Position numbers and translations under genes: made by a program
The notes under the pieces: generated by a model
Told to the model about the DNA's origin: nothing
Database searches by the model: none
What the model saw: only the letters and a program-made list of their open reading frames with translations
NCBI GenBank assembly: GCA_028276145.1
Contig: JAPYWX010000003.1
Coordinates: forward strand, 1 to 34,832
Origin: Spirochaetota bacterium
Lineage (GTDB): Bacteria > Spirochaetota > Brevinematia > DTOW01
Reading direction: 5' to 3'
Length of the DNA stretch: 34,832 nucleotides
Part shown: in pieces, positions 1-34,832 of the stretch
Position numbering within the stretch: the stretch's first letter is position 1
How the letters are laid out: every line of letters begins with the position of its first letter

Positions 1-1211
1 ATACTCTTCTTCTTATTTATCAAAACCAAAGAAGCTAAAATAAAGGGGGTTATAGAGTTTGAAAATATTTTGTAGGCAACCATTAATGTAGAAATAATAT
101 CCTTCCCATAAAGAGCTATAACAAGAGCAACTGTTATAGCAACCATAGAAAAAATCCTTACAAACACCAAAGATAATAACTTCTCTCTCACTTTCTCATT
201 TTTCACAATGTTAAAAAGAAAATCCCTAACAAGAAGAGCAGTAACAGTAACAAGAATTATATCAGCTCCAGAAAGAGGTATAGAAACAAGAAATACCATC
301 ATGAGTGGCTTAAGCCACTCAGGTAACAAATCAAGTGAAATCTCCAATATCACCTTATCAGGATTAGCAATATTCCCTAAATAGTACCTAGAAACTATCC
401 CCAATAGCACTATAAGCGTAGCTATAATCAAAATAAGAATGGAAGAGATAATCAAAGAAAACCTAGCAGTTCTCTCCGAGTTTGATGAGAATATCCTAGA
501 GTATATATCCGGACCAAAAAGATACGAAAGGAAAACAGCAACAAACAAAGAAAACCAAAAATCAAAAGTAAATTTATCATCAAACGAAAATGTTATATTC
601 CTTAGCTCCTTAACCCCCCCTAAATCAACCTTACCAAAAACAGCAAACAACAAAACGACTATAGCAGCTACCATCAATATCACTTGAAGAAACCCTGTTT
701 TCATTGTCCCCACTTGACCATACAAAACAGTATACCCCGCAAACAAAACAGTAAAAACAACATACCCTACAACTTTGTTCCCACCAAATAAATACGAAGC
801 TATATTACCACCTGCTATTATCTGACCCGCTAACACCGAAAGCCAAGCAATAAAAAGTATAGCACTAACCAAAACTTTCACTTCTATACCAAAAACCTTC
901 TCCACTACGTCAGATATAGTTACCCCCTTAACTTGATAAATAGCCCTAGAGAAAAAAATTGATAGAACCAGCAACCCAACAACTCCCGGTATTATCCACC
1001 ACAAAGCATTCCAACCAAACTTATACCCCCAACCAGCAAGCCCAAAAACCGAAGAAGCACCAAAAACTAAAGCAACTAAAGACATGCTAACTTCAAATAC
1101 ACCACCACTCCTATTAAAAACAAAATAGTGAGCCAACGAAAAACTATTCCTCAAAACATACAACAAAACAACCAAAAACAACAAAACAAAATAAATAATT
1201 ACATACACCAT
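1..1211 (-). CDS. Sodium:solute symporter family transporter, C-terminus outside the window
   Basis: The reading frame is open from an ATG at 1211 down to the window edge: 403 codons with no stop, so the C-terminal end is missing. The translation is almost entirely hydrophobic, with about ten membrane segments. Features typical of the SSS (solute:sodium symporter) family are visible: a short N-terminal helix, then a segment reading FGASSVFGLAGWGYKFG, a VKGVTISDVVEKVFG segment after the third helix, and LAGQIIAGGN. These proteins couple sodium entry to uptake of a sugar, amino acid, proline or similar solute across the inner membrane. The substrate cannot be told from the sequence. No strong ribosome-binding site precedes the ATG. 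The gene stands alone, with a repeat-rich region upstream of it. Family assignment is fairly safe; substrate unknown. Confidence 0.85.
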   Translation of the reverse strand, partial: MVYVIIYFVLLFLVVLLYVLRNSFSLAHYFVFNRSGGVFEVSMSLVALVFGASSVFGLAGWGYKFGWNALWWIIPGVVGLLVLSIFFSRAIYQVKGVTISDVVEKVFGIEVKVLVSAILFIAWLSVLAGQIIAGGNIASYLFGGNKVVGYVVFTVLFAGYTVLYGQVGTMKTGFLQVILMVAAIVVLLFAVFGKVDLGGVKELRNITFSFDDKFTFDFWFSLFVAVFLSYLFGPDIYSRIFSSNSERTARFSLIISSILILIIATLIVLLGIVSRYYLGNIANPDKVILEISLDLLPEWLKPLMMVFLVSIPLSGADIILVTVTALLVRDFLFNIVKNEKVREKLLSLVFVRIFSMVAITVALVIALYGKDIISTLMVAYKIFSNSITPFILASLVLINKKKS

Positions 1212-1278
1212 ATTAGTAAACACTTTTAAATGATATGTTTACACATTTTCAAAATGTATTGATTGTCTTGAAAAAATT

Positions 1279-1362
1279 AACAGGCTATACCTGTATCAGG
1301 CTAATGCTTGTTTCTTAACAGGCTAGTGCCTGTTTCTTAACAGGCCAATGCCTGTTTCTTAA
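1279..1362. repeat. CAGGC-palindrome tandem array, 22-base period
   Basis: A lead unit (CAGGCTATACCTG, 1281-1293) is followed by three consecutive 22-base repeats at 1297-1318, 1319-1340 and 1341-1362. Each is a CAGGC..GCCTG palindrome (the first imperfect) plus the constant spacer TTTCTTAA. The bases between the palindrome arms vary. It lies between the symporter start and the tlpA-like stop. Confidence 0.9.
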
Positions 1363-1370
1363 TCAATAAA

Positions 1371-1433
1371 GTGCTTAAAGCACAAAGTGCTTAAAGCACG
1401 AGTGCTATTTAGCACGAGGTGCTATGAAGCACC
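1371..1433. repeat. GTGCT..AGCAC palindrome array
   Basis: Four palindromes lie in a row: GTGCTTAAAGCAC at 1371-1383 and 1387-1399, GTGCTATTTAGCAC at 1402-1415, and GTGCTATGAAGCAC at 1419-1432 (extended by one G:C pair). Unit starts are 15-17 bases apart. The rest of the 1212-1662 intergenic stretch holds a small hairpin at about 1445-1464 (GAGAT..ATCTC) and the next array; no gene is visible in it. Confidence 0.88.
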
Positions 1434-1528
1434 TCATTTTTATCGTAGAGATTCATAGTATCTCTGCACTATTAAAAAGTGAAGACAGGCAATACAAAAT
1501 TAAGCAGTCTACAGGATTCAAAAATTGA

Positions 1529-1574
1529 GTGTTTTAAACACTGAGTGTTTTAAACACATAGTGTTTAAAACACT
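1529..1574. repeat. GTGTTTTAAACAC palindrome array
   Basis: Three units of AGTGTTTTAAACACT type start at about 1529, 1544 and 1560, so the period is 15-16 bases. The array is 88 bases downstream of the tlpA-like stop codon. Its units differ from the two arrays beside it, although the outer GTG..CAC frame is the same. Confidence 0.88.
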
Positions 1575-1662
1575 GAGTATGTAAAAATTACACAGCTACG
1601 AGATAACATCTCTTTACCGTGAAGGAAAAGTTTTTTCAACAGAATTCAATAATAAAGCAAAA

Positions 1663-2205
1663 TTATTTGTTCGTAGCCTTTGGTATATATTTTTTGATCA
1701 CATACTCAAAGCTTTCAAATGTTCGTGCTCCTATTATTCTCTCAACTATTTTACCTTCGGTGTTTATGATAAATGTGGTTGGTATTGATGAAATACCACC
1801 GTAGAGATACGCTATTTCACCGTATCTGTCCCAAATTATGGGATAATTGAATTTGTTTTCTCTATAGTTTTTTACATCGCCTAGACTCCTATCAAGAGAC
1901 ACACCAATTATTTGTATTTTATCCTTATAAACTTTCTGTAGCTTTATTAGTTCAGGTATTTCAAATCTACAAGGCGGGCACCATGTAGCCCAAAAGTTAA
2001 CAACTATTATCTTCTTGCCAAGGTAATCAGCCAAATTTACTTTATTACCCTCTATGTCCTTCGCTGAGAATATAAACGCTGGTAAATTCTTTTCACTTTC
2101 TTTTCCTATAGCTTTCTCAACTCCCATCAAATGGATTGGTGAAGATACAAACAATATAGTAACCAAAACTAGTAATGTAACTTTAAAGTTTGATAGCTTT
2201 CTCAT
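1663..2205 (-). CDS. TlpA/ResA-like membrane-anchored or secreted thioredoxin
   Basis: A 180-residue protein with an uncleaved anchor or signal peptide at residues 8-28 and a thioredoxin fold of the TlpA/ResA/AhpC-TSA type. The active site is W75-C76-P-P-C79 in the context FWATWCPPCR, and the cis-proline is P142 (SSIPTTF). Such proteins act outside the cytoplasmic membrane, reducing disulfides for cytochrome c maturation or supplying thiols to other extracytoplasmic proteins. The gene starts 13 bases after the thioredoxin reductase stop, so the two are probably one transcript. No CcdA/DsbD membrane electron carrier is next to them, so how cytoplasmic reductant would cross the membrane is not shown here. 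The fold and active site are certain; the client protein is unknown. Confidence 0.88.
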   Translation of the reverse strand: MRKLSNFKVTLLVLVTILFVSSPIHLMGVEKAIGKESEKNLPAFIFSAKDIEGNKVNLADYLGKKIIVVNFWATWCPPCRFEIPELIKLQKVYKDKIQIIGVSLDRSLGDVKNYRENKFNYPIIWDRYGEIAYLYGGISSIPTTFIINTEGKIVERIIGARTFESFEYVIKKYIPKATNK

Positions 2206-2218
2206 ACTTCAGTTCCCA

Positions 2219-3208
2219 CTATTTCTTTGATACTTTTTGTTTTATTTTATCAACATACTTCTCTGCTGCAACTGCTGCTATTGCTCCGTCTGCTGCTGCA
2301 GTTATTGCCTGCCTCAGGAACTTAGAAATACAATCTCCCGCTGCAAAAACTCCCGGTATATTAGTACTCATATCATAGAGGTTAACTTTTATATAACCAT
2401 ACTCATCCTTTTCTAAATCTTCAAACATCTGAGTATTCGGAACCATACCGATAAATACAAAAACACCATCTGTCTTTACCTCACTAATCTCTCCAGTTTG
2501 AACATTCCTTATCTTTACAGCCTCAACCTTCTCGTTACCTATAATTTCCTCTACAACAGAATTGAATATAAATTTAAATTTAGGATTAGCAAAAACCCTC
2601 TCCTGTAAGATTTTTTCAGCTCTAAAAGAATCCCTTCTGTGAATAATAGTAATACTTCTAGCAAAGTTTGCTATGAAAAGTCCTTCATCCAAAGCAGTAT
2701 TTCCCCCACCAACTATGACAACATCCTTATCCTTAAAGAAAGCAGCATCACAAGTAGCACAGAATGAAACCCCCCTACCTATGAACTTCTCCTCTCCCGG
2801 TACTCCAAGTTTCTTATAATCCGCACCAGTAGCAATTATAACACTATACGCTTTTAGCTCTTTACCACTAGCCAACTTAACTGTTTTCAATTCTTCCTTC
2901 AAATTAACTCCCTTTACCTCGTCAAGAATAACCTTAAGCCCATGCTTCCTAGCCTGTTCCTCTAACTTAAGTCCCAACTCATAACCATTTATCTCTGGAA
3001 TCCCTGGGTAATTCTCAACTACATTAGTTGTTGCTATCTGACCACCAGGACCTAACTTTTCAACTAAAACAGCATTCATCCTAGCTCTCGAAGCATAAAT
3101 ACCTGCAGAAAAACCAGCAACCCCACCACCTATTATAACAACATCAAAAACATCATCATAGTTTATCTCCTCCTTAGGCTTACTCAAATTCATAATAGTT
3201 ATATCCAT
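2219..3208 (-). CDS. trxB: Thioredoxin-disulfide reductase
   Basis: A 329-residue FAD/NADPH flavoprotein that passes electrons from NADPH to thioredoxin. Visible motifs are the FAD-binding GGGVAGFSAG near residue 27, the redox pair C150-A-T-C153 followed by D, the NADPH-binding GGGNTA near 167, and the C-terminal FAD motif GVFAAGDC near 290. About 20 extra residues precede the usual N-terminus. The ATG at 3208 is supported by GGGGGAG five bases upstream, and by a promoter at 3234-3262. It heads a two-gene unit with the TlpA-like thioredoxin downstream. No thioredoxin gene is adjacent, so its partner must be elsewhere, or the neighbouring TlpA-like protein may be served indirectly. Confidence 0.93.
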   Translation of the reverse strand: MDITIMNLSKPKEEINYDDVFDVVIIGGGVAGFSAGIYASRARMNAVLVEKLGPGGQIATTNVVENYPGIPEINGYELGLKLEEQARKHGLKVILDEVKGVNLKEELKTVKLASGKELKAYSVIIATGADYKKLGVPGEEKFIGRGVSFCATCDAAFFKDKDVVIVGGGNTALDEGLFIANFARSITIIHRRDSFRAEKILQERVFANPKFKFIFNSVVEEIIGNEKVEAVKIRNVQTGEISEVKTDGVFVFIGMVPNTQMFEDLEKDEYGYIKVNLYDMSTNIPGVFAAGDCISKFLRQAITAAADGAIAAVAAEKYVDKIKQKVSKK

Positions 3209-3233
3209 ATACTCCCCCCATGTATTTTATAAA

Positions 3234-3262
3234 AATATACAAAAGTTAAAATCTTTTTTCAA
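3234..3262 (-). promoter_or_regulatory. Promoter of trxB, -35 inside a repeat unit
   Basis: TTGAAA at 3262-3257, a 17-base spacer, then TATATT at 3239-3234. The -35 hexamer overlaps the CCTGTTGAA end of the adjacent CAGG-type palindrome (3261-3296), so the repeat contributes promoter sequence. Confidence 0.65.
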
Positions 3263-3296
3263 CAGGTTAATACCCGAACAGGTTAACACCTGTTTT
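3261..3296. repeat. CAGGTTAA..CCTG palindromes
   Basis: Two adjoining units, AACAGGTTAATACCCG (degenerate) and AACAGGTTAACACCTGTT (nearly perfect), of the same general type as the CAGGC arrays. They lie in the 316-base divergent space between trxB and the 3525 gene. The rest of that space (3300-3411) shows nothing I can name. Confidence 0.75.
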
Positions 3297-3411
3297 AACA
3301 CTTTATTCTAAAGGTAATTATTCACCTACTAGCAACAAGACGTTTTTACAGCTAAGCTCGTAGGGAAATAGTTTTTCTCTCCACATCTAGCCTATTTTTA
3401 TCCATTCATTT

Positions 3412-3433
3412 AAGGGATGCTAACGCATCCCTT
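3412..3433. repeat. Isolated perfect hairpin AAGGGATGC/GCATCCCTT
   Basis: A nine-base-pair perfect stem with a TAAC loop. It lies between two divergent genes, so it cannot be the terminator of either. It has no copy of the same stem sequence elsewhere in the window. Confidence 0.75.
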
Positions 3434-3524
3434 AGAAGGAAAATTTTTAAGCATAATTCTACTCAGCATATGTAAGGAAAAATATTTGACTAGAGTATTT
3501 TCATTTGTTTATCTTTAAAAGGGA

Positions 3525-4166
3525 ATGGATGAACTTGTAAGGGTTGAAATTGATGACATAATAATGACGAATACTGGCTTTGCGATGGTTCTTATTGATA
3601 GAGAAAAAGAAAGAGTACTCCCTATATTCATAGGACCATTTGAAGCAAACGGTATTCTAATGAAGCTTCAAGGTGTTTCTTTTCCTAGGCCTTTAACATA
3701 CGATTTAATAAAAAACATCATTGAAATGATGCAGGGATACGTAGAGAAAGTAGTTATAAACGACCTTAGAGACGGAACATTCTACGCAACACTATACATA
3801 GTAACCAATGACCAAGTCTTGGAAATAGATTCAAGGCCAAGTGATGCAGTAGCAATATGTGTGAGGTCTGGTGCTCCTATATATGTTACCGAAAAAGTTA
3901 TGGCAATGTCCTCCATCCCGCTCGAAGAGTATAGCAGCAAAAAAGGATTCAAGTCACAAGAAGAGATTGAAGAAGAAGCATCAAAAGAAAAAGAAGAACC
4001 AAAACTTTATCAAACCAAAGAAGAAAAAACAAAGCAACAAGCAAAGAAAAAAGAAGTTTTAATTGAAGAACTTAAAAAAGAGCTAGAGAAAGCAGTAAAC
4101 GAAGAAAGATTTGAAGATGCAGCCAGAATAAGAGACGAAATAAAGAAACTAACAGAGGAACTATAA
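3525..4166 (+). CDS. Bifunctional nuclease (BFN) domain protein with C-terminal UVR motif
   Basis: 213 residues in three parts. Residues 1-135 match the BFN/DUF151 family (LPIFIGPFEANGI; LEIDSRPSDAVAICVRSGAPIYV). Residues 138-175 are a Lys/Glu-rich, probably disordered linker. Residues 178-213 form a UVR (UvrB/UvrC) helical-hairpin motif (EELKKELEKAVNEERFEDAA). BFN proteins are reported as nucleases in plants and occur in bacteria, often with this UVR tail, without a settled role; a link to DNA or RNA processing is inference. The ATG at 3525 follows AAAAGGGA almost directly, an unusually short spacing. The 3' end overlaps the convergent gene by six bases. Confidence 0.88.
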   Translation: MDELVRVEIDDIIMTNTGFAMVLIDREKERVLPIFIGPFEANGILMKLQGVSFPRPLTYDLIKNIIEMMQGYVEKVVINDLRDGTFYATLYIVTNDQVLEIDSRPSDAVAICVRSGAPIYVTEKVMAMSSIPLEEYSSKKGFKSQEEIEEEASKEKEEPKLYQTKEEKTKQQAKKKEVLIEELKKELEKAVNEERFEDAARIRDEIKKLTEEL

Positions 4167-4607
4167 CTTCTCTATAAGTTCTCTTACTGTCCTTTTAGCT
4201 TCTGGTATCGCTCTCAGGACAACATCAGATATTTTTTCTTCAAATATCTGAATATTTTCAACTGAGATGCCGACTATTACCACCTTCTTCCCTTCAAGAA
4301 ATCCCATTTTCTTGGCTACTTCTATAGCAAAAGGTACCTCAAACCCATGAGATGAAATAGGCTTTAGATACTTTGGGTAAGAATCCTGATCAACAACAAA
4401 GACTTTACCAGGTTCATCAGCTAACACAGCATCAACAATTACCATTTTTTCGCTATCCTCAGCTAAGTATATGATTCTAGAAGGGTCATTAGTAGTTACA
4501 AATTCAACTTCATCAGAATCTATTTCATCTGAAAGTTCCTCAACTACCTTTATACCTATGTAATCGTCACCACCTAAAGCGTGCCCAACACCTATTACGC
4601 GAATCAT
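4161..4607 (-). CDS. Hydrogenase maturation protease (HycI/HyaD family) homologue
   Basis: 148 residues, the normal length for the family. HycI/HyaD proteases clip the C-terminal tail of nickel-iron hydrogenase large subunits after nickel insertion. The N-terminal motif is GVGHALGGDDYIG (usually GNxLxxDDGxG, so the Asn is replaced by His9). The likely nickel-contacting acidic residues D14/D15 and D59 (VIVDAV) and H87 (SSHG) are present. The start codon overlaps the stop of the upstream gamma-subunit gene as ATGA, so the two are translationally coupled. No hydrogenase subunit is encoded in the window. It could serve a distant hydrogenase or have been recruited to another substrate. Confidence 0.82.
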   Translation of the reverse strand: MIRVIGVGHALGGDDYIGIKVVEELSDEIDSDEVEFVTTNDPSRIIYLAEDSEKMVIVDAVLADEPGKVFVVDQDSYPKYLKPISSHGFEVPFAIEVAKKMGFLEGKKVVIVGISVENIQIFEEKISDVVLRAIPEAKRTVRELIEKL

Positions 4608-5149
4608 AACCTAGCAAAAAGCTCATACCCCACCTTTGCAGCATTTTGGTTGAGTAATACTAGATTGGCTCTCCCCTTCTGCCCAAAAAACTTTTCTATT
4701 CCCTTCAATAAATGCTCAAAAGGATAAAGTTTAGTAATTGCTATAAGGGCTCCCAACATTATCATGTTAGCAAACCTAACATCTCCAAGCTCTAAAGCAA
4801 GTTTATTAGCATCTATAGAAAAAGTCTCTATATCATCTCTTTTTGGCGGGTTATTTACCAAAGATTTGTTGTATATCAAAAAACCACCTTTCTCAACCCA
4901 ATTCTCAAACTTATTCACAGAAGGCTGATTCATGCATACAACAATGTTAGGAGACTGAGTAACCGGCGAAGCTACTTCTTCATCATCTATAACAACCGTA
5001 CAATTAGAAGTACCGCCTCTTTGCTCAGCACCATACGAAGGGAAAAAGGTAGGATACTTACCAGCAAACATAGCACCATAACTGAGTACCATTCCAGCCG
5101 AAAGCACCCCCTGTCCACCAAAACCGGATATTATTACTCTATTCTCCAC
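4604..5149 (-). CDS. 2-oxoacid:ferredoxin oxidoreductase gamma subunit, orphan (KorC/VorC-like)
   Basis: 182 residues covering the whole gamma domain: GFGGQGVLSAGMVLSYGA at the N-terminus, then FFPSYGAEQRGGTSNC and NMIMLGA. Gamma subunits work with thiamine- and iron-sulfur-containing partners to oxidise 2-oxoglutarate, branched-chain 2-oxoacids or pyruvate with ferredoxin as acceptor. I chose the GTG at 5149 because AGGAGG lies seven bases upstream; the longer frame from 5191 has an implausible N-terminus. Alpha, beta and delta partners are absent here, unlike the complete POR set at 9843-12890. The sequence differs clearly from that operon's gamma subunit and looks closer to the 2-oxoglutarate type. 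It is the first gene of its unit, followed by the protease. Confidence 0.85.
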   Translation of the reverse strand: MENRVIISGFGGQGVLSAGMVLSYGAMFAGKYPTFFPSYGAEQRGGTSNCTVVIDDEEVASPVTQSPNIVVCMNQPSVNKFENWVEKGGFLIYNKSLVNNPPKRDDIETFSIDANKLALELGDVRFANMIMLGALIAITKLYPFEHLLKGIEKFFGQKGRANLVLLNQNAAKVGYELFARL

Positions 5150-5248
5150 GGCTTTCCTCCTCACTAAAAGTAGTACCTTGCAATAATACAAGTATAAAAC
5201 AAATCTACAAAAAACTCAAAAAAAGAAGATTATGTTGGACTAAGGTGT

Positions 5249-5278
5249 TTGAAAAAGGTTTAGTATTGAATTTATAAT
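5249..5278 (+). promoter_or_regulatory. Promoter of tsf
   Basis: TTGAAA at 5249-5254, an 18-base spacer, and a perfect TATAAT at 5273-5278. It lies about 45 bases before the tsf start codon. Confidence 0.75.
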
Positions 5279-5322
5279 TACACTCAAAATTTTAATCTCT
5301 TAAGGATAAAGGAGGGGTAAGT

Positions 5323-6144
5323 ATGGCAGATATGGAGACGATAAAAGCACTCAAAGAAAAAACTGGTGCTGGTCTCATGGATTGTAAAAAAGCTCTAGAG
5401 GAAGCGGGCGGGGATGTCGAAAAAGCAATAAAGATATTAAGAGAGAAAGGATTCGCTGCTGCAGAGAAAAAAGCTGACAGAGAGGCAAAAGAAGGGCTTG
5501 TTTATATCAATATCTCCGGCGACAAAGGCATAATAATTGAGGTTAACTGCGAAACAGACTTTGTCGCTAAAAATGAAGAGTTTAGAGAATTTGTCAAAAG
5601 AGTAGCTTCTTACATACTTGAAAAAGGATTAACATCAATTGATGAAAAAGTAGAAAAAATGAGAAAGGAAGCTATAATGAAATTCGGAGAAAACACAATC
5701 GTAAGAAGATGGGAAATATTAAAACTTGAGAAAGGCAATATTTTTGATACTTATCAACATGGTGATAAACTTGGAGTAGTTGTCGAAGGTAAGATAGATT
5801 TATCCTCAGAAGAGTCAAAATCTCTCCTACATGATATTGCTTTACAAATTGCTGCTATGGCTCCGCAAGTTGTAAAGAGTGAGGACTTAGACAAGGATTT
5901 CGTAGAGTCCAAGAAAAAGGAATTCATCCAAGAGATGATAAATCTCGGTAAACCAGAGAACATAGCAGAAAAAGCAGCAATGGGTAAACTACAAAAGTTA
6001 TTCTCCGAACTATGCTTGTATGACCAACCATTCATAAAGGACGAAAAAGGAGAAAAAACCGTTAAGGACATCATAAACGAATACAAGAAGAAAACAGGAA
6101 AAGAATTTGAAGTTGTAAGGTTTATAAGGTTTCAAATTGGGTGA
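5323..6144 (+). CDS. tsf: Translation elongation factor Ts
   Basis: 273 residues. EF-Ts recycles EF-Tu by releasing GDP. The N-terminal UBA-like domain contains KEKTGAGLMDCKKALEEAGGD, and the core carries the TDFVAKNEEF motif that contacts EF-Tu. The ATG at 5323 follows AAAGGAGGGG at a good distance. In most bacteria tsf directly follows rpsB (ribosomal protein S2). Here it has its own promoter with no rpsB upstream, and the next gene is a glycoside hydrolase 48 bases downstream with no terminator between them. Identification is secure. Confidence 0.97.
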   Translation: MADMETIKALKEKTGAGLMDCKKALEEAGGDVEKAIKILREKGFAAAEKKADREAKEGLVYINISGDKGIIIEVNCETDFVAKNEEFREFVKRVASYILEKGLTSIDEKVEKMRKEAIMKFGENTIVRRWEILKLEKGNIFDTYQHGDKLGVVVEGKIDLSSEESKSLLHDIALQIAAMAPQVVKSEDLDKDFVESKKKEFIQEMINLGKPENIAEKAAMGKLQKLFSELCLYDQPFIKDEKGEKTVKDIINEYKKKTGKEFEVVRFIRFQIG

Positions 6145-6192
6145 TAAAAAAAGATTTTGCCCATTATTTTGGTGTATGGTTAGGGGGTAAAA

Positions 6193-7449
6193 ATGTTTAT
6201 TTACAATCTTTTCCCTAGGCTCTATGGGCCATTTAGCAAGTGGATAGACGACTTAGATAGAATAAAGGAGTTGGGAGTAGACTGGATATATATAAACCCA
6301 GTATCTTACCCTGGGTTTTCCGGCAGCTTGTACTCAATAAAAGATCATTACAAATTCAACCCTCTGTTCCTAGACTCTAATTCAAAAAAATCACCAGAGG
6401 AACAATTCAGAGATTTCATTAAAGCGTGTAAATCAAGAGGAATAAAAGTAATCGTTGATTTGGTAGTCAATCACACAGCTATAGATTCCGTACTTGTAGA
6501 CAAACATCCTAACTGGTACAAAAGAGACGAAAACGGGCAAATAAAGAGACCAGGTGCATGGGATAATGGCGTATGGGTTGAATGGGGTGATTTAGCAGAA
6601 CTAGATAACGAGAACAGTCCTGACAAAAGAGCATTATGGAACTATTGGAAAGACTTAGTAGAATGGCATATAGACTTGGGAGTTGATGGGTTTAGATGCG
6701 ACTATGCTTATAATGTCCCTGTAGAATTATGGGAGTTCCTAATAAAGAACGCAAAATCCAAGAAAGAAGATGTTGTATTCTTAGCAGAGATACTCGGAGG
6801 TCCCTTTGACAAAAACCTAGAAGTTGCAAAAGCTGGCTTTGATTATGTATTTAGCAGTGCTAAATGGTGGAATTTCTCAGACGCTTGGTTCATAGAACAA
6901 ACAAGAGAGTTCTCAAAATATGTTAAAGCAATAGCATTTCCTGAATCTCATGACACACCAAGGTTGAATTCGGAGTACGAAGAAGATTTAGCAAAAATAA
7001 AGCAAAGATTCATATTTACAGCATTCATAAACGAAGGATTAATGATACCTGTAGGATTTGAGTTTGGCTTTGTTAACAAGCTAGATGTGGTAAAAACAAC
7101 CCCAGACTGGTGGGAAATACCATCTTATGACATTTCTAAGTTTATAAAACACATAGTTGAAATCAAAAAAAAGCATCCCATATTGTCGTATGACGCTACA
7201 TCAGTAGATATGCTAGAAAACAACCCTGACATTTCAATGTTTGTTAAAAGGAACAAGCTAACAGACCAAATTGCACTTTTCGTAGTTAACAAAAACACAA
7301 CCTCAAAAGTAAAGAGAATAATAGATTTCCCTAGTGTATTCGGTTATTACGATGCTATAGATGTAATAGATAACGTTGTAATGCCTAAGTACGCTGAAGT
7401 AACAGTACCGAGAGCAGGTATAAAAGTTTTCGTAAACAAAATACACTAA
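6193..7449 (+). CDS. Cytoplasmic GH13 alpha-amylase-family enzyme
   Basis: 418 residues with no signal peptide, so it should act on internal alpha-glucans or imported oligosaccharides. The GH13 barrel motifs are all present: VVNH (N93, H94), GFRCD with nucleophile D170, LAEI with acid/base E199, and ESHD with D254. The frame is short and the C-terminal beta domain small. The exact reaction (amylase, glucosidase or glucanotransferase) cannot be told; the layout around PHPNWYKRD-type loops loosely recalls GlgE-like maltosyltransferases but that is a guess. Translation starts after TTAGGGGG. It probably shares the tsf promoter. Its stop codon lies four bases from the 3' end of the convergent tRNA-Pro. 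Confidence 0.85.
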   Translation: MFIYNLFPRLYGPFSKWIDDLDRIKELGVDWIYINPVSYPGFSGSLYSIKDHYKFNPLFLDSNSKKSPEEQFRDFIKACKSRGIKVIVDLVVNHTAIDSVLVDKHPNWYKRDENGQIKRPGAWDNGVWVEWGDLAELDNENSPDKRALWNYWKDLVEWHIDLGVDGFRCDYAYNVPVELWEFLIKNAKSKKEDVVFLAEILGGPFDKNLEVAKAGFDYVFSSAKWWNFSDAWFIEQTREFSKYVKAIAFPESHDTPRLNSEYEEDLAKIKQRFIFTAFINEGLMIPVGFEFGFVNKLDVVKTTPDWWEIPSYDISKFIKHIVEIKKKHPILSYDATSVDMLENNPDISMFVKRNKLTDQIALFVVNKNTTSKVKRIIDFPSVFGYYDAIDVIDNVVMPKYAEVTVPRAGIKVFVNKIH

Positions 7450-7453
7450 TTAT

Positions 7454-7527
7454 TCGGGCCAGTGGGACTTGAACCCACGACCTCACGCGCCCGAAGCGTG
7501 CGCGCTAGCCATCTGCGCTATGGCCCG
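7454..7527 (-). tRNA. tRNA-Pro (anticodon CGG)
   Basis: A complete 74-base cloverleaf: acceptor stem CGGGCCA/TGGCCCG with discriminator A, D arm AGCGC..GCGCG, anticodon stem CACGC/GCGTG with loop TTCGGGC (anticodon CGG), and T arm GTGGG-TTCAAGT-CCCAC. CCA is not encoded. The 5' C1 is normal for bacterial tRNA-Pro. Confidence 0.95.
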
Positions 7528-7540
7528 TCCCATTACAAAT

Positions 7541-7570
7541 ATAATAAATGTTTAAATAATCTCTATACAA
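7541..7570 (-). promoter_or_regulatory. Candidate promoter of tRNA-Pro
   Basis: TTGTAT at 7570-7565, an 18-base spacer, and TATTAT at 7546-7541, about 14 bases before the mature 5' end of the tRNA. The hexamers are weaker than in the tsf or tRNA-Leu promoters. Confidence 0.5.
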
Positions 7571-7598
7571 TTTAGTTTGATCTTGTTGAGAAATTCAA

Positions 7599-7641
7599 CA
7601 GGCTTAGCCTGAACAGGCTTAGCCTGAACAGGCTTGGCCTG
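7599..7641. repeat. CAGGCTTAGCCTG tandem array, 15-base period
   Basis: Three palindromes of 13 bases at 7599-7611, 7614-7626 and 7629-7641, separated by AA. The third has TTGG in place of TTAG. The array is preceded by the same lead sequence (TTGTTGAGAAATTCAAC) that precedes the CAGGC arrays at 1279 and 24944. Confidence 0.92.
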
Positions 7642-7680
7642 TGACAAGCTACTACATGTTCCTCAATTTAAAACAAGAAT

Positions 7681-7834
7681 GTGCTACTAAGCACAACGTG
7701 CTATGAAGCACTCCACCCTCTAATTGATGTAGAGAGGCAAAGCCTCTCTATACTCTACAATGTTTAATAAGGAATTGCCGTTAGGACCCTACGAAGTACT
7801 TTCAAGTATTTATAAGAAGGTGCTATTAAGCACC
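7681..7834. repeat. Copy of the dispersed intergenic element
   Basis: Palindromes GTGCTACTAAGCAC (7681-7694) and GTGCTATGAAGCAC (7698-7711) are followed by CCACCCTCTAATTG, the hairpin AGAGAGGC-AAA-GCCTCTCT (7731-7749), a TACTCTACAATGTTTAATAA tail, and a further GGTGCTATTAAGCACC at 7819-7834. The 7674-7711 part matches 29203-29240 with one difference over about 37 bases. The stretch 7528-8032 holds no gene that I can see. Confidence 0.85.
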
Positions 7835-7959
7835 ATACTTACTTTTATTGCAAATATGCGTATCATCCTCTGATGTCTAGCATCTCCATGCTTAGAAGGT
7901 TTGCCAAAAAAATATCCCGGCAACACAGAATACAAGAAATTTAACAATTTAAAGAACCA

Positions 7960-8025
7960 AGTGTTTAAAACACTCGGTGTTTAAAACAAAACACTTTGTG
8001 TTTAAAACACTTTGTGTTTAAAACA
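7960..8025. repeat. GTGTTTAAAACAC array after the amidase stop
   Basis: Four units of GTGTTTAAAACA type between 7960 and 8025, at a period of 16-20 bases. The last ends seven bases from the stop codon of the amidase gene at 8033. Confidence 0.88.
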
Positions 8026-8032
8026 ATAGTAC

Positions 8033-9238
8033 TTAGTTCTTGCTAAATGTAAAGCCCTGTGTTTGATTATAAGCTGAAATAAAGTCAAGGATACCATCAG
8101 AAACGAGTTCTGCAATTCGCTTTTGATAGGTCTCATCAACTAACAATTTAACAGATTCAGGATTTGATATATACCCAACTTCCAAAAGAACAGAAGGGAC
8201 AGGTATGTACTTTATAACGTAAAAAGGTCCTCCCTTTATCTTCAATCCTTCGTCAACACTTCTTAGTCGATTTGCCACTTTTTCCGATAAAATCCTACTC
8301 TCCTCCATAAGAGCAACACTTCTTATCTTACCTATTACCTTCTCAAGTTCCCCTGCTTTCTGAAGCTCTTTTTTATCAATAAACGCATTTTCAAATGCTA
8401 ATGTCTCTCTAGCTTCACTATCAACTGCCTTGTCACTTATAAAGTAAACTTCTACTCCTCTTTTCGATTTCAAAGGTGAGGCATTCATGTGAATACTGAT
8501 GAAGAGTCCATACCCTCCCGTACTTCTCAAAAGGCTATTAGCCAAATTAGCTCTCTCTTCAAGAGAGAGATAAATATCTCTATCTCTACTCATATAGATT
8601 TTCACATCCTTAGGAACTTTTTTTAGCAATTCATTATATATCACTTTAGCATATTTCAGTGTAAGTTCTTTCTCCTTGATACCATTATGCATCGCTCCGG
8701 GGTCCTTACCACCATGCCCCGCATCAATAATAACAAACCTTATCGGTACAAAATTACTATTACCTGAAACTGAATTTGAAGTTAAAGTTACCTGGGAATA
8801 TGAAATATCAGTATTCTTAGTTCCACTTATGGGAATAAATTTGTTCTCATTAGTATCAGTAACACTAGTAGTACCCAAAACTTTGGGTTTATCAGTAGAA
8901 TAATTACTTAAAATACAAGGAATTTCAAGAACAGAAACTATGTAATCAACTTGTGAAATAGAAAGATAATAGTTGAAATTTGACTTAACTAAGGGAGAAG
9001 GAAGAATAAAGTTAGAATTTATAATCCCAACACCTCTATTTTCAAAAAACTCTATAGTATTTGTGCCAAATCTCAACGAAATTAATGATTTGTAAGGGTC
9101 ATAACTAATCTCAGCACCAATAAACTTGGAAAAAGAAATTAAATCAATAAGATTATTTGTAAGACTAATCACAAGCGAACTACCTAAAAGCGGAAAAACC
9201 AAAATGATAAAAACCAAAACTAAAAGTTTCCTGCACAT
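8033..9238 (-). CDS. N-acetylmuramoyl-L-alanine amidase (Amidase_3), exported
   Basis: 401 residues: a signal peptide at 1-20, a region at 25-110 that looks like a beta-rich substrate or AMIN-type module, a Ser/Thr/Asn-rich linker at 112-165, and a zinc amidase domain from 166 to 392. Zinc ligands and catalysis are visible as H175 (IDAGHGGKDPGA), E189, H250 (ISIHMNAS) and E353 (LLEVGYISNPE). The enzyme cuts the bond between muramic acid and L-alanine in peptidoglycan, as in cell separation or wall turnover. The ATG at 9238 has no Shine-Dalgarno, and a TATAAT lies only seven bases upstream of it, so the message may be leaderless. Confidence 0.93.
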   Translation of the reverse strand: MCRKLLVLVFIILVFPLLGSSLVISLTNNLIDLISFSKFIGAEISYDPYKSLISLRFGTNTIEFFENRGVGIINSNFILPSPLVKSNFNYYLSISQVDYIVSVLEIPCILSNYSTDKPKVLGTTSVTDTNENKFIPISGTKNTDISYSQVTLTSNSVSGNSNFVPIRFVIIDAGHGGKDPGAMHNGIKEKELTLKYAKVIYNELLKKVPKDVKIYMSRDRDIYLSLEERANLANSLLRSTGGYGLFISIHMNASPLKSKRGVEVYFISDKAVDSEARETLAFENAFIDKKELQKAGELEKVIGKIRSVALMEESRILSEKVANRLRSVDEGLKIKGGPFYVIKYIPVPSVLLEVGYISNPESVKLLVDETYQKRIAELVSDGILDFISAYNQTQGFTFSKN

Positions 9239-9245
9239 AACTAAG

Positions 9246-9251
9246 ATTATA
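9246..9251 (-). promoter_or_regulatory. -10 element placing the amidase start at the mRNA 5' end
   Basis: A perfect TATAAT at 9251-9246, with seven bases between it and the ATG at 9238. A clear -35 at 17-18 bases is not visible. If used, transcription would begin at or next to the start codon. Confidence 0.4.
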
Positions 9252-9287
9252 AACTACTAAGTAAAACAATATAAAATTTCCTGGAAT

Positions 9288-9379
9288 AGGGGGGCTACCG
9301 CCTCCCCTAAAACCTTAAATGTGCTTAATAGCGCTTGTGCTACAAGCATTTGTGCTACAAGCACTTGTGCCATAGGCAC
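9288..9379. repeat. Hairpin plus GTGCTACAAGCAC array upstream of amidase and after yggT
   Basis: A hairpin with AGGGG(G)GGC/GCCTCCCCT arms at 9288-9308 is followed by four palindromic units starting at 9321, 9337, 9352 and 9367 (period 15-16), two of them GTGCTACAAGCAC or one base off. The last ends 21 bases after the yggT stop. This fills the 160-base gap between the two genes. Confidence 0.85.
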
Positions 9380-9400
9380 TTTTGCTCGAATAATCTCTAG

Positions 9401-9697
9401 CTAAGCCAAAAGGTATATAATTCTAACCAAAATGTAATAAATGAGTTCCAAAATTAGGAATAACCAAAGAACAGACAAATCCAAAAAACCAATTCTAGAA
9501 GGTATGTGACGACTTATGAAGTCTAAAATGGGGTCAGTAATGTACGAAATTGCTTGAAAAACTTTAGATGAGTAAATGTTAGGGTTAAACATACCAATCC
9601 ATGAAAATATAACTCTTATGAATAAGATAAACTCATAGACCCTTACAAGATTTGCAAAAATCAATAGAATAGTACCAAAGGTTGACATTCCTTCCAT
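9401..9697 (-). CDS. YggT family membrane protein
   Basis: 98 residues, the usual length for YggT. Two hydrophobic halves (residues 8-33 and 73-97) flank the family signature: RVIFSWIGM followed by ISYITDPILDFISRHIPSRIGFLDLSVL. YggT proteins are small inner-membrane proteins linked in various bacteria to cell division or osmotic stress, without a defined activity. The ATG at 9697 is nine bases from a GATAAT -10 and has no Shine-Dalgarno; an internal ATG at 9688 is an alternative start. Confidence 0.88.
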   Translation of the reverse strand: MEGMSTFGTILLIFANLVRVYEFILFIRVIFSWIGMFNPNIYSSKVFQAISYITDPILDFISRHIPSRIGFLDLSVLWLFLILELIYYILVRIIYLLA

Positions 9698-9706
9698 AGA
9701 ACTCTA

Positions 9707-9736
9707 ATTATCAAGAAATATTAATACTTAAATCAA
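9707..9736 (-). promoter_or_regulatory. Promoter of yggT, leaderless geometry
   Basis: TTGATT at 9736-9731, an 18-base spacer, and GATAAT at 9712-9707. Only nine bases separate it from the ATG at 9697, so the 5' untranslated region would be about two bases or none. Confidence 0.6.
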
Positions 9737-9807
9737 TAAAAAAATTCCGCTGAAAAAATCTCATGCCATGTAGCACTCTCAGTAGGGAAGGGCTATATAC
9801 AATCATA

Positions 9808-9834
9808 AAAAATAAAAAGGGGCGAAGCCCCCTT
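9808..9834 (-). terminator. Rho-independent terminator of the POR operon
   Basis: On the minus strand, just past the beta-subunit stop: GGGGGC-TTC-GCCCC, then TTTTTATTTTTTA. A stable GC stem with a U tract makes this the clearest intrinsic terminator in the window. Confidence 0.85.
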
Positions 9835-9842
9835 ATACAGAT

Positions 9843-10781
9843 TTATGCAACTCCACAAAGTTTCTTATACTTCTCGTAGTTACTGATAACATCCTGCTTA
9901 AACTTTTCAAGAAGTTCAGGATTCTTAAGCAATTTAGCAAATCTCTTTTGGGATGCTAAAAATTCTTCTATTGGCTTAAGTTGTTTTGGATTTGCTGAAC
10001 TCCACTTGTATACGCCATTTTCGTACTCGACTAACGGCCAATAACCTGTTTCAACCGCAGCCTTCGCTAAAGATACGGCATCACCAACCGGCATATTCCA
10101 ACCAGGGATACAAGGTGTCAGAGAAAGTATAAATGTAGGTCCTTCTACAGTTAACGCTTTTTGGATTTTTGTTATGAGGTCATTCCAGTGATATATGCTA
10201 ACGGTTGCTGCGTATGGTATACCATGAGCAACAGCAATTGCGAACAAATCTTTTCTTGTTTGTGTTTTTCCTGGGATTTTTTTACCAAACGGTGCAGTGG
10301 TAGTATCAGCATACAGAGGTGTAGCACTACTTCTCTGATAACCTGTATTCATGTAAGCTTCGTTATCGTAAGCAATATAAAGTATATTGTGTCCTCTCTC
10401 TAGAGCACCCGACAAACTCTGTAAACCTATATCGAAGCTAGCACCATCACCACCAATGGCAACGAATTTTACCTTTCTGTCATCTTTTATCTTTCCTTTA
10501 GCCTTAAGAGCATAATAAGCTCTTTCCACACCTGATATTGCAGCAGGAGCATTCTCAAATGCCACATGTAACCAAGGGTATTTCCAAGCACTCTCGGGAT
10601 ACACACTACTTGTAACTTCCAAACATCCTGTAGCATTAGCTATAACAACATCAACACCAGCAGTCTTCGAAGCAATAAATAGTTCTCTAACGAAAACAGC
10701 AACACCACAGCCAGCACACATTCTGTGCCCTTTAACATAAGCAGCTTCCATTCCAGCAATTTGCTTTAAATTAATAGCCAT
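9843..10781 (-). CDS. porB: Pyruvate:ferredoxin oxidoreductase, beta subunit
   Basis: 312 residues, the thiamine-diphosphate-binding subunit. Cysteines C22 and C25 (MCAGCGVAVF), C53 (NATGCLEV) and C224 (TPCIPGW) would hold the 4Fe-4S cluster, and the thiamine motif runs from GDG (111-113) to N140. The subunit decarboxylates pyruvate and passes electrons to the delta subunit and ferredoxin, giving acetyl-CoA. It is the last of four genes (gamma-delta-alpha-beta), three bases behind the alpha subunit, with a strong terminator following. The assignment to pyruvate rather than another 2-oxoacid rests on overall similarity to four-subunit POR and is likely but not proven. Confidence 0.92.
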   Translation of the reverse strand: MAINLKQIAGMEAAYVKGHRMCAGCGVAVFVRELFIASKTAGVDVVIANATGCLEVTSSVYPESAWKYPWLHVAFENAPAAISGVERAYYALKAKGKIKDDRKVKFVAIGGDGASFDIGLQSLSGALERGHNILYIAYDNEAYMNTGYQRSSATPLYADTTTAPFGKKIPGKTQTRKDLFAIAVAHGIPYAATVSIYHWNDLITKIQKALTVEGPTFILSLTPCIPGWNMPVGDAVSLAKAAVETGYWPLVEYENGVYKWSSANPKQLKPIEEFLASQKRFAKLLKNPELLEKFKQDVISNYEKYKKLCGVA

Positions 10782-10784
10782 AAA

Positions 10785-12005
10785 CTACCTCCCTAAAAGA
10801 TTAGGATTTAATCCTACATAAACAATTTGGCCAGAGATACCTTCTTTCAAAGAATATTCTGCATGCTCGTACATCTCGTAAGCATCATCATCGGTGAAAT
10901 CTCTACCACCTAAACCATAGATGTAATCATTAACCAAAACAATTCTTTTATTAGCAAAAAGTCCTGAAGTTATGTCTTGATAAAGTGGTGAACCAGTAGT
11001 ACCTATACTAAGAGCTCTATCCATGACAGCAATGAATTTAGCCGAAGGTATCAGCTCTAAGAACTTTTCGACTACAAAAGGTCTATAGACCCTGACCTTG
11101 ATAACACCTACCTTCTTCCCTTTCTCTCTCAATTTGTCAACTACATACCTTATAGTTCCAGCAGTAGAGTTCATAACAACAAAAACTATCTCCGCATCTT
11201 CCGTTTTGTACGCCTCAAAGAAATCCATCTTTACACCTGTTTCTTTATAAAACTCTTCAAAAACTTTTTCTATTACGCCTACTGACCTATCCATAGCTTT
11301 TTTCATGTCAACTCTAAATTCAAAGTAATGAGAAGGCATTGCCCACTCACCGGCAGATATAGGATTATCAAAGTCAAGAATGTTATAAGGTGCTTTATAT
11401 TCCCCTACGAAATTCTTCACAAAAGAGTCCTCAAACACATCTACAGCCTCAACGCAGTGGCTTGTGATAAATCCATCCTGGTTGACCGCAACAGGCAAAA
11501 ATACATCTGGATGCTCACCTATTCTAAAAGCAACAATATTGTTATGATAAACCTCTTGTGGATTCTCTGAAAATAGCATTATCCATCCCAAATCTCTGAT
11601 AGCCATAGCGTCAGAGTGGTCACAATGGATGTTAAGAGGAGCTGAAATAGCTCTATTCACAATGTTCATAACAATTGGTAATCTCATCGAAGAAGCAATA
11701 GCCACTACCTCCCACATCAGAGCTAATCCTTGAGAAGATGTCGCAGTCATAGCTCTAGCGCCAGACATTGCTGCCCCAACAACTGCACTTAAAGCACTAT
11801 GCTCAGACTCAACCTGTATCATTTCAGTATTAACAAGTCCATCAGCTACAAATTGAGCGAATTCCTGAACTATCGGTGTCTGAGGAGTAATAGGATAAGC
11901 AGCAACTACATCAGGCTCAACCTGCCTCATAACCTCAGCAGCAGCTTGAGCACCTGTCAAAGCTTTCCTAACAACAGATACTTTTGATACTACACCATCA
12001 CTCAT
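10785..12005 (-). CDS. porA: Pyruvate:ferredoxin oxidoreductase, alpha subunit
   Basis: 406 residues, typical length. The N-terminal pyrimidine-binding domain shows AAYPITPQTPIVQEFA, EMIQVESEHSALSAVVGAA and ATSSQGLALMWE; the C-terminal transketolase-like domain follows from about residue 255. With the beta subunit it forms the active site where pyruvate is bound and CoA enters. A ten-base gap separates it from the delta subunit gene upstream, and three bases from beta downstream. The start at 12005 is preceded by TAAGGAGGT. The enzyme is oxygen-sensitive and is a mark of anaerobic metabolism. Confidence 0.94.
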   Translation of the reverse strand: MSDGVVSKVSVVRKALTGAQAAAEVMRQVEPDVVAAYPITPQTPIVQEFAQFVADGLVNTEMIQVESEHSALSAVVGAAMSGARAMTATSSQGLALMWEVVAIASSMRLPIVMNIVNRAISAPLNIHCDHSDAMAIRDLGWIMLFSENPQEVYHNNIVAFRIGEHPDVFLPVAVNQDGFITSHCVEAVDVFEDSFVKNFVGEYKAPYNILDFDNPISAGEWAMPSHYFEFRVDMKKAMDRSVGVIEKVFEEFYKETGVKMDFFEAYKTEDAEIVFVVMNSTAGTIRYVVDKLREKGKKVGVIKVRVYRPFVVEKFLELIPSAKFIAVMDRALSIGTTGSPLYQDITSGLFANKRIVLVNDYIYGLGGRDFTDDDAYEMYEHAEYSLKEGISGQIVYVGLNPNLLGR

Positions 12006-12015
12006 AAATACCTCC

Positions 12016-12303
12016 TTAAACCTCTGGTACCATACTTATAGCTTTTGTCGGGCAAACATTTGAACATAAAGAACAACCTTTACAATAATCATAATCAAAT
12101 CCTAACATCTGACCATCCTTAACAACTATGCTATCATCTGGACAATTTAACCAACATATCATACAATTCACGCATTTTTCCTTATTTAAAACTGGTCTAA
12201 ACGACCTCCAACCACCTGTCTTGTTTTCAAGAGAAGTACCACCTTTAGCATAGCCACCCGGATTTATAGAAAAAGATACTATCTCCTTGTCTACCTTCAA
12301 CAT
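12016..12303 (-). CDS. porD: Pyruvate:ferredoxin oxidoreductase, delta (ferredoxin-like) subunit
   Basis: 95 residues carrying two complete 4Fe-4S motifs: C44, C47, C50, C54 (CVNCMICWLNCP) and C74, C77, C80, C84 (CKGCSLCSNVCP). The N-terminal part contains GGWRSFRPV, characteristic of POR delta subunits. It relays electrons from the thiamine site to free ferredoxin. It follows the gamma gene by two bases and precedes alpha by ten, so it is co-transcribed and probably translationally linked. Confidence 0.94.
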   Translation of the reverse strand: MLKVDKEIVSFSINPGGYAKGGTSLENKTGGWRSFRPVLNKEKCVNCMICWLNCPDDSIVVKDGQMLGFDYDYCKGCSLCSNVCPTKAISMVPEV

Positions 12304-12305
12304 AC

Positions 12306-12890
12306 CTACCCTCCTATAATTTCACTCATTCCCTTATCAAATGCTAACAAGTTTTTATTGACCCCTTCCTCACCTAACTTCTTAATAAACTTCTTCCTTA
12401 TACTCTCTTTAACCTTCTCGGGATCTATTATACCAACTATCTTAACCGTAGCTCCCAAAAGAGGAATATTAGCAAAATTTTTACCAAAAAGGTCAAGAGC
12501 TATTTTCGTAGCGTTCACAGTGTAAACTTTCACATTACTAGGAATATTATACTTCTTCCTAACAGTATCCGGTGAATCAGAAGTATTAACAATAATACAA
12601 GAATCCTCTTTAATACCTTCCAAAACATTTTCAGCATGGAACAAACTCTCATCCATAACAACAACTACATCAGGCTTCGTTATCTGATAATGAACAGATA
12701 TTTTATCTTTGGAAATCCTACTATACGCCTTCATTGGTGCTCCAGTTCTCTCAGCACCAAACTCCGGAAATGACTGAGCATACATGCCTATGTCTATAGC
12801 AGCCTCTGCAAGAAGCTGAGCTGCTGTCTTGGCACCTTGACCAGCCCTACCGTGTATCCTTATATCATAAAACTCTTTCACCCCAACCAT
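12306..12890 (-). CDS. porC: Pyruvate:ferredoxin oxidoreductase, gamma subunit
   Basis: 194 residues from the ATG at 12890, chosen because GGGGGTG lies just upstream; an in-frame ATG at 12908 lacks this. Family motifs are IRIHGRAGQGAKTAAQLLAEAA, QSFPEFGAERTGAP and NIPLLGATVKI. The gamma domain is thought to take part in CoA binding. It is the first gene of the operon, behind a good promoter at 12909-12938. It is clearly distinct in sequence from the orphan gamma subunit at 4604-5149. Confidence 0.93.
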   Translation of the reverse strand: MVGVKEFYDIRIHGRAGQGAKTAAQLLAEAAIDIGMYAQSFPEFGAERTGAPMKAYSRISKDKISVHYQITKPDVVVVMDESLFHAENVLEGIKEDSCIIVNTSDSPDTVRKKYNIPSNVKVYTVNATKIALDLFGKNFANIPLLGATVKIVGIIDPEKVKESIRKKFIKKLGEEGVNKNLLAFDKGMSEIIGG

Positions 12891-12908
12891 AACACCCCCT
12901 GATTTCAA

Positions 12909-12938
12909 ATTATAACAATTTTAACATTAACTAATCAA
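12909..12938 (-). promoter_or_regulatory. Promoter of the POR operon
   Basis: TTGATT at 12938-12933, an 18-base spacer, and TATAAT at 12914-12909. The expected start lies about 12 bases before the porC ATG, leaving just room for its GGGGGTG ribosome-binding site. Confidence 0.75.
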
Positions 12939-13108
12939 AAACTATGAAAATAAAATAAATACTACTTAAATTGTATAATTTTAGCTTTGAAGAAAACCCG
13001 AATTCCTCCCAAATTCACTAAGCTAAACAACAATTCAAACTTCTTACCTCTTCTTTTTAGTGCTACAACACTTATTCCTTCAAACACTTTAGACTACACG
13101 AATAAAAA

Positions 13109-13158
13109 TGCACTATGAGCACAATGCACTTCAAAGCACAACACGCTACTAAGTACTA
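13109..13158. repeat. Degenerate GTGCT-type palindrome array
   Basis: Three decayed units (about TGCACTATGAGCAC, TGCACTTCAAAGCAC and CGCTACTAAGTAC) with the usual spacing. They are recognisable only by comparison with the arrays at 7681 and 29210. Nothing else could be identified between 12939 and 13230. Confidence 0.6.
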
Positions 13159-13231
13159 AATAATGACTCTTTCTCTACTTCTTAGAACGCCTGAAGTAAT
13201 ATTAAAAAGGCTATCAACTTTAAAACTCTAA

Positions 13232-13249
13232 GGGAGGCTATCGCCTCCC
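13232..13249. repeat. Hairpin GGGAGGC/GCCTCCC
   Basis: A perfect seven-pair stem with a TATC loop, of the same class as the AGAGAGGC hairpins elsewhere. It is about 110 bases downstream of the 13361 gene stop; no U tract follows on the minus strand. Confidence 0.75.
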
Positions 13250-13294
13250 CTAACTCTATAAGTATCATCAAAAATCAAGTTTTACTAACAAAAA

Positions 13295-13355
13295 GTGTTA
13301 TAAACACAGTGTGTTATAAACACTTTGTGTTATAAACACTCTGTGTTATAAACAC
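13295..13355. repeat. GTGTTATAAACAC tandem array, exact 16-base period
   Basis: Four identical 13-base units start at 13295, 13311, 13327 and 13343, separated by three varying bases. The array ends five bases after the stop codon of the membrane-protein gene at 13361. Confidence 0.95.
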
Positions 13356-13360
13356 TCAAA

Positions 13361-14251
13361 CTAGAAAGTAAAGACTAAGAATTCAAATAACTTGACAGTG
13401 AAGTAAAAGCCAACCTTTATGATAATCGCTAATGCTACTCCACCCACGATAATGTAGAGAGGCATAAGTACCGAACTTTTCCTCATTCGCCACATCCAAC
13501 CAAAAGTTATACTGAATAGCATGAAAATAAAACCTATTGTAGGCATAAATATTTTCTCATAAAGAACAAGGTTTATAGGTGATGGTTTTATTTCAAAAAC
13601 AGTAAATGAGTCCCTAACTACTGGGAACTCCCAAATACTCATGAAATTTTCTTTCGAAATGTAAAACAGAAGAACTTTCTCAAGGTCACCGTCAAGTTTG
13701 TAACTCTTCTTACCTAAAATTAGTTCTCTAGTCCCCAGTATGTAAGAAGCAACAGCAAAAAATTCTTTTTTTGAAAAGCTACTCTTATCCACAAGATAAA
13801 CATTTCTTAAAATTATGTTTTTAGACTTACTGTCACACTGAGCTTTACCTATCATAAGGTAATTTCTCTTATCAAATCCTACAATGATATCTTTCAGCCC
13901 TTCATTATAAAATCTCTGTTTTACCAATGTAGGCATTACCAATTCTTGTAGGGCAACAATAGCAAGCAGAACAAATATTGTTAGCAAGACCGAAGGCACA
14001 AATAATCCTGCCGGTGAACTTGAAGAAAGCGAAGACAGCCTATTATCTGGGAGCATGAAAGTATAAACAACAAATACAGCAACACTGCCTGCTACCGGAA
14101 GCTCTAAAACGATTATCCTCAACAAATTAAAAATCCTATTTTTCTCATCACTCAACGAGTTAGTTACTAAACCAGTGAATATAACAAGAACGACAAGAGC
14201 TATTATGAAGGAAATGATTACTCTACTACTAACATAGCTTTGAGGTTTCAT
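13361..14251 (-). CDS. Membrane protein, possible LptF/LptG-like permease (second of a pair)
   Basis: 296 residues. Three hydrophobic helices (about 12-32, 43-65, 82-108), a soluble beta-rich region (about 110-225) and two or three C-terminal helices (about 230-285). This 3+3 layout around a periplasmic domain is that of LptF/LptG, the inner-membrane permeases of lipopolysaccharide export; SLSSSSPAGLFVPSVLL after the second helix fits the family's cytoplasmic loop. I see no decisive motif, so the assignment is tentative. It overlaps the upstream gene by ATGA, so the two are made together, as expected for a heterodimer. A four-unit palindrome array begins five bases after its stop. Confidence 0.55.
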   Translation of the reverse strand: MKPQSYVSSRVIISFIIALVVLVIFTGLVTNSLSDEKNRIFNLLRIIVLELPVAGSVAVFVVYTFMLPDNRLSSLSSSSPAGLFVPSVLLTIFVLLAIVALQELVMPTLVKQRFYNEGLKDIIVGFDKRNYLMIGKAQCDSKSKNIILRNVYLVDKSSFSKKEFFAVASYILGTRELILGKKSYKLDGDLEKVLLFYISKENFMSIWEFPVVRDSFTVFEIKPSPINLVLYEKIFMPTIGFIFMLFSITFGWMWRMRKSSVLMPLYIIVGGVALAIIIKVGFYFTVKLFEFLVFTF

Positions 14252-15276
14252 ACGCCTACTTTCCCCTTAAGAATAGAGTTTACTTTGCTCGCAGCAATAA
14301 CAATAAGTACACTCAAGAAGAAAGCCATTATACCAGATATCACCTCATTAACTCCCTTGAGCAACGAATTTGAAGCCATAAACTCAAATATGCTCCCAAA
14401 GAAACCTACTAGCGTCGCCCCTAATACCGCCCAAAGAAGAGAAAGTAATATTACCTTCGTTTTTGATTCATCTTTGAAAATCCAAGCTAAATATATTATA
14501 ACTAGCGATAAAGCTTGTGAATAAAGCATAAGGTTAATAAATCCTAAAATATTCATTTTCCTTATGTAATCCAATATTGAGAATTGCGAAGATATCTTCA
14601 AAGAAGCTCTAAAGAGCTTCTCATAAGGCAATCCATAACTACTCGGAACAATCTTTTCATAAGGTATCACAAATATTACTTTATTGTCAGATTTTAGCTT
14701 AATACCCTCGTCAACAACAGAAATTTTTGTAGTATAAAGCTGAACACTTTGGTTTTTTACTGTCGCTATTCTAACCCCACCTTTATATACATTAATAGGT
14801 ATTATTGCTTGACCCTCAACTACATGAATTTTATTTGGTACAAAAATCATACTAGGGTTTGCCTGAGAAGTTGAGAATTTTCTTATAGAGTCTCTAACTA
14901 ACTTGTCTACCGTAGGTTTGAAAATAAGAGATACAAAAAATATTATGTACACAACTAAGCCCAAAACCACTGAAAACTTTATAACATCACCAGAAAGCTT
15001 ATACCTAAACAAACTATACCCAGTCACAAAGAGAGAGAAAATAACTATAAAAGGCACAACATTTAACATATTATTCAGTCCATATATCACAACTACATCC
15101 CAAAAAGTCGGTTTTTCCAAGATGTAAGTCGCTTTTATTACATCGTTTATTCCATAGAAAAACGAAAAACAAAGAAAAACTAAGAAAAACCACAGAAAAG
15201 TGAGTATGAATTTCACAGAATTCGAAAGATAATCAATAATCTCCCTAGGAGATATATTCAATTCCAACTTCACCAT
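14248..15276 (-). CDS. Membrane protein, possible LptF/LptG-like permease (first of a pair)
   Basis: 342 residues from the ATG at 15276. The frame extends upstream to a TTG at 15336 but that N-terminus looks unnatural; no clear ribosome-binding site supports either start. Helices lie at about 22-41, 66-88 and 98-118, a soluble domain at 120-245 rich in beta-strand sequence (IHVVEGQAIIPINVYKGGVRI), then three helices at about 250-270, 275-300 and 312-335. The architecture is that of LptF/LptG, and the paired arrangement with the downstream gene supports it. Weak sequence identity leaves room for another six-helix membrane family. Confidence 0.55.
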   Translation of the reverse strand: MVKLELNISPREIIDYLSNSVKFILTFLWFFLVFLCFSFFYGINDVIKATYILEKPTFWDVVVIYGLNNMLNVVPFIVIFSLFVTGYSLFRYKLSGDVIKFSVVLGLVVYIIFFVSLIFKPTVDKLVRDSIRKFSTSQANPSMIFVPNKIHVVEGQAIIPINVYKGGVRIATVKNQSVQLYTTKISVVDEGIKLKSDNKVIFVIPYEKIVPSSYGLPYEKLFRASLKISSQFSILDYIRKMNILGFINLMLYSQALSLVIIYLAWIFKDESKTKVILLSLLWAVLGATLVGFFGSIFEFMASNSLLKGVNEVISGIMAFFLSVLIVIAASKVNSILKGKVGV

Positions 15277-15335
15277 ACATGTATAATTATCGTTAACTAA
15301 ACCATCAAAAATAAAGTAACATTGTAAAAAATTCA

Positions 15336-15358
15336 AGAGCCTACGGCTCTTTTTTATT
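15336..15358. terminator. Bidirectional hairpin upstream of the LptF/G-like pair
   Basis: AGAGCC-TAC-GGCTCT followed by TTTTTTATT on the plus strand; on the minus strand the same stem is followed by TGAATTTTTT. It can end minus-strand read-through from the ribonucleotide reductase gene before the membrane-protein pair, or act in their leader. Confidence 0.6.
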
Positions 15359-15516
15359 AAGTGCTTTGAGCACTTAACAAAAAGTATTATTTAGCACACT
15401 ATTTTAAGTAGTCCCATTTACTTCTTTAATCGTAGAAAGCTTTGACCTCTTCTCACTCTCCATCTCCAAAGCATGAAAAGAGTTTATTAACTTAACAGTT
15501 AAGTGCTACTAGCACG
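15357..15516. repeat. Dispersed-element copy with flanking palindromes
   Basis: Palindromes TAAGTGCTTTGAGCACTTA (15357-15375) and GTGCTACTAGCAC (15503-15515) flank a segment with AGTAGTCCC (15408 on), a degenerate central hairpin (AAAGCTTTGACCTCTTC) and CACTCTCCATCTCC. It aligns with the copies at 15517 and 29117. Intergenic region 15277-15850 shows no coding sequence. Confidence 0.75.
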
Positions 15517-15610
15517 CTACTATTAGTAATCCCCATCACCCACCCTATTTAATTGTCAAGAGTTTTCACCTCTCAACACTCCTCTACCGAAACATGAAAA
15601 TAAAAGAAGT
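15517..15610. repeat. Second dispersed-element copy, head to tail with the first
   Basis: TACTATTAGTAATCCCC, then CACCCTATTTAATTG, then a decayed hairpin GAG-TTTTCA-CCTCTC and an ACTCCTC tail. It matches 29127-29205 closely. Two copies in direct succession suggest local duplication. Confidence 0.75.
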
Positions 15611-15731
15611 GCAATCTAGAACCCATCCACTCTGCTTTATTGCTGTAAACGAGTTTTCCAACACCTTTTACTTATCAAAAAGGCTATTAAGCAAATGAGC
15701 TTTAAGGTACTTAGAACACTAAATAAAAGAG

Positions 15732-15792
15732 GTGCTTTAAGCACAGGTACTACATAGCACAAGTGCTACACAACACAAGTGCCACATAGCAC
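15732..15792. repeat. GTGCT(TT/ACAT)AGCAC array, 15-16-base period
   Basis: Units start at 15732, 15747, 15763 and 15779: GTGCTTTAAGCAC, GTACTACATAGCAC, GTGCTACACAACAC and GTGCCACATAGCAC. The last three have a period of exactly 16. The array is 58 bases beyond the ribonucleotide reductase stop. Confidence 0.88.
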
Positions 15793-15816
15793 AGGTATTT
15801 AGAAAATATAATTTTT

Positions 15817-15835
15817 CGGGAGGCGGAGCCTCCCG
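15817..15835. terminator. Hairpin after nrdJ, CGGGAGGC/GCCTCCCG
   Basis: A perfect eight-pair GC-rich stem with a GGA loop, 15 bases past the nrdJ stop on the minus strand. It lacks a U tract on that strand (AAAAATTAT follows), so it may be a terminator without U-run or a 3'-end stabiliser. Confidence 0.55.
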
Positions 15836-15850
15836 GTAGAAAATCAATAT

Positions 15851-18430
15851 CTATGAACACTTTGTATAGCCACAATTCTTACATACAAAGCATCCATTTT
15901 CATTAACTAATGCCTTCTCACCACAGCTAGGACATTTCTCCATTTTGGCATTTTCAACTTTTAATTTAACAGCCTGAACTTGATTTTCACTCGATTTATC
16001 AGCAAGCGAAAATGTTCCATTGCCGTTATTAGTACCGTGGGCGTGATCAACAGAATCAGTAATATCATCTCTTTCCTGCTTTTTGTGAGTTGTTTTTTCT
16101 GAAACTTTGATATCTTCTTTGTACTGCCCTTTGTATATTATCATAAGTGCCTTAGAAACAGCATCAGGTATGGAATGTAATGCTATTCCCTGGTCCCAAA
16201 AAGTCTCACTTCCTTTTATCCCTTCTAACTGCTCTATAACAGTCTCTATATCCCCCCCATTCTGGAGATATATACTTATCAGCCTACCAATTGCTTCAGC
16301 ATCTGCCTTCTCATCACCACCACTCTTACCTATGTTTATAAAAACTTCTTTTATCTGATTATTCTCATCTTTGTTCACTGTAACATAAAGGCTTCCTTGA
16401 GGCAACCTAAACTTTACAGTCTCACCAACCATTATTCTAGGTCTCTTAAAGGAAGGCTTAGCCTCTTCTTTCTTTTCGCTAGCTTTTTGCTCAGTTATCA
16501 ACACTCCTTCCCTACTGCCTTCCCTGTAAACTGTTATACCTTTACACTTTAGTTTCCAACTATAGAAGTATATATCACTTATTGTTTTCTCAGTTGTATC
16601 GCTCGGCAAGTTAACTGTACTACTAATACTATGGTCTATATGCTTCTGTATTGTTGCCTGCATTTTAACCCTGAAATAAGGGTCAATCTCATGAGCCGTA
16701 ACAAAGAAGTCAGGTAACTCCTCCTCACTCTTGATTCCGTACTTCTCCATATACCTCTTAACAAGAGGATGATAAACCTTAAAGAACTCCTTACTTAAGC
16801 TTTCACTTCTTCTAACATACGATAGAGCAAACACAGGTTCTATACCACTAGTCACTCCTGCCAAAAGTGCACCACTACCAACAGGGGGAACCGTAAGCAG
16901 CGCTACATTTCTAAGCCCATACTCTTTTATCCTCTCTTGAACCTCTTTATCTAACTTCTTTATGAATGGGCTTTTTAAGTGTTTCCTTGGATCAAACGCT
17001 GGAAACTTACCTTTTTCTATAGCTAAGTTAACACTTTCATCATATGCAATGTTCTTTATTCTATCAAAAAGCTCATCAACAAAATCTATAGCTTCATCAG
17101 AATCGTATTTTATCTGCATCTTTATAAGCATATCGCCAAGCCCAGTAAATCCAACTCCAATTCTTCTAGATCTCATTGATGCTTCACTTTGTTCCTTCAA
17201 AGGATGTCTATCCCTGTTATAATCCAAGACATTATCCAAAAACCTTACAGTATACCTTACTGCCTTTTCTAAGTTTTCCCAGTCCACCTCTGCATTATTC
17301 GTAAACTCATTCAAAACAAACCTCTCAAGGTTTATATTCCCAAGACAGCAATCACCATAAGGCTCAAGAGGTATCTCACTACAAGGATTAGTAGTAAGAA
17401 CATACATATCATCATATTCACTAGTTGAGTTCTTCTTCATCGTTGAGATAAATATCACGCCAGGCTCAGCTGAAGCCCAAGCATTGTGTATTATCTTATT
17501 CCATATATCTTTAGCCTTGACTACCTTGTAAACTTTCCTCTTCCTTATTTCATTTTTGTTAGTAACATAGAAGTAAACTTTAGGTGTAGGTGTATGAAGC
17601 CACATGTCATAGAAACTTCTCTTTGCTAAATCTATAGCAACAAAATCTTCTCTACCTTGCAACTTAGAAAGAACCTCATTAATATCACTTGTACCAAACT
17701 CCTTAATAAGGTCACTTTCTCTCATTATATCAGGATACCAAAGTTCCCAATCATCATCGTTCAATACAGCATTCATGAACTCATCAGTTATTTGAACTGA
17801 AATATTAGCATATCTAACCTTCATTCTAAGTGGGTCATTCTTTATTGTAATGAATTCCTCAACATCAGGATGTTGACAATTAATGGTTATCATTAGTGCT
17901 CCTCTCCTACCACTTTGCCCTATTGTACCAGTAGTCAAGGAGTATAGGTCCATGAAAGAGACAGCACCTGTTGAGGTGTAGGCTGCGTTATTGACTGGCG
18001 AACCTTTAGGCCTCAATACCGAAATGTCTATACCAACACCACCACCAAAGGAATATGTTCTAGCCATTTCCTTCATAGTTTCATATATATCTTCTATGCT
18101 ATCCCCTTTTATAGGCAGGACATAACAATTAAGCAAGGTTGCCTTTCTTTGCTCCTGCCCAGCTCCAAACATTATTCTACCACCGGGAACCATCCTAAAG
18201 TCCTCTAAAAGCCAATAAAACTTCTCATACCACTCCTGCTTTTTCTCCTCCGTTTGCTCAACACTAGATATAGCCCTTGCTACTCTTCTCCACATCTCAG
18301 GTGGAGTTCTTTCTATAATATTTCCATTATAGTCCCTTAAAGCGTACTTCTCTAGAAAAACTCTAGCTCTAAGCTCATCATTTTCAAACCATTCCAAAGT
18401 TTCCTTTGGTAAATCAAGAAGTTTACTCAT
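15851..18430 (-). CDS. nrdJ: Adenosylcobalamin-dependent (class II) ribonucleoside-diphosphate reductase
   Basis: 859 residues from the ATG at 18430, which has GGGGGGG five bases upstream; the longer frame begins at a GTG. The enzyme makes deoxyribonucleotides using a thiyl radical generated from coenzyme B12, with no oxygen need and no separate radical subunit. Visible: C102 and C361/C362 as the likely reducible pair, and N348-P-C350-S-E352 as the catalytic loop with the radical cysteine. A TSCPD-type domain lies near 665-770 (VGETVKFRLPQGSLYVTV). The C-terminal zinc ribbon reads CPSCGE...CKNCGYTKC; its last cysteines probably shuttle electrons to the active site, perhaps from thioredoxin. 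An acidic, His/Asn-rich linker precedes the ribbon. The arrangement resembles the Thermotoga-type enzyme. Confidence 0.94.
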   Translation of the reverse strand: MSKLLDLPKETLEWFENDELRARVFLEKYALRDYNGNIIERTPPEMWRRVARAISSVEQTEEKKQEWYEKFYWLLEDFRMVPGGRIMFGAGQEQRKATLLNCYVLPIKGDSIEDIYETMKEMARTYSFGGGVGIDISVLRPKGSPVNNAAYTSTGAVSFMDLYSLTTGTIGQSGRRGALMITINCQHPDVEEFITIKNDPLRMKVRYANISVQITDEFMNAVLNDDDWELWYPDIMRESDLIKEFGTSDINEVLSKLQGREDFVAIDLAKRSFYDMWLHTPTPKVYFYVTNKNEIRKRKVYKVVKAKDIWNKIIHNAWASAEPGVIFISTMKKNSTSEYDDMYVLTTNPCSEIPLEPYGDCCLGNINLERFVLNEFTNNAEVDWENLEKAVRYTVRFLDNVLDYNRDRHPLKEQSEASMRSRRIGVGFTGLGDMLIKMQIKYDSDEAIDFVDELFDRIKNIAYDESVNLAIEKGKFPAFDPRKHLKSPFIKKLDKEVQERIKEYGLRNVALLTVPPVGSGALLAGVTSGIEPVFALSYVRRSESLSKEFFKVYHPLVKRYMEKYGIKSEEELPDFFVTAHEIDPYFRVKMQATIQKHIDHSISSTVNLPSDTTEKTISDIYFYSWKLKCKGITVYREGSREGVLITEQKASEKKEEAKPSFKRPRIMVGETVKFRLPQGSLYVTVNKDENNQIKEVFINIGKSGGDEKADAEAIGRLISIYLQNGGDIETVIEQLEGIKGSETFWDQGIALHSIPDAVSKALMIIYKGQYKEDIKVSEKTTHKKQERDDITDSVDHAHGTNNGNGTFSLADKSSENQVQAVKLKVENAKMEKCPSCGEKALVNENGCFVCKNCGYTKCS

Positions 18431-18531
18431 ATACCCCCCCACTTACATTTTGTAATTATTAAACCATTTTTCAAAAAAAATCAAGAACAAAAAAATCCGG
18501 GTAGAATCCGAGACATTACCTAATCAACTTC

Positions 18532-19137
18532 TTAATTTGAAATAGCAATTAGCTTCAGGTCAACCAATCTACCCTCAACAGAAACATTTGTAAACTTACC
18601 AATTCCAACACCTTTTAAGAAGAATCTGTCAATTAATGTCAAATCTGAAACCCTTTTCACTTTTACCCAGCTATTCCCGTAAACATATCCACTGGTAAAA
18701 TTCGTAAGAGAAATGCTTTTTATCTCTCCACCATAATATATATTAACATTACCGCTTAAATCTCCTCTAGACAAACTCCAAACAAAAGATGATACATCAA
18801 AAACCTTTCGTGTGCCATCGTTTGTAAAAGATAATTCATTAGTTAATTCGCTGTAATAGAAGCTTATATGTGAGAAATTCAAACTCCCAGATTTATCAAA
18901 TGATGAAATTTGAAATGAATGAATATCCAAATAAGGCGGAACACCCCTTAGAGATTTCGTTACTACTTCAGACTTAATAATACCTTCTTTAAGCATCTCG
19001 TAATCATATTTAATCAAAGCCTGATACCTATATTTTGAATCCACTATGAAGTCATAAGTTACCAGCAGTATATAATTTTCTGCAAAAGCAAAAGAAGAAA
19101 CCAAAAACAAAAGAAGTAAAAGTAATTTCCTTAGCAT
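18532..19137 (-). CDS. Secreted or periplasmic protein of unknown function
   Basis: 201 residues with a clear signal peptide (a run of leucines, then SSFAFA-E, cleavage near residue 19). The mature part is rich in Ser, Tyr, Phe and Val with alternating polar and apolar residues, suggesting beta structure; there are no cysteines and no recognisable domain. Its ATG at 19137 has no Shine-Dalgarno. It lies 37 bases after the GHKL ATPase-like gene, in the same direction as the TonB receptor, so the three probably form one unit. I do not recognise the family. A periplasmic or outer-membrane-associated helper is a guess from position only. Confidence 0.75.
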   Translation of the reverse strand: MLRKLLLLLLFLVSSFAFAENYILLVTYDFIVDSKYRYQALIKYDYEMLKEGIIKSEVVTKSLRGVPPYLDIHSFQISSFDKSGSLNFSHISFYYSELTNELSFTNDGTRKVFDVSSFVWSLSRGDLSGNVNIYYGGEIKSISLTNFTSGYVYGNSWVKVKRVSDLTLIDRFFLKGVGIGKFTNVSVEGRLVDLKLIAISN

Positions 19138-19174
19138 GCTAATATTTTCGTATTATGTAGAGAAATTTGAAGTT

Positions 19175-20032
19175 CTAGAATCTTTCAAAGAACAAGGTCA
19201 GTGAGGCATAAGTCGCTTTGTCAGTTGAGTAGATTCTAAAAATTGTTTCTATATCCCTTGATTTCATATCATCAGTAAAGAACTTAATAAAATAAAGTCC
19301 TAACCCTGCCCCAAGCTTGTCTTCTTCAAAAGACTCCTCTGAAAAGCCATCAACTATAGTAGTTATATCAGCTGTAGCTTTCTCCCTAAGTAACTTAGCT
19401 TGTTCAGGAGTCAATAGTGTATTGTTTGAAACCTCAACTTTGAATATCTCCTTTGAAAACTTCCACGAAATGGTTACCCACTTGTCTCGTATAACACAAA
19501 GATGAGCTATCTCTTTTCTGTGTTTTGTAACAAATTCAACTTGACTCAGAGGAGTATCTAATTTCTCAGATTCAATAACATTTGTAAAGTTAGCCTTCTC
19601 AGCATTATCAACAAGCTCCATTATAACATTATTAATATGCACAATATCAGTTTTACCTATAAAATCAAGAATTCTATTCGTTATGTACTCTATCAAAACT
19701 CTCTGGTCGTGTGGAGCATACAATTTAAGACTTATACCCTTTGTATAAATCAAAAGCTTTTCTAAGTCTAAAAGAGTCTTTAATGCCTTCTCAGATAGAT
19801 TTATATAAAGATTCGGCAAATTTGAAGGGTCATACTGCCCCCTCTTATCAGGGGGCAGTATATTGTTAAATTTTATAAAACCTAGCTTATTGAGAACAAT
19901 GCTCAGCGTGTCCTTAGGTGTACAAAGTTTCAGCGCTCTAATCAAATCCTCTTCACTAACCCTACTCAACTCCATTAGGTTATCATAAATGAAATAAGCT
20001 CCAACATCAACAATTTTAGAACTTAACTTCAA
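19175..20032 (-). CDS. GHKL (histidine-kinase-type) ATP-binding domain protein
   Basis: 285 residues. The C-terminal half has the ATP-binding marks of the GHKL fold: an N-box NNVIMELVDNAEKAN (E139, D142, N143) and a G-box EDKLGAGLGLYFIKFF (241-245). The usual DxGxG of the first G-box is replaced by EVSNNT. No phosphate-accepting histidine helix, receiver or membrane segment is seen, so it is not an ordinary sensor kinase; an anti-sigma or other regulatory ATPase is possible. The N-terminal 120 residues are unassigned. Translation begins at TTG (20032), supported by GGGGAGG three to four bases upstream; start and ribosome-binding site lie inside the TonB receptor gene, overlapping its end by 17 bases, which implies coupled translation. 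Confidence 0.78.
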   Translation of the reverse strand: MKLSSKIVDVGAYFIYDNLMELSRVSEEDLIRALKLCTPKDTLSIVLNKLGFIKFNNILPPDKRGQYDPSNLPNLYINLSEKALKTLLDLEKLLIYTKGISLKLYAPHDQRVLIEYITNRILDFIGKTDIVHINNVIMELVDNAEKANFTNVIESEKLDTPLSQVEFVTKHRKEIAHLCVIRDKWVTISWKFSKEIFKVEVSNNTLLTPEQAKLLREKATADITTIVDGFSEESFEEDKLGAGLGLYFIKFFTDDMKSRDIETIFRIYSTDKATYASLTLFFERF

Positions 20033-21839
20033 TACCTCCCCAAATCCACCTTCTAGGCATCTTCACTTTGTTTACATCCTCATACTCAACATCCCCCAAG
20101 TTCTCACCCTCAACAAATAGCTTAACACCTGAAAGCAATTCATAGGAAACTTTAGCATTTATCAAAGTGTATGTCGTGTATGGTAGCAAATTACCATTCG
20201 CATCCTTCCCTTCAAATCTATTCCTAAAGCTTACAAGAGTATAAATACCAAAACCATATAGGTTTTGATAAACAACTAAATTAGCTTGATGCTCTAGATA
20301 CTTATCATACCTGAATGTGTAATTATCAGGTACCCCAGAATCAAACTTCGAGTATGAATAGAATACCTTAAGTAAGCCACCCTCAAGGAAGTTATGACTA
20401 AAATTCAACCCAACTTCAACACCACCACCACTAATCCACCTTATATTTTGTGCCTCAAACCTTAATCCAGGAATAGATTTATCATCAGCAAAATCTATAA
20501 CATTCAAAGCATCTCTCCAGTACCCAGAAACAAACAAATAAGAACTCTGTTCTTCATTAAGGAAGTAAAATAGATTTAGCTCATAATTCCATCCTTCTTC
20601 GGGCTTTAGGTTAGTGTTACCGAATGCTATGCCATCATAATAGTAAAGTTCAATATAGGTAGGTACTCTAAAGAACCTTGAAGCACTACCTGAGACTTTG
20701 ATAGAGTCTATTATGTAATAGTATCCTTTCAAGGAAGGTGACGGAACAACACCATAAACTCTATCACCCAAATACCAAATATCATTTCTTAGCCCAATAG
20801 AAAGAGAAGACTTATCAATAGGTGAAAAGCCATATTCAAATACAACTCCAAAAGGTACATCGTACCTGTTACCAAGTAAATTTGTCTCACCGTTTGTCGT
20901 ATAAGCTTTACTGTCAATAATGTTACCTCTCCCCTCAGCTCTCACAAACAACGAACCATAGTTACCAAAATCAAACGTGTTCTCAACACTCAAAACAGAT
21001 TGATACTTAACATGATTGTTTGTCTGAGTAGTAGGAGATGAAATATTGACAATATAGTTATCTATAGCACTCTTTGCAAGTAGGTTAACCTTGAATTTGC
21101 CAAAACCAAAACTAGCAATCCCTAATGTACCTACTTCACTTTCCCTAGCTTCAGTACCATAAAATAAGCTAGCACCATACTTCTTTTCAATATGTCCAAC
21201 AAATAAAACAAATTCTCCACCAAACAACTTCGAGACAAAAGTCGTATTCAAAATCCACTCATCAAAATCAGTGTTAAACTTCCATCCATCGCTTGTTTTC
21301 TTATCAAACGAAAACCTAAAACCAAGTACACCAAACCCCTTAGAAACCGAAAAAGTACTTCCAAAAAGCCCATAACCACCAACATAACTCCTTATATTAA
21401 CACCTTCAACAATCTCTTTCGATATATCAAAATTAATAACCCCTCCAATAGCATCACTACCATAAATAGTCGAATTACCTGACTTCTGAATAGAAACAGA
21501 ATCAATATCATAAACAGTAAAAGGCAAAGACAAATTCAAATGCCCCGTCTGAATATCATTGAAAGAAACACCACTCAAAGCGAAAGAAACCTGACTAAAC
21601 CTGCTACCCCTAATACTTACATCACTCTGAATATCAAAAGGAGCTCTATTCTGTAAATAAATACCGCTAGCCTCAAGCAAAGACCTAAAAGACACATAAT
21701 TATTGACATTCGTTAGTACCTCAACCACCGAGTACCCTTCACTAACCCTAGTATCAACAACATACTCCTCTAACTCAGTCCCAAAAGTAAAAGCATTCGC
21801 CACTAAAACCAAAAATAAACTTGCTAATAATCTTCTCAT
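20016..21839 (-). CDS. TonB-dependent outer-membrane receptor (BtuB/FepA-like)
   Basis: 607 residues from the ATG at 21839, supported by GGAGGGAGG directly upstream; the frame extends 23 codons further but without support. A signal peptide covers 1-20. A TonB-box-like EEYVVDTR follows, then the plug domain to about 160 (VSIRGSRFSQVSFALSGV; STIYGSDAIGGVINF), and a 22-strand-type barrel ending in phenylalanine (GGIEVKF), the usual signal for outer-membrane insertion. These receptors import scarce nutrients such as cobalamin, iron chelates or oligosaccharides using TonB energy. The substrate is not shown; cobalamin is attractive because a B12-dependent reductase lies downstream, but no cobalamin riboswitch is evident. 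It is firm evidence for an outer membrane. Confidence 0.9.
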   Translation of the reverse strand: MRRLLASLFLVLVANAFTFGTELEEYVVDTRVSEGYSVVEVLTNVNNYVSFRSLLEASGIYLQNRAPFDIQSDVSIRGSRFSQVSFALSGVSFNDIQTGHLNLSLPFTVYDIDSVSIQKSGNSTIYGSDAIGGVINFDISKEIVEGVNIRSYVGGYGLFGSTFSVSKGFGVLGFRFSFDKKTSDGWKFNTDFDEWILNTTFVSKLFGGEFVLFVGHIEKKYGASLFYGTEARESEVGTLGIASFGFGKFKVNLLAKSAIDNYIVNISSPTTQTNNHVKYQSVLSVENTFDFGNYGSLFVRAEGRGNIIDSKAYTTNGETNLLGNRYDVPFGVVFEYGFSPIDKSSLSIGLRNDIWYLGDRVYGVVPSPSLKGYYYIIDSIKVSGSASRFFRVPTYIELYYYDGIAFGNTNLKPEEGWNYELNLFYFLNEEQSSYLFVSGYWRDALNVIDFADDKSIPGLRFEAQNIRWISGGGVEVGLNFSHNFLEGGLLKVFYSYSKFDSGVPDNYTFRYDKYLEHQANLVVYQNLYGFGIYTLVSFRNRFEGKDANGNLLPYTTYTLINAKVSYELLSGVKLFVEGENLGDVEYEDVNKVKMPRRWIWGGIEVKF

Positions 21840-21909
21840 ACCTCCCTCCTTCAACAAAAAGAATATTAGTAAACTTCTTTGTTTTTCAAGTTTACTAATG
21901 TAAAGCATC

Positions 21910-21941
21910 AGTGCTTCATAGCACTAGTGCTTCACAGCACT
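21910..21941. repeat. AGTGCTTCAYAGCACT tandem pair
   Basis: Two adjoining 16-base palindromes (AGTGCTTCATAGCACT and AGTGCTTCACAGCACT) with no spacer, followed by TTTTTTATC on the plus strand. It lies 70 bases upstream of the TonB receptor start. Confidence 0.88.
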
Positions 21942-22099
21942 TTTTTATCAACCATTGAGAATTGCAGAGAGCCGGAAACCTCTTGACATCAAACATAACA
22001 AGATTCTTATTGTTCTTAATTACTTTGTTCCAATAGCATATTGTGCTTATAACAAATTTTTGACAAAAAACGGGTTAATCGGGAGGCTAAACATCTATA

Positions 22100-22245
22100 T
22101 TAGATGGGTTAAAGTGCTTCGTAGCACTTTGTGCTTAGTAGCACTTTCTTAATGTTTTGGAGAGTGAAGAGGGGCGAAGCTTCTTTTCAAATAATTAGGA
22201 CGTGCGGAGTGCTTATTAGTACCTAGTGCTTACTAGCACTTACTT
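22100..22245. repeat. Dispersed-element copy, minus orientation
   Basis: AAGTGCTTCGTAGCACTT (22112-22129) and GTGCTTAGTAGCAC (22131-22144) are followed by GGAGAGTGAAGAG, a hairpin core GGGGCGAAGCTTC, CAAATAATTAGGACG and terminal palindromes near 22210-22242 (TAGTGCTTACTAGCACT). Read on the minus strand it lines up with 7681-7790 and 29117-29240. The intergenic stretch 21840-22346 carries no other feature I can support, apart from a decayed GAGAG core near 21966. Confidence 0.8.
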
Positions 22246-22346
22246 AATTAACTCGTGCTCCATAGAACTAATCAATGGGACAGAATCATAGAACTCATTC
22301 TGTAAGAATTACTTAATATAATTGCCATTAAGCAATTTCGCATTCT

Positions 22347-22694
22347 CTACCTGTTGCTTTCCCTTAGCTTTTCACTTACTATCTTAGCTGTGACATTATC
22401 GACTTTTTCAACTACTTCGGGATTTGGCTTTAAAGTATAGGATATTTGGTAGGAATTTATTGCAGATTCGTATTGAGAAACTTTTTCGTAGACATCCCCT
22501 ACTTTCTCGTACTTTGAAGCCATTTCATTGATTTGTCTAGTATTTTCAGTATTAGAAGGGGTATTTACATCTCTTTCTACTTCCCTTTTTTGTTCTCTAA
22601 CCTGATTTTGAGTGTTTCTTTCGTTTCTTGACTCTGGAACAACGTTAGAGACAATATTGATATTTCTTATGTCTACAAAATTAACCCTCTCCAT
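22347..22694 (-). CDS. Small hypothetical protein with TPR-like C-terminus
   Basis: 115 residues from the ATG at 22694 (an in-frame ATG at 22718 is possible; neither has a clear ribosome-binding site). Residues 20-60 are rich in Asn, Glu, Arg and Gln and probably disordered. Residues 65-105 (KYEKVGDVYEKVSQYESAIN, then SYQISYTLKPN) read like one and a half tetratricopeptide repeats, suggesting a protein-protein contact role. There is no signal peptide or membrane segment. It stands alone between repeat-rich spacers and no opposite-strand gene competes. A real gene is likely but its function is unknown. Confidence 0.55.
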   Translation of the reverse strand: MERVNFVDIRNINIVSNVVPESRNERNTQNQVREQKREVERDVNTPSNTENTRQINEMASKYEKVGDVYEKVSQYESAINSYQISYTLKPNPEVVEKVDNVTAKIVSEKLRESNR

Positions 22695-22772
22695 AACACT
22701 ACAATTATTATTATACAAATAAAATTCATCTCTTTCAATAAGATTTGATTGTATAACTCTCTCCTATTAAGA

Positions 22773-22817
22773 GTGCTTAAAGCACATAGTGCTTAAAGCA
22801 CGTAGTGCTTAAAGCAC
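22773..22817. repeat. GTGCTTAAAGCAC tandem array, exact 16-base period
   Basis: Three identical 13-base palindromes at 22773-22785, 22789-22801 and 22805-22817. The same unit sequence occurs at 1371-1399, over 20 kb away. Confidence 0.95.
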
Positions 22818-22834
22818 AGTGTACCAGACTTGTT

Positions 22835-22935
22835 CCTAATAACACTTTTTACTAAACACTGGTGAGTGAAGAGAGGCTTTGTAACTCTAAAATAATTAGG
22901 ATGGGTAAGGGTGCTTATAACATCCTTAATTGAGT
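22835..22935. repeat. Dispersed-element copy, minus orientation
   Basis: Contains AACACTGGTGAGTGAAGAGAG, a partly decayed hairpin, AATAATTAGGATGGGTAAGG and a GTGCTTATAAC end. It aligns in reverse with 15517-15600 and 33835-33962. The rest of 22936-22998 carries a short GGAGAGG..CCTCTTC hairpin at about 22971-22987. Confidence 0.72.
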
Positions 22936-22998
22936 ACTTAATAGCATTTTCTCAGTTATTCTAGAAAACGTGGAGAGGTGAAACCTCTTCATATTAAA

Positions 22999-23027
22999 TT
23001 TGAATCTAAAAAAACACTCTTTTATAT
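22999..23027 (+). promoter_or_regulatory. Promoter of the secreted GH13 gene
   Basis: TTGAAT at 22999-23004, a 17-base spacer, and TATATT at 23022-23027, followed by the ribosome-binding site AAGGAGG at 23034-23040. It lies just after the last repeat hairpin. Confidence 0.7.
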
Positions 23028-23046
23028 TTGCTTCAAGGAGGAGTGT

Positions 23047-24783
23047 ATGCATAGGAAGATTATGTTTTTCCTTCTCTTCTTAACTGTTTCTCTAAGTTTT
23101 GCTTTTGGTCAAGAACAAGGAGTAGAGAAGTTAACAGTTAGTGACAAAGACTCGAAGTGGTGGAACGAGGTTTTCACCATAAAGAATCCACCTGATTGGG
23201 CTAAGGGAATAGGATATGAGATATTCGTAAGAAGTTTTTATGACTCAAATGGTGATGGTATCGGTGACTTTAACGGAGTAACTGAAAAGCTAGATTATTT
23301 AAAATCTCTAGGAGTAACACATATTTGGCTAATGCCTATTCACCCTTCTAAGAACTATCATGGATACGATGTACTTGACTACTATGCTGTCAATCCACAG
23401 TATGGAACGATGGAAGACTTTGAAAACTTAGTTAAGGAAGCTCACAAAAGGGGAATAAAAGTTTTGATAGACTTCGTTTACAACCACACTTCAAAAGATC
23501 ACCCTTGGTTCATAGATTCGGCAACTAATGAAAACTCAAAGTACAAAGATTGGTATGTATGGACAAATGTTGACCCTGGCGACTGGCCAAATCCTACTGG
23601 CCAATCAAAACAAAGAGTTTGGAATAAGTTTGACTTCATTAAGGGAGCATACAGAGAAGGATGGTATTTCTACTCAGCATTTAACTTTACCATACCAGAC
23701 TTGAATTTAGAAAATCCTGAAGTCATAAAGGAGCTAAAAAACATAGCCAAGTTCTGGATTGACAAGGGAGTTGATGGCTTCAGGATAGATGCAGCAAGAT
23801 TTGCAATAGCTAAAGGTCCAGATGCACAAGCAGACACACCCGAAACAATAGCTTTCTGGAAGGACTTCATGGGATACCTCAAAAAAGTAAAACCAGATAT
23901 ATATGTTGTTGCTGAGATATTCGCAGGACCTGACATAGTACAAAAATACTATCAAGGTGGTACTACATTCACCCATGGATTTAATTTTGAGTTCTCAACA
24001 TCTTTCGTTATACCTCTACTAGTGGCATCAAAGGTAAAAGTTCCAAGTGCAAAAATGCTAAGCTGGTACAACAGTAAAGCATTTCCTATAACCTTCTTAG
24101 CGCCTTTCCTCTCAAACCATGATGTAGGGAGATTCGCAACTAAAATAAGAAGTGAAGATTCACACAAGATAGCACTAACTCTACTATTAACAACTCCTGG
24201 TGGATTACCATTCCTTTACTACGGAGATGAAATAGGCTTACCAGAAGATTCAAAAGTCATCATAGGTGACGGAGGCATGAGAAGCATAATGATGTGGACA
24301 GATGAACCATTCGGTGGATTCACCAAAGGCACTAAAATATGGCACGCAAGATTTGATACTAACCTTGTCAACATCTCCGTCAAAGTCCAAGAAAACAATC
24401 CTAACTCAATACTAAACTACTACAGAAAATTAGTAGAGGTAAAAAGCTCATCAAAAGCTTTATCACAAGTAGCTGATTTCAAAGTGCTTGAAACTTCCGA
24501 CCCAATACTAGCATACGCTAGGAAATACGAAGATGAGTACGCAATAATAATTTGCAATCTATCCAAGAGAGACCCCAAAGATGTTGTTCTAGACTTAGGA
24601 GAAGTCCTAAAAGATGTAAAATACGATAAAGGCATTTCCTCCCTAATTGATACAGATGTTAACGCAATAGGTCAAAAACTAGCATCAACAGGACAAGCAG
24701 AGATAGCCCTAAAACCAAAAGAGATAATAACCCTAACATTCAAATCAAACAAACCTGTTAAAACAGAACCAAGCAAGAAATAA
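23047..24783 (+). CDS. Secreted GH13 alpha-amylase-family enzyme
   Basis: 578 residues from the ATG at 23047, chosen because AAGGAGG precedes it and a signal peptide follows at once (MFFLLFLTVSLSFAFG). The mature enzyme has the full GH13 barrel: a Ca-binding-type loop DSNGDGIGDFNG (66-77), FVYNHTSKDHPWF (N146, H147), GFRIDAAR with nucleophile D248, VVAEIF with acid/base E290, and LSNHDVGRF with D369. A C-terminal beta domain follows. QPDVD/oligo-glucosidase-like features suggest an alpha-amylase or oligo-1,6-glucosidase-type activity on external starch or maltodextrin; the product is not deducible. It differs from the cytoplasmic GH13 at 6193 in location. A hairpin terminator follows. Confidence 0.9.
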   Translation: MHRKIMFFLLFLTVSLSFAFGQEQGVEKLTVSDKDSKWWNEVFTIKNPPDWAKGIGYEIFVRSFYDSNGDGIGDFNGVTEKLDYLKSLGVTHIWLMPIHPSKNYHGYDVLDYYAVNPQYGTMEDFENLVKEAHKRGIKVLIDFVYNHTSKDHPWFIDSATNENSKYKDWYVWTNVDPGDWPNPTGQSKQRVWNKFDFIKGAYREGWYFYSAFNFTIPDLNLENPEVIKELKNIAKFWIDKGVDGFRIDAARFAIAKGPDAQADTPETIAFWKDFMGYLKKVKPDIYVVAEIFAGPDIVQKYYQGGTTFTHGFNFEFSTSFVIPLLVASKVKVPSAKMLSWYNSKAFPITFLAPFLSNHDVGRFATKIRSEDSHKIALTLLLTTPGGLPFLYYGDEIGLPEDSKVIIGDGGMRSIMMWTDEPFGGFTKGTKIWHARFDTNLVNISVKVQENNPNSILNYYRKLVEVKSSSKALSQVADFKVLETSDPILAYARKYEDEYAIIICNLSKRDPKDVVLDLGEVLKDVKYDKGISSLIDTDVNAIGQKLASTGQAEIALKPKEIITLTFKSNKPVKTEPSKK

Positions 24784-24799
24784 TTAAAGGAAAAACTCT

Positions 24800-24821
24800 A
24801 CCGGGGATAACATTCCCCGGT
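24800..24821 (+). terminator. Terminator-like hairpin after the secreted GH13 gene
   Basis: ACCGGGGA/TCCCCGGT, a perfect eight-pair stem with a TAACAT loop, 16 bases after the stop. The bases after it are AT-rich (ATCCAATTAATC) but not a pure U tract. Confidence 0.65.
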
Positions 24822-24925
24822 ATCCAATTAATCAAAATAATTTCAACAATACTTCCATCAAACTTACTTACGGTAAAGTCAGGCATATCCTTAGTGTGAC
24901 ACGGTCTAGAAACAGCTATCAATTT

Positions 24926-24972
24926 ATTGTTTTGAAAAATTCAACAGGCTAAGCCTGCCACAGGTAAACCTG
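24926..24972. repeat. CAGGC-type element with conserved lead
   Basis: Lead TTGTTTTGAAAAATTCAA, then CAGGCTAAGCCTG (24944-24956) and CAGGTAAACCTG (24961-24972). The lead and first palindrome repeat the arrangement seen at 1261-1293 and 7583-7611. The rest of the 24784-25116 spacer holds only the two terminator hairpins and no gene. Confidence 0.82.
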
Positions 24973-25071
24973 TCTCTCTTCAATCACCAGAGTAGGAATT
25001 TTCACCTGTCTTAAATGTTTAGTAAGTAAAAGCGCTTAAAGAACGAAATTTTATATTTTATAAATACAATA

Positions 25072-25092
25072 ACAGGGACGTAAAGTCCCTGT
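25072..25092 (-). terminator. Terminator-like hairpin after the 25117 gene
   Basis: ACAGGGAC/GTCCCTGT, an eight-pair stem with a five-base loop, 25 bases past the stop on the minus strand. It is followed there by TATTGTATTTATAAAATATA. Probable 3' end of the transcript. Confidence 0.6.
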
Positions 25093-25116
25093 GATAAAAA
25101 CATTAGCAATAGAAAA

Positions 25117-25827
25117 CTACAAAGATGAGAGTAGTTTCTTAAGAATCCTCATCTCATCTTCATCGGCTATAGGCTCAGAATCATTAAACGGCAAGCTAAG
25201 ACCTTTTTCTACAATTTCCTTTGCTTTCTTTTTATCACCAATATCTATAAGGAATTCAGCGTAAAACCTATAAGACATCCTATTATTATACTTTATAGCT
25301 TCCTCAAAATCTTTCTTAGCTTTATTTTTATCGCCTACACTTACAGGCCACCCCGGAGCTTTGTGGTAAACTCTACCTCTAACAGCGTAAGCAGCACCAT
25401 CTCTAAACTTAGGGTCTAAACTTATAACTTTAGTCATCTCATCAACTATGGGACCAGCTAGAAAGAGGCTATTCATTATACCTGTAGCTTCAGCCCACGA
25501 ACCATAAGCAACTCCTAAATAATAATGCCCCTCAACTCCCCCAGGATTAACCTTAGTAGCAAACAGAGCGGCATCCTTTGCCTCTTCAAATATCTTTTTC
25601 TTCTCCTCTACCACTTTAACAAAATAATTTCCGAAAAACCTGGCAACAGCAGAAAACTTCCAAGCAGAATCGTAATCTTTCTTTGAAAGATACTCTGACT
25701 TGTAATAATCATAAGCCCTTTTAGCTTCATCATAATTCGTAAGAGACCTGAATATATCTACTCCAAAACCATACCTAACAAAACAAACAAAAAGAACTGC
25801 AAAGACAAATAAGAATCTCCTTTTCAT
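25117..25827 (-). CDS. Exported TPR protein, TatT/TRAP T-component-like
   Basis: 236 residues with a signal peptide (1-22, ending VRYGFG). The mature protein is helical, with tetratricopeptide-like repeats: AALFATKVNPGGVEGHYYLG, KVISLDPKFRDGAAYAVRGR and KKDFEEAIKYNNRMSYRFYA. The order and the NPGGVEGHYYLG/AYGSWAE segment recall the periplasmic T component (TatT) of TRAP-associated systems seen in spirochaetes, but no TRAP transporter genes are here, so the role is open. The ATG at 25827 has TAAGGAGG upstream and a good promoter. It is divergent from the cyclo-ligase gene. Confidence 0.75.
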   Translation of the reverse strand: MKRRFLFVFAVLFVCFVRYGFGVDIFRSLTNYDEAKRAYDYYKSEYLSKKDYDSAWKFSAVARFFGNYFVKVVEEKKKIFEEAKDAALFATKVNPGGVEGHYYLGVAYGSWAEATGIMNSLFLAGPIVDEMTKVISLDPKFRDGAAYAVRGRVYHKAPGWPVSVGDKNKAKKDFEEAIKYNNRMSYRFYAEFLIDIGDKKKAKEIVEKGLSLPFNDSEPIADEDEMRILKKLLSSL

Positions 25828-25845
25828 AAATCCCTCCTTAAAGGT

Positions 25846-25874
25846 ATCATATTAATCAAGAAGTAGAATTTCAA
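25846..25874 (-). promoter_or_regulatory. Promoter of the exported TPR protein gene
   Basis: TTGAAA at 25874-25869, a 17-base spacer, and TATGAT at 25851-25846, with the Shine-Dalgarno TAAGGAGG following. It shares the 73-base divergent space with the start of the cyclo-ligase gene. Confidence 0.7.
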
Positions 25875-25900
25875 CAAATCACAAAATATCATTATAAAGT

Positions 25901-26458
25901 ATGAAAAAACAAATACGAACATACGCCTTGAAAAGGAGAAACATAATCCCCCCCTTGGAACAAATAGAATCTTCCTCCAAAATAATATCAAACCTCACTA
26001 AATCTGATTTATGGAAAAACACAAAAAGTGTTATGTTATACATGTCAGTAGGCTCTGAGGTGTTTACGTTACCTCTATTGTCTAAAGCAATAGAAGAAAA
26101 CAAGAAAATAATTTTACCGAAAGTAAAGGGAAGACACATAATTCCCACAGAAGTTGAGGGAAAATTTAGACTAATTAGCGGTTTTGGTGGTATACTCGAA
26201 CCAGAAGCTGAAGAAATATACACAGGCATAATTGAACTATGTATACTACCATTAGTTGCATTTGATAGCCAAGGCTACAGATTAGGATACGGTGGAGGAT
26301 ATTACGACAGATTCCTCAAAGAATACGAAAGCAAAATAAAGTTTAAAATAGGGTTGGCATACGAAAAACAGAGACTAGAAGAAATACCTACTGAAGAACA
26401 CGATGTTACTCTTGATGCCATATGTACTGAAAACGGAATAACACTATTTAGAAAGTAG
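25901..26458 (+). CDS. 5-formyltetrahydrofolate cyclo-ligase
   Basis: 185 residues. The enzyme converts 5-formyltetrahydrofolate to 5,10-methenyltetrahydrofolate using ATP, returning a stored folate form to one-carbon metabolism. The family signature GYRLGYGGGYYDRFL is intact in the C-terminal third, and the N-terminal KKQIRTYALKRR fits the substrate-binding basic helix. The ATG at 25901 has no Shine-Dalgarno and TATAAA lies two bases upstream, so initiation is unusual. Its 3' end overlaps the convergent GH57 gene by 11 bases. The gene is often called ygfA or mthfs; identification is firm. Confidence 0.92.
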   Translation: MKKQIRTYALKRRNIIPPLEQIESSSKIISNLTKSDLWKNTKSVMLYMSVGSEVFTLPLLSKAIEENKKIILPKVKGRHIIPTEVEGKFRLISGFGGILEPEAEEIYTGIIELCILPLVAFDSQGYRLGYGGGYYDRFLKEYESKIKFKIGLAYEKQRLEEIPTEEHDVTLDAICTENGITLFRK

Positions 26459-28943
26459 CTCTTCTGTACTTGTAAGTTGAAATATTAAACCTTTCGCAAA
26501 TGTCTAATAATCTCTTTATCTTCTCCAACTTCTCTTTATTTCCCTGAGCTTCCTGGATAAGCTTCGAGATACCTGTAGGTGACTCCAGAAATTCATAAAG
26601 CTTATCTTCTATTTCTCTTCTATTGTATATTTCTATTCCAGCCTGAGAAACAAAATCCATCACACTGATTATTTCTTTACACCCTGAATCTGCATTAGAC
26701 GATATCACTTCATCTACTTTCTTACTCAAAAACTCATAAAGCCCTTTCTGTAAGGACACGAGAGGAACATTTAAGTTGTTTTCTTTTGAAATCTTTATAA
26801 CCTTAAGAAGATAATGAGTATTCAAATCCTTACCCTCAAGCAATAGCTGCGACTGGTTATCCACATACTCCTTGAACAGATAAGAAATAAGTATTTTCTC
26901 TTCTTCCGGTAGTTTCACACCTAGCAAATAATAGCTCTCTATGACTTTCATATATTCTGAAATATCAAAATCTGTCCTTAGCCTCAATGACTTAAATTGC
27001 TTCTCGAAGAGTTTGTAAAGTATAGATTCTCTGACCTCATACTTGAGGTCAAGTAGCGTATATCCTCCAGAGAACCAATCATTGAAAAACCTCTTCACTT
27101 TCGTTAACTCCAACTCCTTTATAACTTTTTCAATGTAGTTTTCAATACCGTCATATAAATGTTCCTTGGTGTAAATGTATACCTCTCCAGTGCCGTAAGA
27201 TAGGAAAATGTAATATATATAATCTGCCCTTTCCAGCGTTATGTTGTTAGCCAATCTCACTATACCTCCCAAAACTTCAAAGCCATCAGAAACAAAAGAG
27301 CTACTTTTTTGCGGAATAATTGTATAAAAGTAATAGTTTTCAGGTTTCTGAATGTTTTTCTCACCTAGAAGGTACTTATACAACACATACTGAGCAACTA
27401 TCCTTTCAGGAGTAAATTTATACTTTTCTATCCAATTCTCAAATATCCACCTACCGTCATTAAACTGCCTTATATTACTCTTAGCCTTACTTAAGATATC
27501 TAGGAACTTATCTTTCACTTCAGTTCTTATATGGTCTCTGAGCAAGTAGAAAATATACGAAGCATATCTCATTACCTGTACTGTTTCAATACCAGAGATA
27601 TCAGCAAAAAACCAACCACAGCTTGTATACATAAGCATTTCATTATACAATGCTTCAAGGAACTTCAAAACTGTTTCCTTCTGTTCCTTTGTCAATTCTT
27701 GAGCTTTATGCTTGCTCAAGAACTCCTCAATATACTTTTCCCACTGATTTGGTGGCACAGAAGGACGAATAAAAACTAAATCTATGTAGTCATTTCTAGC
27801 TTTCCATATATCCTTGAGATAAGAGCCTATCGTGATTTCTGACAAAGAATACAGTTCATCTCTAAGGTAATCAAAAGCATTTCTCAAAGGTTCCCTCCAT
27901 GCTTGATTCCAGCCAGGCTGGCTACCTGTAGTACACCCACAATCTCTATACCATCTATCAACTCCATGAGCACAACTCCAAGAAGTACCTAAATTATTGT
28001 GTCCCTTCTTAAGTATAACCTCTTGAGAAGGCTTAATTATATCCAAAACATTAGCAAAGTTTGTAAAGTTAAATACTTTTTCTCGTTCATTCATCGTCAC
28101 CAAGTAAGAAAGGCACATATCGCCAAATGGTTCATGATGGCCATATACTTCACCATCAGTTGCTATTGAGACAAAAACCTTCGGACCATGCAGATGAGAA
28201 ACTTGAGACAAAATAGCAGATTTAAAAGCTTCTGCACTCCTCAGAAGATGATTAAAGCTAACAGCATGAGACAAATAACCATTGTAGAAGAAAACGGCTA
28301 TTTCACCATTCGGTTCTTTCAAAATGTATGGCTTAGAAAAATCTATGTCTCCTTTCGAAACATCAACCCAATTCTGACCAACCTTAACCTTTTCAACCTG
28401 ATGGGGTGAAAGTATTATGAATTTTACACCGTATTCTATCAAAAATTGAACAACAATATCATTAACAGCAGCCTCAGGCAACCATATACCCTCAGAAGGT
28501 CTACCAAACCTCTTTTCAAAATCTCTCAACCCCCACTCTATTTGTGTTATCTTATCTCTATCAGAGGCCAAAGGAAGTATCATATGATTATAAGCCTGTG
28601 CTATAGCATTACCATGACCATTGTTCCTATTTCTACTGTTATAATCTGCCTCAAGTATCTTCTCGTAAACTTTCTTATGATACTTTTCGAGATAGCTAAG
28701 AAGAGTAGGACCAAAGTTGAAACTTATATACTCGTAGTTATTGACAATTCTTTCAATTCTACCGAAGTCATTAAGGACCCTTGAAAAAGCCATTGACCTA
28801 TAACATTCATCAGTTATTCTCTCGTTCCAATCATGCCAAGGATAAGCAGAATCCTGTAAATCAATCTCACCAGTGTAAGGATCTTCCCTAGGTGGCTGGT
28901 AAAAATGCCCATGAATAACGAGATAAATCTCCTTGTGCTCCAT
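26448..28943 (-). CDS. GH57-family enzyme with DUF3536 region
   Basis: 831 residues. The N-terminal half is a GH57 alpha-glucan-active barrel: HGHFYQPPRE (H11, H13, Q16), GIWLPEAAVN with the nucleophile E157, and SIATDGEVYGHHEPFGD with the probable acid/base D263. The C-terminal half (about 400-831) is helical and matches the arrangement of GH57 proteins that carry DUF3536. Enzymes of this branch have not been given a well-defined substrate; an alpha-glucan such as glycogen is likely. It has no signal peptide, so it acts in the cytoplasm. The start at 28943 follows TTTGGAGG. The promoter contains a palindrome (28980-28998). A cytoplasmic GH57 and GH13 together fit intracellular glycogen handling. 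Confidence 0.88.
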   Translation of the reverse strand: MEHKEIYLVIHGHFYQPPREDPYTGEIDLQDSAYPWHDWNERITDECYRSMAFSRVLNDFGRIERIVNNYEYISFNFGPTLLSYLEKYHKKVYEKILEADYNSRNRNNGHGNAIAQAYNHMILPLASDRDKITQIEWGLRDFEKRFGRPSEGIWLPEAAVNDIVVQFLIEYGVKFIILSPHQVEKVKVGQNWVDVSKGDIDFSKPYILKEPNGEIAVFFYNGYLSHAVSFNHLLRSAEAFKSAILSQVSHLHGPKVFVSIATDGEVYGHHEPFGDMCLSYLVTMNEREKVFNFTNFANVLDIIKPSQEVILKKGHNNLGTSWSCAHGVDRWYRDCGCTTGSQPGWNQAWREPLRNAFDYLRDELYSLSEITIGSYLKDIWKARNDYIDLVFIRPSVPPNQWEKYIEEFLSKHKAQELTKEQKETVLKFLEALYNEMLMYTSCGWFFADISGIETVQVMRYASYIFYLLRDHIRTEVKDKFLDILSKAKSNIRQFNDGRWIFENWIEKYKFTPERIVAQYVLYKYLLGEKNIQKPENYYFYTIIPQKSSSFVSDGFEVLGGIVRLANNITLERADYIYYIFLSYGTGEVYIYTKEHLYDGIENYIEKVIKELELTKVKRFFNDWFSGGYTLLDLKYEVRESILYKLFEKQFKSLRLRTDFDISEYMKVIESYYLLGVKLPEEEKILISYLFKEYVDNQSQLLLEGKDLNTHYLLKVIKISKENNLNVPLVSLQKGLYEFLSKKVDEVISSNADSGCKEIISVMDFVSQAGIEIYNRREIEDKLYEFLESPTGISKLIQEAQGNKEKLEKIKRLLDICERFNISTYKYRRATF

Positions 28944-28969
28944 AATTTAACCTCCAAAGAGTATAGACT

Positions 28970-29002
28970 ATTATAATCACATATTCAACAAGAATATGTC
29001 AA
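28970..29002 (-). promoter_or_regulatory. GH57 gene promoter with palindromic operator-like site
   Basis: TTGACA at 29002-28997 and TATAAT at 28975-28970, with an unusually long 21-base spacer. The spacer contains most of a 19-base inverted repeat CATATTC-AACAA-GAATATG (28980-28998). Long spacers holding a palindrome are the layout of MerR-type activated promoters, but no regulator is identified. Confidence 0.5.
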
Positions 29003-29012
29003 ATTTTTAGAT

Positions 29013-29110
29013 TGTGTTGGAAATAGGCTAGCACATTGCTATTAGATGTTTCACCTCTCTTTACCCTCAAACACCTTTCACTTACCAAAGAACACAAGTG
29101 CTATTAACAC
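29013..29110. repeat. Dispersed-element copy, 5' part
   Basis: Begins with the lead GATTGTGTTGGAAATA seen in front of CAGGC arrays. It continues with GGCTAGCACATTGCTATTAG, TTTCACCTCTCTTTACCCTC and a terminal GTGCTATTAACAC at 29098-29110. It is adjacent to the next copy, so two copies sit in direct succession as at 15357-15610. Confidence 0.7.
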
Positions 29111-29116
29111 TCAAGA

Positions 29117-29209
29117 AGGTGTATTTAGCACTTTACTTTTAGTAGCCCCCAATCTATTTGATTGTTGAGAGGTTTCACCTCTCTTCATTCTTCAATGTGT
29201 AATAAGAAT
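29117..29209. repeat. Dispersed-element copy with intact central hairpin
   Basis: GTGTATTTAGCAC start, TTTTAGTAGCCCCC, CTATTTGATTGTT, hairpin GAGAGGT-TTC-ACCTCTC (about 29167-29183), then TTCATTCTTCAATG and TAATAAG. It reads directly into the 17-base-period array at 29210. It is among the best-preserved copies. There is no gene in 28944-29294. Confidence 0.82.
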
Positions 29210-29290
29210 GTGTTACTAAGCACAACGTGCTATGAAGCACGACGTACTATGAAGAACAAAGTGCTATGAAGCACAAAGTGCTATAAGCAC
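29210..29290. repeat. GTGCTATGAAGCAC tandem array, exact 17-base period
   Basis: Five units start at 29210, 29227, 29244, 29261 and 29278: two exact GTGCTATGAAGCAC, the others one to two bases off. The array ends four bases after the miaB stop codon. Confidence 0.95.
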
Positions 29291-29294
29291 ACAG

Positions 29295-30587
29295 CTATGA
29301 ATTTATTATTTCTCCTATTAGAGTACTACCGCTAAGTTCTTTAATTCTGACACTAACGAACTTACCTATCAAATTTTCTTTTGATTCTACGGCTACCATC
29401 TTATTGTACGTAGTCCTACCAATATACTGATTCTCGTATTTACCTACATCCTCTACCAGTATTTCAAAAGTTTTTCCTACATCTTTCAGGTTACTTTCGC
29501 GGCTTATTGAATGCTGAAGATTTATTAATCTCTGTATTCTCTCAGTTTTAATCTCTTCGGGCACTTGTTCTGGCATTGAAGCGGCAGGAGTTCCTTCCCT
29601 AGGGTTAAAGACAAACATGTATGAAAAATCAAACCTAACTTCTTCAACAAGCTTCAATGTCATCTCAAAATCTTCTTCAGTTTCCGAAGGGAAACCAACT
29701 ATTATATCTGTTGAGATTGCAGCATCAGGCATTCTGCTCCGTATGTAATTTATCATGTCAACATAGTACTCATAAGTGTAACCTCTCTTCATAAGCTTGA
29801 GTATCCTATTAGAGCCACTCTGAACAGGCAGATGGAAATACCTACACAACTTATCCAATTCAGATATTGTATCAATCAAATCTCTCCTAAAGTTAACAGG
29901 ATGAGAAGTCAAAAACCTTATTCTTCTAAGCCCTTCTATCTTATTAACCTCTTTTAGTAGTTCTTTGAACGAAGTACCTATATCCCTACCGTAAGAATTC
30001 ACATTCTGCCCCAAAAGCAACACCTCAACAACCCCATTATCAACAAGCCTTTTTATATCGTCAATTATATCCTTCATTGGCCTACTTACTTCCCTACCTC
30101 TAGTCTTAGGAACAATACAGTAGGTACAAGCATGATTACAACCATGTATTATTGTGACAGAAGCCTTAAAAGGGTAAACATAATCAATCGTTGAAGGCAA
30201 AAACTCATACCTATCCATCCTTATATCTACAACCTGGTTTTGGCCACTCATTATTGCTTCAAGCATCTTACTTCTACTGTATGTCCCAAAAACACCACTT
30301 ATATGCTGAGCCTCCTTCAATAGCCTCTCTCCCCAGTTCTGAGCCATACACCCAGTAACAAAAATCCTAAGATTCGGCTTTTTCTTCTTTAGCCCTTTGA
30401 GATAACCAAGCCTACCAAATACCCTTTCCTCAGCCGTATTCCTAACACTACAAGTGTTTATGATTATAACATCAGCATCTTCCTCGTTATCTGTGTAATT
30501 AAGCCCAGAAGACTGTAACAAAGTCCTAAGCTCAAAAGAATCAGACATATTCATCTGACATCCATAAGTCTCTATGAAAAATTTCAT
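29295..30587 (-). CDS. miaB: tRNA-2-methylthio-N6-dimethylallyladenosine synthase
   Basis: 430 residues. MiaB adds a methylthio group to A37 of tRNAs that read UNN codons, using two 4Fe-4S clusters and S-adenosylmethionine. The N-terminal cluster ligands are C10 (TYGCQMN), C46 (NTCSVR) and C80 (VTGCMAQ); the radical-SAM motif is C150-x3-C154-x2-C157 (GCNHACTYC). The C-terminal TRAM domain covers about 370-430. The family signature NTCSVRNTAEERVFGRLG favours MiaB over MtaB or RimO. The start at 30587 has GAAGGT upstream. The tRNA-Leu(UAA) and tRNA-Trp(CCA) downstream in the window read UNN codons and are plausible substrates. A palindrome array begins four bases after the stop. Confidence 0.94.
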   Translation of the reverse strand: MKFFIETYGCQMNMSDSFELRTLLQSSGLNYTDNEEDADVIIINTCSVRNTAEERVFGRLGYLKGLKKKKPNLRIFVTGCMAQNWGERLLKEAQHISGVFGTYSRSKMLEAIMSGQNQVVDIRMDRYEFLPSTIDYVYPFKASVTIIHGCNHACTYCIVPKTRGREVSRPMKDIIDDIKRLVDNGVVEVLLLGQNVNSYGRDIGTSFKELLKEVNKIEGLRRIRFLTSHPVNFRRDLIDTISELDKLCRYFHLPVQSGSNRILKLMKRGYTYEYYVDMINYIRSRMPDAAISTDIIVGFPSETEEDFEMTLKLVEEVRFDFSYMFVFNPREGTPAASMPEQVPEEIKTERIQRLINLQHSISRESNLKDVGKTFEILVEDVGKYENQYIGRTTYNKMVAVESKENLIGKFVSVRIKELSGSTLIGEIINS

Positions 30588-30659
30588 ACCTTCACCAGAA
30601 ACATTATAAAAATACTATATAAATTGTAGAGATTTTTCTAATAATAAATCAAATTAGCA

Positions 30660-30745
30660 ACAGGCTAGACCTATTACTTACAGGTTAAACCCAGCTTCTA
30701 TAAAAAAGAATTTCATATTCATCGCAGAGAGGCGTAGCCTCTCTG
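30660..30745. repeat. Weak CAGGC remnant and AGAGAGGC hairpin
   Basis: CAGGCTAGACCTA and CAGGTTAAACCCA are decayed palindromes at about 30661-30692. CAGAGAGGC-GTA-GCCTCTCTG (30725-30745) is a perfect nine-pair hairpin followed by TACTCTTATAAAAATAA, the same tail as at 7750. It lies 29 bases beyond the 30774 gene stop. Confidence 0.75.
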
Positions 30746-30773
30746 TACTCTTATAAAAATAATTTAATAATCC

Positions 30774-31328
30774 TCACTCAAACTCAACTTCTTCGGAAGG
30801 TACTAACTTAACATATCTATTCTTACCGAAGTAGAATATAGGTGAAACTTTGTTTAAGATGGGTCTTTCGTTTTCATCAAAAACATCAGGATTTATATGA
30901 ACAGTTAGAACCTCTCCAATTATCAAATTATGATCTCCAATCTCTTCATCTTTGACAACTTTACATTCATACACAGCATAGGAGATAGGTAGAATGACAA
31001 TTCCATCGTTTTTACCTTCTTGCACAGGAATATTAAACTTAGAGATTTTGTCTACTTCCCTGCCAGAAACAGAACCTATGTTATCAACCAATTTTAGGTA
31101 ATCCCAGCTCAAAAAATTAGCAGAGAATTTCTGAGATTTTTTTATTAGCTCGTAGGTGTATCTTTTCTTAGCTATCATTACAGCAAAATACCTAGGATTT
31201 GAAGAAACGCCAGAATTCCAAGCAACTGGCATTAAGTTGATTTTATTCTCAAACTTCGTAGCTACGACAGTAACAATATTAGGGTAAAAATGGTAAAATT
31301 TATTACTCTTACTTTCAACTAGCTGCAT
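30774..31328 (-). CDS. Flavin reductase-like (FMN-binding split-barrel) protein
   Basis: 184 residues with the flavin-reductase-like split-barrel: PNIVTVVATKFENKINLMPVAW at the N-terminus, RYFAVMIAKKRYTYELIKKS, and a dimer-interface segment SVSGREVDKISKF. Such proteins bind FMN and reduce it with NAD(P)H, or serve as small flavodoxin-like electron carriers in anaerobes; which applies is not shown. It starts two bases after the nusG stop, so it belongs to the secE-nusG transcript. This is unusual: the ribosomal protein L11 gene normally follows nusG. Confidence 0.85.
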   Translation of the reverse strand: MQLVESKSNKFYHFYPNIVTVVATKFENKINLMPVAWNSGVSSNPRYFAVMIAKKRYTYELIKKSQKFSANFLSWDYLKLVDNIGSVSGREVDKISKFNIPVQEGKNDGIVILPISYAVYECKVVKDEEIGDHNLIIGEVLTVHINPDVFDENERPILNKVSPIFYFGKNRYVKLVPSEEVEFE

Positions 31329-31330
31329 AA

Positions 31331-31903
31331 CTATATTCTTTCAGCTTGGTCAAAATATATATTCACTGGTGTTTCCCTGTTAAATATTTCTACGATTACC
31401 TTTAGCTTGAACTTATCATTGTGAACCTCAGCTACTCTTCCAACAAGCCCCTTAAACGGACCATCCGTTATTCTTACTTGATCTCCAACCTCAAATGTAG
31501 ACGATAGATCCAGAAAAGCCTTACTCTTAAACTCTCCTATCCTCTCGAATATTGACCTAACTTCCTCAAATGACAATGGCTTTGGTGGCTTCCTCAAAGA
31601 CTTCGTTCCAAGGAATCCAATAACTCCTGCTATTCTTTTTATTGCCGCCATGAACCTCTCTAGAAGATGCTCATCCTGTGGTAAATCCAATTCCATCAAT
31701 ATATATCCAGGGTAAACTCTTTGTTTCTTAATAATTTTTTGATTTGTTTTTGGGTTTTTTACCTCAACATTCTCAGTAGGTATCTTTACATTTATTACTA
31801 TCTTCTTAAAATCCTCATCCGACAATATTTCCTTTTTTATCCTCTCAACAACTTTATTTTCCATTCCGGAGACAGCTTGTAGCACATACCATGCTCTACC
31901 CAT
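31331..31903 (-). CDS. nusG: Transcription termination/antitermination factor NusG
   Basis: 190 residues. NusG binds RNA polymerase and increases processivity, and links it to Rho or the ribosome. The N-terminal NGN domain begins WYVLQAVSGMENKVVERIKKEI and contains QRVYPGYILMELDL. The C-terminal KOW domain is FEVGDQVRITDGPFKGLVG with the usual V.VEIFNRETPV ending. A lysine-rich insert (NPKTNQKIIKKQR) lies between the strands of the NGN domain. It begins seven bases after secE and is preceded by TAGGTAGGTG. Confidence 0.96.
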   Translation of the reverse strand: MGRAWYVLQAVSGMENKVVERIKKEILSDEDFKKIVINVKIPTENVEVKNPKTNQKIIKKQRVYPGYILMELDLPQDEHLLERFMAAIKRIAGVIGFLGTKSLRKPPKPLSFEEVRSIFERIGEFKSKAFLDLSSTFEVGDQVRITDGPFKGLVGRVAEVHNDKFKLKVIVEIFNRETPVNIYFDQAERI

Positions 31904-31910
31904 AAAACAC

Positions 31911-32096
31911 CTACCTAAGAAGCAGTCCTATCAAAGTAGAAGCTATAAAATCGACTAATCCTAGAATTAGCGATAAGATTAATATAAAAACAATAGTAAC
32001 TGTAGATGAGGCAACAACCTCTTCCTTGGAAGGCCAAGAGACCTTCCTCATTTCATCTATTACACCTTTAAAAAAATCAATAAGTCTTCTAAACAT
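31911..32096 (-). CDS. secE: Preprotein translocase subunit SecE
   Basis: 61 residues: an amphipathic N-terminal helix with FFKGVIDEMRKVSWPSKEEV, the signature of the single-helix type SecE, followed by one membrane helix at about 33-58. SecE clamps SecY in the export channel. I set the start at the ATG at 32096, because GAAGGAT lies upstream and an extension to 32135 would run into the tRNA-Trp gene. The 3' end of tRNA-Trp is only 12 bases before the ATG, so processing of the tRNA would leave secE a leader just long enough for its ribosome-binding site. Confidence 0.95.
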   Translation of the reverse strand: MFRRLIDFFKGVIDEMRKVSWPSKEEVVASSTVTIVFILILSLILGLVDFIASTLIGLLLR

Positions 32097-32108
32097 AATC
32101 TTATCCTT

Positions 32109-32183
32109 CAGGTCTGGTGGGGCTCGAACCCACAACCTCCGGATTTGGAGTCCGGCGCTCTAGCCAGTTAGAGCTACAGACCT
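32109..32183 (-). tRNA. tRNA-Trp (anticodon CCA)
   Basis: A 75-base cloverleaf: acceptor AGGTCTG/CAGACCT with discriminator G, anticodon stem CCGGA/TCCGG with loop CTCCAAA (anticodon CCA), and T arm GTGGG-TTCGAGC-CCCAC. CCA is not encoded. tRNA-Trp before secE is a widespread bacterial order. Confidence 0.97.
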
Positions 32184-32189
32184 AAGTAA

Positions 32190-32272
32190 TGGGGATGGAG
32201 GGACTCGAACCCTCACGGGTTTTCACCCAGGGGATTTTAAGTCCCCCGCGTCTGCCATTCCGCCACATCCCC
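32190..32272 (-). tRNA. tRNA-Leu (anticodon TAA)
   Basis: An 83-base tRNA with a long variable arm (TGGGTGAAAACCCG). Acceptor GGGGATG/CATCCCC with discriminator A; anticodon stem GGGGA/TCCCC with loop CTTAAAA (anticodon TAA). It is six bases upstream of tRNA-Trp, so it heads the transcript tRNA-Leu, tRNA-Trp, secE, nusG, flavin reductase. Confidence 0.97.
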
Positions 32273-32281
32273 ATCAAAAAA

Positions 32282-32311
32282 ATTATACAAAACAACGAAA
32301 AATAATTTCAA
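32282..32311 (-). promoter_or_regulatory. Promoter of the tRNA-Leu/secE/nusG transcript
   Basis: TTGAAA at 32311-32306, an 18-base spacer, and a perfect TATAAT at 32287-32282, nine bases before the tRNA-Leu 5' end. It has the same geometry as the tsf promoter. Confidence 0.8.
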
Positions 32312-32338
32312 ATTGTACAGATTGTATTGAAAAACTAT

Positions 32339-32357
32339 AGAGAGGCTCCGCCTCTCT
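32339..32357. terminator. AGAGAGGC hairpin between pyrC and tRNA-Leu
   Basis: AGAGAGGC/GCCTCTCT, an eight-pair stem with a three-base loop, 65 bases past the pyrC stop. On the minus strand it is followed by ATAGTTTTTC, so it could end the pyrC transcript. It carries the GATTGTATTGAAAAAC lead seen in front of other repeats. Confidence 0.6.
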
Positions 32358-32422
32358 GGAATAAAAAGCTAAAAATCAAATTATTTACTCAAATACATTC
32401 ATGAAAAACCGATCTCTTCAAC

Positions 32423-33709
32423 TTAGCTAACAGTATATACCACCTTACCACCAACAACTGTATATTTAACAATCCCATAAACCTCGAAACCAAGAAAACA
32501 CGAATTTTTCCCCTTAGAAACAAAAAATTCTTCGTCTATTACATACTTCTTTCCAGGGTCAAATACTACTATATCGGCATCTGCACCTTCTGAAATATGT
32601 CCCTTCTGTGAAAGCCCTAAAATTTTCGAAGGATTAAATGAAAATACTTTTATTAATTCCATAAAATCCAAAATTCCTTCCTTCACTAACTTCGTAAACA
32701 CAATAGGTAACGCAGTTTCAAGCCCAATTGTCCCAAAAGGTGCTTCCTGTAGTGTGAGAGATTTTTCAAACTTAGTATGCGGAGCATGGTCCGTTGCTAT
32801 CACATCCACTATTCCATCTTTCAAAGCCTCAATAAGAGATTCCCTATCTTCTTCAGTTCTTAAAGGGGGATTCATCTTCTTATTTGTATCTAAATGCCCT
32901 AATATGTCATCTTCCGTGAGAACCAAATGATGGGGTGTAACCTCACAGGTAACATTAATTCCCATGCTTTTCGCCCACCTTATTAGTTCAACAGATTCTT
33001 TAGTAGATATATGCTGTAAGTGTAACCTACTTTCAGACTCTTTGGCCAAGAGTACATCCCTTGCAACAGCAGTAGACTCTGAAGAATTAGGTATACCCTG
33101 TACACCTAATTCCAAAGATTTAACACCTTCGTTTATTACACCTCCAGAAGACAAACTGACATCCTCTGGATGCTCCAAAATAAGAACATCAAAATTTCTA
33201 GCGTACACAAGAGCCTTCTGCATTATTCTAGCGTCGTAAACAGGCTTGCCGTCATCAGAAAATGTAATACATCCTAGCTCTTTGAATAATCCCATCTCAG
33301 TTATTTCCTTGCCTTCCATATTCTTTGTTATAGTAGCGGATTGCAAAACATTGACCACCGATTTTTTCTTTATCCTCTCAACAACATCTATGTAAACCTC
33401 AGGCAAGCTTATAGGCGGGTTAGTATTAGCCATAGCAACGATTGTCGTTATACCTCCTTTAGCTGCAGCTTTCGTGCCTGTTTCTATGGTTTCCTTATTT
33501 TCAAACCCGGGCTCTCTCAAATGGACATGCATGTCAATCAAACCAGGGAAAACAAACATTCCACTTGCATCAATCACTTCACATTCATAATTCAAATTCT
33601 TTCCAACCTTTGCAATTTTACCATCAGAGATGAGAATATCTAAACTCTCACCGTTAATTTTATTCTTATAGCAGTATACAGACCCATTCTTTATAAGAAG
33701 ATTTGCCAT
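32423..33709 (-). CDS. pyrC: Dihydroorotase
   Basis: 428 residues, the class I (TIM-barrel amidohydrolase) type. It interconverts N-carbamoyl-aspartate and dihydroorotate in pyrimidine synthesis. The zinc motif GLIDMHVHLREPG is intact near residue 56; further ligands are visible in LHLQHIS, EVTPHHLVL and DVIATDHAPH. The C-terminal SEGADADIVVFDP is the usual amidohydrolase closing segment. The ATG at 33709 has no good Shine-Dalgarno and follows TATAT directly. No other pyrimidine gene is adjacent. It could in principle be another dihydropyrimidinase-like enzyme, but the motif set favours dihydroorotase. Confidence 0.92.
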   Translation of the reverse strand: MANLLIKNGSVYCYKNKINGESLDILISDGKIAKVGKNLNYECEVIDASGMFVFPGLIDMHVHLREPGFENKETIETGTKAAAKGGITTIVAMANTNPPISLPEVYIDVVERIKKKSVVNVLQSATITKNMEGKEITEMGLFKELGCITFSDDGKPVYDARIMQKALVYARNFDVLILEHPEDVSLSSGGVINEGVKSLELGVQGIPNSSESTAVARDVLLAKESESRLHLQHISTKESVELIRWAKSMGINVTCEVTPHHLVLTEDDILGHLDTNKKMNPPLRTEEDRESLIEALKDGIVDVIATDHAPHTKFEKSLTLQEAPFGTIGLETALPIVFTKLVKEGILDFMELIKVFSFNPSKILGLSQKGHISEGADADIVVFDPGKKYVIDEEFFVSKGKNSCFLGFEVYGIVKYTVVGGKVVYTVS

Positions 33710-33834
33710 ATATAAAGTTTAAAAGATTTCAACAGCATCATTACCAATTTCCTAAAAAACTACTACCTACTTACCACTTTCACAACTGTACTATACTTAA
33801 CCTAATTACTAAGTAAAAAGCCTCAATATAGTCA

Positions 33835-33962
33835 TAAATATGCTTCATTAGTATTAAACACTAGAGAGTAAAGAGAGACGAAGTCTCTCTTCAAACAATT
33901 AGGGTGGAAGAGTGAGGCCACTAGAAGTAATGTTCTAATTCATAATCAAGTGCTAAAAGCAC
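33835..33962. repeat. Dispersed-element copy, minus orientation, intact hairpin
   Basis: On the minus strand: GTGCTTTTAGCAC (33962-33950), TACTTCTAGTGG, CCACCCTAATTGTTTG, hairpin AAGAGAGAC-TTC-GTCTCTCTT (33891-33871), TACTCTCTAGTGTTTAATAC. The end palindrome is ten bases beyond the ispD stop. The central stem reads GAGAGAC/GTCTCTC where other copies have GAGAGGC/GCCTCTC: a paired change. Confidence 0.82.
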
Positions 33963-33972
33963 TTATATGCTT

Positions 33973-34674
33973 TTATACAATTTTAAACTTTTCAATGTAG
34001 TATTCCATCAATTCTACATCATCCCTTGTTGTTATCTTTATATTCCTAACCTCACCTTCAACAACATAAATTTCAGAAATCCCAAGGTATCTAACCACCG
34101 AACTATCGTCAGGGAAACTCATGTTCCCACTTTTCGTTAACTTTTCGTAAGCCTCTAATATAATCTCATACTTAAACCCTTGGGGAGTCTGCACTTGTAA
34201 TATTTTATCTCTATCAAGAAAACTAGTAACTTTTCCGTCAGAAACTTCAACCAGAGTATCAAAAACTTTCAAACACGGTATCACAGCTCCCTTTTCAGGA
34301 ATAGCTTCAACAACTCTGCCTATTAGTTCTTGTGATACCAAAGGTCTTGCCCCATCATGTATGAGTACAAAACTATCTTTATTTTCAATAGCCAACAAAC
34401 CATTAATTGATGACTCTGTTCGAGTATTACCTCCTTCAACAATTTTAGATACTTTCCTAAAATTTTTCACCAACTCCCTTGTCTCATTTATGAATTCTTT
34501 AGATGAAACAATGATTATCCTATCTACATATTTACTCTTCTCAAAAGCTTCCACAGAGTACTCTAATATTGTTTTACTCTTGACTAAGAAAAACTGCTTT
34601 GGTCTATCCCATCCGAACCTTTTACCTACACCACCAAAGAGTACTATAGCAATTACTTCTTTAGCGTTTATCAT
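33973..34674 (-). CDS. ispD: 2-C-methyl-D-erythritol 4-phosphate cytidylyltransferase
   Basis: 233 residues. IspD joins CTP and methylerythritol phosphate in the non-mevalonate isoprenoid pathway. Visible motifs: the nucleotide-binding loop LFGGVGKRFGWDRPKQF (residues 12-28, with the usual AAG replaced by FGG), VLIHDGARPL, QVQTPQGF, PDDSSVV and the closing RNIKITTRDDVELM. The ATG at 34674 follows the upstream stop by three bases, so it is the second gene of an operon whose first gene runs off the window. A single repeat element follows its stop. Confidence 0.94.
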   Translation of the reverse strand: MINAKEVIAIVLFGGVGKRFGWDRPKQFFLVKSKTILEYSVEAFEKSKYVDRIIIVSSKEFINETRELVKNFRKVSKIVEGGNTRTESSINGLLAIENKDSFVLIHDGARPLVSQELIGRVVEAIPEKGAVIPCLKVFDTLVEVSDGKVTSFLDRDKILQVQTPQGFKYEIILEAYEKLTKSGNMSFPDDSSVVRYLGISEIYVVEGEVRNIKITTRDDVELMEYYIEKFKIV

Positions 34675-34677
34675 TAT

Positions 34678-34832
34678 TTAGAAAATTAAAGTTCCTTCCA
34701 TCAACTCCTTGTATATACTCTGTGGCAGGAAACTAATACTTCTAACATCATCAGAATAATACCTTGTTTTTAGATTGCATGTTCTGTAACTTATTCTCGG
34801 ATTATAGAGTTTAGAGCCAATAGATATTGTCC
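34678..34832 (-). CDS. C-terminal end of an unidentified gene, 5' end outside the window
   Basis: The last 50 codons of a minus-strand frame, open from the window edge to the TAA at 34678. The visible residues end in SISFLPQSIYKELMEGTLIF and show no recognisable motif. It precedes ispD by three bases, so the two are co-transcribed. Function unknown. Confidence 0.6.
   Translation of the reverse strand, partial: TISIGSKLYNPRISYRTCNLKTRYYSDDVRSISFLPQSIYKELMEGTLIF

Follow-up and report, generated by a model that had tools for sequence, protein, structure and literature searches.

We found that two overlapping genes in a 34,832-nucleotide stretch of a Spirochaetota genome (the whole stretch analyzed, hereafter the window) encode a gamma subunit, very probably the KorC of a KorDABC oxidoreductase whose genes have been split apart, and a hydrogenase maturation protease of ordinary type with a slight variation. 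The two genes have very probably been displaced in the family to which this genome (G000) belongs, and lie next to each other in G000 by happenstance. What looked like an orphan subunit pair was explained by a census of the whole genome and its relatives; the gene pair matters little by itself.

Table 1 Features of the window discussed in the text, with positions counted from its first nucleotide.
Feature	Position	Strand	Details
Bifunctional nuclease domain and UVR motif protein	3525..4166	+	PF02577, PF02151; convergent neighbor, outside the unit
[NiFe]-hydrogenase maturation protease, HycI/HyaD superfamily, predicted HoxW-like role	4161..4607	-	ATG at 4607, stop at 4161; 148 aa
ATGA stop/start overlap of korC and protease genes	4604..4607	-	Read directly
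korC, gamma subunit of 2-oxoacid:ferredoxin oxidoreductase	4604..5149	-	GTG start at 5149, stop at 4604; 181 aa
Region upstream of the korC start	5150..5165	-	Shine-Dalgarno-like GAGGAGG; sequence AGTGAGGAGGAAAGCCGTGGAG
Separate complete POR operon	9843..12908	-	Order porG-D-A-B, own gamma; 4.7 kb from the gene pair
porB	9843-10781	-	Window POR operon
porA	10785-12005	-	Window POR operon
porD	12016-12303	-	Window POR operon
porG	12306-12908	-	Gamma of the window POR operon

An initial annotation of the window had described an ATGA overlap between a gamma subunit gene and a gene for a HycI/HyaD-family protease, and this overlap was confirmed. It is unremarkable because a second ATGA overlap in the window (14248-14251) joins two unrelated genes. 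The overlap, together with the lack of a terminator-like site, suggests that the two genes are probably carried on one transcript in G000. Both flanking genes are unrelated to the pair: EF-Ts is the divergent neighbor, and the convergent bifunctional nuclease/UVR gene shares 6 bases with the 3' end of the protease gene.

The gamma gene product was assigned to the POR family of Pfam (PF01558; E 3e-43, 148 bits against a cut-off of 27.4) and passed the PorC_KorC model of NCBIfam (TIGR02175; 93.9 bits against a cut-off of 81.1). The description of this gene as lacking alpha, beta and delta partners is correct at the locus itself, but a complete POR operon with its own gamma lies only 4.7 kb away in the window. 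Partnership of the window gamma with this operon was considered and rejected because POR already has a gamma. G000 is a fragmented assembly (1.57 Mb in 202 contigs, 82.7% complete) in which we found three PF01558 gammas (the window gene, PorG of the window POR operon, and the gamma half of a gamma-alpha fusion on contig C46) and three PF01855 alphas (that of POR, that of the fusion on C46, and KorA on contig C108). On C108, korD-korA-korB (165-2340) are followed by purC on the opposite strand; the KorA encoded there passes a VorB-type model, and cognate alpha, beta and delta are present without any other gamma. KorA and KorB genes lacking a gamma subunit, which the initial annotation had proposed looking for, were thus found. 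Since the other two gammas of G000 pair within their own operon or fusion, the window gamma is by elimination the gamma of KorDAB. We infer that it is the KorC of a split KorDABC and that it would assemble with KorDAB. C108 starts 165 bases before korD, so that from G000 alone a second gamma upstream would be possible; in three relatives, where korDAB has intact flanks with unrelated genes on both sides, no gamma lies beside it and the gamma is a lone gene (G001-G003).

The protease matched HycI of Pfam (PF01750; E 3e-11, 43.8 bits against a cut-off of 23) and hydrog_prot of NCBIfam (TIGR00072; 84.6 bits against a cut-off of 47.45), and it did not reach the equivalog cut-offs for hycI, hupD or frhD. 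The likely metal ligands that had been noted in its sequence are indeed retained: Asp15, Asp59 and His87 are invariant in all five family members and align with Glu16, Asp62 and His93 of E. coli HybD, which we take to be the metal ligands of that enzyme. An AlphaFold model of the protease (mean pLDDT 82.5, with low confidence in the loop 82-89 that carries His87) had E. coli HybD as its best match in the PDB (1cfz, TM 0.78), followed by Thermococcus HycI and HybD, and thus predicts a HybD-like alpha/beta fold. The two-Asp-plus-His arrangement of metal ligands in such proteases has been reviewed (PMC12134894).

A presumed client of this protease is encoded elsewhere in the genome. The initial annotation had remarked that no hydrogenase is nearby, which holds for the window; in G000 as a whole, however, contig C11 carries genes for a HoxFUYH-like [NiFe] hydrogenase (NuoF-like, HoxU-like, small and large subunits), with hypE and hypA ~5 kb from them. 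A hypD gene is split over two contig ends (C130:49-1092 and C11:3-92), so C130 and C11 probably adjoin, which would place the hyp genes near the hydrogenase. The large subunit of G000 ends in DPCLSCSTH followed by a 25-residue tail, which supplies the large subunit with a cleavable tail that had been suggested as a check, and one HoxH-like large subunit with this motif and a tail of this length is present in each of the family genomes (5/5). Several enzymes in the PDB have mature large subunits whose last residue is the His of DPCxxCxxH (query position 450). Judging from these sequences, the HoxH-like subunit is the expected substrate of the protease, which would cleave off its tail. The HoxH and protease genes are unlinked in all five family genomes, while 19 of 25 other protease loci of the phylum have a NiFe large subunit gene in their 1.5 kb flank, indicating that the usual linkage of protease and hydrogenase was lost in the window's family.

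Two further observations concern the hydrogenase. In a phylum search, the protease profile of the family matched in none of the 13 class-mates outside it, so that either a gain in the family or a loss in the remaining class-mates probably explains where hydrogenase and protease occur. G003 has an additional NuoF-like gene (L055 10095-11807, 570 aa) next to its hydrogenase cluster, which was not seen beside the intact clusters of G001 and G002. Among the papers searched, none dealt with Brevinematales carrying a hydrogenase.

When the same gene pair was sought in related genomes, as the initial annotation had advised, the gamma and protease genes were adjacent in G000 only among the five family genomes. 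Adjacency across a phylum sample of 296 genomes was read from the listed matches of the gamma and protease searches, and no other genome had a gamma and a protease match within 10 kb of each other among the matches listed; the nearest other case among them (G112, 12 kb apart) involves a lower-scoring second gamma. The idea of a joint role not described for either protein family is not supported by these results, whereas the alternative offered with it, a split operon with its remaining parts elsewhere, holds for both genes (korDAB on C108 and the hydrogenase on C11). We therefore consider it very unlikely that the pair is a functional unit in which translational coupling sets the amounts of KorC and protease together and so co-regulates ferredoxin and hydrogen production in the genus. 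Such a unit would fit the ATGA overlap, the likely common transcript and the fact that the closest solved chain to the HoxH-like subunit is HydL of Acetomicrobium mobile HydABCSL (7t2r, 564 bits), a bifurcating NiFe hydrogenase (PMC8880783), but it is opposed by the fact that the two genes are adjacent in none of the four family relatives and lie more than 10 kb apart among the matches listed for the rest of the phylum sample, and by the identical ATGA that joins unrelated genes in the window; moreover, with KorC being one subunit of four and the protease acting as a catalyst, neither would obviously set a rate. A loose metabolic link may exist through ferredoxin, which KorDABC would reduce and which could serve a HydABCSL-like enzyme, but the gamma-protease pairing is too restricted to argue for such a link. 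Still less probable is the proposal that translational coupling makes KorC and the protease a control point in the genus, tying ferredoxin reduction by the dispersed KorDABC to the maturation of a ferredoxin-linked hydrogenase, with the His-variant protease tuned to this task.

The distribution of the gamma gene across the family, whose five genomes (G000-G004) are the sample's only members of their order, also bears on whether it is truly the partner of KorDAB. G000-G003 have both gamma and KorA, G004 has neither, and the gamma is unlinked to korDAB in 4/4 family genomes that carry it. It is highly improbable that the window gamma is instead a spare or alternative subunit for POR or for the fused oxidoreductase, or a decaying relic. 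The POR operon near the pair, and the position of the gamma in G001, 217 bp behind a different oxidoreductase encoded as a fused gamma-alpha/beta pair, could be read in this way, but neither POR nor the fusion lacks a gamma of its own, the window gamma occurs exactly where korDAB does in the family, and it is 73-74% identical with an intact open reading frame in the four genomes. Its homologues in the phylum are, in addition, all KorC of korDABC: of 53 homologues examined outside the family (8 in class-mates and 45 in other members of the phylum), every one is either fused to korB or directly preceded by a korB of the same orientation. KorDABC is thus the standard unit, with korDABC as the ancestral gene order, and it was split in the window's family.

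Two variations in korB were seen along the way. Four phylum genomes carry a single open reading frame of 479-535 aa that joins korB and korC (L121 4002-5477; L128 1971-3575; L129 207-1646; L133 2625-4061), the opposite of the split in the window's family. In G003, korB (L051 7279-8043) has an in-frame stop that leaves pieces of 134 and 118 aa, and may be a pseudogene or reflect an assembly error.

The trees of the subunits differ in where they place the family. In a tree of KorA and KorB, the family is sister to class-mates that retain korDABC (SH-aLRT 98), whereas the gamma tree places it at a deep, unresolved branching of KorC sequences, apart from its class-mates. Family KorC is 35-41% identical to that of class-mates and up to 52% identical to that of other phylum members. 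Forcing the family gamma to group with class-mates carries a penalty of 5.8 log units, and the AU test does not reject this grouping (p 0.288); the data are therefore compatible with vertical descent of a korC that changed fast once it had moved. The discordant placement of KorC and KorA/B prompted us to consider replacement by a foreign korC, which, given the AU result, we do not claim.

The His in place of the family Asn that had been pointed out in the protease was verified: the N-terminal motif, GHALGGDD, has His where GxGN has Asn in 5/5 family members. Outside the family, the position is Asn in 24 of the 25 other phylum loci examined and Ser in one. The variant His, at residue 9, is not among the three metal ligands, and the Asn of GxGN is likewise usual but no ligand. 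In scans of wider contig records for relatives, a single-sequence scan gave no match and an alignment scan gave one record (CALFVP010000013.1), evidently the G004 contig and the only further record in which an exact GHALGGDD was found attached to a relative; a plasmid search for His variants gave six remote matches, of which the two that were read (both Streptomyces) have the usual GxGN. Least probable of all the readings is that the protease acts on another substrate (e.g., KorC or another protein) and that the His change marks new chemistry, since the fixation of His within the family, which might suggest this, is outweighed by the retained metal ligands and predicted HybD fold and by the presence of exactly one HycI-type protease match in each of five genomes that each encode a tailed HoxH, and we know of no cleavable NiFe-type tail on gamma subunits.

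Under the favored explanation, in which a displaced korC and a displaced protease gene met by happenstance, KorC would combine with KorD, KorA and KorB, made from another contig, to form a 2-oxoacid:ferredoxin oxidoreductase that would oxidatively decarboxylate a 2-oxoacid to acyl-CoA while reducing ferredoxin. The Hyp proteins would insert the NiFe(CN)2CO site before proteolysis, and the protease would then cut the HoxH-like subunit after DPCLSCSTH, releasing its 25 C-terminal residues. Both genes would have left their ancestral operons in the family and dispersed, and in G000 the two loose genes would have come to lie head to tail, creating the ATGA junction and probably a single transcript; a joint molecular function would not be needed. 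These results document the departure, in one lineage, of korC from a korDABC operon that is constant elsewhere, and of the protease gene from the hydrogenase cluster. The fixed His in the GxGN motif is a minor variation, open to testing, within a protease family that has been studied in depth.

Comparison with known systems places each component within an established family. The C11 cluster resembles the NAD-reducing HoxFUYH and bifurcating HydABCSL hydrogenases in having large, small, NuoF-like and HoxU-like subunits; it differs from HydABCSL of Acetomicrobium mobile in that this four-gene cluster has no separate HydC-like gene that we could see beside it. The protease shares its fold, as modeled, and its Asp/Asp/His ligands with the HycI/HyaD/HybD/HoxW proteases, and the Hyp proteins and a tailed large subunit are present in its genome as well; it departs from them in having GHALGGDD rather than the usual GxGN...D(D/E) and in being encoded away from the hydrogenase. 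Finally, the window gamma scores in the same families (TIGR02175, PF01558) as the KorC/PorC proteins of korDABC operons in the phylum, and G000 has the full KorD, KorA, KorB and KorC set, but korC in the window's family is unlinked from korDAB, whereas in all 53 relatives it follows korB or is fused to it. Linkage of korC to korDAB is usual, yet inessential to membership in the KorC protein family.
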